Shown piece by piece: positions 1 through 64,000 of a stretch of DNA of 64,000 nucleotides. Numbering within the stretch: the stretch's first letter is position 1; every line of letters starts with the position of its first letter. Both the position numbers and the translations under genes were made by a program. The DNA lies in NCBI RefSeq assembly GCF_018861025.1, contig NZ_JAHKQH010000042.1, positions 125,964-189,963 of the forward strand. Reading direction: 5' to 3'. The notes under the pieces were generated by a model that searched no databases, was not told the DNA's origin, and worked only from the letters and a program-made list of their open reading frames with translations. This DNA comes from Psychrosphaera sp. B3R10. Lineage in GTDB: Bacteria > Pseudomonadota > Gammaproteobacteria > Enterobacterales > Alteromonadaceae.

Positions 1-295
1 TCGATTGAGCGTTTTGAGTATTTAATTTGCCAAAGCGATAGGTGTGTTTAAAGGCCATGGCGGCTTGCTGAAAATGTGGCGCAAAAGACTTACATGGACC
101 GCACCAGTCAGCCCAAAAGTCGATTACGACAGGTAGGTCATTGTTCTGGATAAATTTAAAGACGTTGGCGTCTGTCAGTTCAATTGGTGCGCCCAAAAGT
201 AATTTGTTTTTACATTTACCGCAAATGCCATCCGCTTCAATCTTATCTTCAGGTACGCGATTTTTAGCAAAACAGGTGGAGCAAGTTATAAACAT
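1..295 (-). CDS. trxC: Thioredoxin 2 (TrxC), 3' end cut by window edge
   Basis: Zinc-binding thioredoxin that reduces protein disulfides in the cytoplasm. The visible 98 residues start at an ATG (293-295) with the TrxC-specific N-terminal zinc finger, two CxxC pairs at C5/C8 and C25/C28. The thioredoxin fold follows with the WCGPC active site at residues 64-68 (C65, C68). The C-terminal part lies left of base 1. The gene is 20 bp downstream of tusE on the same strand and is probably the last gene of the tus operon. That is notable because the Tus relay passes persulfide sulfur between cysteines. TrxC identity is strong; the functional link to Tus is inference. Confidence 0.93.
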   Translation of the reverse strand, partial: MFITCSTCFAKNRVPEDKIEADGICGKCKNKLLLGAPIELTDANVFKFIQNNDLPVVIDFWADWCGPCKSFAPHFQQAAMAFKHTYRFGKLNTQNAQS

Positions 296-315
296 TGATG
301 TGGTCACGGTTTTTC

Positions 316-645
316 CTAAATACATTTAGCTGGTTTTGGTAGCCCTGCAATTCGAGTCGCTTGTTTTGCAGGCCCTTTTGGGAACAATCGATAAAGATAA
401 ATACTGTTACCTTTATCTGCCCCGAGTTCTTTTGCCATCGCTTTGACTAACAGACGTATAGCCGGGCTGGTTTTAAATTCGATATAAAAATTTCGGACAA
501 AATTAACCACTTCCCAGTGATTATCTGTCATTGTGATGTTTTCTAATTCTGCGATATGAGTGGCTAGTTCTATACTCCAATCGTCTAAATTGATCAGGTA
601 TTCATGTTTGTCTGTTTCATAAGAAGTGCCGTTAAATTCGATCAT
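316..645 (-). CDS. tusE: Sulfurtransferase TusE (DsrC family)
   Basis: Final carrier of the Tus sulfur relay. It takes persulfide sulfur from TusBCD and hands it to MnmA, which makes the 2-thio group of mnm5s2U34 in tRNAs for Lys, Glu and Gln. At 109 residues it has the normal family length. The DsrC/TusE C-terminus is intact, including the [18 protein letters not shown] stretch and the conserved penultimate cysteine C108 that carries the persulfide. The central [12 protein letters not shown] segment is also typical. It lies 9 bp downstream of tusB, so all four tus genes appear to be one operon, whereas E. coli keeps tusE apart from tusBCD. Confidence 0.96.
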
Positions 646-654
646 GGTGCTTAT

Positions 655-924
655 TTACCAACTTAATATATTATTTGCGCTTTCACAAAACTCGACCCAC
701 TGCGGGTCGTTAATCATTTCAAAGTGTTCATTTTCCCTTATATGTCGGGCGTTACAGTCAAGTTCTCGAGCGAAAAAACTGATGTTATCTATGGGTTTTA
801 TCGTAGGCAGCCTATACACAGCGTCCTGAGTAAATACCACTTTGTCGCCACTGGACAAGAGTTGTTTCACGTTGTTCCATTGTTCGGACGTAAATAAAAT
901 GTGCAAGCTATTTGTTGTGGTCAT
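655..924 (-). CDS. tusB: Sulfurtransferase complex subunit TusB (DsrH)
   Basis: Small DsrH/TusB-family subunit, 89 residues, of the TusBCD heterohexamer that moves sulfur from TusA to TusE in tRNA 2-thiolation. The sequence is weakly conserved, as is normal for this subunit. It shows the DsrH pattern LHILFTS at the N-terminus, the GDKVVFTQDAVY segment, and a short C-terminus ending in a tryptophan. Assignment leans on length and position: directly after TusC (12 bp gap) and before TusE (9 bp gap). Confidence 0.88.
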   Translation of the reverse strand: MTTTNSLHILFTSEQWNNVKQLLSSGDKVVFTQDAVYRLPTIKPIDNISFFARELDCNARHIRENEHFEMINDPQWVEFCESANNILSW

Positions 925-936
925 GATTATTTCAAC

Positions 937-1308
937 TTAAATAACGTAAATGTGTTTGGCGTTTTGTTTTAACTGAATAATGCCGCCGGGGTCTAATGTC
1001 AGTACGCTTGGCATCACATTTTTTTTATGGAACCCCAACTTGTTTAATGACTTTTGGCAAACGAATGTTTCTTCTATATCGTACATTTCAAGTAATTTAA
1101 AGGTGCTCAAATAGTCTTTCTGACCTATCAGTTCGGGGGTTTGCTCAATTAAACACTGAGTCACGCCTAATCCTAAAAATAACACACTGACCCGTTGGTC
1201 AAATGCGCCAAAAATCAAAGACAAATCCAATGCTTCTTTACCAGCTAACGCATTCAACGCACTTTGTGTATGGATGATTAATATGTCGTTTATGACTTGG
1301 TCATTCAT
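937..1308 (-). CDS. tusC: Sulfurtransferase complex subunit TusC (DsrF)
   Basis: DsrF/TusC subunit of the TusBCD sulfur-relay complex, 123 residues. Typical features are the ALAGKEALDLSLIFGAFDQ segment followed by VSVLFLGLGV, and the LEMYDIEETFVCQKSL region near residue 80. The start codon overlaps the end of tusD by 4 bp (ATGA), indicating translational coupling. It is expected to be structural, as the catalytic cysteine of the complex resides in TusD. Confidence 0.91.
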   Translation of the reverse strand: MNDQVINDILIIHTQSALNALAGKEALDLSLIFGAFDQRVSVLFLGLGVTQCLIEQTPELIGQKDYLSTFKLLEMYDIEETFVCQKSLNKLGFHKKNVMPSVLTLDPGGIIQLKQNAKHIYVI

Positions 1309-1664
1309 TTAAACTGCACCATTTTGTCAGACTCAGTGGTGAGCTCAGCAAATTCAGCTAGGCCGGAAAGGGTAAAGCTCGGGTGCAGTGCATTGGCATT
1401 AACACCGCGTTTTTCCGCCGCAGTCACGCACATCAATAGCGGGATATTATGTTGTGAATTTAAGTTAACTAATTGCGATTGACCATTGAGCTCATCAGAG
1501 GGCATATCCAAATTATTAGACCCGTTTAATACTGCGTCTTGATACAAAAAAACCGCTGTAATTGAATTTCCACGGTCAATGGCCGCTTGAGCAAATTGGC
1601 AGGCCGTCGCCACACTCTGGTGAGACCAAGGCGGGCAATGTAATACGAGAATAAAGCGATTCAT
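1305..1664 (-). CDS. tusD: Sulfurtransferase complex subunit TusD (DsrE)
   Basis: Catalytic subunit of TusBCD. It accepts sulfur from TusA on a cysteine and passes it to TusE. I chose the ATG at 1662-1664, giving 119 residues (MNRFILVLHCPPWS), because DsrE/TusD proteins begin at this beta strand. The upstream in-frame ATG would add ten residues unlike the family. The active-site cysteine is C79 in LLMCVTAAEKRGV, matching C78 of E. coli TusD. It is the first gene of the minus-strand run tusD-tusC-tusB-tusE-trxC. Confidence 0.92.
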   Translation of the reverse strand: MNRFILVLHCPPWSHQSVATACQFAQAAIDRGNSITAVFLYQDAVLNGSNNLDMPSDELNGQSQLVNLNSQHNIPLLMCVTAAEKRGVNANALHPSFTLSGLAEFAELTTESDKMVQFK

Positions 1665-1884
1665 AAAACACTCATTAAGGAATTCAAAACACAATGTAAG
1701 GGTAGTGCCGTCATTGTATTACATCTACCACAACTTGCTAATACTTTACGTTAAAAAAGAATACTGAATTAAATCTGAAATTAGGGCACGGAAGAAAGCG
1801 GCGACAAACAATAAACAAGCTATAGAGTAAATCATTTAAGTGATTGGTCAGGTGTGAAAAACAATGGCGAAAAAGTGGCAAAAA

Positions 1885-1907
1885 AAAGCCTCACTATGTG
1901 AGGCTTT
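1885..1907 (-). terminator. Rho-independent terminator of yccA
   Basis: A 9-bp GC-containing stem (AAGCCTCAC / GTGAGGCTT) with a 3-nt loop ends on the minus strand in a run of seven T. It lies 24 bp past the yccA stop codon and separates yccA from the tus operon, which starts about 220 bp further on. That 220-bp gap should hold the tus promoter, but no clear -35/-10 pair stood out. Confidence 0.85.
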
Positions 1908-1931
1908 TAATGATTAAGTAAGGTAACGAAA

Positions 1932-2597
1932 TTAATCGTCACTACCACCAAATGCAGTTAGTAACTGAATAAGGCTTAGGAAGATGTTGTAAATCGATAC
2001 AAACAACGTCACTGTTGCTAAGATGTAGTTTGTTTCACCACCACGCACAATTGCTTGAGTTTGAAGCAAAATTGCACCAGATGAGAATAAAATAAACATC
2101 GAGCTAATGACTAACGATAACGCTGGAAGGTTTAGGAAAATGTTTGCAACTACTGCTGCAATAATAACCCAGAACCCTGCCATCATCATGCCGTTTAAGA
2201 ATGACAAGTCACGTTTAGTCGTCAACGCATAAGCCGAAACACCGAAGAAGGTTAGGGCTGTGCCACCAAGCGCAGTCATAACAATCTCGCCGCCGCCTGC
2301 GCCGATAACCATATTTAGTATTGGTCCAAGGCTATAACCAAGGAAGCCTGTAAAAGCAAATACTGCAATTAAGCCAGTAGATGAATTCGCCGCTTTATGA
2401 ACCCAAAACAACAAGCCATAAAATCCAACCAACATTAGGATTAATCCTGGGTGTGGTAAATTCAATGCCATTGCTGCACCAGCGACGATAGCAGCGAAGG
2501 CAAGCGTCATCGCGAGTAATGAGTAAGTATTGCGTAATACCTTATTCGTCTGTAATACAGATGCTTCAGTACTTTGATACGCTGTTCTGCTGTCCAT
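1932..2597 (-). CDS. yccA: YccA-type Bax inhibitor-1 family membrane protein
   Basis: Seven-helix inner-membrane protein of the Bax inhibitor-1/TMBIM family, 221 residues (E. coli YccA has 219). In E. coli, YccA binds and is a modulator substrate of the FtsH/HflKC protease. The sequence follows E. coli YccA along its whole length, for example KVLRNTYSLLAMTLAF, FAFTGFLGYSLGPILN, ALGGTALTFF and GGETNYILATVTLFVSIYN. The initiating ATG has a purine-rich upstream region. The order tusE - yccA - tRNA-Ser matches the E. coli chromosome, so this is an ancestral block. Confidence 0.95.
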   Translation of the reverse strand: MDSRTAYQSTEASVLQTNKVLRNTYSLLAMTLAFAAIVAGAAMALNLPHPGLILMLVGFYGLLFWVHKAANSSTGLIAVFAFTGFLGYSLGPILNMVIGAGGGEIVMTALGGTALTFFGVSAYALTTKRDLSFLNGMMMAGFWVIIAAVVANIFLNLPALSLVISSMFILFSSGAILLQTQAIVRGGETNYILATVTLFVSIYNIFLSLIQLLTAFGGSDD

Positions 2598-3056
2598 TGT
2601 GAACTCCTGTTATTCAACAAAATAATTATGACAAACTAAACGTAGTTTTCACCAAATTACGTCTCTGGTCAATACATTGGGGTAAAGAAATTTTATTCAA
2701 GTTTATTAATAAATATTAATTATGTATTTTAATTGTGTCTTATTGGTAACTTATGTGCCTGTAAGTGTTGTGTGGCAGCGCTTCCCAGCAATTTAGTTTT
2801 TTAACATTATCACTTACGATAATTATTGCCGCTTAATATTCGAACTAAATTTGTTTTTTACTGCAACTAGTCGCTAAGTTTTTGGTATTTTTTAGGCTAG
2901 CGTTAAAATTTTTATTCGATGATAACAGCAATAATATTGGTGTTTGAAATTTGGCCGCTTATTTCTTTGTTTTTGGGGTTTTTGATGAATATTCAACCTC
3001 AGTGGTTTAAAAAGCACCATTCAACTCACTTTTTTACGTTTTTTTTAGATTTACAC
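2598..3056. other. AT-rich intergenic region between yccA and the tRNA-Ser pair
   Basis: About 460 bp with no supportable coding region. It must contain the yccA promoter (minus strand) near 2600-2700 and leads into the tRNA promoter on the right. It is rich in T-runs and has a short palindrome around GAATATTC near 2987. I see nothing else that can be named. Confidence 0.6.
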
Positions 3057-3085
3057 TTTACATCAGGCGATTAGGTCACTAATAT
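3057..3085 (+). promoter_or_regulatory. Sigma-70 promoter of the tRNA-Ser pair
   Basis: TTTACA (3057-3062), a 17-bp spacer, then TAATAT (3080-3085), followed at once by the GC-rich GCGCCCC. A GC-rich discriminator is typical of stable-RNA promoters under stringent (ppGpp/DksA) control. Transcription would begin about 8 bp upstream of the first tRNA at 3100. Confidence 0.85.
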
Positions 3086-3099
3086 GCGCCCCATCAAGT

Positions 3100-3191
3100 G
3101 GAGAGGTGGCAGAGCTCGGTCGAATGCACCTGACTTGAAATCAGGCGAAGGGTTAAACCTTCCGGGGGTTCGAATCCCTCCCTCTCCGCCA
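3100..3191 (+). tRNA. tRNA-Ser(UGA), copy 1
   Basis: 92-nt class II tRNA with CCA encoded. The acceptor stem GGAGAGG pairs with CCTCTCC, and the discriminator base is G73 as expected for serine. The anticodon stem CCTGA/TCAGG closes the loop CTTGAAA, giving anticodon UGA (reads UCA, UCG, UCU). The long variable arm GAAGGGTTAAACCTTC and the T-loop GGTTCGAATCC are clear. It differs from copy 2 only in the acceptor stem. Confidence 0.98.
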
Positions 3192-3202
3192 CTTATTTTT
3201 AC

Positions 3203-3223
3203 ATCGAGTTGTTACAACTCGAT
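3203..3223. repeat. 10-bp perfect inverted repeat between the two tRNA genes
   Basis: ATCGAGTTGT, one unpaired T, then ACAACTCGAT, in the 45-bp spacer of the tRNA-Ser pair. There is no T-run after it, so it is unlikely to be a terminator. A processing-site hairpin in the dicistronic precursor, or a cruciform-prone site, is possible. Confidence 0.7.
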
Positions 3224-3236
3224 TACATCGACTAAT

Positions 3237-3328
3237 GGAAAGCTGGCAGAGCTCGGTCGAATGCACCTGACTTGAAATCAGGCGAAGGGTTAAACCTTCC
3301 GGGGGTTCGAATCCCTCGCTTTCCGCCA
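3237..3328 (+). tRNA. tRNA-Ser(UGA), copy 2
   Basis: 92 nt, CCA encoded, identical to copy 1 from the D arm to the T arm. The acceptor stem is GGAAAGC/GCTTTCC, so both differences from copy 1 (positions 4:69 and 7:66) are compensated and base pairing is kept. Anticodon is UGA. It probably shares the transcript of copy 1, as no second promoter is evident in the 45-bp spacer. Confidence 0.98.
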
Positions 3329-3335
3329 TATAAAC

Positions 3336-3367
3336 AACCCTAGTGATTAATATCACTGGGGTTTTTT
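3336..3367 (+). terminator. Rho-independent terminator of the tRNA-Ser operon
   Basis: AACCCTAGTGAT, short AT loop, then ATCACTGGGGTT and six T. One G-T pair lies in the stem. It starts 8 bp after the second tRNA. Confidence 0.9.
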
Positions 3368-3721
3368 ATTGCCTGTAATATACGCCTAAATATCGGCTTA
3401 TTGAGCCCTTTAAAAGCCTGTACACCTTTGCTACTTATCGATAAAGCTCTTTATAAATTAGGTTTATTTGATGTTTAGTATAAATCATTGATTACGCTAA
3501 ATTATTGTCTTAACCTGAATCCTGAATCCTGAATCCTGAATCCGAGTCTAAAATCCATCACACTCATTATTGTCAGTCGCTTTTGTCGAGACTGTTACAA
3601 AGATTAAGTTTTGCTGTTGAAATTCAGTTGTTGTTAAAATTTTGGCGGGTAGTGGAAAATAAATGTCTTTGAAGAAGCTGTATTGGACCAAATGCAAACA
3701 CCACTTGGTCCGTGGCTTTTC
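3368..3721. other. Intergenic region with hairpin downstream of the TIGR01777 gene
   Basis: About 350 bp without a credible gene. It contains the heptamer repeat at 3514-3543 and an inverted repeat GGACCAA / TTGGTCC (3685-3711, 13-nt loop) just past the stop of the minus-strand epimerase gene. The hairpin could end that transcript, but no T-run follows on the minus strand. Confidence 0.5.
3514..3543. repeat. Tandem heptamer repeat (CCTGAAT) x4
   Basis: Four exact copies of CCTGAAT plus two further bases, between the tRNA terminator and the epimerase gene. This is a simple sequence repeat that could vary in copy number by slippage. It is too short and has no spacers, so it is not a CRISPR. 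Confidence 0.85.
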
Positions 3722-4627
3722 TTAAAGTAAAAGTAGATCTTCGAGCGCGTCAGCTAAAACTGGATATTTAAATTCAAATTTATTGTCGAGTAATTTAGTT
3801 GGAACAGCGTTTTGGCCAAATATTATAAGGTCAGCTCTTTCGCCCAATGTCATTCGCAATACAAACCTAGGGACTCTTAAGATCGCCGGGCGATGCAAGA
3901 CAGTTGCTAGGGCATGAGTAAATTCTTTGTTCGAAACTGGGGTTGGAGCTGACAAATTAATCGGACCACTAATGTTTTTATTCTCCAGAACAAACTTCAC
4001 AGCTCTAGCCCAATCTTTTACGTGGATCCAAGGCATATATTGCTTGCCATTAGAAATTTTTCCACCAAATCCAGCCCAAAATGGCGGGATCATTTTTTCT
4101 AAAGCGCCACCTTGGTTAGACAGGACAATGCCTGTCCGAAGCAAGGTGACATTAGCGTGTTTTGCCGTGGTAGCAATTTCTTCCCATTGCTGACATAACT
4201 TACTACCGAAGTCATTGCCAAATGAGCTAAATGTTTCGTCTATAGACTCTGCACCTTGTGGGCCATAAATACCCACAGCACTTGCACTAATAAATTGGAT
4301 TTTTTTATCTGCACTGCATTCCGAGTTTATTTTAGCAACGAGAGCCTTTGTTGTATCAAACCGGCTGCTCATTATTTGCTTCTTACGCTTAGCGGTCCAT
4401 TTTTTATCAACTATGGGTTCACCAGCTAAGTTAATAATTGCGTCAAAATCGACTAAGTTTATTTCATCAAATGAGTCAATAACGGTAATTGAAGCATGCA
4501 GGTTTCTGCAGGCCTTTGCGTAGTTACGAGTAAAAACAGTCAATTTGTGAACTTCATTATCAAATCTGAGGAGCCTTATAAGCGCTGCTCCCAATAATCC
4601 TGTTCCACCGGTAATTAGAATATTCAT
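3722..4627 (-). CDS. TIGR01777-family NAD(P)-dependent epimerase (YfcH-like)
   Basis: Extended short-chain dehydrogenase/epimerase-fold protein, 301 residues, the usual length for the TIGR01777 (E. coli YfcH) family. The N-terminus MNILITGGTGLLGAALI is the nucleotide-binding TGGTGxxG motif. INLAGEPI follows near residue 65, then SASAVGIYG, LLRTGIVLS and MPWIHVKDWARA, all hallmarks of this family. The C-terminal DUF1731-like part ends in PVLADALEDLL. The physiological substrate of the family is not established. It stands alone on the minus strand, with a run of G-poor sequence upstream and no clear operon partner. Confidence 0.9.
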   Translation of the reverse strand: MNILITGGTGLLGAALIRLLRFDNEVHKLTVFTRNYAKACRNLHASITVIDSFDEINLVDFDAIINLAGEPIVDKKWTAKRKKQIMSSRFDTTKALVAKINSECSADKKIQFISASAVGIYGPQGAESIDETFSSFGNDFGSKLCQQWEEIATTAKHANVTLLRTGIVLSNQGGALEKMIPPFWAGFGGKISNGKQYMPWIHVKDWARAVKFVLENKNISGPINLSAPTPVSNKEFTHALATVLHRPAILRVPRFVLRMTLGERADLIIFGQNAVPTKLLDNKFEFKYPVLADALEDLLLL

Positions 4628-4888
4628 TAACCTGCCAATTTATTTTTTAATTTCAGTAAAATAGCTTTACTATAGGTTTTTGTTAGTTTTGTGGCTCAAA
4701 AGAGCTGTAATTTGGTTTAAAAGCCTAACATTACCTTTAGGCTCCCAATTTAAATGGGACAATGAACCAAATCAACCATTTAGTTTATTATTTTTGGTAA
4801 CAACAAATTTTAGATTAGCAATTTAGTAAAATTGCTAAAATTGTTCAGTTGCAATAAGTGAACGCAAATATCCTTAAAGGAAAAGTAG

Positions 4889-5935
4889 ATGTCTAAGCTC
4901 GAAATGAACTTTGCCACAAGATTTTTATTTACGATGGCCTGTTTAATTATTTTATTGGCAGGAATAAAAGCGGCGAGCGCCATTTTAGTTCCATTTTTGT
5001 TATCCATGTTTATCGCCATTATTGCCAATCCACTAGTTAATAAACTAATTGCACTTCGGATCCCTCGAGTCTTTGCTGTGCTCATTATTTTGAGTCTATT
5101 AGTCGGTGCTGGAATGTCCATCGCTGGCGTTGTTGGGCAATCGTTTAATGACTTTTCACAGTCGCTGCCTGTTTACCAAGCAAAGTTATCTAATGAGCTC
5201 GAGTGGATAGTGAACAAACTTGCGTTATTTGATATTCATGTAGATCAATCGTTACTGACTCAATACTTTAATCCGAGTATTGCTATGCAAATGGTTGGCA
5301 ATTTATTAAGTGGATTTGGCGGTGTTATGGCCAATTTATTTTTAATCATTCTTACCGTTGTTTTTATGTTGTTTGAAGCGCCGGATGTATCTAAGAAGGT
5401 TCATATTGCATTAGACGATCCTACAATGAAAATGCGTCATGTAGACCGCTTTTTAGAGTCTGTAAATAGTTATCTCGCGATTAAATCTCTAGTCAGTTTA
5501 GGAACCGCGACAGCGGTTGGCGTCTTATTGTGGATATTAGATATTGATTACGTATTGCTTTGGTCTGTGTTGGCATTTTTGTTTAATTTCATTCCTAACA
5601 TAGGATCAATTATTGCTGCTGTGCCAGCGGTACTGCTTGCCATTGTTGTCCAAAGTCCAGCGGTTGCGGGCATTTTGGCGTTAGGCTATATTGCGATTAA
5701 CACGATTTTTGGCAATGTCATTGAACCTAAATTTATGGGCCGTGGTTTAGGTTTATCAACTTTGGTTGTATTTTTATCTTTGATATTTTGGGGATGGTTA
5801 TTAGGCACTGTCGGAATGTTACTTTCTGTACCCCTTACGATGATAGTAAAAATTGCGCTTGAGGCAAATGCCGACAGTCGTTGGTTAGCTTTGTTATTGA
5901 GTAATGTTGATGATACTGAGCTTAAAAATTCATAA
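4889..5935 (+). CDS. AI-2E family transporter (PerM/YhhT-like permease)
   Basis: Inner-membrane protein of the AI-2E exporter (UPF0118) family, 348 residues with about seven to eight hydrophobic helices. These proteins export small molecules or act as ion antiporters, and only some members move autoinducer-2. Family marks include ILVPFLLSMFIAIIANPLV near the start, SYLAIKSLVSLGTA (about 195-210), FLFNFIPNIGSIIAAVPAVLLA (about 230-250) and GNVIEPKFMGRGLGLS. The start ATG has the ribosome site AAAGGAAAA 6 bp upstream. No luxS or lsr gene is nearby, so the substrate is unknown. Confidence 0.9.
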   Translation: MSKLEMNFATRFLFTMACLIILLAGIKAASAILVPFLLSMFIAIIANPLVNKLIALRIPRVFAVLIILSLLVGAGMSIAGVVGQSFNDFSQSLPVYQAKLSNELEWIVNKLALFDIHVDQSLLTQYFNPSIAMQMVGNLLSGFGGVMANLFLIILTVVFMLFEAPDVSKKVHIALDDPTMKMRHVDRFLESVNSYLAIKSLVSLGTATAVGVLLWILDIDYVLLWSVLAFLFNFIPNIGSIIAAVPAVLLAIVVQSPAVAGILALGYIAINTIFGNVIEPKFMGRGLGLSTLVVFLSLIFWGWLLGTVGMLLSVPLTMIVKIALEANADSRWLALLLSNVDDTELKNS

Positions 5936-6026
5936 CAGAGTAAGAGTGACTCAGGTTCAAAGTACGCTCAAATTCAACGGCGTTGGAACATAGGCTGATT
6001 GGCATTGATTAGACTGAGGCGTTTAT

Positions 6027-6067
6027 GCTGTACTTACAAAAGTATTGTGGCTTTTGGCAAGTACAGC
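6027..6067. repeat. Long hairpin between convergent genes
   Basis: GCTGTACTT pairs with AAGTACAGC (9 bp), and inside it CAAAAG pairs with CTTTTG. Together they make one extended imperfect stem between the AI-2E permease (plus) and the chemoreceptor (minus). No T-run follows on either strand. It may still act as a shared 3' end. Confidence 0.6.
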
Positions 6068-6088
6068 GCAATTTAGACGTTTAGTGGC

Positions 6089-7171
6089 TTAAGAATGAAG
6101 CAAGTTGTCTAACAATCCTGTTACTTTATTTGAAGCCTGTTCCATTTTATTGAGCCTATTTATTGCCTCTGCTTTATCACCTTTTTCAAGTTGTTTTAAC
6201 GCCTCTAGTCCGAACTTATGCACTTGGCGGTGAGGTTCATCAATATGCATAAAGGTTGTGTTACTGCCAAATTTACTCTTACCTTCAGTTACATACCATT
6301 GACCAAGACGACACGACGAGTGGTCGGCAAATTCGTTAATTGATTTCGAACTAAGCCCTGCAGCGACCGCATATACATCACCTTTCCAAACCACATGATC
6401 TAACTTAACGGTTTGAATAAACGATTGCATTGTGGCTGACTCAATTGTTGATTTCATTTGATTACAAACACCAATGATGTTGCTGTAATCTTCATTTAAT
6501 GTATTTACGCCGTTAGACAAGTCTCGGTTGCTTAATTGAATTCGATCAACTGAGGTAACAGTTTCATTGGTCGAGCGGATAATTTCATTTACGAGATCAG
6601 ACACTTCGTTTGCAGATTCATTCGTGTTGTTCGCCAACGCACGAACTTCATCGGCAACAACAGAGAAGCCGCGACCCGCTTCCCCCGCACGCGCTGCTTC
6701 AATGGCTGCATTAAGTGCTAATAAATTGGTTTGGTCCGAAATTTTTGAAATAGTGGATACAAAGGTATTAATTTTATCAGCCATTTCAGATAAGCCTGAA
6801 ATATTGGTTGTCATCGAACCCATTTGGTCGCCAAGACCCGCCATGCCACCAACGATTGAATTTAGTGCATTTGATGAGGTATCAAACAGTTCATTAATCA
6901 ATGCGATAGAGCGACTTTCTTCCTCTATTTGTTGAAATGATACTGCAACCGCTTCTCGAACCGATTTTATTTGCTCGAACGAGTCAACCGTACAGGCTAA
7001 TAACTGTGCGTCAAATTCATTAAACGACTGATCAAACGCATTTTTTTCATTTTGTAACTCCAAAATAAGTTCGTCTGCATTGGTTACCGTTTGGTTTAAC
7101 GATACAATTTCAGCCTTAAGCCGAGTATTCTCTGATGACAAAGCGTCAAATCTAGATTTTGAAACAAACAT
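6089..7171 (-). CDS. Cytoplasmic methyl-accepting chemotaxis protein with CZB zinc domain
   Basis: Soluble chemoreceptor of 360 residues with no membrane segment. The N-terminal 50 residues form a coiled coil. The MCP signalling hairpin follows, with its tip at [20 protein letters not shown] (about 144-163) and [13 protein letters not shown] after it. The C-terminal chemoreceptor zinc-binding (CZB) domain has H259, C287 in SSCRLGQWY and histidines at 309, 314 and 318, fitting the 3-His/1-Cys zinc site. Known CZB proteins sense zinc or hypochlorous acid via the zinc-cysteine switch. It is a lone minus-strand gene with no che genes nearby. Confidence 0.93.
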
Positions 7172-7313
7172 ATGAATGATCTTCTTTTAATTAATTATTT
7201 TGGTTTATCGGCCTTTTATCGCTAATATTTAACTTTATATTAATTAAAGTAATTTTCTATCAGCAGACATGTGTTATTAATTATAGACAGGTTTTAAATA
7301 AAAAGGAGAGGTT

Positions 7314-7823
7314 GTGTTTACCCTAATAGCCAAATTATTAAATGTACTTAATTCAGATTCAGAGCCGAAACATCTGGCACTCGCCATTGTGTTAGCAATG
7401 TTAGCAGGTTTTAATTCCATCATGAGCGTTTTTGGTGTTTTTATTTTATTATTAATGATTGTTTTGCGAGCGAATTTGACCGTTTTCATTGCAATGCTCG
7501 CGGTGTTTAGTGGCTTGAAGTTGTTATTCATTACGTTTATTTCAGATTTTGGTGGTTATTTATTGCAACTTCCATCGTTAGTTTCAACTTGGACAGAGCT
7601 ATATCAGGCTACCTGGTTTAGATTTTCGGAACTTTATAATAGTGCCGTTATGGGACAATTAGTGAGTTCGATTATATTAATCGTTCCAATTTATGCGTTG
7701 TCGTATTGGTTAATTGTTAAGTATCGCTTAGCAATGAAACACTTTGTCGAGCGTTTTAAAATTGTTCAAAGTTTAAAAGCAAGTAAGTTTTACCAAATCT
7801 ATCTAAGCGTTCAATCTGCGTAG
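7314..7823 (+). CDS. TIGR03546 family membrane protein
   Basis: Integral membrane protein, 169 residues, with about three to four hydrophobic stretches (roughly residues 24-60, 62-80 and 112-133) and a basic C-terminal tail. It begins at a GTG (7314) with a good AGGAG site at 7304-7308. It is recognised as the TIGR03546 family mainly by size, by the SDSEPKHLALAIVLAMLAGF start, and by being followed after 21 bp by the TIGR03545 partner. The function of the pair is not known. Confidence 0.8.
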   Translation: MFTLIAKLLNVLNSDSEPKHLALAIVLAMLAGFNSIMSVFGVFILLLMIVLRANLTVFIAMLAVFSGLKLLFITFISDFGGYLLQLPSLVSTWTELYQATWFRFSELYNSAVMGQLVSSIILIVPIYALSYWLIVKYRLAMKHFVERFKIVQSLKASKFYQIYLSVQSA

Positions 7824-7844
7824 TCGAATAGGGAAATAAGTTTC

Positions 7845-9770
7845 ATGAGTAAAAAAGAAGTAGCGAAAAAAAGCGCAGAAGTGGAAGGCCAGGTCGACGA
7901 GAATAAAGAGGCTGACGCTAAAGCAAAGGCGAAACCAAAAGGGTTACTCAGAGTTGGTGGGATAGGTGGCGTTGCCGTCATAGCAGCGGCTGTTTATTTT
8001 GGTATTAATCCAGCCGCAAAATTTGGGCTACAAATGGCGTTAGAGTCGACTTTTGGCACGGAAACAGAAATAGAAGCAGTCAATGTTAGTTGGTCTCCAT
8101 TTGGGTTAACAATAGAAAACCTACAACAAACCGATCCTGATAACTTAAACCGTAATCTGTTCCAGTTTAACCAAGCAGAAGTACAAGTCAGACCCCTAGA
8201 TTATTTGATGGGTAATACAGTAATCGACAGTTTAAAAGTAGTTGAATTACAATTTGACGGTGCAAGAGCAGAACCCGGTGTCCGTATCGTTAAAGATGAC
8301 CAATCAGCAGATACGTCACAAGGGACTGATTCTGATACAACGGAAAATGACCAACAAGAAGGGATGTCATTCCCAAGTTCTAAAGAACTCTTAGCCAAAG
8401 CAGATCTACAAACCGAAATTAAAGCGAAAAATTTTCAACAGGTTTGGAAAACACAAAGCAGCGAGTTAAAGTCGGTTTATAAGGACCTCCCGGATAAAGG
8501 TTCGGTGAAAAGTTATGAACAACAATGGCAAGAAATTGAAGATACCGAAATATCATCATTAGATGATTTAAAAGTTTTGAAGGAAAAAGTTGCCAAACTC
8601 AAAGCTGAAATAAATGCGGATAGGCTAAAAATTAAGACCGCGAAAGCAAAATACAAAACTAGCAAAGCCGAAATAGATCAGGCTTATAATGAGTTAAAAG
8701 ACGCACCTGGACAAGACTGGGAGTCGATTAAAAAAACATTGCCTATTGATGATCCAAATACTCTAGCGATAAGCCAATTGTTGTTTGGTGATAAAATCAC
8801 TTCTTATTTAGAGCAGGGTATGGGGTTCTATACCACCGCTAAACCGTATTTGGATAACTACCTTAAAAATAAAAAAGCGGAAGAGGCTGAGCCAGAGGTT
8901 ATAGTCGGTGAAAACATTGTCTTTCCTTTAAACGACCCATTGCCAACGTGGTTGATAGTTGATGCGGAAATTAGCCTAACATTAAGTGGTAAATCTTGGT
9001 TGGTAACTGCAAGTGAGATTACGAGTGAATCTTATGTGCGTAATATTCCGGGTGAATATGTTATGTCGCACGTTGCAAAACAAGGCGGCAGCATAAATAT
9101 CGAAGGGACTTTTTTTGCGGCACAAGACGCTAAGTTTACCACAGACGGTAAATGGAATATGTCGGAGCTAGCCGTAAATAATTACTCAATCGCTGGTGAT
9201 TCAGACTTATCATTAGAGTTGGAACACGGAAAACTGCTGGGTTCGGGCACATTCGAATATGAGAACGAATTAAATTCAGAGCATCTATTAGCGTTCAGTG
9301 AAACAATATTTTCGGGTAATGGGACTGGAGATTTTGCTGAAATTTTATTGGATTCATTATCGAGTGTAGACCAGTTTAATATCAATATGAACGTCAGTGG
9401 TAAATTGAAATCACCTGATTTAGCCGTAGATTCTGACCTTGATAATAAAGTAAATAGTGCCTTTAGAGCGGCTGTCAAAAAAGAGTTTAAAAAAGTTGAA
9501 AGCGAAACCAAAGCTGAATTGAGTCAAAAGGTTGAGCAAAACCTAACGGAAAAAGCCCCTGAGTTACAAAAGCTTAGAGACTTTGGCAAAGATTTAGATG
9601 AATGGGAGTCAACTCTCAAAAATAAAGCGGAAGACAAAATTGATGCGCTGATAGACAACAAAAAACAGCAATTCGAAGATAAAATAAAAAAAGAAGCCGA
9701 AGACAAAATTAAAGATAAATTAGAAGACAAAGTTAAGGACAAACTTAAAGGATTTAAGTGTTGTGAATAA
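7845..9770 (+). CDS. TIGR03545 family envelope protein (AsmA-like, single N-terminal anchor)
   Basis: 641-residue protein. It has a short Lys/Glu/Ala-rich cytoplasmic N-terminus, one membrane anchor (about residues 34-55) and a long periplasmic part. A segment around 55-125 (ESTFGTETEIEAVNVSWSPFG, then VQVRPLDYLMGNTVIDSLKV) resembles AsmA/DUF748-type domains that sit between membranes. The regions at 190-290 and 540-640 are highly charged coiled coils, the latter ending in a Lys/Asp/Glu-rich repeat and CCE. TIGR03545 and TIGR03546 genes usually occur side by side, as here. Function unknown; a role in lipid or envelope transport is only inference. Confidence 0.82.
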   Translation: MSKKEVAKKSAEVEGQVDENKEADAKAKAKPKGLLRVGGIGGVAVIAAAVYFGINPAAKFGLQMALESTFGTETEIEAVNVSWSPFGLTIENLQQTDPDNLNRNLFQFNQAEVQVRPLDYLMGNTVIDSLKVVELQFDGARAEPGVRIVKDDQSADTSQGTDSDTTENDQQEGMSFPSSKELLAKADLQTEIKAKNFQQVWKTQSSELKSVYKDLPDKGSVKSYEQQWQEIEDTEISSLDDLKVLKEKVAKLKAEINADRLKIKTAKAKYKTSKAEIDQAYNELKDAPGQDWESIKKTLPIDDPNTLAISQLLFGDKITSYLEQGMGFYTTAKPYLDNYLKNKKAEEAEPEVIVGENIVFPLNDPLPTWLIVDAEISLTLSGKSWLVTASEITSESYVRNIPGEYVMSHVAKQGGSINIEGTFFAAQDAKFTTDGKWNMSELAVNNYSIAGDSDLSLELEHGKLLGSGTFEYENELNSEHLLAFSETIFSGNGTGDFAEILLDSLSSVDQFNINMNVSGKLKSPDLAVDSDLDNKVNSAFRAAVKKEFKKVESETKAELSQKVEQNLTEKAPELQKLRDFGKDLDEWESTLKNKAEDKIDALIDNKKQQFEDKIKKEAEDKIKDKLEDKVKDKLKGFKCCE

Positions 9771-9814
9771 TATGGTGTTCAGCCTTTAAAACGGTGAAAT
9801 TTACTGAGCGTAAA

Positions 9815-9845
9815 AGCGTCTAATATTGTCATTAGGCGCTTTTTA
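9815..9845 (+). terminator. Rho-independent terminator after the TIGR03546/TIGR03545 pair
   Basis: AGCGTCTAAT, a short loop, then ATTAGGCGCT running into a T-rich tract (one G-T pair in the stem). It lies 45 bp past the TIGR03545 stop. Confidence 0.88.
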
Positions 9846-9935
9846 TTATCAATAGATTTAACTTGCTCTTTTGTTTTGCATTTTTTTACAAAATCACTAA
9901 ACTGGTCTTACCTTACTCATCTTACCAGTTGCCTT

Positions 9936-10733
9936 ATGTCAATCGAATCAATACTAAACAAAATGTCCGAAAAGCAGGACAGCTATGAATTAACCATTCC
10001 CGTCACCTGGGGCCAAGGTCGTACTGCATTTGGTGGGATATCCGCTGCTGTTTGTTTTCAAGCGGCACAAAATCTTATTGTAGACCAACGCACACCGCGT
10101 TCGTTTCATTGTAATTTTATTGGTCCGGTCACCTGTGGTGAGCCACTGAAAGTCACGGCAGAAATATTAAGAACCGGCAAGAATGTGACTCAGATAGTGG
10201 CCTCAGTTTTACAAAACGACCGAGTTTGTGTCATGGCTCAGATCTGTTTTGGTATCAGTCGTGGATCAATATTGCATAAACCCGATACAACTAAACACGC
10301 CTTAACGGTTCCCAAAAAAGGTAACTTCCTACCTCAAATTCCAAAGCTTGTTCCTAAGTTTATACAACATTTTGAACTCGCGGTGGAGAAGGGCAGTTTA
10401 TCCCTAGGTAAATCCGATGACCCTGTGTTACACGGATGGTCCAAATTAAAACACCCACCGGCTCAAATGACATATGCGTGCTTAATTGCAGTAATGGATG
10501 CATGGCCACCAACGATGTATCAAATGAAACGGATCCCAGCTCCGGCAAGCACCATGAGTTGGGATGTTGAATTTATTGCACCAATCGATGATTTAAATGG
10601 TGAAGAATGGATTGCGAGTGTAAATGAAGCCCGCCATATTGAAGATGGTTATGGTCATGAAGAGTCAACGTTTTGGGCCCCAGATGGCAGGGTTCTGGCG
10701 TATTCTCGACAGGTTGTGGCGATATTTGCGTAA
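9936..10733 (+). CDS. Acyl-CoA thioesterase, TesB-like double hotdog
   Basis: About 265 residues from the ATG at 9936 (MSIESILNKM). A longer frame opens at 9876, but its first 20 residues do not look like the family. It shows the thioesterase pattern TWGQGRTAFGGISAAV near the N-terminus. The second hotdog carries CLIAVMDAWPPTM and a C-terminal WDVEFIAPIDD ... DGRVLAYSRQVVAIFA, like PF13622 (4HBT_3). It is expected to hydrolyse fatty acyl-CoA in the cytoplasm; substrate length cannot be read from sequence. No strong ribosome site precedes either start. Confidence 0.82.
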   Translation: MSIESILNKMSEKQDSYELTIPVTWGQGRTAFGGISAAVCFQAAQNLIVDQRTPRSFHCNFIGPVTCGEPLKVTAEILRTGKNVTQIVASVLQNDRVCVMAQICFGISRGSILHKPDTTKHALTVPKKGNFLPQIPKLVPKFIQHFELAVEKGSLSLGKSDDPVLHGWSKLKHPPAQMTYACLIAVMDAWPPTMYQMKRIPAPASTMSWDVEFIAPIDDLNGEEWIASVNEARHIEDGYGHEESTFWAPDGRVLAYSRQVVAIFA

Positions 10734-10825
10734 ATTTATTGCTCTGTAGCGCCCTTATCTGTCTTGCAAGCAGGCTTTTCTAAGAACTGCAGACGGCTAT
10801 TTCATTTAAAGGCGATTTACTTTTA

Positions 10826-11347
10826 TCAGCATGGTTTTAAATTTTGATTATAATCTTCACCGGCTACAGCATAGTGATGGGCTGAGGCTTTTAATAACTC
10901 AACTTGTTGGTCCGATACGCTTTTGATTACTTTACCAGGACTACCCACGACCAGTGAATTGTCTGGGATTTGTGTGTTTTCGGTAATTAACGCGCCTGCA
11001 CCAATTATGCAGTTTTTACCAATGTTCGCGCCATTTAAGATTATGGCGCCAATACCAATTAAGCTTCTATCACCTATAGTACAACCATGTAACATTGCTT
11101 TGTGGCCGACGGTAACAGAGTGTCCAACATTTACTGGGTATCCCTCATCGACATGTACAATGCAACCATCTTGAATATTGGTGTTGTCGCCAATGTGGAT
11201 TGAGTCGGAATCGGCTCGCAAAACAGCATGAAACCAGATGCTGACACCAGTACCCATATGGACATCACCAATAACGTCGGCAGAGGGGGCGATAAAGATA
11301 TTTTGGCCTTGCTTGGTCGGGCGTTTGTTGTTTATTTCAAATTCCAT
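10826..11347 (-). CDS. Gamma-class carbonic anhydrase family protein (YrdA-like)
   Basis: Left-handed beta-helix hexapeptide-repeat protein of 173 residues, starting at ATG 11345-11347. Three zinc-binding histidines of the gamma-CA family are present: H65 (CIVHVDEG), H82 and H87 ([10 protein letters not shown]). The repeat pattern ([30 protein letters not shown]) is continuous. YrdA/PaaY homologues bind zinc or other metals, but carbonic anhydrase activity is unproven for many. Divergent from pdxH with 79 bp between starts, so a shared promoter region is likely. A longer in-frame extension to 11416 would overlap that region and is less likely. Confidence 0.93.
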
Positions 11348-11426
11348 AATAAAACCGTTAACAATGAAGACATTGATAATTATACTAGCGGTAATTCGAC
11401 GAACTGTCTTTAACAATGGTGTAGAT

Positions 11427-12062
11427 ATGGATTTAAGTAGTTTAAGACGAGAGTATTGCCTAGATAACCTGAATGAAAATGACGTATTGCCAGATCCAAT
11501 GGCTCAGTTTGAAGTTTGGTTACAGCAAGTCATTAGCGCAGGGTTAAATGACCCAACGGCTATGGTTGTCGCCACGGTCGATGAGGCAGGGCAACCGTCG
11601 CAACGTATTGTATTGTTAAAGCAATCAGACCAAGATGGGTTTGTCTTTTTCACCAATTTGGGCAGTCGTAAAGCGCAGGAAATAAAGCAAAATTCTAAAG
11701 TTTGTTTGCATTTTCCTTGGCATAGTTTAGAACGACAGGTTATTGTTTATGGCGAAGCACAAAGATTGAGCTTAAAGCAAGACATGAGCTATTTTCTTTC
11801 TCGACCTAAAGCGAGCCAACTTGCTGCATGGGCATCACACCAGTCTCATCCGGTTAAGTCTCGTGATGTATTGATGAGTACGTTTGAGCAAATGAAAAAT
11901 AAGTTTAAAACCGGTGATATCTCAGCGCCAACTTTTTGGGGGGGATTTCGAATAGTGCCAACCAAAGTGGAATTTTGGCAAGGTGGCGAACATCGTTTAC
12001 ACGATAGGATCTTCTACCAAAAAATCGACAATAATTGGACCATATCGAGACTTGCTCCATAA
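11427..12062 (+). CDS. pdxH: Pyridoxamine 5'-phosphate oxidase PdxH
   Basis: FMN-dependent oxidase making pyridoxal 5'-phosphate from PNP or PMP, the last step of de novo and salvage vitamin B6 synthesis. From the ATG at 11427 it is 211 residues, close to the 218 of E. coli. Conserved blocks are RREYCLDNL at the N-terminus, [26 protein letters not shown] (FMN site), [26 protein letters not shown] and the C-terminal [12 protein letters not shown], which contacts PLP. The open frame extends upstream to 11238 but runs antisense through the carbonic anhydrase gene, so that start is rejected. Confidence 0.96.
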
Positions 12063-12110
12063 CTCAATGATATTGAGTTTAAACAAGAACCTCCTTCAAA
12101 AAAGGACACA

Positions 12111-12878
12111 TTGTTGATAGACAGCCATTGTCATTTAGATTTTAGCCAATTTGATCAAGACCGAGACGCGGTATTAGAACGTGCTGCACTTGTTGGGGTT
12201 ACTGACTTTATTATTCCGGGGGTAACTCGTCGCCATTGGCAACGTCAGATTGACTTGTGCCGACGGACCGAAGGTTTTCACTTTGCATTGGGTTGTCATC
12301 CGTATTACATAAATGAGTTTGTTGAAACTGATTTAGACCTTCTATGTCAGCTTGCTAAGCAACGGGATTGCATTGCAATAGGGGAATGTGGGGTCGATAG
12401 CACTATCGTGGGTATTGAGAAGCAAATCGACATTTTTATTCAACATATTAAAATAGCCAATCAATTACAATTGCCCTTAATCGTTCATCACCGGCAGTCT
12501 CACCATCATATTTTCTCAGCATTTAAAATCTGTAAACCGAAATTTGGGGGCGTTATCCATGCTTTTAGTGGCAGTTTACAAGATAGCCTGAAATACATAG
12601 AACTGGGTTTTAAGTTGGGTATTGGCGGCACAATAACTTATCCGCGGGCAACAAAAACGCTGAAAGTGCTCAAAGAAATTATGCTTGAAGATATTGTTAT
12701 TGAAACTGACAGTCCAGATATGCCAATAAATGGATTCCAGGGGAGTCGTAACGAGCCCGATAAGATATTACATGTCGTACAGTCGATTTCAGAAATAAAG
12801 GCACTAGAGGTCACACACGTCGTTGACGTAACTCGTCAAACAACAATTGAATTATTTAAATTACCCCTGACAAAATAA
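12111..12878 (+). CDS. TatD-family metal-dependent hydrolase (YjjV-like)
   Basis: TIM-barrel metal-dependent DNase/hydrolase of the TatD family, 255 residues. Metal ligands are visible: DSHCHLD at residues 4-10, GECGVD near residue 93, LIVHHRQS, VIHAFSG, and the ETDSPDMP motif near residue 200. It begins at TTG 12111, preceded by AAAGGACAC, and lies 48 bp after pdxH. It resembles E. coli YjjV, which is also near ytjB-serB there. The in vivo substrate of this subgroup is unclear; 3'-5' DNase or D-Tyr-tRNA editing activities are known for relatives. Confidence 0.9.
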   Translation: MLIDSHCHLDFSQFDQDRDAVLERAALVGVTDFIIPGVTRRHWQRQIDLCRRTEGFHFALGCHPYYINEFVETDLDLLCQLAKQRDCIAIGECGVDSTIVGIEKQIDIFIQHIKIANQLQLPLIVHHRQSHHHIFSAFKICKPKFGGVIHAFSGSLQDSLKYIELGFKLGIGGTITYPRATKTLKVLKEIMLEDIVIETDSPDMPINGFQGSRNEPDKILHVVQSISEIKALEVTHVVDVTRQTTIELFKLPLTK

Positions 12879-12903
12879 CAACAACTTAACATTGTCAGAT
12901 TGC

Positions 12904-13515
12904 CTAATCCGGCGTATCGCGAACAATATATGAATTGGCAGAAAATGGTCGCAATCCGATTGTTAATAAATAACCAATCATCCCTGCTAACAAGGCAATT
13001 AAAAGTGTTGTTTTACTAATTGTATGGACAAAAAGAGTGGCGTCCTGTTGTAGAGCTTTTGACATCACGGTAATACGCACAAACCCAATAAGTTCACCGA
13101 GTTCATTAGTGACATCGGTGACATAAGGTTTTGGGGACATATTGGCTAATTTGTCATTTAGTGGATTCAAAAATCGGTCTTTGGTACTTAATGCGTTTTC
13201 ACTGCGACTTAAAACGACACCGCGATTATCGTAAACAACCATTTCAACAATATACTTGGATTTTAAAACTGACTCGGTCACGGTATTAAGCGCTTCGATA
13301 TCGTTATTTTCGATGTAATGAGCAGCACTATGTGAAGATTGGACTAAAATGTTGTCAGCCAAAACCTGCGCATTTTCATTGATTAACGTTTGGCCATTAA
13401 AATTAATGCTCGCCCAAATATTTAAGGTGACAATGAGCAAAACGATAGCCGCAATAAGTTGTGAAAACTTTCGGTTTATCGATGACGTTTTTATGTAGGT
13501 TACTTTTTTACTCAT
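12904..13515 (-). CDS. ytjB: YtjB/SmpA-type inner-membrane protein
   Basis: 203-residue membrane protein. It has one N-terminal helix (about 18-38), an extracytoplasmic region of about 130 residues that reads like a small sensor-type domain (VEMVVYDNRGVVLSRS ... VTDVTNELGELIGFVRITV), and a second helix (about 165-187). This layout, plus its position divergent to serB with 122 bp between, identifies it as YtjB (SmpA), which has the same place in E. coli. The function of the family is poorly defined. It converges on the TatD-like gene with a 25-bp gap. Confidence 0.82.
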   Translation of the reverse strand: MSKKVTYIKTSSINRKFSQLIAAIVLLIVTLNIWASINFNGQTLINENAQVLADNILVQSSHSAAHYIENNDIEALNTVTESVLKSKYIVEMVVYDNRGVVLSRSENALSTKDRFLNPLNDKLANMSPKPYVTDVTNELGELIGFVRITVMSKALQQDATLFVHTISKTTLLIALLAGMIGYLLTIGLRPFSANSYIVRDTPD

Positions 13516-13637
13516 TAATTAGCGCATTTACATCTAAGCTTTTTTAAATTCTGCGCATTTATTCGTTAAAAAGCAATCTGCTTTGTTATATTCTAGCAAG
13601 ATATATAAAACCTAGTACTTATAACGTTGGAGCAAAA

Positions 13638-14684
13638 ATGTTACAGAATGGCTTAAAAGAGAGCATTAAAATGGATACAAAGTCGCTTTTTGAAGCGGTT
13701 GATTTTATTGGTGTTGATTCATTATTCTCTGTAAAATTTGATCATAACGTCGCAACATTTGAGTCGTCTGAAAACGTTGTTAAAACCCGAACGAAATGTG
13801 TTTTATTTGGTGAGATTAATTGGTCTCATTATAAAGCATTAGTGAGTTATTTGGACGAGTTGTGTGGGAGTGGTGATCTAACGAGCGAAATTACATCTGT
13901 GGTCACCCATCAGTTTATTAAACCCACGGATGAATTACCCGGTGCCATTGCGTTGTATTTGTCGACTCCTTTAACTTCAGACAATCGCCTAAATTTAAGT
14001 CGTTGGGCAGAATCGCAATCGGTAGAAGTTTGTGTTGTTTCAAACGGACCAACATTGTCGGCACCTGGTCTAATTGTCATGGATATGGACTCAACTGCTA
14101 TCCAAATAGAATGTATTGATGAAATTGCTATATTGGCAGGCGTTGGTGAAGAAGTCGCAAAAGTGACTGAACAAGCGATGCGCGGCGAACTTGATTTTGC
14201 AGAGAGTTTACGAGCTCGAGTTAAAACATTAACCGATGCTCCGGTCAGCGTTGTAGATGATGTAGCGAAAAACTTGCCGTTAATGCCGGGTCTTGAAAAC
14301 TTAGTATCAGAGTTAAAACATAATGGTTGGAAAGTGGTTATCGCATCGGGCGGTTTTACCTACATGACCGAAGTGTTAAAGCAACAACTTGGTTTAGATA
14401 AAACCGTAGCTAATCAACTCGAAATGGTTGATGGAAAATTAACGGGTAATGTACTTGGTGACATCGTCGACGCACAGGCAAAAGCGGATACCGTTAATGA
14501 ACTCGCTGTTGAATACAACATTCCAATGTCACAAACGATCGCAATGGGCGATGGTGCGAATGATTTGGTCATGATGGCGGCTGCCAATTTAGGCGTCGCG
14601 TTTCATGCAAAACCATTAGTGAGAGAAAAAGCTGATGTCAGTGTTAAAACTGGCGGATTAGATCAATTGTTATATTTACTGTAA
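13638..14684 (+). CDS. serB: Phosphoserine phosphatase SerB
   Basis: HAD-superfamily enzyme that removes phosphate from O-phosphoserine in the last step of serine synthesis. The catalytic DxD motif is D149-M-D151-S-T. IASGGFTYM (motif II), the Lys in DAQAKADTV (motif III) and GDGANDLVMM (motif IV) follow. The N-terminal 130 residues form the ACT-like regulatory part seen in gammaproteobacterial SerB. 348 residues is somewhat longer than E. coli (322). The start at 13638 has TTGGAG 6 bp upstream; an internal ATG at 13671 is less well placed. Confidence 0.96.
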   Translation: MLQNGLKESIKMDTKSLFEAVDFIGVDSLFSVKFDHNVATFESSENVVKTRTKCVLFGEINWSHYKALVSYLDELCGSGDLTSEITSVVTHQFIKPTDELPGAIALYLSTPLTSDNRLNLSRWAESQSVEVCVVSNGPTLSAPGLIVMDMDSTAIQIECIDEIAILAGVGEEVAKVTEQAMRGELDFAESLRARVKTLTDAPVSVVDDVAKNLPLMPGLENLVSELKHNGWKVVIASGGFTYMTEVLKQQLGLDKTVANQLEMVDGKLTGNVLGDIVDAQAKADTVNELAVEYNIPMSQTIAMGDGANDLVMMAAANLGVAFHAKPLVREKADVSVKTGGLDQLLYLL

Positions 14685-14700
14685 TAATCAATGAAAATTG

Positions 14701-14728
14701 TTCGCGGTTTGCTAAAATGCGCCGCGAA
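14701..14728 (+). promoter_or_regulatory. Extended -10 promoter of cysS inside a short inverted repeat
   Basis: TGCTAAAAT (-10 with TG extension, 14710-14718) followed by the GC-rich GCGCCGCG. No good -35 is seen 16-18 bp upstream. The element is flanked by TTCGCGG and CCGCGAA (7-bp inverted repeat). It lies 17 bp past the serB stop and 40 bp before the cysS ATG. Confidence 0.6.
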
Positions 14729-14758
14729 GATAGTCGTTAATCAAATTTAGGAAGTCAG

Positions 14759-16153
14759 ATGTTACGCATTTACAACACATTAAGTCGACAGAAAGAAGAA
14801 TTTAAGCCTTTGGTTCCTGGCAAAGTCGGCATGTACGTGTGTGGTATTACGGTTTATGACCTATTACACATGGGTCACGGCAGAACGTATGTCGCATTTG
14901 ACGTTATGCAACGTTATTTTCGTTTTTTAAACTACGACGTGACATACGTCAGAAACATCACAGATGTTGATGATAAAATTATCCAACGTGCGGCAAAAAA
15001 TAACGAAACGTGCGATGAGTTAACCAACCGTACGATTGCCATGATGCATGAAGACTTTGACGCATTAGGTATGTTACCTGCTGATATTGAACCGCGTGTT
15101 ACCACGCACATGCCTGAAATTATTGATGTTATCCAACGTCTTATCGATAAAAATCATGCCTATGTTGCCGGTAACGGTGATGTATTATTTGAAGTTAGTA
15201 CCTATGAAAAATACGGACAGCTTGGTCGTCAAGACCTAGACCAACTGGTTGCTGGTTCTCGTGTAGACGTCGAATCGAGCAAACGTGACCCACTTGATTT
15301 TGTATTGTGGAAATTAGCCAAGCCTGGCGAACCTAAATGGGATTCGCCGTGGGGCGAAGGCCGACCTGGTTGGCATATCGAATGTTCTGCAATGAACTCA
15401 AAGCACTTAGGTACACATTTTGATATTCACGGCGGTGGTTCAGACCTTACATTTCCACACCATGAAAACGAAATTGCCCAGTCATGCTGTGCATTTGATA
15501 CACCGTATGTAAATTATTGGTTGCACTCAGGCATGGTTCAAGTGAATAACGAAAAAATGTCTAAATCATTAGACAATTTTTTTACCGTTCGTGAAGTGTT
15601 AAAGCAATATGATGCTGAGTCGATTCGTTATTTCTTGTTGTCTGGTCATTACCGCAGCCAGCTTAACTACAGCAGCGACAACTTAACACAAGCCCGCTCA
15701 AGTTTAGAACGTCTATATACTTCGTTACGCGGTGTTACGCCAAACTTAGACGTTGAAATGACTAATAATGTATTCGTTGATAAGTTCCGCACAGCGATGG
15801 ACGATGACTTTAATACCCCAGAAGCGTTAGCTGTTTTGTTTGAATTGGCAAAACAACTTAATAAAGAAAAAGAAGCTAATGCAACGAGCGGTGACAATTT
15901 GGCAGCAGATACCGCTGGTTTATTAGTAAATCTAGGAAAGGTACTGGGTATGGTTCAAAACCCACCAGAAGCGTTTCTACAAGGTGAGCAAAACGATGAC
16001 GACGTTGCTGAAATTGAATCTTGGATAACACGCAGAAATACAGCACGTGTTGAAAAAGATTGGGCTGCAGCAGATGAAGCACGAGATAAACTAAATGAAC
16101 TTGGGGTTATTTTAGAAGATGGTCCAGGTGGCACAACCTGGCGTAAACTCTAA
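14759..16153 (+). CDS. cysS: Cysteine--tRNA ligase CysS
   Basis: Class I aminoacyl-tRNA synthetase charging tRNA-Cys, 464 residues (E. coli 461). The HIGH signature appears as HMGHG (residues 37-41) and the KMSKS loop at 266-270. Zinc ligands include C28 in YVCGITVYD, a cysteine in HIECSAMN, and histidines in FPHHENE. The C-terminal anticodon-binding domain ends in [18 protein letters not shown] precedes the ATG. It is followed by a strong bidirectional terminator. Confidence 0.98.
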
Positions 16154-16234
16154 ATTTTGACGCTATTTTTTCTCCGGTAAATATGCATTTGCAAGGGTAA
16201 AGCAGTGTTTGGATGAACCAACCAATAGATCATA

Positions 16235-16264
16235 AAAAAGGCCAGTTAATTAACTGGCCTTTTT
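16235..16264. terminator. Bidirectional terminator between cysS and the Yip1 gene
   Basis: Perfect palindrome: AAAAAGGCCAGTTAA followed by TTAACTGGCCTTTTT. The stem ends in T-runs on both strands, so it can end cysS (plus) and the Yip1-family gene (minus). Confidence 0.95.
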
Positions 16265-16288
16265 ATTGTTGATTGTAATTTTTATTAT

Positions 16289-16888
16289 TTAGTGGCTAAA
16301 CGCAGGTGCGTAGCCTGAACTCCAAAACATAGCAAACGCAGTCATAATACATACGAGCAAAATAAGTCCGCATGTAACAACTGAGCTAGCATAAATAAAC
16401 CCTCGTTCCTCTGGGATGTGCATTAAAATTGGCACACCGGCGTAGAGCAAGTAAATTGAATAGGCGAGTGCACCTAAACCCACTAACATAACAAACCAAA
16501 CCACTGGGAAAAGAGCAGCAAAACCGGCCATAAATAATGGTGTAGCGGTGTAAGCAGCAAGTTCAAGGGTTTGGGTATATGTCGGTTTTGACCCAAAAGT
16601 ATGAGCCATCCAGTGAGCTAAATATCCAAGTAAAAAGACGCCAGCTATTAGTGAAAAATACATTCCGACACATAACATTAATGCCGATTCGGGAGACATT
16701 CTAAGGGGTTCACCAACGCCAACACTCCAACCCATTGTTGTTACTGAATAATAAGCACAGATTGCCGGTATCATTGCGATGATCATGATATGTGACATTG
16801 AATACTTAAAACTTTCGTGGCGATTATCAATTGTGTGCCACTCTTCGACTGGGTGCGCATAAAGCCCCCACAAATGGTTTAATATCAT
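16289..16888 (-). CDS. Yip1-family membrane protein
   Basis: 199-residue inner-membrane protein with about five transmembrane helices (roughly 32-50, 68-92, 115-135, 137-155, 163-187). Features of the Yip1/DUF1282 family are the N-terminal PVEEWHTID, a hydrophobic LAHWMAHTFG segment, LELAAYTATPLFMAG in the middle, and YAGVPILMHIPEERGFIYASSVV towards the end. No function is established for bacterial members. Single gene, with a terminator shared with cysS. Confidence 0.85.
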   Translation of the reverse strand: MILNHLWGLYAHPVEEWHTIDNRHESFKYSMSHIMIIAMIPAICAYYSVTTMGWSVGVGEPLRMSPESALMLCVGMYFSLIAGVFLLGYLAHWMAHTFGSKPTYTQTLELAAYTATPLFMAGFAALFPVVWFVMLVGLGALAYSIYLLYAGVPILMHIPEERGFIYASSVVTCGLILLVCIMTAFAMFWSSGYAPAFSH

Positions 16889-17436
16889 AATTCTTTTCCT
16901 TATTGGCTATTAAACACAAACTGCACATAAGCTGCGCAACATGTCTATGTTATGGGCAAAAATAGAATTTGAGTCAAGATTAGAATTGTTTAAAAAATGT
17001 TCGAGTTATACTAAATAGTTATTACCGCAATTACTCTAATATAGAGTATTAATTCTATTAATATCGCTAACTTACTAATAAACAAAGGAGTTGTATCTTC
17101 AAAATAGTGTACATAATTCTGCAGTCACTTTTTTCTTAATTTTTGAAATCAAAATTATTTGTAAAAAATATTCGATTATTATTTTCTAGGTCGCTGAATA
17201 ACTTAAAATTTGTGATTGATTTTTGTACAGCTTAGTGTGTTCTGATTAATTAGCCAAATGGCAAACATACTTTTTGCTGCGGTTTTATGACCTAAAATAC
17301 GTCAAATTGATTGCTTAAAATACATGTAGGGACGCTGAATCAACAGAGGAAGAAAGAGGTCGGTTTTGGGAAACGTCGGCCAAAAAATTGCTTGATTGGC
17401 CGAGGGTAAGAAATAACTTTTTAAGGTCTATTCTTT
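16889..17436. other. AT-rich intergenic region
   Basis: About 550 bp with no credible coding region. It presumably holds the Yip1 promoter on the minus strand near 16900-16960. Close to its right end is an inverted repeat TCGGCCAA / TTGGCCGA (17376-17403, 12-nt loop), just past the stop of the SGNH-like lipoprotein gene. This may be that gene's terminator, although no T-run follows. Confidence 0.5.
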
Positions 17437-18261
17437 TTAGTCAAAAACACAGGGCGGGTTAAGTAAAATGATTTCTGAAGCGTATTGTTTTAATGCCTGC
17501 TGTACCGTTTCTTCCACATCGATTTCTGCAATATAGGGAAGTAAGTCAGCGGGTTCGCCAGTAATCGATTCATAAAAGACATATGCAGTCAGTAATTTTC
17601 CTATCAATGAAGCATGATTGCCGTCCCGGTTGTGTAATTTAAGTTGGGGTTCAATAATTATTGCTTTATCCCAAGTTAGTCCCACAGGGGCAACACAAGT
17701 TTTTTGGCGTTTTGCAATTTCAGAATGAATTTGATGAACTCTGCGGCCCTCTTCTCTGTTGCCTTTTTGTGGGTGTTCAGGAAATAGAATAGGGGTGATC
17801 TTTTGTTCCTTTGCTGTTGCAACCCATAATTCGGTGGCGGTCGTTGAGTATTTATGGGTGCCAGATTGGGAGTACTTTTGACCCTGCAAAATAAGATGAG
17901 TCCAGTCTTCGCTGGCAATTAAACTTGTCCTATGTTCCAGACTCGATTTATTGTCTAAAAAGCCTCCACCGCCATTAACGACTTTGATATGCGCGTCGGG
18001 ATTGGCAGTACGCATTAATTGTCCTATTAATGTGTCTAATCCAACAATGTGGCTATTACCAAAAATTAGAATCTGATAGGTGCTTGAGAATCGATTATCG
18101 GGAATAGATAAATTTTCAGTTGTATTGTTGGTTTCTGCTTGTTCGTCAATTTGTTCGTCAATTTGAGCGTCAATAATTGACGGTGCATCTTTATTTTTGG
18201 TTATTTCTGAGCAAGCAGATAAAGAAAACAAAACGAGCAGAACACAATAAATTGTACGCAT
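17437..18261 (-). CDS. SGNH-like hydrolase lipoprotein
   Basis: 274-residue lipoprotein: hydrophobic leader and lipobox LSAC with C17. A low-complexity acidic linker follows (DAQIDEQIDEQAE), then a domain with SGNH-hydrolase landmarks. These are ILIFGNSHIVG with candidate nucleophile S70 (GNS in place of GDS), a glycine-rich VNGGGGFLD block near residue 95, THLILQGQKYS, and DGNHAS near the end with candidate D213 and H216 of a catalytic triad. Such enzymes deacylate or deacetylate esters, including carbohydrate esters; substrate unknown. It is divergent from the CadC-like regulator at 18403 (141 bp apart), which may control it. Confidence 0.7.
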   Translation of the reverse strand: MRTIYCVLLVLFSLSACSEITKNKDAPSIIDAQIDEQIDEQAETNNTTENLSIPDNRFSSTYQILIFGNSHIVGLDTLIGQLMRTANPDAHIKVVNGGGGFLDNKSSLEHRTSLIASEDWTHLILQGQKYSQSGTHKYSTTATELWVATAKEQKITPILFPEHPQKGNREEGRRVHQIHSEIAKRQKTCVAPVGLTWDKAIIIEPQLKLHNRDGNHASLIGKLLTAYVFYESITGEPADLLPYIAEIDVEETVQQALKQYASEIILLNPPCVFD

Positions 18262-18402
18262 AACTATCCTTACTTAATTTTGACAGAAATCGGCTCCATT
18301 CAGCCATCAATGTAATTGTGACAGTGCCTTGATTTAACACAATAAACAGATGACAATGGTTTAATAATGAAATGATAATGATTGCAGGCAGTGGGGCTTT
18401 AA

Positions 18403-20538
18403 TTGAATTATGAATTTGGTGGGGTAGTTGTTGACACAGCTCAAGTAACGTTATCAAAAAATGCAAAGTTACTTAATTGTGAACCCCGTGTTTTTGCACT
18501 TTTAGTGTATTTTTGCCAACACCCGCAAGAAGCCATTTCTAGAGAAGAGCTATTAACCCATGTATGGGATGGACGGATCGTAAGCGATGCTGCGGTAAAT
18601 CGAGCCGTGGGTGAATTGCGTAAACTAATTGAAGACGACCCATCAAAGCCGCAGTGGATTAAAACCATCAGTAAAGTTGGATACAAATTTACGGTTTTAC
18701 CGGCAATGATTGCGGATAATTCCAAAACTGATTATTCCAAAACGGATAATGGCACCATGCCAGAAACAGTAACGGAATTTACAGTAACTTCAGCGTTGAC
18801 ATCACCAACACCACGACAAACTCCGCAAAAAGAAGCACATGCCTCAGTAAATCAAGCAATTACAAGTCCTGTTAACATTAACTATTTTTGGGCTTGGTTA
18901 ACGGCAGTGTTAATTTTAATCGTTGTGGTGTATCTCCAATATTTTGCTCAACCTAAACATTCCAACCGATTAGGTGTAGAAGGATGGCAACCTGTAACCA
19001 CCTCAATGGGTAGCTCATTTAACCCTGACTACGATTCAAGTTCTGAAACGGCATTGTTTTTATATCGTAAAGATCCTAACGCCTATGCTCAAATTTATAA
19101 GAAAAACAAAGGCAAAGAAGCGCAGAGCGTAACCGACGATGAATATTATTATACCGACGTGATCCAAGGTAATGACGGGGCAATCTTTGCATCTAGGTTA
19201 AATAATTTACAACAGCGGAATTGCGAAATTGTCAAAATTGTTCCGGCTACTTTACAAAATGAACACATAATGGATTGTGGCAAAGGTACCGTTACACAAT
19301 TAGAGTTTGATCAAAAATTTAATCAATTGTTTTATCAATATCGGCCGAGCGTTGCTGACCCTTACGCTATTTACAGTTATCAGTTAGATACGGGAAGAAA
19401 GCGACAAATCACCCATCCTTTACAGCAAGGCAATACTGTTGGCGACTATGTTTTTGCTCTATCTCCAAACAGTAAAGTGTTGGCCGTTGTAGAGTATAGT
19501 GGCGAAGCAGATGATAAAATTAAGTTAGTAGATATTAGTAATAACCAGGTTATCGCGACTAAGCCATTTATCAATAGTGTGTATGGCTTAGTCTGGCGGA
19601 CAAACAAGCAGTTATTGGCATCAAATGCTGATGGTTTATATGAATTTACCCCTGACAACCTTAACTTAAATGTGACGGAGCAAAGCGACCAATACGGACG
19701 ACTTGCACTTGGGCAAGATAACAATTCTGTGTTAACTGAACGCAGCCAATTAACAATTAATATTTTCCAGTATTCTGACTCAGGTAAAACCCTAACACCT
19801 TTAACAACTAGTAGAGGCGTCAGTTTGTCACCAATTTATGGTAATAAGTCAAATTTGTTAGCATTCAAGTCGGACCGCACGGGGCAAGAACAGGTTTATA
19901 TCAAGGCGGATGGTGAAGTCGCCTATGTCGCCGCATTTCATAAGAAAATAGAGTTTATCAGTGCGATGGCTTGGTCACAAAATGATGAGCAGTTAGTTGC
20001 GAGTATTAATGGTGGGCTTTATGTATATTCAGTTGTAGATAACAACTGGCAGGCGATTGCAGAGCAGTTTAACCGAGTTCATCATGTAACATTTGCAGAT
20101 CGAAGTATTTTGTTTAGTGCAGAGGTTGATGGACAATGGAATATATGGCAATACCTGGTGCAAAGTGGTGAAGTTAAACAACTGACTACAAAGGGGGGCT
20201 ATAGTGTTCAAGAGGCAGGCAATAAGATTTATTTAACAAAGTTTAATCGTGAAGGATTATACGAGCTGAATTTAAAAACCAATGTTGAATCAGCCCTTAT
20301 TCCCGACTTCCCTATTACCGGTTGGCGGCACTGGCAGTTACGCGAAAATAAAATATTTTATTTGTTAGATCAAACATACGTCGAGTTTGACCTAAGTACA
20401 GGCACTGAACACACTATTTATGAGTTTAGAGGTCGTAAACCGTATAGTTGCAATAAGTCTTTTCAAATGGGGTTATTTAGCTGCGATCAGGTTGAGTTCA
20501 GTACCAGTCATATATGGCAAGTTAAATTGCGCGAGTAA
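18403..20538 (+). CDS. CadC/ToxR-like membrane-bound transcriptional regulator with TolB-like sensor domain
   Basis: 711-residue one-component regulator. The N-terminal OmpR-type winged helix (about 1-98) includes LLNCEPRVFALLVYFCQHP, ISREELLTHVWDGRIVSDAAVNRAVGELRK and ISKVGYKF. A Thr/Ser-rich linker is followed by one transmembrane helix (about 162-181). The periplasmic part of about 520 residues has repeated WD40/TolB-type beta-propeller blades (YALSPNSKVLAVVEYSG-like, LLAFKSDRTGQEQVYI, AMAWSQNDEQLVASINGGLYVY). It starts at TTG 18403 after a GTGGGG stretch. A target could be the divergent lipoprotein gene; the ligand is unknown. Confidence 0.87.
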   Translation: MNYEFGGVVVDTAQVTLSKNAKLLNCEPRVFALLVYFCQHPQEAISREELLTHVWDGRIVSDAAVNRAVGELRKLIEDDPSKPQWIKTISKVGYKFTVLPAMIADNSKTDYSKTDNGTMPETVTEFTVTSALTSPTPRQTPQKEAHASVNQAITSPVNINYFWAWLTAVLILIVVVYLQYFAQPKHSNRLGVEGWQPVTTSMGSSFNPDYDSSSETALFLYRKDPNAYAQIYKKNKGKEAQSVTDDEYYYTDVIQGNDGAIFASRLNNLQQRNCEIVKIVPATLQNEHIMDCGKGTVTQLEFDQKFNQLFYQYRPSVADPYAIYSYQLDTGRKRQITHPLQQGNTVGDYVFALSPNSKVLAVVEYSGEADDKIKLVDISNNQVIATKPFINSVYGLVWRTNKQLLASNADGLYEFTPDNLNLNVTEQSDQYGRLALGQDNNSVLTERSQLTINIFQYSDSGKTLTPLTTSRGVSLSPIYGNKSNLLAFKSDRTGQEQVYIKADGEVAYVAAFHKKIEFISAMAWSQNDEQLVASINGGLYVYSVVDNNWQAIAEQFNRVHHVTFADRSILFSAEVDGQWNIWQYLVQSGEVKQLTTKGGYSVQEAGNKIYLTKFNREGLYELNLKTNVESALIPDFPITGWRHWQLRENKIFYLLDQTYVEFDLSTGTEHTIYEFRGRKPYSCNKSFQMGLFSCDQVEFSTSHIWQVKLRE

Positions 20539-20653
20539 GATAAAGGCGAAGCAATTGTTCTTAAGCCATTAAAGATCAAAGCTGTTCACTATTACTTAGC
20601 AAAATTACTATGTTAAAATGCCAGCCCTATAAACCACATTCTGAGAAATAATT

Positions 20654-21412
20654 TTGTCATCTGATCTCGTCGCCCCAATTTTACAATTTTTAAAATGCGA
20701 AACGCCAGAAGAATGGGTGCATGAAGCGGCCAAAAAAGAAAACTTGCAGGTGATATTAATCGATCACTTAATTTGTGAGTTAAAAGCGGCGCAGTCGGCA
20801 ATGTATTTGATCCGCAAATATGCAGTAGATAAAGAAAGCGGCAATGCTTTATTGGCCTGGCTTGAACCGTTTGAAACATTTATTTATAAAAGGGAAGGTG
20901 ACTGGCGCTTATTGGCAGCAAAAAATACCCTGACAAAGTCGGTAATTCCCCGGTCAGATTCAAAATATGGACAAGATCTAGTCGATAAAATGGTGTTATT
21001 GATTAAAGAAGAACTTCACCACTTTTATCAGGTACTAGAGATGATGGATGAGTATGGCGTTGAGTATAAACATATTACGCCGGGGCGCTACGCGAAAGGA
21101 ATGTTAAAACACGTTAAAACCCATGAACCTGAAACCTTGATAGATAAACTTATCTGTGGTGCATATATCGAGGCTCGCTCCTGTGAACGCTTTGCTAAAC
21201 TAGCGCCACATGTAGATAAAAGGTTAGGGGATTTTTACGTGTCACTATTAAGGTCAGAAGCTCGACATTTCCAAGACTACCTCACTTTAGCCGAAGAAAT
21301 AGCCGGTAAAAACCTATCAGACCGTGTCGCTTTTTTTGGTGAACGGGAAGCAGAACTCATAATTTCACCAGATACTGATTTAAAATTCCACAGTGGCTTG
21401 CCGCAACACTAA
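20654..21412 (+). CDS. miaE: tRNA 2-methylthio-N6-isopentenyladenosine hydroxylase MiaE
   Basis: Non-haem di-iron monooxygenase that hydroxylates the isopentenyl group of ms2i6A37 in tRNAs reading UNN codons. 252 residues, normal length. Di-iron ligands are seen in the ferritin-like four-helix core: E42 in LICELKAA, EELHHFYQV (about 117-125), IEARSCERF (about 175-183) and EARHFQDY (about 200-207). It initiates at TTG with only a weak upstream purine tract. It modifies the serine tRNA(UGA) type encoded at 3.1 kb, a UNN-codon reader. Confidence 0.95.
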   Translation: MSSDLVAPILQFLKCETPEEWVHEAAKKENLQVILIDHLICELKAAQSAMYLIRKYAVDKESGNALLAWLEPFETFIYKREGDWRLLAAKNTLTKSVIPRSDSKYGQDLVDKMVLLIKEELHHFYQVLEMMDEYGVEYKHITPGRYAKGMLKHVKTHEPETLIDKLICGAYIEARSCERFAKLAPHVDKRLGDFYVSLLRSEARHFQDYLTLAEEIAGKNLSDRVAFFGEREAELIISPDTDLKFHSGLPQH

Positions 21413-21457
21413 TTTTTGCCCAAAATTTGAATTTTAGCTTGTTATTGATTGTTTATT

Positions 21458-21934
21458 TCAAAGCGGCATCGGTGCGTTTTCGATGACTTCTTTCATAACG
21501 AAGTAAGTTCTAAGTTGACGCACTTCAGGCAATGCTAACAACTTATCGCTATGCAATTTGTTAAAGTCGGTCATGTCTTTTGCCCGTATTTTTAACAAAT
21601 AATCAAATTCACCCGCCACTAAATAACATGACAAGACAATTGATAGTTTTTTAATGGCCGTTTCAAAGTTTGAAAAGCTTTCAGGTGTTGACCTGTCTAA
21701 AACAACGCCGACCATTACTAATGCACTTAACTCTATAGCCTCTGGTGCTACTTGAGCGCGAACTGATTGAATTATCTTCAAATCAATTAAACGTTGAGTT
21801 CGGCGATAACAAGTCGCAGCGCTAACATTTACCTTATCAGCAAGGTCTGCATTTGAGATTCGCCCATCTTGTTGCAGTAATTTAAGTATTTTTTTATCAA
21901 TTTTATCTAAATCAGGTTTGGTTGATTCTTTCAT
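21458..21934 (-). CDS. acdR: Lrp/AsnC-family regulator, probably AcdR
   Basis: 158-residue Lrp/AsnC regulator. The N-terminal helix-turn-helix includes LDKIDKKILKLLQQDGRISNADLADKVNVSAATCYRRTQRL, with the family's usual first helix. The C-terminal RAM/AsnC ligand domain (about 70-150) follows. It is divergent from acdS with 145 bp between, the arrangement known for acdR-acdS in rhizobacteria, where AcdR responds to ACC and leucine. The AcdR label is from context. Confidence 0.85.
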   Translation of the reverse strand: MKESTKPDLDKIDKKILKLLQQDGRISNADLADKVNVSAATCYRRTQRLIDLKIIQSVRAQVAPEAIELSALVMVGVVLDRSTPESFSNFETAIKKLSIVLSCYLVAGEFDYLLKIRAKDMTDFNKLHSDKLLALPEVRQLRTYFVMKEVIENAPMPL

Positions 21935-21944
21935 TTTTGGTTCT

Positions 21945-22011
21945 TAATATTGTTTATTGTTTCGTTATCTCTTTCTTTAAGGTCTTATGTGAACATAAAT
22001 TAACAATATTA
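21945..22011. promoter_or_regulatory. Candidate AcdR operator region between acdR and acdS
   Basis: An inverted pair TAATATTGTT (21945-21954) and AACAATATTA (22002-22011) flanks a second palindrome TTATGTGAACATAA (21985-21998). The centre lies in the divergent promoter region. Lrp-type proteins bind spaced, AT-rich dyads like these. The assignment is inferred from symmetry and position. Confidence 0.55.
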
Positions 22012-22079
22012 GAAAGCACCTTTCGTTACAATGTTGGTAGTCTTTATTTCGACGTAAGAAATTGAATTGGAGACTGTAA

Positions 22080-23093
22080 ATGTTAGAAAACTTTGAACGA
22101 TACCCACTTACATTTGGCAAAACGCCGATAGAACACCTTCCAAGGTTAACCGAAACGTTAGGAGGTAAAGTGGAAATATACGCTAAGCGTGAAGACTGTA
22201 ATTCGGGATTGGCAATGGGCGGCAACAAATTAAGAAAATTAGAATATATCGTACCGGATGCTATTAAGTCTGGAGCCGATACTTTAGTTTCAATTGGCGG
22301 TGTGCAGTCTAATCATACTCGTATGGTCGCGGCGACTGCGGCTAAATTGGGCATGAAATGTAAGTTAGTGCAGGAAAGTTGGGTGCCACATGACGATGCC
22401 GTGTATGACCGAGTCGGTAATATTTTGATGACACGTTTGATGGGAGCCGACTGTCAGATGGTTGATGAAGGTTTTGATATTGGAATACGCAGCAGTTGGG
22501 AAGATGCGATGCAGTCTGTACGTGATGAAGGAGGCATTCCCTACGGAATCCCTGCTGGTGGCTCTGTACACAAATATGGAGGTTTAGGTTATGTTGCTTT
22601 TGCCGAGGAAGTCAGGGAGCAGGAAAAAGAATTAGGATTTACGTTTGATTATATAGTGGTCTGTGTCGTTACTGGTTCAACGCAAGCCGGTATGATTGTT
22701 GGCTTTAAAGTGGATGGTCGAGCGTCAAAAGTGATTGGCATTGACGCTTCAGGCACGGTTGAGCAAACCCGAGAACAAGTAAAACAAATCGCCTATAATA
22801 CCGCTGAATTAATTGGACTTAAAATGGGGATTACGGATGAAGATATACACATTAATCCAGATTATGCCTATCCTGCTTATGGTGTCCCTAGCGCTGAAAC
22901 AAACGAGGCTATGCGACTTGCAGCACGCACTGAGGCGATGATCACAGATCCTGTTTATGAAGGAAAATCAATGCAAGGGTTAATTGACTTAGTGAAAAAA
23001 GATTATTTTCCAATTGGCAGCAAAGTCCTTTATGTCCATTTAGGTGGTGTTCCGGCAATTAACGGATATAGCTACACCTATCGAAATGGTTAG
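22080..23093 (+). CDS. acdS: 1-aminocyclopropane-1-carboxylate (ACC) deaminase
   Basis: PLP enzyme splitting ACC, the plant ethylene precursor, into 2-oxobutanoate and ammonia. 337 residues, collinear with Pseudomonas AcdS one residue shifted. The PLP lysine is K50 in [14 protein letters not shown]. The residues that separate true ACC deaminase from D-cysteine desulfhydrase are both of the deaminase type: E294 in DPVYEGKSM and L321 in VHLGGVPA (E295 and L322 in Pseudomonas). The N-terminus [14 protein letters not shown] is also typical. ATTGGAGACTGT precedes the ATG. In plant-associated bacteria it lowers host ethylene; in a marine bacterium it may feed on algal ACC. Confidence 0.95.
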
Positions 23094-23409
23094 TAGGAAA
23101 CAGAAACAGTTCGGTTTTGACGACGTTTAGGCTAATTAACTGAACTGCTTTAACTTTTATTGCATTTTCATAGGTATCTCTTAAGTCGAGAAACTTGCCT
23201 AGTAATTAACCAAGGCGTAAATCTTACTTTGCTAAAGCCCTTTAGCTAAACGTAGTCAAAATTGCAAATTCTAATTTTATATTTTTTTTAACTAATAAAA
23301 GCGGTTTGTTAGTCCAAATTTATTTCAATTAAATCGATGGTCAATTTGTAAGCAACTAAATATGAACTAAGCTCTAGATTGAGCTTTAACGTCAAAAATG
23401 GTTGTTATT
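23094..23409. other. Intergenic region before the giant TSP3 gene
   Basis: About 315 bp, AT-rich, no credible gene. GCTAAAG/CTTTAGC (23231-23246) is a small hairpin that could end acdS, but it lacks a T-run. AAGCTC / GAGCTT (23369-23386) forms a hairpin in the likely leader of the downstream gene. Confidence 0.45.
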
Positions 23410-26400
23410 ATGAATAAACTTCGTATCGGGTTATCAGTATTATTGGTTTCACTCACGCTATCTGGTTGTTTTGATTTAGGAAAAGATGATGAGGTGAAAG
23501 TTGGAAAAGGAGAACCACCGGGAACAATAGGCACTGGTCTCGATTCGGATTCAGATGGAATTTCCGATGATAATGATAATTGCCCATTGCTGAGCAATGA
23601 AGATCAAGAAAATACAGACTCAGATTCCATGGGCAATGTTTGTGACGACGATGATGATGGCGATGGTGTTTTAGACAGTGATGATTCTTTTCCACTTGAT
23701 AGTACTGAAACAACCGATAACGATAATGATGGCATTGGTGATAATAGCGACACCGATGATGACAACGATGGCTTTTTAGATACAGTTGATGCATTTCCAT
23801 ATGACGATACCGAATATAATGACCATGACGGTGATGGGATAGGAGATCATGCTGATACTGATGATGATCAAGACGGTGTACTTGATGGTGACGATGCATT
23901 TCCATTTGATGACACTGAAAGTGCCGATTACGACGGTGATGGTATTGGTGATAATAGTGACACCGATGACGATAATGACGGTACGTTAGATAGTGAAGAT
24001 GATTTTCCAAATGATGATACCGAAAGCACAGATACAGACGGTGACGGTATTGGTAATAATGCCGACACCGACGATGATGACGATGGTGTCCTTGACGGTG
24101 ATGATGCTTTCCCATTGGATGAAAATGAGCAGTCAGACCTAGATGGTGATGGTGTTGGCGATAATTCCGACACGGATCGCGATGGTGACAGTGTTGCAAA
24201 TGAAGACGATGCATTTCCAGATGATGGCAATAGATCAGCTGTTTCAGGCGGCGGTGTTAAAGGACCTATGGCATTTGCCACAGTCAGTCTCTACGAGATT
24301 GACTATACTGCAGATGACTATCAGGGGGTTTTAGTCGATACAGGTGAAACCAACGCACAGGCAAAAATTACCGGCATTACAATAGGCTCTTCTACGCCAC
24401 CATATTTATTAGTCATCGCAGATGATGACGACACAATAGATATTACAACTGGCTTAGAACCGGTTATTACAATTGTTAAAACCGTTATCACTCAGCAAAT
24501 GATCGACGATGGCGACGGTTGGTATGCAACACCACTAAGTACTATGGCGGTTAATATTGCGCTGGCTAAATCTGAGAGTGACGCAGAACTCCTTACCAAT
24601 CTTAAAGTTGCGGCCAACCAAGTGAAATCGACCTTGGGATTTGGTGCAGGCTCTAGTGTAGATATTTATTCAACGCCACCTTTATTAGATGAATCAACAA
24701 ACGATACGTCTAAACAAGTTGCCACAACAAAATATCGCAGTGCTGTAGAAGCATTGACAGCGGTTGTGTATCAAATGAATGCCCTAAATAACTCCAATGA
24801 CGGCGAGGAAACTTCGCCAGACAGTGTTTTGGCGTCATTGGCAAATGACTTATCCGACGGCATTATCGACGGCAGTTCGGATGGCGAAAACTCAGGTTAT
24901 TCCGCGGGGGTGCTTGATGTACTAGACCAAGACCCAGCCACATTACCTATACCTAATGATCCTGAAAATAGAACCGTTGCTCAAGTAAAAGCGGTTATTG
25001 TCTCGGAAACAAGCACCACGGGTGATGTGTCCGATACCACTGTCCTTGCTGAAGCCGGAACGGTTATTGAAGTGCAAATTGCACAAACCAATCCAGATAT
25101 AGATAACGACGGCGTCTTAAATTCAGAGGATGCGTTTCCGGATGATGCCTCTGCTGATAAAGACAACGACAAAGATGGATTGCCAGATATCGCGTATTTC
25201 TTAGATAGTGATAATAATCGCTTAGGTGAAAACAGCGCACTCTCTGACCCAGATGACGACAATGACGGCGTTGGAGATGAAGAAGATGCATTTCCATTGG
25301 ACGGTTCAGAATATGCCGATACCGATATGGACGGCATTGGTAACAATGCCGACGACGACGACGACGGTGACTTAGTCTTAGATGTTAATGATCTGTTTCC
25401 GCTAAACGCGACTGAATCTTCGGATGCCGATTTAGACGGAATTGGTGACAATGCCGATCCAGACGACGACAACGACGGTGTTGGCGACATTAGAGATGCA
25501 TTCCCAAATGATCCAACGGAATTCTTAGATAGCGATGGTGATGGCGTTGGCAATCGAGCTGATACCGATGATGATAATGACGGTACGTTAGACGTTGATG
25601 ATGATTTTCCACTAAATGCCGATCTTCAAAATGCAGAAGATTTAGATAACGATGGCTGGCCATCGGAGCAAGATCCAGACGACCTTGATAATACAAGTCC
25701 TGGTACTGCATTTGTTGATACCGATATGGATACTATTGGCGACGCAATTGATGAAGATGATGACAACGATGGTGTTGTTGACATTGATGATGCATTCCCG
25801 TTAGACAACTCTGAATATTCTGATTTGGATAGCGATGGTATTGGAGATAATACTGACACTGATATTGACGGTGACTCAGTTTTAAATGCCAATGATGCAT
25901 TCCCAAGAGATGCAACCGAGAGCACTGACTCTGATGGCGATGGCATTGGCAACATTGCGGATACAGACGATGATAATGACGGCGTAAAAGATACAGACGA
26001 CGCGTTCCCGCTAGATCCACTTGAACAGAAAGATTTTGACTCTGATGGTGTTGGTAATCGTGAAGATACCGATGATGACAATGATGGTGTATTAGATACC
26101 GTCGATAAGTTCCCATTTAATGCAGCGGAATCGTTAGATTTTGATAATGACGGTAAAGGTGATAATGCCGATAAAGACGACGATAACGATGGCTTAACTG
26201 ACGATTATGAACACTCTATCGGCACAGATCCATTTGACATTGATACCGACGACGACGGCGTCATAGATCGTACCGATGCCTTCCCGACTGATCCAAACTT
26301 TAGTTTTGATTCTGATAATGATGGTGTCGCAAACTTCGACGTAAACGGCACTATGATTGATAATTGTCCTCTCGTAGCAAACCCAAGCCAAGCTAATTTT

Positions 26401-29400
26401 GATGGTGATACACGTGGTGATGCCTGCGATAAAGACGATGATAATGATCAGGTGTTAGATGTTGATGACGCTTTCCCTTATGACGCTTCTGAAAGTGCGG
26501 ACAATGACAATGATGGTGTAGGCAATAATGCAGATGATGATGATGACAATGATGGGGTTGACGATACAAATGACGCGTTCCCATTCAATCGTTTAGAGCA
26601 ATTTGATACGGATGGTGACAGTGTTGGTAACAATGAAGATACAGATGATGACAACGATGGCGTTGTTGACTCTGAGGACGATTTCCCACTCGATTTCAAT
26701 CGTCAAAATGCTGAAGATCAGGACAATGATGGTTGGCCGGCAGAGCAAGATCCTAATGATTTAGATAATTCAATTCCTGGCACGATATTTATCGACAGCG
26801 ATGGTGATGGTCTTGCCGATGAACTTGATACCGATGACGATAATGACGGTGTTCTCGATATTAATGATGACTTCCCAAATGACGACAGTGAATACCGCGA
26901 TTCAGATGGCGACGGTATTGGCGATAACTCAGATAATGATATTGACGGTGACGGTGTTGAAAACGAACTCGATGCATTCCCATATTTTGATGGTGAGTTT
27001 GAAGATTCTGACCAGGATGGCTTGGGTAACAATACCGATGATGATGACGATAACGACGGTGTCAGTGATGATCAGGACGCATTCCCGAATGATCCGACAG
27101 AGCATTCTGATCTTGATGGCGACGGTATTGGCGACAATTCAGACGACGATATTGATGGTGATGGCGTCCTAAATGAAGACGATGCATTGCCAAAAAATGA
27201 TTCTGAATCCCTAGATACCGACGGTGACGGCCTTGGTGACAATAAAGATACCGATGATGACGGTGATGGCTTAGGTGACCTTGTTGAAATTGAATTAGGC
27301 ACTATGCCACTCAATCCAGATTCAGACGGTGACAATTTCTTAGATGGTTCAGATAACTGTCCGTTAGTGAGCAACCCAGATCAGTTTGACTTTGATTTTG
27401 ACACTATTGGTGACTTATGTGACGGGGATATTGACGGCGATGGCGTGATGAACGACGAGGATCCTAGTCCATTTGATCCAACAAATGGCGAAGGCGATAA
27501 AGACTTCGACAACGACGGCATTGCAGATTATATGGATGACGACATCGATAATGATGGGGTTCCTAATGATGAAGATGTTGACCCTTATAACTCAGCCGTT
27601 TGGCGTGAAGAACAGCTTGTCGACTTAGACGGTGACGGCGTGATGGACTATGACGATAACTGTATTGCCGTGATGAACGATGGACAGGAAGACGCGGACG
27701 ATAACGGCTTAGGCGATGCGTGTGATATTGCGGTGAGTGACATCAGTGGCCTTTGGCATGGTAAAGGACAAGAATCCTTTAGCGATATCAGCTCTGACAT
27801 GACGTGCGACATGAGCGGCATGATTTATCCTATGGGCGGTTTAGGCAAAATTGAAATGGAAGGCAATCAGTTCTTCGTATTTGATGCGAATGTAAATGAT
27901 GATCGTGACGATGACATGTACGGCATGGAAGGCATGGAAGGAAACATGGGCGGCCATATGATTGCGTACGGCGTACTGGCCGAGGATGGCAGCTACATGT
28001 GGTACGAAATGAAGGACGACATGGAACCTGACAATGTCGAGGGCACAGACGACGGCATGAGTGAGAATATTGCCGAAGACGGAACGGACGACACTGGAAC
28101 AGAGCAAATGGCACCGATGTTCCGGATGTACATGGGTCAATACGACGAGTTATCGGATACGATGATGCACAGTGATGTGGTGCAAGACACTGAAAAAGGC
28201 TGTGTTGTCACCACGACAATGAGCATTGAACGCCCAGATATGAGTGTTAATGAAGAAACGGCATTTATGGCTGGTTTGAGCTGGTTTGAAGGCGAAGATT
28301 ACGGCGACCATATGTGGTTTGACTATGGCCGAATAATGGATGCGAGTGACACAGTGGATGAAATCTCCTATGTTTATGATTTTGAAACAGCGGATTGGGT
28401 TGAAGAAATGGACCCAGAAGTTGAGTTTGTCATTACGGACTTAGGCATTACAGAAAATACTAATACCTTAATGGTGGTGGGTTATGGCGATAATGGCGAC
28501 ACCGCAACCTTAAGCAATGGGTTAGATACGTTTACGGTAGACTTAATGGGTCTGGATATCGCGGGCCAACGCATTGAAGATTATGTGCCAGGGAGTTACG
28601 AATGGCATCTAGGTGATGGCATGCCGATGTTCAGTGATGGGGCCATGAGCTTTATCGCGGAGATAAATCAAAGTGGCGACGCACAATACCGTTTCTGGTG
28701 TGATTCAGGTGGTGGTTTATCCGACTGGTTCCCAGAGTTGAACTGTGAAAATGTGGTTATCGTGGACTGGGTATTGGACGCAGAAAGTAGCAACGGTGCT
28801 CAACTTCCAGTCGCAGCGATGAGCATTGATGATGTGATAAACAATGCCAATGAAACGACAGATATGCCGGTTCAGGTGTGGCTTGGCGACGATCAATTTG
28901 TGGAAGTTTGGTCAGACGACGGAACGTTTGCCGGTGGTAACCTCGAAGTGAAATACCATTCAGGAATGAACGCAGAAGCGGGCCCTGTAGCGGTAAGTAA
29001 TGGACTGGAATTGACCATGATGGGCGATGTTGCGGTGTATACATTTGTATTACCAGACGGCATTGATATGCCAGAACAAATGATGTTCCTATTTGAAGAG
29101 TCCACATTGGAGAGCACGGATGACATGACAAATACCTACTTACGTATGGGGTATGTGGTTGACGGTATGGGTGTTGAGCAAGTCATGTTGTTTAACGATG
29201 TGGCGAAAGACGATGTGCTGATGCACTTTGCACCAATGAAGCCAGTGAGTGATAAAGACTATGATGGCTGGGATGATGATATGGACAACTGTCCAGAGCA
29301 TTATAATCCGCAACAACATGACCAAGATGGTAATGGTATTGGCGATTTGTGTGACTTCAATTATCAAAATAAAGACTATGACCAAGATGGTTGGTTAGAC

Positions 29401-31677
29401 GGTGAAGATAATTGCCCAGTCGTGAAGAACGAAGACCAACTGGATGTGGACGAAAATGGCGTTGGCGATGCATGTGAAATCAACGGCGAAGCAGATACAG
29501 ATGGTGACGGTATTGAAGACTATATGGACAGTGACATCGATGGCGACGGCGTGATGAACGACGAAGACATGGATATTTATAATCCATGGATAGGCAAAAT
29601 GGTTGATGAGCCAGATTTTGATGAAGACGGCATTCCAGATTATATGGATGACGACATCGATAATGACGGCGTATTAAACGAAGATGACGCTGATGATTAC
29701 GACGATATGGTGTGGGACAGAAGGCAGTTCACCGACTTAGACGGTGACGGCGTGATGGACTATGACGATAACTGTATTGCCGTGATGAACGATGGACAGG
29801 AAGACGCGGACGATAACGGCTTAGGCGATGCGTGTGATATTGCGGTGAGTAACATCAGTGGCCTTTGGCACGGTAAAGGACAAGAATCCTTTAGCGATAT
29901 CAGCTCTGACATGACGTGCGACATGAGCGGCATGATTTATCCTATGGGCGGCTTAGGCAAAATTGAAATGGAAGGCAATCAGTTCTTCGTATTTGATGCG
30001 AATGTAAATGATGGTCGTGACGATGACATGTACGGCATGGAAGGCATGGAAGGCATAGAAGGAAACATGGGCGGCCATATGATTGCGTACGGCGTACTGG
30101 CCGAGGATGGCAGCTACATGTGGTACGAAATGAAGGACGACATGGAACCTGACAATGTCGAGGGCACAGACGACGGCATGAGTGAGAATATTGCCGAAGA
30201 CGGCACGGACGACACTGGAACAGAGCAAATGGCACCGATGTTCCGGATGTACATGGGTCAATACGACGAGTTATCGGATACGATGATGCACAGTGATGTG
30301 GTGGAAGACACTGGAAAAGGCTGTGTTGTCACCACGACAATGAGCATTGAACGCCCAGATATGAGTGTTAATGAAGAAACAGCATTTATGGCTGGTTTGA
30401 GCTGGTTTGATAGCTTTAATTATATCGAAGGCAAGGATTTTGAATATGGCACCATTATTGATGCTGTCGATCAAAATGCGGAAACCATGTATAGATTTGA
30501 TTTGGCGGCGCAAAGTTGGTTAGAACATACTGAGAGTTATATGCAAGAATTTATTATAAATGACAGCGGCGTTATGCAAGCTCTTGGTAATCTAACGTTT
30601 GATGGCTACGGCTCCGAAGGCCATACCGCAATGTTAAACGTTGATGGATCGCAACTTAATATAGATTTACAGGCAATCGATTTGTCGGGCATGCAAATAT
30701 CGCATTATTTACATCATGATTATAAAGCCGCTTTTACCAATGAAACGTTTAGTGATGACGCTATAGGTTATGTTGCTAACGTTGAAAATGTAGACGGAAC
30801 TTACCGTTTTTGGTGTGACCAAAATATGGATATGATCGACAGTTTAGATCTGGAATGTGCTAACGCTATTGTTTTGAAATGGCAGGAAAATGAGTTCGAA
30901 GAGGTCATTCCGGTTATAGCAACAAGTATTGATGACATTATTGCAAATAAAATGCTCGATGATGAAAATGACGGTTTTAAATTGTATTTAGAAGGCGACA
31001 TGTTTGCAGAGTTTTGGTCGGATGACGGCACTATTATGGGGGATAATTTAACAGTCACCATATTTAAACACGGATATAACGACCACGGCGATATGGAGAA
31101 ACTATTATTAGGTGAAGGCCTTGTACTATTTTCCAATATGGGTGGTTTTGATATTTTTGTTCTTGAACTTCCTGACCATTTACAAATGATGAGAAACTCA
31201 GACATGTTCTTATTTGTCGAAAATGTTATTGAATCAGATGGTAAAACGGTATTACGTCAGGGTCACTATGAGTCAGGAACTGAAAATGAAATGCAAATTT
31301 TGTTTAATACTGAAGCAACAGCAGATATCTTACTTTCGTTTAATATTGACCATGGACCGGACATGAATTCTGATATGGATTTGGACGGAATAGTTGATTA
31401 CATGGATAATTGCGTTGCTTACGCTAACGAAGATCAAATGGACTCTGACGGTAATGGCGTTGGTGACATGTGTCAAGACGTTGATTTTGATAATGATGGT
31501 GTTGATAATAGTACCGATAATTGTTCTGACGTCTTTAACCCAAATCAGGAAGATTTTAATCTCGATGGGCTAGGCGATGCATGTTCAGATTTTGATTCTG
31601 ATGGTTATACGGATGAAAAAGAAATCATAGACGGCACAGATCCTGAAGATGAATTTAGTTTCCCCCAGGCCGCTTAA
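23410..31677 (+). CDS. Giant thrombospondin type 3 repeat lipoprotein
   Basis: About 2755 residues. Lipoprotein leader with lipobox LSGC (MNKLRIGLSVLLVSLTLSGC); an ATG four codons earlier (23398) is possible, and neither has a clear ribosome site. About 23 Asp-rich thrombospondin type 3 units of roughly 36 residues (DGDGIGDNADTDDDNDGV...DAFPxD) follow. They come in two blocks, 6 before and 17 after a 285-residue non-repeat domain (about 277-560). Then come two homologous modules of about 500 residues opening with ISGLWHGKGQESF (about 1443-1950 and 2147-2650), joined and closed by further TSP3 units. The repeats bind calcium in known proteins and make stiff rods. Expected to be an outer-membrane-anchored surface protein, perhaps adhesive. 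No sorting or autotransporter domain is seen. Confidence 0.88.
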   Translation: MNKLRIGLSVLLVSLTLSGCFDLGKDDEVKVGKGEPPGTIGTGLDSDSDGISDDNDNCPLLSNEDQENTDSDSMGNVCDDDDDGDGVLDSDDSFPLDSTETTDNDNDGIGDNSDTDDDNDGFLDTVDAFPYDDTEYNDHDGDGIGDHADTDDDQDGVLDGDDAFPFDDTESADYDGDGIGDNSDTDDDNDGTLDSEDDFPNDDTESTDTDGDGIGNNADTDDDDDGVLDGDDAFPLDENEQSDLDGDGVGDNSDTDRDGDSVANEDDAFPDDGNRSAVSGGGVKGPMAFATVSLYEIDYTADDYQGVLVDTGETNAQAKITGITIGSSTPPYLLVIADDDDTIDITTGLEPVITIVKTVITQQMIDDGDGWYATPLSTMAVNIALAKSESDAELLTNLKVAANQVKSTLGFGAGSSVDIYSTPPLLDESTNDTSKQVATTKYRSAVEALTAVVYQMNALNNSNDGEETSPDSVLASLANDLSDGIIDGSSDGENSGYSAGVLDVLDQDPATLPIPNDPENRTVAQVKAVIVSETSTTGDVSDTTVLAEAGTVIEVQIAQTNPDIDNDGVLNSEDAFPDDASADKDNDKDGLPDIAYFLDSDNNRLGENSALSDPDDDNDGVGDEEDAFPLDGSEYADTDMDGIGNNADDDDDGDLVLDVNDLFPLNATESSDADLDGIGDNADPDDDNDGVGDIRDAFPNDPTEFLDSDGDGVGNRADTDDDNDGTLDVDDDFPLNADLQNAEDLDNDGWPSEQDPDDLDNTSPGTAFVDTDMDTIGDAIDEDDDNDGVVDIDDAFPLDNSEYSDLDSDGIGDNTDTDIDGDSVLNANDAFPRDATESTDSDGDGIGNIADTDDDNDGVKDTDDAFPLDPLEQKDFDSDGVGNREDTDDDNDGVLDTVDKFPFNAAESLDFDNDGKGDNADKDDDNDGLTDDYEHSIGTDPFDIDTDDDGVIDRTDAFPTDPNFSFDSDNDGVANFDVNGTMIDNCPLVANPSQANFDGDTRGDACDKDDDNDQVLDVDDAFPYDASESADNDNDGVGNNADDDDDNDGVDDTNDAFPFNRLEQFDTDGDSVGNNEDTDDDNDGVVDSEDDFPLDFNRQNAEDQDNDGWPAEQDPNDLDNSIPGTIFIDSDGDGLADELDTDDDNDGVLDINDDFPNDDSEYRDSDGDGIGDNSDNDIDGDGVENELDAFPYFDGEFEDSDQDGLGNNTDDDDDNDGVSDDQDAFPNDPTEHSDLDGDGIGDNSDDDIDGDGVLNEDDALPKNDSESLDTDGDGLGDNKDTDDDGDGLGDLVEIELGTMPLNPDSDGDNFLDGSDNCPLVSNPDQFDFDFDTIGDLCDGDIDGDGVMNDEDPSPFDPTNGEGDKDFDNDGIADYMDDDIDNDGVPNDEDVDPYNSAVWREEQLVDLDGDGVMDYDDNCIAVMNDGQEDADDNGLGDACDIAVSDISGLWHGKGQESFSDISSDMTCDMSGMIYPMGGLGKIEMEGNQFFVFDANVNDDRDDDMYGMEGMEGNMGGHMIAYGVLAEDGSYMWYEMKDDMEPDNVEGTDDGMSENIAEDGTDDTGTEQMAPMFRMYMGQYDELSDTMMHSDVVQDTEKGCVVTTTMSIERPDMSVNEETAFMAGLSWFEGEDYGDHMWFDYGRIMDASDTVDEISYVYDFETADWVEEMDPEVEFVITDLGITENTNTLMVVGYGDNGDTATLSNGLDTFTVDLMGLDIAGQRIEDYVPGSYEWHLGDGMPMFSDGAMSFIAEINQSGDAQYRFWCDSGGGLSDWFPELNCENVVIVDWVLDAESSNGAQLPVAAMSIDDVINNANETTDMPVQVWLGDDQFVEVWSDDGTFAGGNLEVKYHSGMNAEAGPVAVSNGLELTMMGDVAVYTFVLPDGIDMPEQMMFLFEESTLESTDDMTNTYLRMGYVVDGMGVEQVMLFNDVAKDDVLMHFAPMKPVSDKDYDGWDDDMDNCPEHYNPQQHDQDGNGIGDLCDFNYQNKDYDQDGWLDGEDNCPVVKNEDQLDVDENGVGDACEINGEADTDGDGIEDYMDSDIDGDGVMNDEDMDIYNPWIGKMVDEPDFDEDGIPDYMDDDIDNDGVLNEDDADDYDDMVWDRRQFTDLDGDGVMDYDDNCIAVMNDGQEDADDNGLGDACDIAVSNISGLWHGKGQESFSDISSDMTCDMSGMIYPMGGLGKIEMEGNQFFVFDANVNDGRDDDMYGMEGMEGIEGNMGGHMIAYGVLAEDGSYMWYEMKDDMEPDNVEGTDDGMSENIAEDGTDDTGTEQMAPMFRMYMGQYDELSDTMMHSDVVEDTGKGCVVTTTMSIERPDMSVNEETAFMAGLSWFDSFNYIEGKDFEYGTIIDAVDQNAETMYRFDLAAQSWLEHTESYMQEFIINDSGVMQALGNLTFDGYGSEGHTAMLNVDGSQLNIDLQAIDLSGMQISHYLHHDYKAAFTNETFSDDAIGYVANVENVDGTYRFWCDQNMDMIDSLDLECANAIVLKWQENEFEEVIPVIATSIDDIIANKMLDDENDGFKLYLEGDMFAEFWSDDGTIMGDNLTVTIFKHGYNDHGDMEKLLLGEGLVLFSNMGGFDIFVLELPDHLQMMRNSDMFLFVENVIESDGKTVLRQGHYESGTENEMQILFNTEATADILLSFNIDHGPDMNSDMDLDGIVDYMDNCVAYANEDQMDSDGNGVGDMCQDVDFDNDGVDNSTDNCSDVFNPNQEDFNLDGLGDACSDFDSDGYTDEKEIIDGTDPEDEFSFPQAA
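23552..24236 (+). repeat. First block of thrombospondin type 3 repeats
   Basis: Six full units of about 36 codons. Each carries DxDxDG-type calcium motifs and an FP dipeptide. Codons are well scrambled between GAT and GAC, so these are old repeats rather than fresh tandem copies. Confidence 0.85.
25089..27620 (+). repeat. Second block of thrombospondin type 3 repeats, with a 359-residue super-repeat
   Basis: Seventeen units. An unusual variant (QNAEDxDNDGWPxEQDPxDLDN) occurs twice, near 25627 and 26704, 1077 bp apart. The units before and after each copy correspond in order. The block therefore seems to have grown by duplication of about ten units at once. Confidence 0.7.
27621..28289 (+). 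repeat. Near-identical internal duplication, copy A
   Basis: 669 bp matching 29733-30410 with eight base differences and one 9-bp indel by direct reading. It codes for the last TSP3 unit and the first half of the first ISGLW module. Identity stops abruptly after the codons for LSWF. Confidence 0.95.
29733..30410 (+). repeat. Near-identical internal duplication, copy B
   Basis: 678 bp matching copy A at an offset of 2112 bp, rising to 2121 bp after the 9-bp insertion. The insertion adds one EGI/GME-type triplet to a Gly-Met-Glu run. The flanks outside are homologous but strongly diverged. Confidence 0.95.
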
Positions 31678-31710
31678 TCTGATCTTAAAAAGTTAAACTT
31701 AACATATTAG

Positions 31711-31741
31711 AAGCCAGCTAATCCCTTAGCTGGCTTTTTTG
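31711..31741 (+). terminator. Rho-independent terminator of the TSP3 gene
   Basis: AAGCCAGCTAA, a TCCC loop, then TTAGCTGGCTT followed by more T. It lies 34 bp past the stop. Confidence 0.95.
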
Positions 31742-31858
31742 TTTTTGCGGGGCAATTAAATTAACACTCGGAAATCATAACTTATTCAATCAGGCACTTT
31801 CACCTCGTCATTTGTTTTAGTAAAGTGCAGTCAAAGAAAGTAATACGAGTTGTTTATT

Positions 31859-32629
31859 ATGTATGAATTACCACCAATTAGTTTAAAAGGCCAGGTCTCT
31901 GAACAAGAATGGCAAACTCGTGTTGAGCTTGCGGCGGCTTATCGGCTGTATGTAATACATGGTTGGGATGATCTAATTCACACACATATTTCCGCCAGGA
32001 TCCCAGGTACTGAACATTTGCTTATTAATGCGTTTGGCCTAGCATTTGACGAAATCAATGCATCCAATTTGGTAAAAATTGACATCGATGGCAATGTGAT
32101 CCAACAAGACTGTCCTTTCTCAATTAATCCAGCCGGTTATACAATACACGGTGCGGTGCATGAAGCACGCCACGAGGACCAATGTGTACTCCATGTACAT
32201 ACCAATGAAACCATTGCTGTTGCGAGCATGAAAGACGGGTTGTTACCTATTTCTCAATATTCGATGTTTGCATTAGCGTCAATGAGCTATCACGATTACG
32301 AAGGTTTAGCGGTAAATCAGGATGAAAAGAAACGCCTCCAAGACGACTTAGGTGCAGCAAATTTTATGTTGTTACGTAATCATGGTGCGTTAACGTTAGG
32401 TAAAACTATAGGTGATGCTTTTATGCATATGTACGACCTTGTCCGTGCCTGTCATATCCAAGTGCAAGCTTTGTCTATGCAACAACCAATTAATTATGTT
32501 GAACAATCGATTATTGACGGAATCAAGGCCCAGGCTAACATCGTTCATTCTGGCCAAACAGGTGGTGAAAAAGCCTGGCCCGCAATGATGCGAAAAGTAA
32601 AACGAACTTACCCAGAATTTGACCAATAG
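31859..32629 (+). CDS. Class II aldolase/adducin family protein
   Basis: 256 residues from ATG 31859 (MYELPPISLK). Zinc ligands of class II aldolases are present: H112 and H114 in LHVHTNE, and H175 in LRNHGAL. E102 in VHEARHE lies where the catalytic acid is expected. Relatives cleave sugar-phosphate or 2-keto-3-deoxy sugar acids (fuculose-1-P, rhamnulose-1-P or similar), but the adducin-like subgroup is mixed. It is 10 bp upstream of the enolase-superfamily gene and clearly co-transcribed. Likely role: the retro-aldol step after dehydration of a sugar acid. The specificity is inference. Confidence 0.85.
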   Translation: MYELPPISLKGQVSEQEWQTRVELAAAYRLYVIHGWDDLIHTHISARIPGTEHLLINAFGLAFDEINASNLVKIDIDGNVIQQDCPFSINPAGYTIHGAVHEARHEDQCVLHVHTNETIAVASMKDGLLPISQYSMFALASMSYHDYEGLAVNQDEKKRLQDDLGAANFMLLRNHGALTLGKTIGDAFMHMYDLVRACHIQVQALSMQQPINYVEQSIIDGIKAQANIVHSGQTGGEKAWPAMMRKVKRTYPEFDQ

Positions 32630-32639
32630 AGAATAAATA

Positions 32640-33815
32640 ATGAAAATAACTCATGTAGAGATCTTTGACATCCATTGCCCAGACCGTACCGCTTGGAATC
32701 CAATATTTGTTCGTGTTCATACTGACGAAGGGATATCAGGTGTCGGTGAAGCTGGCTTAGCCTATGATTGGGGCCACAGTGCGGCTGCAGCCATGATAAA
32801 AGAGATCACTGAAGCCGTTCTTATCGGTTTCGACCCGTTTAAAACAGAGCTGTTGTGGTCAAGAATGTTAAGGGAAAGTTTTTGGGGATTAGGCGGTGGG
32901 CCTGTCCTGTATGCGGCAATGAGCGCAATAGACACCGCATTGTGGGACATCAAAGGCAAGGCGTTTGGTGTACCTGTTTACCAATTATTAGGCGGCAAAA
33001 CAAATACCAAGCTGCGTACTTATGCCAGTCAGTTGCAGTTCGATTGGGATAAGGACATTAAAAAACTAATCGAACCTGCTGAGTACGCTGAAGCGGCATT
33101 AAAAGCGGTAGCAGAGGGTTTCGACGCGGTTAAAGTTGATCCAATCGTTTATGATAAAAATGGTGATTCGTCATTTGACCGAACCAATTTATTCACTCGC
33201 CCACAGCTTAGATTATTTGGTGACCGCTTACGTGCTATTCGAAATGCAGTCGGCCCAGACGTTGACATTATTTTTGAATCGCATTCTTTAATGGGGGCTG
33301 CATCTGCGATACAGATGGGTGAAATTGTTAAAGAAGTGGATTGCATGATGTACGAAGAACCAGTGAATTACTTAAATTCTGCTGTCCATAAAAAAGTTGC
33401 CGACAACGTAAATGTGCCAATTGCCGGTGGCGAACGTCTATATCATCGTTGGGATGTTCGACCTTATTTTGAAGATCAAAGTATTGACGTTTTACAACCT
33501 GATGTTGGTTTATGCGGAGGCTTTACAGAAGCGAAAAAAGTCTGCGATTATGCCGATGTTTATGACATCCGAATTCAAGCTCACGTTTGCGGTGGCCCGG
33601 TAGCAACAGCCGCCAGCTTGCATTTAGAAACAGCAATCCCTAACTTTTTAATTCATGAACACCATACTTACGCAACCAAACACTGGAACCGTGAACTGTG
33701 TATTCAAGACCCACAACCTAAAAATGGTATCTTTGAAGTATCAGAGACACCGGGAATTGGAATTGAATTAAATGATGACGTTGTAAAACGCTCACCCAAT
33801 ATTACCGTTAAATAA
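32640..33815 (+). CDS. Enolase-superfamily sugar-acid dehydratase (galactonate/mannonate dehydratase-like)
   Basis: 391-residue mandelate racemase/muconate lactonizing enzyme fold. The capping domain is residues 1-120. The barrel carries K165-V-D167, then metal ligands E213 with H215 (ESH), E239 (YEEP) and E265 (GGERL), and base H315 (AHVCGGP). An acidic-x-His motif on the third strand plus a late histidine is typical of the galactonate/mannonate dehydratase subgroup, which removes water from C2-C3 of aldonic acids. Substrate unknown: galactonate, fuconate, arabinonate or rhamnonate are candidates. Ends 8 bp before the convergent lactonase-like gene. Confidence 0.85.
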   Translation: MKITHVEIFDIHCPDRTAWNPIFVRVHTDEGISGVGEAGLAYDWGHSAAAAMIKEITEAVLIGFDPFKTELLWSRMLRESFWGLGGGPVLYAAMSAIDTALWDIKGKAFGVPVYQLLGGKTNTKLRTYASQLQFDWDKDIKKLIEPAEYAEAALKAVAEGFDAVKVDPIVYDKNGDSSFDRTNLFTRPQLRLFGDRLRAIRNAVGPDVDIIFESHSLMGAASAIQMGEIVKEVDCMMYEEPVNYLNSAVHKKVADNVNVPIAGGERLYHRWDVRPYFEDQSIDVLQPDVGLCGGFTEAKKVCDYADVYDIRIQAHVCGGPVATAASLHLETAIPNFLIHEHHTYATKHWNRELCIQDPQPKNGIFEVSETPGIGIELNDDVVKRSPNITVK

Positions 33816-33823
33816 CGGTATAA

Positions 33824-34672
33824 CTAAAATTGATACCATGTATGGGCGTTGTCGTGAAAGAGCGCCTGTGCATGGACAATATTAAGTTTATTGAGTTCTT
33901 GCCAATATTGTTGGTAGCCATAACTAAAAGTACACAGAGGAAAGTTACTCGCATACATAACTTTTTTAGGACCAAATATGTCGATGCATTTGAGCACAGC
34001 AAAGTGAACATCAGCAAAACCATATGCTCTATCTATCATTTCCCATCCTGAGCATTTCACCGCTATATTAGGCAGTTGGCTAACTGATATTAAGTTTTGA
34101 TAGAACTGACTGTTAATCTCTGAGTGACTTAAATTGATAAAACCGCAGTGGTTTAATGTAAATTTAATATTATTAAATGGTGTCAGTTTGTCGACACACA
34201 ACAAAGTAAAATCAGTGTTGTTAAGATCAAATTGTAACTCAAATATCCAACCGAGATTATCAAGTGTTAATAAGTTGTTTGCGGTATTTTGATGACTCAA
34301 AATAGCGGGTAGATCATCATCTAAGATATGTCTAACCCCAACAACCGAATTTAACACCTTGAGCTTGGAAACTTGGTGCTTGAAGGATGCAGGTGGCAGC
34401 GTTAAATCTATCGCCGCAATGCTTTTGAATGGCTTTTGGCAAATACGTTCAAGCCACTCTATTTCCCGCCATGGGGCGTTATTATCAAAACCTGCTTCTA
34501 TATGGACAAAACCCGCCAGCTTATTCGACACGCCAAGCGTTAGATCTTCTTCTGAAAATGAACGAAAAATACGGCTTTTATCTGGCCAATTTGGCTGGTT
34601 TTCTGGTTTTAACCAACCATATTCCCCTTTTGATAAGTCAAATAGATGAATATGCGGATCGATTATCTTCAT
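33824..34672 (-). CDS. Amidohydrolase family protein, L-fuconolactonase-like
   Basis: 282 residues of the amidohydrolase-2 fold, with DPHIHLFD at the N-terminus (metal HxH), a loop EYGWLKPENQPNW typical of sugar-lactone hydrolases such as L-fuconolactonase, FTLNHCGF, KCSGWEM and YASNFPLC near the C-terminus. The last motif has Asn where many relatives have Asp (GSDFP). The role would be opening of a sugar lactone to the aldonic acid. Its ATG overlaps the SDR stop by one base (TAATG), so the two are translationally coupled. Confidence 0.83.
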   Translation of the reverse strand: MKIIDPHIHLFDLSKGEYGWLKPENQPNWPDKSRIFRSFSEEDLTLGVSNKLAGFVHIEAGFDNNAPWREIEWLERICQKPFKSIAAIDLTLPPASFKHQVSKLKVLNSVVGVRHILDDDLPAILSHQNTANNLLTLDNLGWIFELQFDLNNTDFTLLCVDKLTPFNNIKFTLNHCGFINLSHSEINSQFYQNLISVSQLPNIAVKCSGWEMIDRAYGFADVHFAVLKCIDIFGPKKVMYASNFPLCTFSYGYQQYWQELNKLNIVHAQALFHDNAHTWYQF

Positions 34673-35406
34673 TATTGTGCTGTGTAACCGCCATCGATTA
34701 CTTGCAAACTACCAGTGATAAAACTGGCTTGGTCACTTGCTAAAAACCACACGAGTTCCGCCACTTCACTCGGTTGACCGAGTCGCCCGAGGGGTTGTAG
34801 CGCGGCTTCTTCTTTATGAATTTGGGCTTTATCAGCGCCTGATTTTGCACAATAATTATCAATCGCCCGGTGATAAAGCGGCGTTTCAATCGTACCGGGA
34901 CAAACGGCATTAGCTCGAATATTAAATTTGGCGTAATCAATAGCCGTAGTTTTTGCCATAGACGCAATTGCGGTTTTGGTTAGGTTATATATAAATGAAT
35001 TTTGTTTCGCAACAAGCGCTTGGTCAGACGACATTAAGATAATTGAACCTGAATTTTGCTGCTTCATGTAGGGCAGTACCGATTGAACCGCTGAAAATGC
35101 GCCCTTGACGTTTATTTCAAGTACACGGTTAAAATCGGCTTCCGTGGTATCTTCAATATTGGCTGAATGATGCACACCAGCGTTTGACACAAGCACATCG
35201 ATATTGTGTATTGCCCCAATATTCGCAATTGCGGCGGCGACCTGCTGATGAACAGTCACATCGCACTTTATAAATTCACCGTGATTTGAAGGGGTTAAGT
35301 CCAAATTAAACACGGTAAAACCACCGGCCAAAAATCGCATTACAATGGCTTCACCAATGCCTGAACTGCCACCGGTGATCACACACGTTTTATTATTAAG
35401 ATCCAT
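34672..35406 (-). CDS. Short-chain dehydrogenase (sugar or 2-keto-3-deoxy sugar acid dehydrogenase)
   Basis: Classical SDR, 244 residues. Cofactor motif TGGSSGIG at 11-18, acidic DLT at the end of the second beta strand (favouring NAD+), NAGVH, catalytic serine in LMSSDQ, and Y-N-L-T-K as the YxxxK pair. The C-terminus GSLQVIDGGYTAQ is typical. By context it oxidises a sugar to a lactone, or acts on a 2-keto-3-deoxy sugar acid as in the L-fucose and L-rhamnose oxidative routes. Coupled to the downstream lactonase-like gene. Confidence 0.87.
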   Translation of the reverse strand: MDLNNKTCVITGGSSGIGEAIVMRFLAGGFTVFNLDLTPSNHGEFIKCDVTVHQQVAAAIANIGAIHNIDVLVSNAGVHHSANIEDTTEADFNRVLEINVKGAFSAVQSVLPYMKQQNSGSIILMSSDQALVAKQNSFIYNLTKTAIASMAKTTAIDYAKFNIRANAVCPGTIETPLYHRAIDNYCAKSGADKAQIHKEEAALQPLGRLGQPSEVAELVWFLASDQASFITGSLQVIDGGYTAQ

Positions 35407-35475
35407 AAACCAAATTTCATTCTAACTCGTTAAAAACATGTTAAACGAAAACGAGGTTAGATGCTTTATCCAAAA

Positions 35476-36360
35476 CTAAATTTTTAAACATTGCTCTCGC
35501 AGTTTTTCAACAAAAAATTGTGTTGCAGGGCCCAACATATCATCATCTTTATATAACAAGTGCAAACTAACTAACCGAGAAGAGCCCCGCTTAAGCGCTA
35601 ATGGGGTGATGGTGTTTTGTTGCAGCGCCGTTTGAATCGACGTAACAGGCAGCCAAGCAAATCCCAATCCGCGACTTAACATATCAAGAGAAGTTCGAAT
35701 ATGGCTTACAGTCCAACGCTGATGCGCCCCTAACCAACCAGCATCTTTGCTTTGTGTTAACGCTGAATCACGGATAACAATTTGTCGATGCAATTTAAGT
35801 TCTTCATGTGAAATCGGTTGTGTGTTTTGTTGCAAGGGGTGATCAGGACTAGTGACTGCAATAAACTCTATTTGGCAAATTGCTTCGCTGCTGCCAGACG
35901 TATTGTTTATTGACGAAATTGCCAAATCGACCGCACCTTTTTCGAGCAATTCATTGGCACCACTTAATACCGACTCCAAAATTTCTACCCGTAAAAAAGG
36001 AAACGCCATCGACGTAAGCTCAAGTGCTTCACATAAACGGTCTTGGGGAAACATTTCATCTACTGCTATTTTTAGTTGAGACTCAATGCCTTCAGATAAT
36101 ATATGGCCAATAGATTCGAGTTTTTCCGCTTCTTCCAACAGATAGTTAGCCCGCCTTAATAATAGGACGCCAGAGTCAGTAAGATGTGTTTTTTTACCTT
36201 CAACATAAAATAATTTTAACCCTAAGGATTGTTCAATTTTACTTACCGAGCTGTGAATGCTCGATTGGCTTTTATGAATATTTTGGGCAGCCTGATTAAA
36301 ACCGCCAAAATCCACAACGGCCTTAAACATTCGCCATTGCTCAAGTGTAATCCGTATCAT
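35476..36360 (-). CDS. LysR-family transcriptional regulator
   Basis: 294 residues. N-terminal winged helix (about 1-62: TLEQWRMFKAVVDFGGFNQAAQNIHKSQSSIHSSVSKIEQSLG), then a linker helix and a periplasmic-binding-like effector domain (LKIAVDEMFPQ onwards). It is 3 bp downstream of yqjG and 69 bp upstream of the SDR gene, all on the minus strand. In E. coli a LysR gene (yhaJ) also lies with yqjG and pirin gene yhaK, so it may control the quinone-reductase/pirin genes, the sugar-acid genes, or both. Confidence 0.9.
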   Translation of the reverse strand: MIRITLEQWRMFKAVVDFGGFNQAAQNIHKSQSSIHSSVSKIEQSLGLKLFYVEGKKTHLTDSGVLLLRRANYLLEEAEKLESIGHILSEGIESQLKIAVDEMFPQDRLCEALELTSMAFPFLRVEILESVLSGANELLEKGAVDLAISSINNTSGSSEAICQIEFIAVTSPDHPLQQNTQPISHEELKLHRQIVIRDSALTQSKDAGWLGAHQRWTVSHIRTSLDMLSRGLGFAWLPVTSIQTALQQNTITPLALKRGSSRLVSLHLLYKDDDMLGPATQFFVEKLREQCLKI

Positions 36361-36363
36361 TGA

Positions 36364-37335
36364 TTACCCTCTATTGTGGGGCGCTAGGAAGTCATGTTTA
36401 GGACCTTCCGGAATAACTTGGGTTGGGTTGATCATCGTATGACTAAAGTAATAGTGGCGTTTGATGTGCTGCATATTAGTGGTTTCAGCGACCCCAGCAA
36501 CTTGATATAACGATCTTACATAATTGGAAATATTTGGGTAACTGTCTATTTGTCTTTGGTTACATTTAAAGTGTCCAAAATATACTGCGTCAAAACGAAT
36601 AAGCGTTGTAAATAATCGCCAATCCGCTTCAGTCTGTAGGTCACCTACTAAATATTTATTGTTAGCGAGAATTTCTTCAATTTTATCAAGTGCGACAAAT
36701 AACGAATCATAAGCTTCTTTATATGCTTGTTGCGTCGTTGCAAAACCACATCGATATACGCCGTTGTTTATGTTTGGATAAACAAACGCATTAATGGCGT
36801 CTATTTCTTTGCGCAATTCAGCTGGGTAAAAGTCTATTGTATTGCCCGTGATATCATTAAACGCTGAGTTAAACATTCGAATAATGTCAGCAGACTCGTT
36901 ACTAACAATTTGTTGGGTGTTTTTATCCCACAATACAGGGACCGTTACTCGTCCTGTATAGGCGCTGTCATTTTTGGTATAAATCTGGTGCATATATTCA
37001 GATTGATATAAGTTATCGCCACTGCTGCCGGTATTTGGGTCAAACGTCCAGCCGTGTTCAATCATGTCAGAGCTTACAACGGATACGTCAATATGCGATT
37101 GCAGGCTTTTTAACTGCCTAAAAATTAATGTCCGATGCGCCCAGGGGCAGGCGAGTGAGACATAGAGATGATAACGCCCAGACTCAGCTTTAAATCCTGC
37201 TTTACCAGTAGAACCTGCACTTCCATCAGCGGTAACCCAATTACGTAATTTAGCGTCTTCACGTTTGAATGCACCACCATTATCAGCCGTTTTGTACCAA
37301 TCGTCGCGCCAAATACCATCTACCAATAAACCCAT
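36364..37335 (-). CDS. yqjG: Glutathionyl-hydroquinone reductase (YqjG/ECM4 family)
   Basis: Xi-class glutathione transferase-like enzyme, 323 residues, reducing glutathionyl-hydroquinones with glutathione. The catalytic motif is C63-P-W-A66 in LACPWAHRTLIFR. Also seen are ESADIIRMFN (glutathione site) and a long C-terminal helical domain with TEADWRLFTTLIRFDAVY and a family-typical GPKHDFLAPHNRG end. It follows the pirin gene by 109 bp and precedes the LysR gene by 3 bp. Confidence 0.95.
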   Translation of the reverse strand: MGLLVDGIWRDDWYKTADNGGAFKREDAKLRNWVTADGSAGSTGKAGFKAESGRYHLYVSLACPWAHRTLIFRQLKSLQSHIDVSVVSSDMIEHGWTFDPNTGSSGDNLYQSEYMHQIYTKNDSAYTGRVTVPVLWDKNTQQIVSNESADIIRMFNSAFNDITGNTIDFYPAELRKEIDAINAFVYPNINNGVYRCGFATTQQAYKEAYDSLFVALDKIEEILANNKYLVGDLQTEADWRLFTTLIRFDAVYFGHFKCNQRQIDSYPNISNYVRSLYQVAGVAETTNMQHIKRHYYFSHTMINPTQVIPEGPKHDFLAPHNRG

Positions 37336-37444
37336 AATTTGTTACCTATTTTTACCACGTTACAACTACATTATTCTTGTTGCATTTAGATCTATCCAAC
37401 CTAAGCACTACAAGATATCGCTACTTTGATGTTCTTAATCAGGT

Positions 37445-38287
37445 TTAAATTGTCAATTGGCCAAATTTGCCCGTTTGATAATCTTGTACAGCCTGGTTAA
37501 TCTCAGCTTGTGTATTCATCACAAATGGGCCCATATGAACAATTGATTCTTTAATTTTATTGCCTGTTAAAACTAAAATACCAGCCCCTACTTGACTCGA
37601 TGTCATTTCGATAATTGATTGTGAGTCAACAATAACCAATTCACCGCGAGCGAGCGGTGGCGTGCTTAAACTTCCCGTGTGCACATAGATAAGCACTTGC
37701 TCAAATTGCTGTAAGTTAAGTGTTGCATCTTTATTCGCGTCAAAAGTCATATCCGCAACAGCGGCTCCGGTAGCTAAACCATCAAGAGGAGAAGCAACGT
37801 GTTGATTTGCAAATTGCCAACTTCCCGCCAACGCTTTTAATGTGACTCCTTGCTGATCGTTTATGACAGGGCTTCCAGCTTCAGCAGAGTCCTGGTAAAT
37901 AGCTGGACGCATTTTGTCTTTAGCGGGCATGTTTAGCCAAATTTGAAACCCATGCATGCCATGCTCTTCATCGGCAGCCGGCATCTCAGAATGAATAACT
38001 CCTGAACCGGTACTCATCCATTGCACGTCACCGGCGCGAATATGTTTTTTATTGCCCATCTGGTCTTGATGTTCAAATGCACCTTTAATCATATACGTGA
38101 AAGTTTCAATCCCACGATGCGGATGTGGAGGAAAACCCCCAATGAAATCCTTAGCATCGTCGGAACGAAGCTCGTCTATCATTAAATACGGATCTAAGTG
38201 AATGCCTGAAAAGTCCGCTATTCTTGAGATTTTTACTCCATCGCCATCTTGAGTAGGGCGACTTTGCAGTTTTTTAATAATGTTCAT
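37445..38287 (-). CDS. Pirin family protein (bicupin)
   Basis: 280 residues, two cupin domains. All four iron ligands of pirin are conserved in the N-terminal cupin: H55 and H57 (PPHPHRGIET), H99 and E101 (GVIHSEMP). The C-terminal pirin domain includes LVLTGNKIKESIVHMGPFVMNT. Bacterial homologues such as YhhW act as quercetin 2,3-dioxygenase; the true role is often oxidative or electrophile stress. Grouped with yqjG as in E. coli yqjG-yhaK. Confidence 0.93.
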   Translation of the reverse strand: MNIIKKLQSRPTQDGDGVKISRIADFSGIHLDPYLMIDELRSDDAKDFIGGFPPHPHRGIETFTYMIKGAFEHQDQMGNKKHIRAGDVQWMSTGSGVIHSEMPAADEEHGMHGFQIWLNMPAKDKMRPAIYQDSAEAGSPVINDQQGVTLKALAGSWQFANQHVASPLDGLATGAAVADMTFDANKDATLNLQQFEQVLIYVHTGSLSTPPLARGELVIVDSQSIIEMTSSQVGAGILVLTGNKIKESIVHMGPFVMNTQAEINQAVQDYQTGKFGQLTI

Positions 38288-38337
38288 GAATTGTTCCTCT
38301 CAATCAGTAATGTGTTCAGACTAACACTTATATAGTG

Positions 38338-38387
38338 GAATGATATTAGTATAAATCGAGCCTATCATTCTATTAAATAGAACGATA
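38338..38387. promoter_or_regulatory. Cluster of three half-sites upstream of the pirin gene
   Basis: GAATGATA (38338-38345), TATCATTC (38363-38370) and GAACGATA (38380-38387). The last two form a near-perfect 23-bp dyad around TTCTATTAAATAGAA. It lies 50-100 bp upstream of the pirin ATG on the minus strand. This fits an operator, possibly for the nearby LysR protein; inference only. Confidence 0.5.
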
Positions 38388-38539
38388 AGGTGAGGAGTCA
38401 TTTTCTATTGCAGATGAAGTGACCCGTATTAAGTTATTGGAGCAAATGCATTTAACCAAAATAAAAAATAAGTTATGTTGAAATCAACCAACTACCAGAC
38501 AACATCGAATGAGTATAGGCTAAATGAGGAATAATAAGC

Positions 38540-38935
38540 GTGATTAAAAATTTCAATTTAGAAGACGCCAGTCAGGTGTTCGTTGGTGCCTTTGCACTAG
38601 CCGTTCCTATTTCATTTTCTGAAGAAGCCTGGCGATTAGGGGAAACCTTGCCCTGGGTAAATTTGTTTTTTCTGTTTTGCCTTTCGATGATGTTTTTAGG
38701 GCTATTTGCCTATCAAAGCGTCTTTCAACAAGATATTAGCCACCGAGTCTCTACCTTTGTATTTCGAATACTAATTGCTTATGTCATTTCAGCGTTTGTT
38801 GTTGCACTTGTTTTGATGTGTATTGATAAGTTGCCAATTGTTGACAGTCCCGTTTTAGCGTTTAAACGGATTGTTGTCATTACAATGCCCGCCTCAATGG
38901 GGGCAATAATTGTTGACAGCTTTGATAAAGAATAG
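38540..38935 (+). CDS. DUF2391 family membrane protein
   Basis: 131-residue inner-membrane protein with about four helices (roughly 10-25, 37-57, 70-93, 108-124). It has the family-like start EDASQVFVGAFALAVPISFSEEAW and the FKRIVVITMPASMGAIIVDS end. Initiates at GTG 38540 with GAGGA 9 bp upstream. Function unknown. It stands alone, about 150 bp before the ethylene-receptor-like kinase gene, and no terminator is seen between them. Confidence 0.75.
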   Translation: MIKNFNLEDASQVFVGAFALAVPISFSEEAWRLGETLPWVNLFFLFCLSMMFLGLFAYQSVFQQDISHRVSTFVFRILIAYVISAFVVALVLMCIDKLPIVDSPVLAFKRIVVITMPASMGAIIVDSFDKE

Positions 38936-39087
38936 CGAGAATCAATTTTTCTGCTTAAAGAATGAGCTATTTATATAAATGATTTTATTGATTAATTCTT
39001 AATGTCCACGGTTAATATTTTTACCAAAAAATAGAAAAACGGCTATGCTTAATTTTGAATGTTTATAATTAGGATAGTTTTTATTTT

Positions 39088-41766
39088 ATGGGTGACCTCT
39101 TAGACTCCTATTTCCGTGCAGACTATATGCCGCATGGTCATTGCTATTTTTGGCAGCCGCATATTTTATGGGCGCACGTCATATCAGATCTTGTTATTGC
39201 CGCTGCCTATTTTTCGATACCAATTGCTCTAATTGCATTTATTCGCAATCGACCTGACATTGAACACCGCGCCGTATTTGTCTTATTTTCAGGCTTTATT
39301 TTAATGTGCGGAATTAGCCACTTAATGGGCGTTTGGACTATTTGGCAGGGGGTTTACGGCTTACATGGCATCGCAAAAATTCTCACGGCAATCATCTCTT
39401 TAGTCACTGCTATAAGTTTATATAGGTTAATGCCTCAAATCGTTAAAATCCCAACTTTAGAGCAATACGAAGGGATCATAAATAAATGGTCCGACAGTCA
39501 AAAAGAAAATGAATATTTATCAGGACAACTTAGAAGCCAGAAACTGACCCAGTTTGTTTTAGATTCGATTCCAATTAGCTTACTTTTAGTCGATGACGAA
39601 GGCCGAGTTATTCTCTCAAACTCGTTTTATAACAAAGAATTTAATGACAACGAAGAGTTAAATTCAGTTCATATATCGACGTTATTTCAAGGGAATTCGA
39701 CAGAATTTAAGTGGGAGTTCCACCAAGAAAAATTATTTGATGGCGTCGAAATAGGCGATCAAATTAAGTTTCTAGACAGTGTTCAATACGGAAATAAGCT
39801 AATTCCAGTTGAGGTTGTGATAACGAAAAAAGAATTCCAAGAAAAAATGGCCTTTGTTATTACTATCAAAGACCTGCGCGAAGTCATGCAAATTAAACAG
39901 ATGTTAATTGACAGTAATTCTAGATTTGAGAGGGCCGTTCGGGCTACCGAAGAGGGGCTATGGGAATGGGATCTCAAAGCCAACAAGATGATTTGGTCCC
40001 CTAAATTTTACTCGATGATAGGCGCTAAGTTGGGAGACGAACCGAGTTTTGACAGCTGGTTGTCTAATGTACACCCAGATTACGTTGATGCTGTTAGTCA
40101 TGCACTTAATCAACATTTAGAACATGGCGAACGTTTTTATGTGGAGTATGTGGGTAAAAATGAAACTGGGGAATATGGTTGGTTTGCGATAAATGGTAAT
40201 TCAATTCTAGACATTAATGATGTGCCAACGCTGATTTCGGGCTCTCTACGATATATTGAAGAAGAGAAACAAAAAGAAGAAAAATACTACCAAAAAAACA
40301 AACTTCTCAATGCCATATATGAAGGCTCTAGCAATGCAATTTTTGTTGTTAATCAAATGGAAGATGATGAGTTGTGTTATACCATCTTAAATGACACAGC
40401 GTTAAAAATAGTAAATGTTCCCAAGGATGTCATCATAGGTAAACCGTTTAAACAACTCGCTGGCAGTTTGTTACCACAGGCATTTGTTGATCACGTCTCC
40501 GCTCGATACCGAAGTTGTATTAATTCTAAAAAGACCATCGAATATATTGAGAAAGTTGAGACCATTAGAACATTTTGGTTTCAAACGGCGTTGTACCCAA
40601 TTGCTGATTCTCGAGGCGACGTTTCTATGTTAGTTGGTACCGCGACTGACATTACAGAACTTAAAATCGTCGAAGAAAAATTGGAAAAAAATACGGAATT
40701 TTTGGAAAGTTTGGTTAATAATTCTGTGTGTGGTATGTATATTTTTGATTTAACTACTTATAAAAATACTCTTATCAATGAGGCATACCAAACTATATTA
40801 GGGTATACAATTGATGATTTAGACAAGTGCGACAACCTGTTAGCGTTGTTCCACCCAGACGAACAAGATCTCATTACAACGCATTTGGACAAAATGGCTA
40901 ACTGTAAAGAGGGTGAACTTCATCCGTTGGAGTATCGTTTCAAACATAAAAACGGTGATTGGGTTTGGTGCTATTCGGTTGATTCAATTTTAACTCGTCA
41001 TCCAGACGGAACGCCAAGTCAAGTATTGGGGACGTTTGTTGACGTTACCGAAAAGAATCAATTAGTGGATAAATTAAAAGAATCAAACGAATATTTAGAA
41101 CGTTTTGCGTTTGTCGCATCCCATGATTTACAGGAGCCATTGCGTAAGATAACCGCATTTAGTGACTCCTTGTCTGAGCGTTTAACACCATTGATCGAGA
41201 ATGATGAAGCGTCGATATTCGAATTATCGCGAATGAAGTTAGCCGCACAGCGTATGGGAGCAATGATCCACGATTTACTTAAATTGAGTCGGATCACTTC
41301 CAATTCACTAGATAAAAAGAACATATCTTTACCAAGGTTATTGGAAGAGGTCTGCGATATTTTGGAGTTGTCTATTGCCGATAGGAAAGCCGATGTAAAT
41401 TGGGATAAATCGGTGGGCGACATTGTGGGTGATGAAGGGTTAATTTTGCAAATGATGCAAAATATAATCAGTAACAGTTTGAAGTTTTGCACTGCAGAAA
41501 CAACACCATGTGTTTCTATTCGTTGTAAATATAGGGCGCAGAACGTCGATATTATTATTCAGGATAATGGCATTGGGATCCAAGACTCTGAAATTGCCAA
41601 CGTATTCGAACCGTTTAGGAGGCTGCACGTTAGGGATGAATATGAAGGCAGTGGAATAGGTTTAGCAATTGTGACTCAGATAGTATCAGTTCATAAAGGG
41701 ACAATCGCTTGTGACAGTGAAGTTGGCGTAGGGACGACTATAACTATTTCATTACCAAGGCATTAA
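39088..41766 (+). CDS. PAS sensor histidine kinase with ethylene-receptor-like membrane domain
   Basis: 892 residues. The N-terminal three-helix domain (about 30-114) matches the ethylene-binding domain of plant ETR1 in motif and spacing: D34, Y41 in AYFSIP, F70, I71, C74 and H78 in CGISHL (ETR1 D25, Y32, F61, I62, C65, H69). C74 and H78 are the copper ligands in ETR1. Four PAS-like domains follow (about 155-270, 275-395, 405-530, 533-655), then HisKA with H679 in ASHDLQEPLRK and a HATPase with NIISNSLKF, DNGIGI and GSGIGLAI. There is no receiver domain; the cognate receiver is probably the next gene (3 bp away). Ethylene or another small ligand is a guess. Confidence 0.9.
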   Translation: MGDLLDSYFRADYMPHGHCYFWQPHILWAHVISDLVIAAAYFSIPIALIAFIRNRPDIEHRAVFVLFSGFILMCGISHLMGVWTIWQGVYGLHGIAKILTAIISLVTAISLYRLMPQIVKIPTLEQYEGIINKWSDSQKENEYLSGQLRSQKLTQFVLDSIPISLLLVDDEGRVILSNSFYNKEFNDNEELNSVHISTLFQGNSTEFKWEFHQEKLFDGVEIGDQIKFLDSVQYGNKLIPVEVVITKKEFQEKMAFVITIKDLREVMQIKQMLIDSNSRFERAVRATEEGLWEWDLKANKMIWSPKFYSMIGAKLGDEPSFDSWLSNVHPDYVDAVSHALNQHLEHGERFYVEYVGKNETGEYGWFAINGNSILDINDVPTLISGSLRYIEEEKQKEEKYYQKNKLLNAIYEGSSNAIFVVNQMEDDELCYTILNDTALKIVNVPKDVIIGKPFKQLAGSLLPQAFVDHVSARYRSCINSKKTIEYIEKVETIRTFWFQTALYPIADSRGDVSMLVGTATDITELKIVEEKLEKNTEFLESLVNNSVCGMYIFDLTTYKNTLINEAYQTILGYTIDDLDKCDNLLALFHPDEQDLITTHLDKMANCKEGELHPLEYRFKHKNGDWVWCYSVDSILTRHPDGTPSQVLGTFVDVTEKNQLVDKLKESNEYLERFAFVASHDLQEPLRKITAFSDSLSERLTPLIENDEASIFELSRMKLAAQRMGAMIHDLLKLSRITSNSLDKKNISLPRLLEEVCDILELSIADRKADVNWDKSVGDIVGDEGLILQMMQNIISNSLKFCTAETTPCVSIRCKYRAQNVDIIIQDNGIGIQDSEIANVFEPFRRLHVRDEYEGSGIGLAIVTQIVSVHKGTIACDSEVGVGTTITISLPRH

Positions 41767-41769
41767 AAA

Positions 41770-42180
41770 ATGATTAATTTATTATTGGTAGATGATGATC
41801 AAGACGATATATATTTTTTTAAGCAAGCCGTGAAAAAAGTCGCCCTGCCGATCAATTTAAGTACATATAGAGATGGTAAAGAAATTTGTGATTATTTAGC
41901 GGTAAACAAAGATTGTGAGAATTCGATTGTTTTACTTGATCTAAATATGCCAGGCATTGGTGGTCTTGAAACACTTCGGATTATTAGGCAAAGCTTAGGT
42001 CTCGTAACGTTACCAGTTTTGATCTATACCACTTCTAAAAACGTAAAAGACATTGAAGAAAGCTATAAAATCGGGGCAAGTTCTTATATAAAAAAACTAG
42101 ACACAATAAATGAAATAGCGGCTTTTCTAAAGTCAGTAGTAGGATTTTGGGCAATATATAATAGGGCAATTAACACATGA
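41770..42180 (+). CDS. Single-domain response regulator, Rcp1-like
   Basis: 136 residues, a lone receiver domain. Acidic pocket VDDDQDD at 7-13, phosphoacceptor D57 in LLDLNMPGIGG, conserved Thr/Ser in IYTTSKN and Lys in YIKKLD. It is of the Rcp1 type that pairs with phytochrome-like kinases bearing the SHDLQEPLR H-box, as found in the upstream kinase. Starts 3 bp after the kinase stop and overlaps the next gene by 4 bp (ATGA). Confidence 0.92.
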   Translation: MINLLLVDDDQDDIYFFKQAVKKVALPINLSTYRDGKEICDYLAVNKDCENSIVLLDLNMPGIGGLETLRIIRQSLGLVTLPVLIYTTSKNVKDIEESYKIGASSYIKKLDTINEIAAFLKSVVGFWAIYNRAINT

Positions 42181-43109
42181 ATGTAGATAAAAGTGGATTA
42201 CTCATTTATCTCCTCGAAGACGATACAGAGGACGCCTATTTGATCACGAAAGCGATTCAAAGTGACGTACTTGATAAACATTCGATTGGTGTATTTAAAA
42301 CATTGGAGTCGTTAACAAGTGGCCTTAAAAACTTAATGCCTGAACTAGTTATCATTGATCTAAATGTCCCCGACAGCAAAGGGTTGGATACTATGATTAA
42401 GGTCAAGAAACTCGCACACAATGTACCAATCGTTGTTCTCACCGGGATAGATGATCCTAAAATGGGTAATCAGTTGGTGCAACTTGGGGCTCAGGATTAT
42501 ATCCCTAAGCCTGAAATGACGGCATCATTATTACAAAGGGTAATTCGATTTTCAAAGGAACGGTTTAAGTTAATTAAAGCACTAGAAGAGTCGGCATCGA
42601 GAGATGTTTTGACACGGCTTTACAATCGGGAGGCTTTAGAGTCGAAGTTTGCTGAATTGATAAGTAAAGCAGAACGATATGACGAAAAATTTGGCATCAT
42701 ATTTTTAGATTTAAACAACTTTAAATATTTGAACGACACCTACGGTCATCGAGCTGGAGATACCTTATTAACGCTTTTGGGGGGACGGTTGGAAATTTTC
42801 AGTCGTTCATCTGATTTTATCGCCCGCTATGGCGGTGATGAATTTGTTACGCTATTGCCAAATGTACAAACTATTGATGAGTGTTTGGCCGCAGCAAAAA
42901 GCCAGTTAAGTGTGGTTTGCGATGACTATTTTGTCGAATCAGACGATGGCGTTGCGATCAAAGTTGAAGTCACAGGAAGTATGGGGGTTGCTATTTACGG
43001 CGATCATGGCACGACCAAAAAGCAACTTTTAGAATCCGCTGACACAGCGATGTATGAGGCGAAGACTAAAAAACTAGGCCTATCAGCAGCTAAATCAATC
43101 AAGAGCTAG
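42177..43109 (+). CDS. Response regulator with diguanylate cyclase (REC-GGDEF)
   Basis: 310 residues. Receiver domain (about 8-125) with EDD near residue 15, phosphoacceptor D61 in IIDLNVPDSKG, T in VVLTGIDD and K in YIPKPEM. The GGDEF domain (about 140-305) has an intact active site G219-G-D-E-F223 preceded by the RxxD inhibitory site (RSSD), so it should make cyclic-di-GMP and be product-inhibited. It links the ethylene-receptor-like kinase to c-di-GMP output; phosphotransfer from that kinase is inferred from gene coupling. Confidence 0.93.
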   Translation: MNVDKSGLLIYLLEDDTEDAYLITKAIQSDVLDKHSIGVFKTLESLTSGLKNLMPELVIIDLNVPDSKGLDTMIKVKKLAHNVPIVVLTGIDDPKMGNQLVQLGAQDYIPKPEMTASLLQRVIRFSKERFKLIKALEESASRDVLTRLYNREALESKFAELISKAERYDEKFGIIFLDLNNFKYLNDTYGHRAGDTLLTLLGGRLEIFSRSSDFIARYGGDEFVTLLPNVQTIDECLAAAKSQLSVVCDDYFVESDDGVAIKVEVTGSMGVAIYGDHGTTKKQLLESADTAMYEAKTKKLGLSAAKSIKS

Positions 43110-43234
43110 ATCTGTAAATATAATTAGAGCAATGGTACCTAAGTAAAACGAAAAAAGTGCAACATAAAGGTGAAATGATGAGTGTTGTAATGTATGGTTT
43201 GTAAAAGCAAAAACATGATAAAGATAAATGAGTT

Positions 43235-43882
43235 ATGAATAAAATCACATTAAGCCTTTTGATGTTTTTGTGCAGTCTTAGTATTGATGCTAAAACATTA
43301 CATTTTGCTGATCCTGCAGGTACCGCAATAAGTAATGTTGTTGTTAAGTTTTCCAATCAAGCGGTCGACAAGTCATTGACGAAACCCGTTGCTATTATGG
43401 ACCAAGTCGACATTCAATTTGCCCCTTATGTTTTGCTCATAGATAAAGGTCAACAAGTAGCTTTTCCAAATCGAGATGATGTTCGCCATCACGTTTATAG
43501 CTTTTCAAAAACCAAACCGTTTGAAATTAAACTATACAAAAACACACCCACTGACCCCGTGACGTTTTCATCGGCGGGCGTAGTGGAACTTGGCTGTAAT
43601 ATTCACGATAAAATGATTGGTTATATCTATGTGACTGACCAAGCCAATACCTTTTTGAGTGACAGCGAGGGTAATGTCAATTTGCCAGAATCGATGGGGC
43701 TTGCATCGACAATGGAATTTCAATATTGGCATCCGCGTCTGTCCACTAATCGACTCGAGCACAAAAAAGCAAATTTGTCAGACCCGATAGAAGCGACACA
43801 AATCATTACCTTATCCTTGTTAAACAATGACGCTTCAACAAAACAACAAAAACGGAAAACTCGTTTTGGGAAAACATATTAG
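43235..43882 (+). CDS. Periplasmic cupredoxin (methylamine utilization protein-like)
   Basis: 215 residues with a signal peptide (about 1-19, cleavage after SIDA). The cupredoxin core carries a type 1 copper site: H85/H86 in VRHHVYSF, then C121, H124 and M127 in ELGCNIHDKMIGYIYV. The basic tail KQQKRKTRFGK is exposed. It is annotated elsewhere as methylamine utilization protein, though no methylamine genes are present. It heads a four-gene overlapping run; its stop overlaps the next GTG by one base (TAGTG). A role as electron donor or copper sensor for its neighbours is possible. Confidence 0.85.
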   Translation: MNKITLSLLMFLCSLSIDAKTLHFADPAGTAISNVVVKFSNQAVDKSLTKPVAIMDQVDIQFAPYVLLIDKGQQVAFPNRDDVRHHVYSFSKTKPFEIKLYKNTPTDPVTFSSAGVVELGCNIHDKMIGYIYVTDQANTFLSDSEGNVNLPESMGLASTMEFQYWHPRLSTNRLEHKKANLSDPIEATQIITLSLLNNDASTKQQKRKTRFGKTY

Positions 43883-46212
43883 TGTTATTTAAAAATTCAT
43901 TAAAGTTTAGAATAAACAAGCTCGTTGTTAGCATCGTTTTGTTGATCTCAATCGTTATTTTAATGGCGATTTGGTTTGCAACCAGTCGACATGCCGATAC
44001 GCAGTTGTCCCGTGAATTAGAAGTTGGTCATAGTGTCTTTGTAAACTCACTTGAAAGTCGTGAAAACCTGTTAGTTAATGCTGCTACGGTTTTAACCGAA
44101 GACTTTGGTTTTAAACAAGCCATCGCCACGTTAGATAGCGCAACGATAGACAGTATGCTGAATAACCACAGCGAACGTATTTCAGCGGATCTTATGCTGG
44201 TGATGTCATTAGACGCTAAAGTCATTGGCAAAACGGATACTCTAACGACAGATAGCGGCAGTTACCTTACACCAGAAATTTATGATAATGTTTTGCGCGA
44301 TGGTGGTTTAATTACGTTTAATTTGATTAATGGCAAACTCTACCAATCTTTATTTCTTACCGTCGACGCACCAAACCCTATCGCCATAGCTATGATAGGG
44401 TTTGAAATGGATCAAAAACTCGTTGACCGATTTAGCCAATTAACGACCCTCGATATTACCCTTTTATTTGACCAAGAAAAGTCGGCATATTTAACCACAT
44501 TGTCGCCGGCAGACGCTGAAATCGTACTGCAATCAAATTTACCTTTATTAGAAAACGCTAAAAAATTTAGTCGCTTGCATCTAACAACTCAGGCTTTCAG
44601 ACTGGAAAACTACCCACATTTCACAGGTTATGTGATGCTAAGTCATAACACCGATCTGTTATTTAAAGAGTTTTATACGCTTATTAAAGACGTTGCCGTA
44701 ATTTCTGTTATCGCCGTATTTGTTGCGCTATTACTCGGGGTTGGTTTTTCTAAAAATGTGACAAAACCTCTGGAACGCCTCTCTATACTAGCGAAACGTA
44801 TATCCCGTGGTGACTACCAAAATACAATTGAACTAAACACCAGCACGACTGAAATTGCTGACTTATCTGTTGCTTTTAAACAGATGCAGTTGAACATTTC
44901 AGAACGTGAAAAAACGATTAGCTATAACGCTACTCACGATATGGTAACTGGCCTTTATAACCGCACTCGATTGCTTGAACTCGTTCAGGAAGGCTTAGAA
45001 AACAACGGTGCTTTTCAGGTCATTGCAATTCAGATAAATGGATTTAGAGAGCTGAATGAGACTTTCGGTTATAAAGTTGGTGATGAGTGTTTGCAATACC
45101 TCGCTGGTGAAATTAAAACGAAGGGCGGCTGTACAGCGAGAATTGCTGGCGGGGAAGTTATTTGGCTCCCCAATCAAACCGTGACGCTAGAGAACATCGT
45201 CGATATTCAATCAGAAATGGAACGTTCAATATTGGTTTCGCAGGTAAAAGTGCGGATCAAATTGGTCATTGGCATTGTTAGTGTCAACGACAGTAATAAT
45301 AAAAATAGCGTGTTTGACAAAGCTGAAGACGTGATCCGAAGTTTAAGTATTGCAGCAAGTCATGCTCGGACAAAAAGTAACAATATTCAATATTATCTGC
45401 CTGAGCAGGAAGCCGCCTATATTCAACGAATCGAAGTTTTATATGAATTACAGCACCTATTAGAAAGTGACAATAAAGACGAACTGGCAATGTTCTATCA
45501 ACCTAAATTGGCATTAAGCAACAATAGCGTTGATAAAATGGAAGCCTTGATCCGCTGGAATAGTAAAAAATTAGGCTTTGTTTCGCCAGAGATGTTTATC
45601 CCAATTGCAGAAAGTGCCGGTATCATTAAGTCTTTAACACAGTGGGTTATTCGACGTGTTATCAGAGATTTACATCACTGGCAATTACCTGAACAACAAA
45701 TAGCAATTAACCTCTCTGCACAGGACATAGTGTGTGGGGACTTAATTGAATATATTGATGATTGCTTAAAAGAGTTTGATATTTCAATTAATCAATTGTC
45801 GTTTGAAATAACTGAAAGCGACATCATGTCAGATCCACAAAGAGCCATTGCGCAACTCAATTTGTTTGTCGAAAAAGGGTTTTCGTTGGCCATCGACGAC
45901 TTTGGTACAGGCCACTCATCGTTGTCTTATATTAAAGACTTCCCGGTGCAAACATTAAAAATTGATAAAGCGTTTATTCTACAACTTGATCAAAATGAAG
46001 ACGATTTAACCATTGTGAAGTGTATTATTTCCCTGGCAACAAACTTTGGATTGTCTGTGGTGGCAGAAGGGATTGAAAATAAAGCATCGTTGGAGATATT
46101 GCGTCAATTAGGTTGCCAGTATATCCAAGGTTATTACATTAGCCGGCCTATGCCAGCCTCAGAGGTGACCGGTTGGTTAGCGCAATATCACGATAAAAAG
46201 GTGCAAGAATGA
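43882..46212 (+). CDS. Membrane HAMP-GGDEF-EAL protein, c-di-GMP phosphodiesterase
   Basis: 776 residues. Transmembrane helices at about 13-33 and 270-292 enclose a periplasmic sensor (double-Cache-like, with FNLINGKLYQSLFLTVDAPNP). HAMP (about 290-340) is followed by a degenerate GGDEF domain, where the signature reads AGGEV (422-426), so no cyclase activity is expected. The EAL domain (about 515-765) keeps its motifs: E554-A-L, NLSAQDIV, FEITESD, IDDFGTGHSSLSYI and KIDKAFI. It should degrade c-di-GMP, opposing the REC-GGDEF protein upstream. Starts at GTG overlapping the cupredoxin stop; ends overlapping DUF3034 by 4 bp. Confidence 0.92.
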   Translation: MLFKNSLKFRINKLVVSIVLLISIVILMAIWFATSRHADTQLSRELEVGHSVFVNSLESRENLLVNAATVLTEDFGFKQAIATLDSATIDSMLNNHSERISADLMLVMSLDAKVIGKTDTLTTDSGSYLTPEIYDNVLRDGGLITFNLINGKLYQSLFLTVDAPNPIAIAMIGFEMDQKLVDRFSQLTTLDITLLFDQEKSAYLTTLSPADAEIVLQSNLPLLENAKKFSRLHLTTQAFRLENYPHFTGYVMLSHNTDLLFKEFYTLIKDVAVISVIAVFVALLLGVGFSKNVTKPLERLSILAKRISRGDYQNTIELNTSTTEIADLSVAFKQMQLNISEREKTISYNATHDMVTGLYNRTRLLELVQEGLENNGAFQVIAIQINGFRELNETFGYKVGDECLQYLAGEIKTKGGCTARIAGGEVIWLPNQTVTLENIVDIQSEMERSILVSQVKVRIKLVIGIVSVNDSNNKNSVFDKAEDVIRSLSIAASHARTKSNNIQYYLPEQEAAYIQRIEVLYELQHLLESDNKDELAMFYQPKLALSNNSVDKMEALIRWNSKKLGFVSPEMFIPIAESAGIIKSLTQWVIRRVIRDLHHWQLPEQQIAINLSAQDIVCGDLIEYIDDCLKEFDISINQLSFEITESDIMSDPQRAIAQLNLFVEKGFSLAIDDFGTGHSSLSYIKDFPVQTLKIDKAFILQLDQNEDDLTIVKCIISLATNFGLSVVAEGIENKASLEILRQLGCQYIQGYYISRPMPASEVTGWLAQYHDKKVQE

Positions 46213-47063
46213 CAAGTTGGAAAACGATATTAAGCGCAATTTTATTGCCGACTTTGTTTGTCGGGTCATTATACGCGGGGACCAATGACGGCAAGTTGCT
46301 AGCAACGGCTGGCGTAACACAAATTGAGGGGTCTGCAGGCGGTGGACTTGTACCATGGGCCGTCATATCAGGTTATGGTTCGCGTGACGAAGTCGCGGCA
46401 ACAGTGTCGACAACCCAAGTTTCAACCACCGATTACCGTTTAGATGTGACCAGTGCAGCAATTGGGCTCTATGATAAAGTCGAACTTAGTTATGCTAAAC
46501 AACGCTTTACATTAAGTTCGCTGGGTGGTGATATTCAACAGGAAGTCTTTGGTGCCAAGGTAAAATTATACGGTGATGCCGTATACGGTGTTTGGCCGCA
46601 GGTAAGCGCAGGTCTTCATCATAAACGCTTGAAAGACTATGTTATTGCAGATGCAGTAGGCGCTAAAGAGTCCTCTTCAAATACAGATTACTACTTAGCT
46701 GCAACTAAGGTTCATTTAGGTTTAGCGGCTGGCTTTAACGTTGTTTGGAATGTCACCGGCCGGTTGACTAAGGCTAATCAAACGGGCTTTTTAGGGTATG
46801 GGTCCGTGTCGGATACCTCTCATAATTTGATGATGGAAGGCTCCGCCGGAATATTGCTTTCAAGAAACTTAGTCATTGGTGTTGAATATCGACAAAAGCC
46901 CGATAATTTAGGTCTGGGTGAGGACGATTGGTATGACATATTTGTGGCGTATGTGCCGAACAAAAATGTCAGTTTAACGCTGGCCTGGGCAAAACTCGGC
47001 AGTATTGCCGGGGCAACAGGTCAAGAAGGTTTATTTCTTAATTTAACGGGGAAACTTTGGTGA
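46209..47063 (+). CDS. DUF3034 family outer-membrane protein
   Basis: 284 residues with a signal peptide (about 1-23, SLYA cleavage). Alternating hydrophobic beta strands and a terminal aromatic residue (LTGKLW) suggest an outer-membrane beta-barrel. The family-like N-terminus GKLLATAGVTQIEGSAGGGLVPWAVISGYG is clear. Function of DUF3034 unknown. The gene is coupled at both ends: its ATG overlaps the EAL gene stop (ATGA), and its stop overlaps the haemoglobin ATG (TGATG). Confidence 0.85.
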   Translation: MTSWKTILSAILLPTLFVGSLYAGTNDGKLLATAGVTQIEGSAGGGLVPWAVISGYGSRDEVAATVSTTQVSTTDYRLDVTSAAIGLYDKVELSYAKQRFTLSSLGGDIQQEVFGAKVKLYGDAVYGVWPQVSAGLHHKRLKDYVIADAVGAKESSSNTDYYLAATKVHLGLAAGFNVVWNVTGRLTKANQTGFLGYGSVSDTSHNLMMEGSAGILLSRNLVIGVEYRQKPDNLGLGEDDWYDIFVAYVPNKNVSLTLAWAKLGSIAGATGQEGLFLNLTGKLW

Positions 47064-47482
47064 TGAGTGGAAAAGTATGGGGCGTTATCATTCTCACCGC
47101 AGCGTTAACGGCGTGTGTAACCACAAATGTTACGTTATATCAGCAGTTAGGTGGCGACAAAAAAGTTGAGTTGATTGTCGATAATTTTATTGAAGAGATT
47201 CAGTTTAACAAAAAGATATTTCAATATTTTACTGAATCGGATGTCGATCGGTTTCGCGAAAAATTAATTGAACATATCTGCGTCATTGCAGATGGTAATT
47301 GCCAATATACGGGGGATACGATGCAACAAGTACATGAAGGTATGAATATCACAGAGACTGATTTTAATACCACCGTTGACCTGCTCATTAGCGCAATGAC
47401 TAAGGCCGATGTGCCACATAGGATCCAAAACCAATTATTACAACGATTAGCTAAATTACGTCACGAGATTTTGTACCTGTAG
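47063..47482 (+). CDS. Truncated haemoglobin lipoprotein (group 1)
   Basis: 139 residues from ATG 47063. Lipobox LTAC with C18, so it should be membrane-anchored in the periplasm, unusual for a globin. The globin part starts at TLYQQLGGDKKVELIVDNF and continues with FFTESD-like helix C/CD and the candidate proximal histidine H91 in QQVHEGMNIT. The usual paired glycines of group 1 are partly kept. It would bind O2, NO or another gas on haem. Last gene of the cupredoxin-EAL-DUF3034 run; a bidirectional hairpin follows. Confidence 0.87.
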   Translation: MSGKVWGVIILTAALTACVTTNVTLYQQLGGDKKVELIVDNFIEEIQFNKKIFQYFTESDVDRFREKLIEHICVIADGNCQYTGDTMQQVHEGMNITETDFNTTVDLLISAMTKADVPHRIQNQLLQRLAKLRHEILYL

Positions 47483-47527
47483 TACCTGTAAGGTTCACTT
47501 TTACATAAACGTTTACTTAGTCAAATG

Positions 47528-47560
47528 TTAAGGCTGTTAAAGTAATAACAGCCTTAATTT
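47528..47560. terminator. Bidirectional terminator between the haemoglobin gene and feoB
   Basis: TTAAGGCTGTTA and TAACAGCCTTAA form a 12-bp perfect stem with a 6-nt loop, followed by TTT on the plus strand. It separates convergent genes. Confidence 0.8.
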
Positions 47561-47574
47561 ATAACCAATTGTGT

Positions 47575-49392
47575 CTAAATTACGACATTAGCAACAAAAG
47601 CCAAGGCGTAAGCCAACAAGCCATAGAATCCATAGAGACCCCAGGATAATTTATTATTACCTATCTCACCTTTAAGCGTTGCCACGGTAGCCACACATTG
47701 CAACGCAACAACGTAAAATAACAACAAGCCGATACCGGTATTAAGTGGTAAGCCTTCGTTAAGTATTTGCGCCGCTAAGCCGCTAATGTTCTCATCTGCG
47801 CCTTCCATTCCGTATAAGGTGCCTAGAGCCCCGACAAAGACTTCACGGGCTAAGAACGACATTAATATAGCAATCCCATATCGCCAGTCTAATCCAAGTG
47901 GTTCAAAAATAGGTTCAATAAAATGACCGATCGTACCCAAAAACGAATCTTCTAAACTGGCATTGAGTGGAAAATAACCCAATACCCAAATCACTAAAGA
48001 CACCACAAATATAACTGGCGCTGCACGTTTTATAAATTGCACCGCACTGTTTACGACACGGTGACCTAGTGGTTTCCAGTGTGGAAGTCGATAACTTGGC
48101 ATCTCGATAATAAAAGGCATTTCAGTTTTTTCTTGCTCAGTTATTGTTGACCGACTTAATAAAGCGCTGATGGCTAGCGCCGTCACAATGCCAAAAAAGT
48201 AAAGTCCAAAAAACGCCACACCTTGCATATTAAACAAACCCAACCAATACACATCAGTCGGGATTAACACAGCGATTAGTAAAGCGTAAACTGGCAGTCG
48301 AGCAGAACATGATATTAACGGAATAGTCATCATAGTTATGAGGCGTTTTCGAGGCGACTCTATCGTTCTTGCCGCCATTATTGCCGGAATTGCACAGGCG
48401 TGGCCCGACAAATAAGGGATGAAACTGCGACCGGACAAACCAAAAAAGCTTAGGGGTTTATGGCAAATTAATGCGGCTCGCGATAAATACCCACTGTCTT
48501 CTAATAAACCGATAACAAATGTGAGTACCATGATTTGAGGTACGAAGACCAAAAACGACCCGACACCACCAAAAATAGCATCATTGATAAAGTCACTTAC
48601 AACGCCATTACCGACAAAGCCTGTTATAAACTGCGCTATTGCTCCGAGGCTAACTTCCACCGCGTCCATCAATGGCGTTGCCCACGTGAATATACTTTGA
48701 AATAGCAGAAACATGATGGCAAAAAATGCAATGGAACCAAACAAACTGTTAAGTAAAAAAGCATCGAGTACATTTTGGTTTTTAAGAATTACATCACGAT
48801 TAATTGCGTATTTAGACGCTAATTCTCGACTTCTTTTTACCGCATCGGAAACACTACTAATTGGTGTTTGACGACTCAACGAGGGGTAGGTTTGATAATC
48901 TTTCGCCAATAAAGCTTGCTTGAGTTCAGTAATACCATCTAAATCTCTAGCAGAGACCGCATAGACCGGAGCACCTAAATCATGAGACAGGGCGTCGATG
49001 TCAAAACTGTGACCAAAGCGCTTGAGTTCGTCAATAAAATTTACGACAAACGCTATGGGTTTACTCGCTTGAGTTGCAAGTTGTTGAGCTTGAAGAGCAA
49101 ACACCAAACTGCGCTCTAAACGAGTCGCATCTAGAACACATAAAACCAAAGATGTGTCATCGTCAGCGAGCTTCGCATTTAGCTGGTTTATTGCGACTTC
49201 TTCATCTTTAGATAAACTATTTAAAGAATAGGTACCTGGAAAATCGATAAGTTCAACGTTGTCCATTACGCCACTTTTTATTTCGACAGTCACACCAGGA
49301 TAATTTGCGACTTTTTGTCTTAGACCTGTAAGTTGATTAAACAGCAAACTTTTTCCACAGTTTGGCTTACCAACCATTAAGATTTTTTTCAT
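47575..49392 (-). CDS. feoB: Ferrous iron transporter FeoB
   Basis: G-protein-coupled inner-membrane Fe2+ permease. Starting at ATG 49392 (MKKILMVGKP) it has 605 residues, clearly shorter than E. coli FeoB (773). The N-terminal G domain has G1 as GKPNCGKS (8-15, Lys and Cys where GNPNSGKT/S is common), DFPG for G3, NFID for G4, then a short helical spacer. Membrane part includes the two gate regions (VPQIMVLTFVIGLLEDSGYLSR, LSGHACAIPAIMAART and ISCSARLPVYALL). 22 bp downstream of feoA, under a Fur box. Confidence 0.96.
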   Translation of the reverse strand: MKKILMVGKPNCGKSLLFNQLTGLRQKVANYPGVTVEIKSGVMDNVELIDFPGTYSLNSLSKDEEVAINQLNAKLADDDTSLVLCVLDATRLERSLVFALQAQQLATQASKPIAFVVNFIDELKRFGHSFDIDALSHDLGAPVYAVSARDLDGITELKQALLAKDYQTYPSLSRQTPISSVSDAVKRSRELASKYAINRDVILKNQNVLDAFLLNSLFGSIAFFAIMFLLFQSIFTWATPLMDAVEVSLGAIAQFITGFVGNGVVSDFINDAIFGGVGSFLVFVPQIMVLTFVIGLLEDSGYLSRAALICHKPLSFFGLSGRSFIPYLSGHACAIPAIMAARTIESPRKRLITMMTIPLISCSARLPVYALLIAVLIPTDVYWLGLFNMQGVAFFGLYFFGIVTALAISALLSRSTITEQEKTEMPFIIEMPSYRLPHWKPLGHRVVNSAVQFIKRAAPVIFVVSLVIWVLGYFPLNASLEDSFLGTIGHFIEPIFEPLGLDWRYGIAILMSFLAREVFVGALGTLYGMEGADENISGLAAQILNEGLPLNTGIGLLLFYVVALQCVATVATLKGEIGNNKLSWGLYGFYGLLAYALAFVANVVI

Positions 49393-49414
49393 GTTTATAT
49401 CTTTAATTTGTAAC

Positions 49415-49645
49415 TTAGTTTGTTGCGAGATATACGTGTTGAGCAAGCTCTTGTTCTAATGAGAAAACTGAGTCACCTAATTGGACGACGATTGGGCCAG
49501 AAAATGGCGTACGCCTTAAACACGTGATGGATTGATTCGTTTCAAAACCCATTTCCATAAGTCGCACTAACAATGCTTCCTCAAGGGTGGGAGACAGATG
49601 AGAAATCGTTGAAAGTGAGTTTTTAGTAAGGTCCCAAAGTGTCAT
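49415..49645 (-). CDS. feoA: Ferrous iron transport accessory protein FeoA
   Basis: 76-residue SH3-like cytoplasmic protein needed for FeoB function. From ATG 49645 (MTLWDLTKNS) it shows the FeoA pattern LRLMEMGF-like (VRLMEMGFETNQSI), RTPFSGPIVVQLGDSVFSLEQELAQHV. The frame opens further upstream to 49714, but that part covers the Fur operator and is rejected. Ordered feoA-feoB; no feoC is evident. Confidence 0.95.
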   Translation of the reverse strand: MTLWDLTKNSLSTISHLSPTLEEALLVRLMEMGFETNQSITCLRRTPFSGPIVVQLGDSVFSLEQELAQHVYLATN

Positions 49646-49712
49646 TATTAATCTCCAAAGCCTTATAGGAACTGTCATTTTTTTGCAGTATACAGTGAAG
49701 TAATCATGTTGC

Positions 49713-49733
49713 AAATGATAATAATTATCATTT
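49713..49733. promoter_or_regulatory. Fur box upstream of feoAB
   Basis: A perfect 21-bp palindrome: AAATGATAAT, central A, ATTATCATTT, extendable to 25 bp with one more mismatch. It closely resembles the consensus Fur operator (GATAATGATAATCATTATC) and sits 68 bp upstream of the feoA start. Fe2+-Fur repression of feoAB is expected. Confidence 0.95.
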
Positions 49734-49872
49734 GTAAGGTTGCTTAAGGTCGCTTTTTGATAAGTATTTGCAAATTGTTGATATAAACAGCGATAACAAG
49801 TTGCTGAGTGTGGGGTTTTAGTATATTTAATAAGATACTTGAAATTTTATTAACTCAGAAAGCGTGGCGTTG

Positions 49873-51210
49873 ATGCAATATTCTCATTTTAATGCCTCCA
49901 TAATTGCGGCCAATCGATTTGGTTATGGAGCAAAGAGCACCGACAATGTTAAACAAAACATTGATGCAAAAGCCTGGTTGAAATCAGGGCTAATAGCCCC
50001 TGATTTTGATAATAGTTTACCGACGTCAATTTCGCTGCGTCAGCAACTGTATGAATATCAGCAACAGCGGAAAAAGGCTAAAAAACAAGGTAAAGAGCTG
50101 TCGAAAGAACAAAAATCTTTTCCTAGACAAACCTATATTCGTTTTATCGACGACTCTTTCACACAAGTCGTTAACGCAGATCATACAATTCAGTGGCGAT
50201 TATTAGATTTTTTCTCTAATCATTTTTCTGTAACCGCACAGTCAAATGTATTAAACGTATTGGCCCCGACATTAGAGCGCGAAGCAATTGCGCCAAATCT
50301 TTTTGGTAATTTTGAAGACTTATTGGTGGCGGTGGTTAAACATCCCGCGATGTTACTTTATTTAAATAATGAACGGTCATTTGGGCCAAATTCCAAAATG
50401 GGAAAACGTGGCAAAGGCTTAAATGAAAATTTGGCACGTGAAATTTTAGAGCTGCATACGCTTGGCGTGAACGGTGGTTATACTCAACAGGACGTAATAG
50501 AGCTTGCAAAGGGTATTACTGGATGGAGCATTGCATATCCAGCTAAAGAGCCGGATCAAGGCTTTGTGTTTCGAGAAAAAGGGCATGAACCTGGTAGTCG
50601 CAAATTGCTGTCTAGAACCTATAAAAAAGGTGGTGTTGAGCAGGGCGAGTTGATGTTAAAAGATATTGCACAGCATGCGTCTACTCGTCATTTTATTTGT
50701 AAAAAGCTTGCTTCTCACTTTGTAAGTGACAATCCTCCTAAGTCATTATTGGATAAACTTGAAGTCACTTGGCAAAAGACAAACGGCAATATTAAGCAAG
50801 TTATGACAACGTTAATTGATGCAGAGGAATCGTGGTCTGCATCGCTTCAAAAGTATAAAACCCCTCGAGATTTTGTCTTGTCCAGTATGCGATTGCTACC
50901 GAATAACAAATATAAAGGCAGACAAGTACAACAAGTATTAAAACAACTGGGTCAAGCACCTTTTAAAGCTGGATCACCTGCCGGGTTTGCAGACACTGAG
51001 GCTGATTGGATGGGCGCAAATGCAGTAATGACCCGAATTGATTTAGCCATGAATGTTGCGTCTCGATTTAAAGCAAACGCTGAACAACTATTAGCCACTG
51101 CATTGTCTAACACAGTGTCGGAGTTGACCTATCTATCGGTGGTACGCGCAGAATCTCGTAAACAAGCAACAGCCATGTTGTTGCTAAGCCCAGAATTCCA
51201 AAGGAGATAG
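49873..51210 (+). CDS. DUF1800 family protein
   Basis: 445 residues from ATG 49873, whose AGAAAG site is 10 bp away; an in-frame GTG at 49864 is too near that site. Matches the DUF1800 pattern: AANRFGYGAK near the start, WRLLDFFSNHFSVTAQ, FEDLLVAVVKHPAMLLYLNN, NENLAREILELHTLGVNGGYTQQDV and GSPAGFADTEADWMGAN in the last third. These proteins of unknown function are paired with a DUF1501 protein, as here (2 bp gap). They are thought to act in the envelope, but this one has no clear signal peptide. Confidence 0.9.
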   Translation: MQYSHFNASIIAANRFGYGAKSTDNVKQNIDAKAWLKSGLIAPDFDNSLPTSISLRQQLYEYQQQRKKAKKQGKELSKEQKSFPRQTYIRFIDDSFTQVVNADHTIQWRLLDFFSNHFSVTAQSNVLNVLAPTLEREAIAPNLFGNFEDLLVAVVKHPAMLLYLNNERSFGPNSKMGKRGKGLNENLAREILELHTLGVNGGYTQQDVIELAKGITGWSIAYPAKEPDQGFVFREKGHEPGSRKLLSRTYKKGGVEQGELMLKDIAQHASTRHFICKKLASHFVSDNPPKSLLDKLEVTWQKTNGNIKQVMTTLIDAEESWSASLQKYKTPRDFVLSSMRLLPNNKYKGRQVQQVLKQLGQAPFKAGSPAGFADTEADWMGANAVMTRIDLAMNVASRFKANAEQLLATALSNTVSELTYLSVVRAESRKQATAMLLLSPEFQRR

Positions 51211-51212
51211 AC

Positions 51213-52367
51213 ATGAATAGACGTGACTTTCTAAAATTTTCAGGCGCCAGTCTAGTTCTTTGGCCATCTGCATCTGCTTTGGCAACTACGGCCGTTGTTA
51301 AGCCTAAAAAATTAGTGTTTGTTATGCTGCGTGGTGCTTTAGATTCGCTGCACACCATTATTCCTGTAAATGATAAAGCGTTACACCAACACAGGCCAAA
51401 ACTGGTTGCCGTTGCAGAGAAAAAAGCACTCTCGTTAAATACTCAGTTTGCGCTTCATCCTTCATTGCAGACGTTACATCGTTGGTATCGGCAAAAAACA
51501 ATGTTGCCAATCGTTGCAGTAGGTTCTGGATACGACGCTCGTTCGCATTTTGATGGCCAAGACTTTTTAGAATCAGGCCTTAATAAAATTGACCACGATA
51601 CAGGTTGGTTGGGCAGAGCAATAGATATTCAACGTAAGTCGGGTTTGGCCGTGTCACAAACTACGCCGATTGTTTTTAGAAGTGCCAAAGACGTTAATAC
51701 TTGGTACCCAACCAACTTAAAATCTGCAGATGAAGATATTTATAACGATCTAATAAATTTGTACCAAAATGATCCTAAGTTGTTAACCAAATTGCAAGAA
51801 GGGATGGAAACCAAAGCGCTGGTTGGAAGCAAAAACGATAAGAAAAAAAATCAAGATAAGTTTGTGTCACTTGCTCGTTCTTGTGGCCAATTACTTAATA
51901 CGAAAGGGGGGCCGGATTGCGCAATGTTAGAACTTGGGGGCTGGGATACTCACAACAACCAAGCGAATCGACTCACACGTAAATTAGCCGAACTGGATAA
52001 TGGCTTAAATGCCTTAGAAAGCGCGCTAAAAGAAACTTGGAATGACACTGTTGTCGTAATCGCGACAGAATTTGGTCGTACAGTCAGAGAAAATGGTACA
52101 GGTGGAACCGATCATGGCACCGCAAGTTGCATGTTTGTCGCAGGTGGTGCGGTAAAGGGTGGAAAGGTCCTTGGAGAGTGGCCGGGATTAGCACCAGAAC
52201 AGCTGTTTGAAAACCGAGATCTACAGCCAACGTCAAGTGCTTTTTCCTGGATGTCTGCGTTGTTATCTGAACATTGGCAGATGTCACCTGATCAACTGGC
52301 AAAGGTTTTTCCTGGAAATTCACCCTATCCTGCACGTTTATTAAAGTCCTATGCTATCTTGAACTAA
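51213..52367 (+). CDS. DUF1501 family protein with Tat signal
   Basis: 384 residues. The start NRRDFLKFSGASLVLWPSAS is a Tat export signal with the twin arginine. The rest has a sulfatase/alkaline-phosphatase-like fold pattern (DUF1501): FVMLRGALDSL, AVGSGYDARSHFDGQDFLES, LELGGWDTHNNQ, VIATEFGRTVRENGTGGTDHGTAS. Likely a secreted metal-binding hydrolase-fold protein of unknown substrate. Translationally next to DUF1800, forming one two-gene unit. Confidence 0.91.
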   Translation: MNRRDFLKFSGASLVLWPSASALATTAVVKPKKLVFVMLRGALDSLHTIIPVNDKALHQHRPKLVAVAEKKALSLNTQFALHPSLQTLHRWYRQKTMLPIVAVGSGYDARSHFDGQDFLESGLNKIDHDTGWLGRAIDIQRKSGLAVSQTTPIVFRSAKDVNTWYPTNLKSADEDIYNDLINLYQNDPKLLTKLQEGMETKALVGSKNDKKKNQDKFVSLARSCGQLLNTKGGPDCAMLELGGWDTHNNQANRLTRKLAELDNGLNALESALKETWNDTVVVIATEFGRTVRENGTGGTDHGTASCMFVAGGAVKGGKVLGEWPGLAPEQLFENRDLQPTSSAFSWMSALLSEHWQMSPDQLAKVFPGNSPYPARLLKSYAILN

Positions 52368-52475
52368 TAAGGCGAAAGGCAATTTGGGTGGATTTGTTAC
52401 GAACTTTTAATTAAAAGTAAATAATAAGCCCTAATTGCCGATAACTTGCGTAATAAGTTGATGTTAAGGATTAAT

Positions 52476-54356
52476 ATGAAATTACAGCAAAAAGTTTACT
52501 TAAGTTTAGTTACCGCTATTTTGTTTCCGCTTACCTTGTCTACGTTTCTATTTTCTTCTTCTATCACCTCATTTTTAACCGATAAGCTTGAAACCTCAGA
52601 GCTGCCAACGGCACTAGCAGAAGTGCGAAACGCGATAGAACTGGAATTGTCGAGTCCAGTTGAAGCATCCAAGGCTATAGCAACCAATACGATGGTGACC
52701 AACTGGATTACAAATGGTGAATCAAGTTCGAAATTAGCTGAATTTACCGAGTACCTTGCCAATATCAAAGCTAACAATGAAGCTATTTCTGCATTTATAG
52801 TCTCAGGTGAAACGTCAAATTATTACACCAATGACGGCATCATTAGACAAATTAATCAAAACGAAGATAAATGGTTTTACAAATTTACTAATTCAGGGAA
52901 AGAATTTGAACTGAGTTTAGATGTTGATAAAAACTTAGGGCAAGCTGCTGTTTTTATTAATTACAGCATTAAAGTGAATAATAAAGTGGTGGCACTCGCA
53001 GGTGTTGGACGTTCTCTTGAAGCAATGACAAAACTTATTAAAGGTTACCGAATTGCCGATACGGGAATTGTTTATCTAGTGGATAGCGAAGGGATAATTA
53101 CTCTGCACCCAAATCATAACTTAATCGGGCGGAAAATTGATTTAGCTGCAACTAGAACAACATCCCTTAATGAAGTTGATATTAACGGCGAGGAACATAT
53201 TCGCAGTAGCATTAAACTCAAATCAATAGATTGGAATTTAGTGGCTGAAATTCCAAAAGTAGAATTGTTTGGTGCAATTCAATCTGCAATTTTTCAGAAT
53301 ATTTTTGTCGGGTTATTAATTGCGGCACTTGGGTTTGTTTTAACTAAAATATTAGCGAATCAAATTTTTAGTCCAATTCGTTGGATCCATAAGTCGGTTG
53401 TTAACTTGACTGAAAAAGACGGTGATTTAACCGCTCGGATCAGAGTTGATGAACAAAATGAAGTGGGCGAATTGGCTCAACAGATCAATATATTCTTAGA
53501 ACAACTGCACGGTATGTTTAAGCGGGTTTCAAATGCGACAGAACATGTAAAAATTATTGCCGACACAGTGGCTGACAAAGTAAACCATTCGAAACATCTA
53601 GCGGATACTCAGTCCAATAGTACCCAAACGGTTGCCGCTGCGGTTAACGAAATGGAATCCACAGTCCGACAAATCTCTGAAAATGCGGCAGTGGCATCCG
53701 GTGTTGCTCATGACACTGAGCTTAAGACAAATGCGGGTAACGAATTTGTGCAATTAACAATAGACCAAATGAAATCGTTGGAATTGTCGATGAATCATTC
53801 AGTGGATTCAGTTAACGAGTTGTCGAATGAGATCCAGTCGATCACCCACGTACTTGATGTTATTAAAGGTATTTCAGAACAAACCAATTTGTTGGCGCTA
53901 AATGCGGCGATAGAAGCAGCGCGAGCTGGTGAACAAGGGCGTGGGTTTGCTGTTGTTGCTGACGAAGTACGAACTCTTGCCAAACGTACAGCGGATTCGA
54001 CGGAAGAAATTAATTCGATGATCGCCAAATTACAAAATAAAGCTTCAGATGCGGTGTCTGCTATCAAAATTGGCAGCGAGGGAACACAAAATGCGGCGGG
54101 TCGTTTGATTAAAACAGGCGAAACCTTCACTGAAGTTGCCCAGGAAATTGTTAAATTAACTGAAATGAATAACCAAGTAGCATTGTCAACGAAAGAACAA
54201 ACATTGGCTACAGGTGAAATCAATGAAAACGTTGTGCTTATCTCTGACACAGCAGGGGACAATAAACAAAAAATGGAAGAAGCGGCTGAGCTTTGTTTAG
54301 AGCTTGAAACGAATGCAAAAGAGTTAGAACATTTGGTGTCTAAATTTGTACTTTAA
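52476..54356 (+). CDS. Methyl-accepting chemotaxis protein with dCache sensor
   Basis: 626 residues from ATG 52476 (AAGGA 6 bp upstream). TM1 at about 9-29, periplasmic double-Cache domain (about 35-272, with KGYRIADTGIVYLVDSEGIITLHPNHNLIG), TM2 at about 275-297, HAMP (to about 350) and the MCP signalling hairpin with tip [20 protein letters not shown]. dCache domains sense amino acids, polyamines, organic acids or purines. The C-terminus lacks a CheR-binding pentapeptide. Confidence 0.93.
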   Translation: MKLQQKVYLSLVTAILFPLTLSTFLFSSSITSFLTDKLETSELPTALAEVRNAIELELSSPVEASKAIATNTMVTNWITNGESSSKLAEFTEYLANIKANNEAISAFIVSGETSNYYTNDGIIRQINQNEDKWFYKFTNSGKEFELSLDVDKNLGQAAVFINYSIKVNNKVVALAGVGRSLEAMTKLIKGYRIADTGIVYLVDSEGIITLHPNHNLIGRKIDLAATRTTSLNEVDINGEEHIRSSIKLKSIDWNLVAEIPKVELFGAIQSAIFQNIFVGLLIAALGFVLTKILANQIFSPIRWIHKSVVNLTEKDGDLTARIRVDEQNEVGELAQQINIFLEQLHGMFKRVSNATEHVKIIADTVADKVNHSKHLADTQSNSTQTVAAAVNEMESTVRQISENAAVASGVAHDTELKTNAGNEFVQLTIDQMKSLELSMNHSVDSVNELSNEIQSITHVLDVIKGISEQTNLLALNAAIEAARAGEQGRGFAVVADEVRTLAKRTADSTEEINSMIAKLQNKASDAVSAIKIGSEGTQNAAGRLIKTGETFTEVAQEIVKLTEMNNQVALSTKEQTLATGEINENVVLISDTAGDNKQKMEEAAELCLELETNAKELEHLVSKFVL

Positions 54357-54399
54357 GTCTCCCTCCTTGTTGCTATGTGTCACCAATTAAACGGTTAGC

Positions 54400-54434
54400 A
54401 GTCTCGATGTTGTTATAGACGTCGAGACTTTATT
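54400..54434 (+). terminator. Rho-independent terminator of the dCache receptor gene
   Basis: AGTCTCGA, 14-nt loop, TCGAGACT followed by TTATT. It lies about 43 bp past the stop. Confidence 0.75.
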
Positions 54435-54748
54435 CACTCAAAAACGCCTCACTTCCTTTTTATAAGGTCAATCATCCTACCTAGTAAATTATCAAATAAT
54501 TTTAAATAACTTATAAATATCAGCTTGTTATGTTTGTACTAGTAATTGTGTAATGTATTTTACAATATTTTTATTTGGTTAATTGTTTACAAAATACTAT
54601 CCAAAATGGAAAAGCTAAGGTATGGTCTTAAAAAAAGGTTAACGGTTAAATTAAAATGAGATCAGCATTCATCGACAACAAAAATCACATAACTCACGCA
54701 GCGTTATTTCAAACGAGATCATTATTAAAACTTGCTGTATTAAGCATA

Positions 54749-57700
54749 ATGCCGATTAAAAAATATCGGCAGGTTTTGTTGTTCGTTAAACCGGTTATAT
54801 TAGCAACAGCGGTGATCTCAAGTGCGCTTACAGCAGGGTGTTCTGAGCAGGCAGTAAATTCAAATGTAGGTCTCGCCGCTTTTACTAATAAGACGGTATT
54901 GCCAAACTCACCCCTATCAAGTGAAGTCAATATCACGGGTAGTTTAGTGAAAAAGTTAACTATTGAATTAACTAATCCGGCAAATTACGCAAGTTTAAGT
55001 CTTTATGGTGATAACGTTTTACTCGCAGATAACCTCAATATTGCCAAGTCAGGAAAACAGTCCATAAATGTTTTAGTACGGTTTCCCTCAAACGGAAAGG
55101 TTAAATTAACATTTAGGTCAAATAACGCCGACGTAATGATTAATCATTTGCTGCTCGAAGATATGGGACCAATAAATGTACCTAATTTTTCAGACATTTC
55201 GATTAAGGCCGGAATAGATAAAGTGAACTCGATAAAATACGGCGGGCCGACTATCGCCGACATCGACCAAGACGGTGATTATGACTTTATCGTTAATAAC
55301 CACAATCAAGAATCGAGTAAACTTTATTGGAATAACGGTGATGGTACGGTAAGCAAACACAATAAAGACTTAGCGCGTTGGTTTATGCATGATTTACACG
55401 GTACATCAGTAGGTGACTTTGACAACGATGGAGATTTAGATCTTGTAGTTACCCAAGGCGGTGGCAATGGTAAAAACCCTTCAAAGGCAAATTTTTATAC
55501 CAACAATAATGGCACTTTTGTATTGACCACTGGTGATGTAGCGATTGACAAAGGCGGGCGCGGACGAGGTGCAAAATGGTCCGACATGGATCTCGATGGC
55601 GATCTTGATTTGATGTTAATCAACGAGACTAGCTTAGCGGGCTCAAAGCCCCAGCATTTTTTCTATGAAAACTTAGGCGATGGCACGTTTACCTATAAAC
55701 CAATTGCTGGCTTGCAAGACCAACATCCTTCCAGAGCGTTAATAACCGATATTAACAATGACCATATAGACGATGTGATTTTGTACGGTCCGTTGTCAGT
55801 ATGGCAAGGCAATGGCGATTTTACATTTACCGACATCACATCTCAATTTCCCGCAGATATATCGTCTATTAAAGGTGTAATGGGGATTGCGGATTTAGAC
55901 ATAGATAACGACGGTGACCTTGATTTGTACCTTGCTAGAGGCAAAGAATTTGAAGGTGGCTTTGGCGAAAAACCGTCACTTGATCACGACCCGATCACTA
56001 AAGAATTGTCTATAAAGCCAAGAGGATACAAAGGGGTTGATTCATTTGAGTTTACCGCCGACGGCGATATCAAGTTTCATAGCTACTATTATTTATCCCA
56101 GGGGATTTTTAGGGGCAAAGATTATCCCATTTTTTTAGGGGCTAACAAAAATGCTACAGTTTTGGCATCCGGTGATGAATTTGTTATTGAGCAGCAAAGT
56201 TCAATTGGGTGGCCCACCGATTTAACGGAAAATGGCATGTACTTTGGCTTTGTTGGTGATAGTGATGTTGGTAGTGGCACAGGCTCCAACCCTAACAAAG
56301 GTAAATGGAAAGCAGCGTTGGTCAGAAATGGCGACATATTTTGGGGCTTTAATTTTAGTTTATCTGGCATTAATAGCGTGACGCCAAACTTCGAACCGGA
56401 AAATCGTAATACCCAAGATATCTTATTAAGAAATGACAATGGCACATTCACCAATGTAACGGAAAGTTGGAATTTACCAAGTGGTGGCAACGCCTTAGGG
56501 GTAACGGTAGGGGATTTTAATAACGACAGTTTTCAAGATGTATTTGTCTATCGTTGGGGCAAAATAGACGGCAGAATTTCAGATTATATGTTGTTAAATG
56601 ACGGCAAAAATCAATTTCAAACGGTGACGATGCACGGTGCCAATGATGTAGGCGGACCGGGCAATGGTGATATGGGTCAGGCATTTGATTTCGATCTAGA
56701 TGGTGATCTTGATTTACTCAATGGTAGTGAAGGTGGTCAATGGTACTTATATCAAAATGGTGTCAGTGACCAAACTGAGTCGCTTGCAGATAATGCGTAT
56801 GTGCTCGTTAATGTTGGTTATTCACCACAATCCCACGTTGACGCGATTTCGGCGGAAGTTATTGTCAAAACAGCTAAGGGAGAATTTACCAAGCGAGTCG
56901 GTTCAGCTGGGTCAGTTTTCTCTCAAAGTTTATTAAATATAGTGCATTTTGGTCTTGGTGACGTTGACGTTATAGAATCAATTAAAGTGCGCTGGCGCAA
57001 TGGCGAAACGATAGCGTTTCGCCACAAGGCGGTTAATCGACTTTATGCCACTGACAGGCTCGACCCAAAGGTATTAGACGTGTTTGTTGATGCGGAAAAC
57101 AATCATATCAGACAAAATGCGACGATTCAGCTTAATACGGCGATGGTACCAAGTAACGCGGACAATCAAATTAACTGGACATCCAGTAACAAAAATATCC
57201 TGAAAGTTGATGAACGCGGTCGGGTAACCGCTGTGGGTGACATAAATCAAAGTGCAATAATTACCGCAACAGCTGCCGTAAATAAACTGACAAGTTCAGT
57301 AGAACTAACAATTATCCCTTGGACTCCAAAACCCGTTACTGCAGTTACAATTGCGAGTCAAGATGCCGCGGTTCGTCAAACTATGGTGGAAGGTGAGATT
57401 CAGAAATTACGCGCAATTTTATTCCCGATAAATGCAGACAACGTCATTGTTAACTGGAATAGCAGTAACCAAGAAATAGCAAGGATTGACGATAACGGTA
57501 AGGTCACCGCGTTAAAACCGGGTACAACAACGATAAGTGCCAAATTAGGGGACTCCGCAGTTAATAACGCAAATAAAGTCGTCGATAAGTTTACTTTGAC
57601 CGTAAAGCCGCTAATAAAGCCATTTATTAAAATTACAAATGCTGAGGCGTTTTCGGGTAAACCGATACCTGTGAACAGTCAAATTGAAGTTAAGGTGCAT

Positions 57701-57994
57701 TACAATGCCGGGACTGGGAATCAGGTGATCTCTTCAGATGAAGGGGGAATTCGATTTTGGTTAAGGCACTTTCAGTCAAAATGGATCCCGGTAGAAGATA
57801 GGATTGTTGTTGATTCATCGGTATTAAAAACTAACGAAGGAATTTCAAGTAAGGTCATTTCTTTGGCTGGCTTGAAGCCAACGTCAGAATTACCCGAGGG
57901 TCAGTTTTATCAACTAAGAGTGTCATTTGCATCAAGTGACGGAACGATGAATGACGCCTTGATTTACCCGCTTAACTTAGTTGCAATCGATTAA
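54749..57994 (+). CDS. FG-GAP/UnbV repeat lipoprotein with bacterial Ig-like domains
   Basis: 1081 residues from ATG 54749, giving a normal lipoprotein leader with lipobox LTAGC (C31); an ATG at 54656 would add 31 unlikely residues. The first 100-150 residues look like a beta-sandwich. Next come FG-GAP/VCBS-type repeats with calcium-binding DxDxDG loops (ADIDQDGDYDF, GDFDNDGDLDL, ADLDIDNDGDLDLYL, FDFDLDGDLDLL), then an ASPIC/UnbV domain (RVGSAGSVFSQSLLNIVHFGLGD, near 745-770). Two Big_2-like Ig domains follow (with WTSSNKNILKVDERGRVTA and WNSSNQEIARIDDNGKVTA), then a C-terminal domain. Surface-exposed; the location next to glycosidases suggests polysaccharide capture, which is inference. About 300 bp of AT-rich sequence precedes it. 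Confidence 0.85.
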   Translation: MPIKKYRQVLLFVKPVILATAVISSALTAGCSEQAVNSNVGLAAFTNKTVLPNSPLSSEVNITGSLVKKLTIELTNPANYASLSLYGDNVLLADNLNIAKSGKQSINVLVRFPSNGKVKLTFRSNNADVMINHLLLEDMGPINVPNFSDISIKAGIDKVNSIKYGGPTIADIDQDGDYDFIVNNHNQESSKLYWNNGDGTVSKHNKDLARWFMHDLHGTSVGDFDNDGDLDLVVTQGGGNGKNPSKANFYTNNNGTFVLTTGDVAIDKGGRGRGAKWSDMDLDGDLDLMLINETSLAGSKPQHFFYENLGDGTFTYKPIAGLQDQHPSRALITDINNDHIDDVILYGPLSVWQGNGDFTFTDITSQFPADISSIKGVMGIADLDIDNDGDLDLYLARGKEFEGGFGEKPSLDHDPITKELSIKPRGYKGVDSFEFTADGDIKFHSYYYLSQGIFRGKDYPIFLGANKNATVLASGDEFVIEQQSSIGWPTDLTENGMYFGFVGDSDVGSGTGSNPNKGKWKAALVRNGDIFWGFNFSLSGINSVTPNFEPENRNTQDILLRNDNGTFTNVTESWNLPSGGNALGVTVGDFNNDSFQDVFVYRWGKIDGRISDYMLLNDGKNQFQTVTMHGANDVGGPGNGDMGQAFDFDLDGDLDLLNGSEGGQWYLYQNGVSDQTESLADNAYVLVNVGYSPQSHVDAISAEVIVKTAKGEFTKRVGSAGSVFSQSLLNIVHFGLGDVDVIESIKVRWRNGETIAFRHKAVNRLYATDRLDPKVLDVFVDAENNHIRQNATIQLNTAMVPSNADNQINWTSSNKNILKVDERGRVTAVGDINQSAIITATAAVNKLTSSVELTIIPWTPKPVTAVTIASQDAAVRQTMVEGEIQKLRAILFPINADNVIVNWNSSNQEIARIDDNGKVTALKPGTTTISAKLGDSAVNNANKVVDKFTLTVKPLIKPFIKITNAEAFSGKPIPVNSQIEVKVHYNAGTGNQVISSDEGGIRFWLRHFQSKWIPVEDRIVVDSSVLKTNEGISSKVISLAGLKPTSELPEGQFYQLRVSFASSDGTMNDALIYPLNLVAID

Positions 57995-58063
57995 GATAGG
58001 CACTTTTTAGCAATGCTTCTCAGCGACTGTTAAAGGGCATTTGTCAGCAACAATTTAATTAAT

Positions 58064-58107
58064 AAAAAATAGCGCAGTGTTGCCAGGGGTGCCTGCGTTA
58101 TTTTTTA
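58064..58107 (+). terminator. Rho-independent terminator of the FG-GAP gene
   Basis: AAAAAATAGCGCAG and CTGCGTTATTTTTT pair over 14 bp with one G-T pair, and the stem ends in T. It may act in both directions. Confidence 0.85.
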
Positions 58108-58200
58108 TCTGAGTACAAACTCGACATTCTAGCCAAACGGCATATTCACCAATCTGCTTTAAATCCTTGACCTAATTTTTACTCGCACTTAACGATAGTG

Positions 58201-58333
58201 CATATTGCAATATGGTATAAAACCATACTTATTCTGCAAAAAAACAAGACAAAATAAGGTTAAAAACCGTACCAACAACTAAATGAAAATAATAAGTTAT
58301 TGTTAAGTATGAGTAATTTTAAATATATTACTC
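58201..58333. promoter_or_regulatory. Three palindromes upstream of the GH42-like gene
   Basis: CATATTGCAATATG (58201-58214, perfect), overlapping TATGGT-5-ACCATA (58211-58227), and GAGTAAT-9-ATTACTC (58311-58333). They lie 110-245 bp upstream of the glycosidase ATG in an otherwise featureless AT-rich 450-bp gap. Good candidates for operators of a galactan-responsive regulator. Nothing else is seen in this gap except a long leader ending in a strong AGGAGG. Confidence 0.5.
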
Positions 58334-58444
58334 TTTAAAAATTATCCATATACATATGATGTTTAAAAATATAAGATGTATCTCAGAAGGTTAAATTTAT
58401 ATTTTAGCTCTGGTTAAATCCAGAACAAAGATCAGGAGGCATCA

Positions 58445-60877
58445 ATGAAACGTCACTTAATAGGCGCGGCCATCGCTTCGGCCCTGTTGTTAACAGCGGC
58501 TTGCAGCACAAAAGAAGAAGTTGCAGCAGAAACCGCACAGGAACAAATAGCTAATTTTAACGAACTGAGTCCATTGGAGCAGGAAGCTCGAATTAAGTTA
58601 GTTGAACTTAAAAGCATGATGGAAAAAGCGCAGAACAACGAAATAGATGTGGCCAGAGAAGAAACCATAGTTTGGTTTTCTGAACAGTTTTTAACGTTTG
58701 CTAATTGGGATGAAGCCAATCGAGACTCAATTGAAAAAGCATTTGGTTACGAGCGCTACTACGCAAAAGATAAAAAACGATTAGCAGATGAATTACCCGA
58801 TTTTGAACGTCAAAAAGTTATCGATATTCTCGATAAAGGGATTGAGGTTTTGGCTCAAGAATTACGTGGCGAAATTAAACGTCGACCAGTTAATAAAGTC
58901 GATTGGCAAGGAACGAAGGCGTCAGACAATATGTTTATCAGCAATGGCAAGCCTATTTTCCCATATGACTATTTCTCAAAAACAGTGGGACAACCGCTAA
59001 CAAATACCGATATCTACAATGACCATTTGGGGGCCTTGTATCATGGTGGTGAAAACCTATACCCTGTCGATCATGACAGGGCCATTAATTCATTTTTGTT
59101 AAAAGAAGACGGCACATTTGACCAAGAATTAATGAAAGAGTTAACAAGCATTCCAGACACTAATGTAGGATTTCTTTATTATTGGATCATGGGCATTCCA
59201 AAGTGGGTGGAAGAACGCGAACCGGAAGTACGCAAAGGTCGCTCATTGTTTACTGGTTTTGATGTTGATAACCCATTAGTTCGTGATGTTTGGGGCAAGA
59301 TCATCCGTGAAACGGGTCGTTTAACTAAAGGTAAAAAAGTTACTGAACTTGGTTTTGTGTTGGCAAATGAACCTCATTGGTTTTCTGAAAAAGACCACTG
59401 GACGTATCGTTTTAAAGAAATGAACGACATTTCATCTTACACGCTAAACAAATTTCGCAATTGGTTAGACGCTAAATACAGTGGCGATGTCGCTGAATTG
59501 AACAGCAACTGGGGCGCTGCTTTTACAAGCTTTGACCAAGTGCAAATTGACATACCTTTGGACACTAAGTTTAAAGGCCAGCCAATGTGGTATGACTGGA
59601 TGCGTTACAATATGGACCGCAGTACCGAGTGGTTTAAGTTTATGCAGGACGAATTGCATACTGTTAATGCCGATGCGGATACGCATATAAAGATCATGCC
59701 ACGGATGTTTATGGATAATTCCCGCTCTGGTGGTATCGACACTGAAGCACTAGCTGAATTAACGACTATGGTTGGCCACGACGCTAAGTCATTTGGTAGC
59801 AAAAATATTCGTCCAGGTAAGTCTTCTGAATGGATAGAAAAATACGCTTATCACTGGGGCATAGTTGCAATGTTCCATGACTTTATGGAGTCAGTTGCAC
59901 CGGATAAAATTAACGTAAATTCAGAATCACACTTTCTGTCGTCAGGCCAATGGCGTGACTTAGATACTCGAACAAGTTACGTCAGAAGCGTATATTGGTT
60001 AGCGACGTTACTTGGCATGGACGCAAATATGGGCTGGTTTTGGGCCCGGGATCCAGATGGTTCGCCAGAAGATCGTTTAGAAGGGGATTTAGACTTCTTC
60101 GATCCTGGTTTAGGTGGCGCATACGCCGGTTCTAATAACATGCAACCTCACGTCACTAATGAAGTTACCCAGGTAATGTATGACTTAAATAGTTTTTCTG
60201 AAGAAATCGTTGAGTTACGTGAACAACGTCGACCCATCAGACTGTTCTACTCAGAAACCACTGCAATAAACGCAGACGATTACATGACTCAAGGTTATAA
60301 GCTTTATGAAGAACTGTTCTTTGAAGGCATGCCGGTCGGCTTTGTGACTAAGAACATCATTCAGAAACAAGATAATGGGCTTTGGGATGTTGTTGTGGTT
60401 TATCGTAACCAGTTTGTGACAGATGCCGAGTTTGCTGCACTGCAATCATACCTAAACCAAGGCGGCACTGTAATTCTCGATACCAAAGATGCGTTATCTT
60501 TAAATGAATATGGTCAGAAACGCAAACAGCAACTGGTTAAAGGCAACGGTAAGTTGTTGGTGTTAAACACTAATAATATCGCTAAAATTAAACAAGCGAC
60601 GTTAGATGAGATTAAACCAAGTAGTAAACCTGCTGTTGTGCTAAAAGAAATTAACGGTGTTGCCCACAAAACCACTATGTGGCGTGTTGTACCCAATGGT
60701 AAAGGGGGTTACTTGGTTAACATCCTCAATGTAGGTCATAACAAGGCAAATATTGAGCTGACACTGGCAAATGGCAAATCGGTCGATATCACAGATATGA
60801 TGACGAGCAATCCACTGGAAACTCGATTTGAAATAGCATCTGAGCAAGTTTTGTTGTTGGAAGTAACACCAAAATAA
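58445..60877 (+). CDS. GH42-like clan-A glycoside hydrolase lipoprotein
   Basis: 810 residues, lipobox LTAAC with C20, then about 120 residues of helix-rich sequence. A TIM barrel follows with N-E-P as candidate acid/base E309 (VLANEPHWF) and candidate nucleophile E494 in NSESHFLS. After the barrel a Rossmann-like beta-galactosidase trimerisation domain is recognisable (PIRLFYSETTAINADDYM ... GGTVILDTKDAL), then a small beta domain. Related enzymes act on agar or carrageenan-type galactans from the non-reducing end (GH42/GH167-like). It is not GH50 by sequence. Strong AGGAGG ribosome site. The family call is mine; the exact CAZy family is unsure. Confidence 0.78.
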   Translation: MKRHLIGAAIASALLLTAACSTKEEVAAETAQEQIANFNELSPLEQEARIKLVELKSMMEKAQNNEIDVAREETIVWFSEQFLTFANWDEANRDSIEKAFGYERYYAKDKKRLADELPDFERQKVIDILDKGIEVLAQELRGEIKRRPVNKVDWQGTKASDNMFISNGKPIFPYDYFSKTVGQPLTNTDIYNDHLGALYHGGENLYPVDHDRAINSFLLKEDGTFDQELMKELTSIPDTNVGFLYYWIMGIPKWVEEREPEVRKGRSLFTGFDVDNPLVRDVWGKIIRETGRLTKGKKVTELGFVLANEPHWFSEKDHWTYRFKEMNDISSYTLNKFRNWLDAKYSGDVAELNSNWGAAFTSFDQVQIDIPLDTKFKGQPMWYDWMRYNMDRSTEWFKFMQDELHTVNADADTHIKIMPRMFMDNSRSGGIDTEALAELTTMVGHDAKSFGSKNIRPGKSSEWIEKYAYHWGIVAMFHDFMESVAPDKINVNSESHFLSSGQWRDLDTRTSYVRSVYWLATLLGMDANMGWFWARDPDGSPEDRLEGDLDFFDPGLGGAYAGSNNMQPHVTNEVTQVMYDLNSFSEEIVELREQRRPIRLFYSETTAINADDYMTQGYKLYEELFFEGMPVGFVTKNIIQKQDNGLWDVVVVYRNQFVTDAEFAALQSYLNQGGTVILDTKDALSLNEYGQKRKQQLVKGNGKLLVLNTNNIAKIKQATLDEIKPSSKPAVVLKEINGVAHKTTMWRVVPNGKGGYLVNILNVGHNKANIELTLANGKSVDITDMMTSNPLETRFEIASEQVLLLEVTPK

Positions 60878-60893
60878 TAGGGCTAGAGATATA

Positions 60894-60933
60894 AAAACCC
60901 GGGCTTCGCAATGACTGCGTCGCCCGGGTTTTG
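60894..60933. terminator. Bidirectional terminator between the GH42-like and GH2 genes
   Basis: AAAACCCGGGC pairs with GCCCGGGTTTT around a 17-nt loop. The stem ends in T-runs on both strands, ending the convergent glycosidase genes. Confidence 0.93.
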
Positions 60934-60984
60934 TTTATATAGCTCACTAAAATCAATCGATTCAGGTTTGCTGACGTAAAAGAT

Positions 60985-63516
60985 TTATCCGTTATTCAAC
61001 CAGACCGTTTTGCTGGTTAGTCCTTGCCCCGAAATCGTTATCCAAGCCGGTTTGTTGTCATTTACTCTTACAATACCTAAAGCACGGCCTTCGCTGGTGA
61101 TTACTTTGGTATTTTGATATTTGTCTATGGTGCGAGAGTTACCACTGTCTAAGCCAAGTAATTGTACATTGGTAGAGACATCAAATTGCAGTTGAATTTC
61201 TTGGTGGTGGACGGCAATATTATTTTCATCAGTGAGCTGTATTTCGATATGAGCAACATGATGAGGGTTAACGTCTAATGTCGATTTATCAATTGAAATG
61301 GCGAACTGACTAGCATTTTTTGCCGTAGTCACTTTATCGCTTGCGTCACAACCATCTAAGCCTTTAGCGACGAGTTGCCCAGCAGTGAAATTTACCGCCC
61401 ACTTCAACTCGTGGTCAGGTGACTCGGATAAGCTTTGTATACCTAAAGATGACTCATTTTGAAACAGTTCTACACGGTCACAATTGCTGAGAACTTCAAC
61501 AATGACAGATCCACCTTCTTTGTAGTTCCAATGGCGGTTTACATCTTGCCATAACCAAACTCGCTCGGCCCATTTTCCTTCTTTCTTTTCAACAACCTGT
61601 TGCCCATCTACTTTGTAAAGAGATTTATCTTCTACTTGGCTGGTTATGTGGATATGAGGTTGGTTATTCCACAACGTTTTATACATATGGAACGATGGGG
61701 TTTTAAACCCTGCGGTATCTAACATGCCTGACTCTAACGCCTTGCGAGGCCAACCATTGTTTGATTCGCCTAAATAGTCAATGCCGGTCCAAAGGAAGGT
61801 ACCTGGTATAAAATCTCGTTCTTCAATGGCTTTCCATTCGTGCCATTGCACAACGTTTTCGGTCCCCAAGATCATTTTATCCGGAAACAATTCATGTCCA
61901 TAATCGTAGATTACCCGACGGTAACTATAGCCAACAACGTCCAAAGCATCGGTATAACCCGAAATATGGCTTACCGATGGTAATATTAAATTTGCGGTAA
62001 CAGGGCGTGTTGTGTCCATTTCTTTTACCCATTTAGACAGTTTTTGAGCTGTTTTTGCGAGTACATATTGGCCTTCTTCGCTGCTGTGGAAGCGCTCCTT
62101 GATTTCTTCGGGCGAAATAAACGGTGGGTTAAAAAAGTAGTTGCCCGCGGCGTTCATATCAAAATATCCCGTGGCTTTTTTATAACGAGGGTAGGTCCAC
62201 TCAATTTCGTTCCCGATGCTCCACATAATTATCGATGGGTGGTTTCTATCGCGTTTAATTGGGTCTTTTAAATCGTGTTCAGCTTCTTGTTGAAAAATAT
62301 CGGCATATCCACGGCTTATATCATCGTCGTGACGTTCCCATTGATTTAGCCGTTTATCTTTAGGGTTATCCCATTCGTCGAATATTTCCGCTTGAACTAA
62401 TAAACCAAGCTCATCACACAACTCTAAAAAAGAAACTGAAACTGGATTATGAGCCGTTCTCACTGCATTTACGCCAGCTTCTTTGAGGGTTTCCAGCCGA
62501 CGTCTCCATACATCATTTGGTACCGCTGTGCCAACAAGACCGGCACCATGGTGTAGATTTACGCCTTTGATTTTGTGATTTTTACCGTTTAAAAAGAATC
62601 CTTTGTTCGCATCATATTCGATAGTACGAATACCAAAGGGCGTTTTGTAAGTATCCACCGTTTTGCCATTTAGGCGCAGTTCACTTACTAAGGTATACAG
62701 GGATGGGGAATGCAGATCCCAGAGTTGTGGTTGAGACACTTCTGACGTGCTAGATAACGTTGTTTGTGTATTAGCTGCCAATTGGCCATTTAACGAGTGT
62801 TGGCTCACGAGGGCGTGGTTTTGGTCGTAAATTCGATTCACTAACGTGAAAGACTGTGCCACATCAAAATTGTTTTTAATTTCAATTTGGCTAGCAACTT
62901 CGGCGCTGCTTCTTGTCACTTTTGGTGTGGTGACATAAGTGCCCCAAATAGGAATGTGCAATTTGCTGGTGGATACTAAGGTAACATCGCGATAAATTCC
63001 TGATCCGGTATACCAACGACTGTCGATGTAACGTTCATGTTCTACTTTGACTGCAAGCACGTTTTTGTCTGCATTCAAGTGCTTGCTGATATCAATGTAA
63101 AATGGCGAATAACCGTTTAAACGGCCTCCAATATGTTTGCCATTCAAATACACTTCTGAATTGGCATATACACCATCAAAATAAATATAGGTCGAATTAT
63201 CTAACCATTGTGGATCGGCTTTAAACGTTTTTCGATACCAACCCGTTCCGCCGGGTAGATAAGCTGTCGCCCCGTGATATTTTTGATCAAATTCGGCTTC
63301 AATGCTCCAGTCATGTGGTAGCGTTAACGTTCGCCATTTTTCGTCGTCAAATTCGACAGTAGCAAAGTCTTGGTTGTCCCCAAGGGTAAATTGCCAATCG
63401 TTATTAAAGTTTAGGGCACGTTTTTCAGGTAATGGAATGTGGGTTAACTCGGTATTGGTGCAAGCTTGAATAATTATTCCAAACAATAAAATGCCTATAA
63501 AATGTATGGTTCGCAT
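60985..63516 (-). CDS. GH2 beta-galactosidase lipoprotein
   Basis: 843 residues with a lipoprotein leader (IIIQAC, C19). Domain order: jelly-roll sugar-binding domain (about 35-190, FDGVYANSEVYLNGKHIGGRLNGYSPFYIDIS), Ig-like domain, TIM barrel (about 310-600) with acid/base E437 in WSIGNEIEW and nucleophile E553 in GTENVVQWHEWK, then a C-terminal Ig/DUF4982-like region. GH2 enzymes of this layout remove terminal beta-galactose, for instance from agar or porphyran oligosaccharides. AAAGGA precedes the ATG. Shares its strand with the GH16 gene 55 bp upstream, probably one operon. Confidence 0.92.
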   Translation of the reverse strand: MRTIHFIGILLFGIIIQACTNTELTHIPLPEKRALNFNNDWQFTLGDNQDFATVEFDDEKWRTLTLPHDWSIEAEFDQKYHGATAYLPGGTGWYRKTFKADPQWLDNSTYIYFDGVYANSEVYLNGKHIGGRLNGYSPFYIDISKHLNADKNVLAVKVEHERYIDSRWYTGSGIYRDVTLVSTSKLHIPIWGTYVTTPKVTRSSAEVASQIEIKNNFDVAQSFTLVNRIYDQNHALVSQHSLNGQLAANTQTTLSSTSEVSQPQLWDLHSPSLYTLVSELRLNGKTVDTYKTPFGIRTIEYDANKGFFLNGKNHKIKGVNLHHGAGLVGTAVPNDVWRRRLETLKEAGVNAVRTAHNPVSVSFLELCDELGLLVQAEIFDEWDNPKDKRLNQWERHDDDISRGYADIFQQEAEHDLKDPIKRDRNHPSIIMWSIGNEIEWTYPRYKKATGYFDMNAAGNYFFNPPFISPEEIKERFHSSEEGQYVLAKTAQKLSKWVKEMDTTRPVTANLILPSVSHISGYTDALDVVGYSYRRVIYDYGHELFPDKMILGTENVVQWHEWKAIEERDFIPGTFLWTGIDYLGESNNGWPRKALESGMLDTAGFKTPSFHMYKTLWNNQPHIHITSQVEDKSLYKVDGQQVVEKKEGKWAERVWLWQDVNRHWNYKEGGSVIVEVLSNCDRVELFQNESSLGIQSLSESPDHELKWAVNFTAGQLVAKGLDGCDASDKVTTAKNASQFAISIDKSTLDVNPHHVAHIEIQLTDENNIAVHHQEIQLQFDVSTNVQLLGLDSGNSRTIDKYQNTKVITSEGRALGIVRVNDNKPAWITISGQGLTSKTVWLNNG

Positions 63517-63571
63517 CGTACGTTTCCTTTGTTGTCTAATGGTGGCAAATGTTGATTGTTCATGAGTAAGA

Positions 63572-64000
63572 TTAAGTTTTAGGAACGGGTTTATAAAAAC
63601 GCACCCAGTCTATGAGGTAGATGTTTTTTTCTGGGTCATGCATTTCAATATCGGTTGGGGCGATGCCCATATCAGATCGCCAGTCGTGGGACTCAGTATT
63701 AATTATGGCCTGCATCGGTTTATTTAGACCCGAACCATTTGTGTAATTAACAGGATCAATAATATCTTTGCCACTACTGGATTTAATAAACTGGCCGTCA
63801 ACGTAATATTCTAAATGCCATGGATCACGCCAATAAGCGCCAATGGTATGGAAGTCATCTTTCCACTTTATGCCGTTTCGTGCATACCAAGTATCATCTG
63901 TTTTAGGTTGATAGTCTTGAAACGGATTGCGAATAAATACATGGTGACTCAAGTGTAACCGTTCGGAGAACCATTTTTGATCCGCTCTATCGCTGCCATA
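63572..64000 (-). CDS. GH16 beta-agarase/porphyranase-like enzyme, C-terminal part only
   Basis: Only the last 142 residues are in the window; the reading frame continues past base 64000 without a start. The sequence has the agarase-type segment [19 protein letters not shown], then [21 protein letters not shown], both typical of GH16 agarases and porphyranases, and ends in the last beta strand ([12 protein letters not shown]). The catalytic ExDxxE motif lies outside. Carrageenase is less likely. It is co-directional with the GH2 gene and should supply oligosaccharides to it. Confidence 0.88.

Follow-up and report, generated by a model that had tools for sequence, protein, structure and literature searches.

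An ethylene-receptor-type kinase in Psychrosphaera sp. B3R10, probably part of a two-component system for c-di-GMP control, and the recurrence of its cyclase link within the family

The stretch of 64,000 nucleotides from Psychrosphaera sp. B3R10 analysed here (the window) carries a cassette of three genes, encoding a sensor histidine kinase, a single-domain response regulator and a diguanylate cyclase, which probably constitutes a bacterial ethylene-receptor-type two-component system controlling c-di-GMP (Table 1). We observed the identity of the ethylene-binding domain (EBD) in the kinase, its ligand residues, intact catalytic residues in the cassette, the packing of the genes and a link between EBDs and c-di-GMP genes that recurs across the family.

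Table 1. Features of the window discussed in the text, with their positions in the window
Feature	Position	Strand	Evidence
Sensor histidine kinase, 892 aa: ETR1_N, three to four PAS, HisKA, HATPase_c	39088..41766	+	ORF, Pfam, custom HMMs
EBD, kinase residues 26-120	39163..39447	+	ETR1_N match, residue counts, three helices, AzoEtr1 identity
Single-domain response regulator, 136 aa, likely phospho-acceptor D57	41770..42180	+	Response_reg 9.9e-16
Receiver-GGDEF diguanylate cyclase, 310 aa, likely phospho-acceptor D61	42177..43109	+	GGDEF 3.9e-41, Response_reg 1.4e-15
ACC deaminase	22080-23093		TIGR01274 548.5 bits, cut-off 392; best solved match 1rqx, 2.1e-148
Cupredoxin-like gene	43235-43882		By eye; no Pfam match

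The sequence-only reading had recognized an ETR1-type ethylene/copper domain at the N terminus of the kinase and had named a profile search as a result that could overturn it. That search returned ETR1_N (Pfam PF25487; 3.6e-36, 123.7 bits against a cut-off of 27) with the Cys/His site present, so the assignment held, and a match of this strength means that the residue pattern in the kinase is not due to chance. Judged from its sequence, the N terminus of the 892-aa protein is a true ethylene-receptor domain. All six positions singled out earlier (D34, Y41, F70, I71, C74 and H78) were recovered in the translated ORF, and I44 and P45, two further ETR1-type binding positions, are present as well, which gives the full set of D34, Y41, I44, P45, I71, C74 and H78 plus the signalling lysine K97. 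Seven ETR1 residues, D25, Y32, I35, P36, I62, C65 and H69, reportedly bind ethylene (said to go back to Wang et al. 2006), and we take them to be the counterparts, in this order, of the seven window residues just listed. The available text of two papers states that ethylene binding by ETR1 needs seven residues and names D25, C65, H69 and K91 (PMC11819568, PMC6944256). Of 110 aligned EBDs, 106 retain C74, 106 retain H78, 105 retain K97 and 103 retain D34. Additional backing comes, by analogy, from a relative reported as an ethylene binder: the window EBD is 40% identical over 123 residues to a 525-aa ORF on a plasmid of Azospirillum brasilense Sp7, which, by its length, its N terminus and a primer given in PMC11819568, appears to be AzoEtr1. 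Residues 1-130 of AzoEtr1 showed saturable 14C-ethylene binding in yeast, according to the available part of that paper.

In an AlphaFold model (8 sequences), the EBD forms long helices at residues 24-54, 61-87 and 90-119, with a mean pLDDT of 75 and a pTM of 0.60; at this moderate model quality, the predicted three-helix topology is consistent with the three transmembrane helices that define ETR1_N. A phmmer search of the PDB found no sequence relative of the EBD, and a Foldseek search of the PDB with the EBD model gave nothing at E <= 0.001. The top viral match of the model in Foldseek was A0A8E4UZR7 (6.4e-5). A pattern scan of IMG/VR virus contigs yielded no relative, and tblastn of annotated phages yielded one, in Maribacter phages, from which it follows that the pattern scan misses distant copies.

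The kinase ORF opens with ATG and is separated from the receiver gene by 3 nt; the receiver and receiver-GGDEF genes overlap by 4 nt. Since a promoter scan was uninformative (15 sites vs 16.4 in shuffles, i.e., no excess), it is this packing that suggests co-transcription of the three genes. The domain order proposed for the kinase and its partners largely survived. Three of the four PAS modules expected in the kinase were found by the NCBIfam sensory-box model, and the fourth only by a custom HMM that was itself trained partly on the same protein. The HisKA/HATPase pair was recovered with Pfam, weakly for HisKA (27.6 bits, cut-off 26.9) and clearly for HATPase. Both the separate receiver and the cyclase exist as genes. 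The receiver, called Rcp1-like in the sequence-only reading, was assigned at the level of Response_reg. What had gone unmentioned is the cyclase's own receiver domain, which precedes an RxxD I-site at residues 210-213 and a GGDEF motif at 219-223.

We compared 21 such cassettes, 20 from the family and one (L049) from the same order, all selected for having a receiver-GGDEF gene. The kinase residues H679, N796, D826, G828 and G856, the single-domain receiver residues D9, D57 and K109, and the receiver-GGDEF residues D61, K111, R210, D213 and G220-F223 are kept in all of them. G219 is kept in 20, the remaining cyclase reading AGDEF, and conservative swaps occur beside the receiver sites. With a predicted phospho-His, N and G boxes, and receiver Asp and Lys residues, the window genes have the make-up of a two-component system, and the GGDEF active site together with the I-site marks the third product as a putative diguanylate cyclase. 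The EBD is the most conserved segment of the kinase in these cassettes, with a mean pairwise identity of 63% vs 26-48% elsewhere (linker/PAS1 26%, PAS2 46%, PAS3 35%, PAS4 40%, HisKA-HATPase 48%), which suggests selection on the ligand domain.

In the mechanism that we propose, C74 and H78 of the three-helix membrane domain, which is probably dimeric like its plant counterpart, would hold Cu(I), and the copper site would be coupled to signalling by D34 and K97. The ligand, either ethylene or a small molecule resembling it in copper binding, would enter from the membrane and alter the kinase by way of the PAS chain; further signals may come in at the PAS domains. Phosphate would pass from H679 to D57 of the single-domain receiver and/or D61 of the cyclase receiver, and c-di-GMP output, hence attachment or motility, would follow the gas. 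For the window system, we infer copper and ethylene binding, co-transcription, the phosphotransfer partners, the sign of the effect and the phenotype.

ETR1_N exceeded its cut-off in 69 of 295 genomes of the window's family, compared with 12 of 369 from the class and 28 of 398 from the phylum, all three being overlapping draws that include the window's genome, which itself has one EBD over the cut-off. The difference in frequency between family and class corresponds to p = 1.5e-15, for related genomes and overlapping draws. To describe the gene neighbourhoods, domains were assigned with custom HMMs. The family set covers 76 of 77 EBD places, namely the window's own and those in 75 regions that were fetched at lengths of up to about 14 kb, leaving aside one 28.8-bit fragment in G009. 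Outside the family, 35 places were fetched and 34 retained, as L183 was below the cut-off and had no EBD by the custom HMM; those in G074 and G829 (over the cut-off) and in G062, G082, G190, G281 and G036 (below it) were not fetched wider.

Within the family, 52 of the 76 EBD proteins, from 18 of 25 genera, are fused to a c-di-GMP enzyme or encoded directly upstream of one. Fusion to GGDEF accounts for 17; in 33, a c-di-GMP gene begins at most 700 nt downstream on the same strand, and in two others it lies farther away, after a kinase with a reading frame that the assembly shows as broken. Four other EBD genes face a receiver-PAS-PAS-GGDEF-EAL gene on the opposite strand, five have an upstream c-di-GMP gene in the cluster, and 15 have none nearby by the rule used. 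Outside the family, the link is seen as a fusion or downstream gene in 4 of 34 cases and as a convergent gene in one, and 29 have none. The comparison of 52/76 with 4/34 gives p = 2.4e-8; this and the p-values below are guides rather than strict probabilities, because the rows are related but were treated as independent.

Fusions aside, 35 of 59 family EBD proteins (12 of 21 genera) have a downstream c-di-GMP gene. Control kinases were found with the C-terminal part of the window kinase. Twenty non-EBD kinases of the family, hand-picked and judged by eye (the region of L272 is shortened by a contig end), included two with a downstream c-di-GMP gene (L271 and L277; Fisher 1.7e-4 against 35/59). 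Among 23 best-match kinases (L241-L263), a downstream GGDEF gene within about 1.5 kb was present in none of the 14 from family genomes and in one of the 9 from outside (L251); the latter nine enter no Fisher test. Pooling the family controls (2/34) gave p = 1.5e-7, and counting as controls also the sensor-swapped kinases of G001 and G003, which were left out of the main control and are described below, gave 4/36 and 3.5e-6. In 24 of 30 family genomes, a receiver-GGDEF query gave at least about 46 scored matches, and this abundance of GGDEF and receiver proteins makes chance neighbours likelier.

The builds in which EBDs meet c-di-GMP enzymes fall into separate groups in a tree of 113 EBD rows (made by a quick method from few columns, with many open forks; L168, L169, L180 and L181 left out). 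The window protein belongs to a group of 38 rows (support 99), all 17 EBD-GGDEF fusions lie on one side of a branch (support 96), four short EBD-kinases with a downstream receiver-GGDEF-EAL gene form a group (support 100), and so do six stand-alone EBDs of 182-184 residues (support 100). All 17 fusions have GGEEF and an RxxD I-site and keep the eight key EBD residues; no PAS was found in them with the custom HMM, and Pfam detected ETR1_N plus GGDEF in both of the two fusions searched. Outside the family, L171 and L174 have the architecture EBD-PAS-PAS-GGDEF-EAL, L171 without the RxxD I-site motif and L174 with altered D34 and K97. We see an even chance that the EBD of this family is a general gas switch for c-di-GMP. 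In that case, several separate EBD lineages would have been wired to c-di-GMP by different routes, namely receiver-GGDEF, receiver-GGDEF-EAL, a hybrid relay and, as the most direct one, a one-component EBD-GGDEF protein (about 323 residues) whose cyclase would be gated by copper-bound ethylene without a phosphorelay.

The kinase could also be an ethylene receptor that in reality targets the single-domain receiver, with an effect elsewhere (e.g., on motility), and the receiver-GGDEF gene would then be a mere neighbour. There are precedents for such an arrangement, as the partner of the A. brasilense receptor is a 135-aa receiver that lacks an output domain and is encoded directly downstream (available text of PMC11819568), and L047, L050 and L165 have an EBD-kinase plus receiver and no adjoining cyclase. 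However, the two downstream genes share a 4-nt overlap in the window, receiver-GGDEF follows in many genera (the 21 compared cassettes having been chosen for it), and EBD-GGDEF fusions exist without any receiver, so that we consider this explanation unlikely.

Several other genes of the window bear on the possible source of the signal. An ACC deaminase gene, whose product destroys the ethylene precursor, lies 16 kb from the EBD kinase. We rejected it as a co-evolving partner: of 295 genomes of the family, just two (G000 and G476) had TIGR01274 over its cut-off, and G476 has no ETR1_N over the cut-off, so no correlation between ACC deaminase and EBD can be claimed. The gene is rare in the family and perhaps acquired. 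The window also holds a relative of a GH167 hydrolase (PDB 9whd, 1.1e-144), a GH2 enzyme and a galactonate-dehydratase-like enzyme that stays below the cut-off of that model; together, these putative enzymes suggest the use of algal galactans. The red alga Pyropia responds to ACC independently of ethylene, according to the available part of PMC7028691, and ethylene or ACC from seaweeds is a possible signal source. A copper feed from the cupredoxin-like gene was likewise considered and dropped, as the gene was unmatched in 17 loci (L034-L050) covering about 4 kb before and 10 kb after the EBD, contig ends permitting.

The same neighbour matters for a reading that we regard as quite unlikely, namely that the domain senses copper itself, i.e., the availability of Cu(I) at the membrane, with ethylene binding a side effect of the copper site. 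The near-constant C74 and H78 would fit it, as would a cupredoxin-like gene adjoining the cassette, although no such gene recurs near the EBD in those 17 loci. Moreover, counterparts of ETR1 ethylene-binding residues beyond the Cys/His pair are kept too (Y41 in 106, I71 in 100, I44 in 99 and P45 in 91 of 110 aligned EBDs), which speaks against this reading.

In two genomes of the window's own genus, G001 and G003, the cassette of PAS-kinase, receiver and receiver-GGDEF is present with a kinase C terminus 51% and 50% identical to that of the window, and no EBD was found in these cassette kinases. By eye, their N terminus resembles a membrane sensor that has two helices and an outer part of helical make-up, and Pfam found PAS and kinase domains only in the one examined (L264). 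In a kinase tree of 33 rows (quick method, root placed on L049 by choice), both lie inside a group of 20 rows (support 97) whose other 18 members bear EBDs. This nesting means that the output module accepts different sensors, and the cassette output thus appears not to be ethylene-specific. The wiring to c-di-GMP proposed from the window alone recurs across the family, but its output cassette is not exclusive to EBD sensors. That the EBD now serves mainly as a membrane anchor or dimeriser while the PAS domains sense redox, light or small molecules would suit the three to four PAS between EBD and kinase, the loss of Cys or His in a few relatives (L168, L169, L180, L181, L202 and L203) and the replaceable N terminus of G001 and G003, but is very unlikely given that the EBD is the best conserved segment and that PAS-less EBD-GGDEF fusions keep all eight key residues.

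Bacterial ethylene receptors are already known, and the window EBD is a further member; Carlew et al. 2019 reportedly deals with ethylene receptors in nonplant species. An older survey, quoted in 2015, had found EBD receptors common in plants and cyanobacteria and generally absent from other bacteria (available part of PMC4686702). The sequence-only reading mentioned EBDs from cyanobacteria; a non-cyanobacterial EBD, that of Azospirillum, had already been published (available text of PMC11819568). Our literature search found nothing combining ethylene receptor, ethylene-binding and gammaproteobacteria, and no description of a conserved EBD/cyclase operon or an EBD-GGDEF fusion, of which earlier mention is possible. 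Little work has been done on ethylene sensing in bacteria. Exposure to ethylene lowers c-di-GMP in A. brasilense, and the pathway linking the receptor to this effect is stated to be unknown in the available part of PMC11819568. If our reading is true, the recurring receptor/cyclase cassette and the minimal EBD-GGDEF protein would offer testable links from a gaseous hormone to biofilm control, and EBD-GGDEF, as a small two-domain protein, would be suited to the biochemistry of a copper/ethylene switch. If the hosts live on seaweeds, as we presume, this would point towards ethylene as a signal between algae and their bacteria.

The output of plant ETR1 differs from the bacterial one and is not known to involve c-di-GMP. 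In the published numbering, D25, C65 and H69 of Arabidopsis ETR1 have the same mutual spacing as D34, C74 and H78 of the window kinase, and ETR1 K91 corresponds to K97, but C65 and K91 are 26 residues apart vs 23 in the window (available text of PMC11819568). SynEtr1/UirS (Slr1212) of Synechocystis, set beside the window protein by description, is likewise an EBD kinase that works with response regulators and influences motility and biofilm (PMC5812497 and PMC11819568, as far as available); it differs in being also a UV-A photoreceptor and in its downstream regulators UirR and LsiR (PMC5812497). GeiEtr2 of Geitlerinema PCC 7105 is an EBD protein grouped, as in the window, with a gene for a predicted diguanylate cyclase domain, but it is a 1025-aa cyanobacterial receptor likened to SynEtr1 and known in this setting from one genome; the available part of PMC6682694 mentions no fusion or recurrence of the pairing. 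The closest parallel is AzoEtr1/AzoRR-Etr1, which unlike the window kinase has 525 aa and one PAS, with no cyclase named beside it in the available text of PMC11819568. Like the window kinase, it starts with an EBD that has all seven residues and the lysine, continues with PAS and a histidine kinase, and has a single-domain receiver encoded directly downstream; the distance from K98 to C75 equals that from K97 to C74 in the window (23 residues). In A. brasilense, ethylene affects both biofilm and c-di-GMP (PMC11819568, available part).

Minimal one-component proteins of 318–336 residues, in which an ethylene-binding domain (EBD) is fused to GGDEF, are encoded at 17 loci (L137 and 16 others). 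Our HMMs detected neither a PAS nor a kinase domain in the fusions from these 17 loci, and they cluster together in the EBD tree. Stand-alone EBD proteins of 182–184 aa, flanked by two kinase genes, were found at six further loci (L158, L147, L157, L159, L161, and L162). A receiver-GGDEF-EAL gene is located upstream in five of the six, an arrangement that suggests a split receptor. Two hybrid kinases carry decayed EBDs.

Features in the window and at comparison loci (L-numbers; own coordinates)
Feature	Location	Strand	Details
Minimal EBD-GGDEF protein	L137:3925-4896		own HMMs
Stand-alone EBD protein with flanking kinase genes	L158:945-6019		
Hybrid kinase, decayed EBD	L168:3903-7637		Cys lost
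Hybrid kinase, decayed EBD	L169:6676-10002		Cys and His lost
Second receiver-GGDEF, window's own genome	L266:7540-8484		48% identity to cassette receiver-GGDEF
Tight gene cluster beside cassette	window 43235-47482	+	cupredoxin-like, HAMP-GGDEF-EAL, DUF3034, globin
ACC deaminase	window 22080-23093	+	TIGR01274 548.5 bits (cut-off 392); PDB 1rqx 2.1e-148
EBD-PAS-PAS-GGDEF-EAL protein	L174:7506-10076		D34 to N, K97 to D
EBD protein, Maribacter phage Colly_1	L322:2432-3301		289 aa; ETR1_N 3e-16
EBD gene, Maribacter phage Molly_1	L324:2432-3301		EBD match

The second receiver-GGDEF gene of the window's genome has no directly adjoining kinase gene. In the cluster beside the cassette, the cupredoxin-like call was made by eye and has no Pfam match; none of the 17 EBD loci checked contained a match to the cupredoxin-like, DUF3034, or globin gene. 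Some 16 kb separate the ethylene-type kinase gene from a gene whose product, judged by its profile and PDB matches, is a true ACC deaminase; only two of 295 genomes of the family exceeded the TIGR01274 cut-off in a profile search.

EBD matches extended to eight Maribacter phage records, which come from six phages, since duplicate records exist for two. Residue comparison with the window EBD showed that the Colly_1 protein has both the Cys and the His of the putative copper site. In the two records viewed, an N-acetylmuramoyl-L-alanine amidase gene lies immediately downstream of the EBD gene; that the phage protein has a membrane role at lysis is our guess. The Colly_1 protein, with N at the D34 position and D at the K97 position, shares this paired change with the L174 protein, a pattern that might be expected if the two positions touch each other; for ETR1, a D25-K91 contact has been modelled (PMC11819568).
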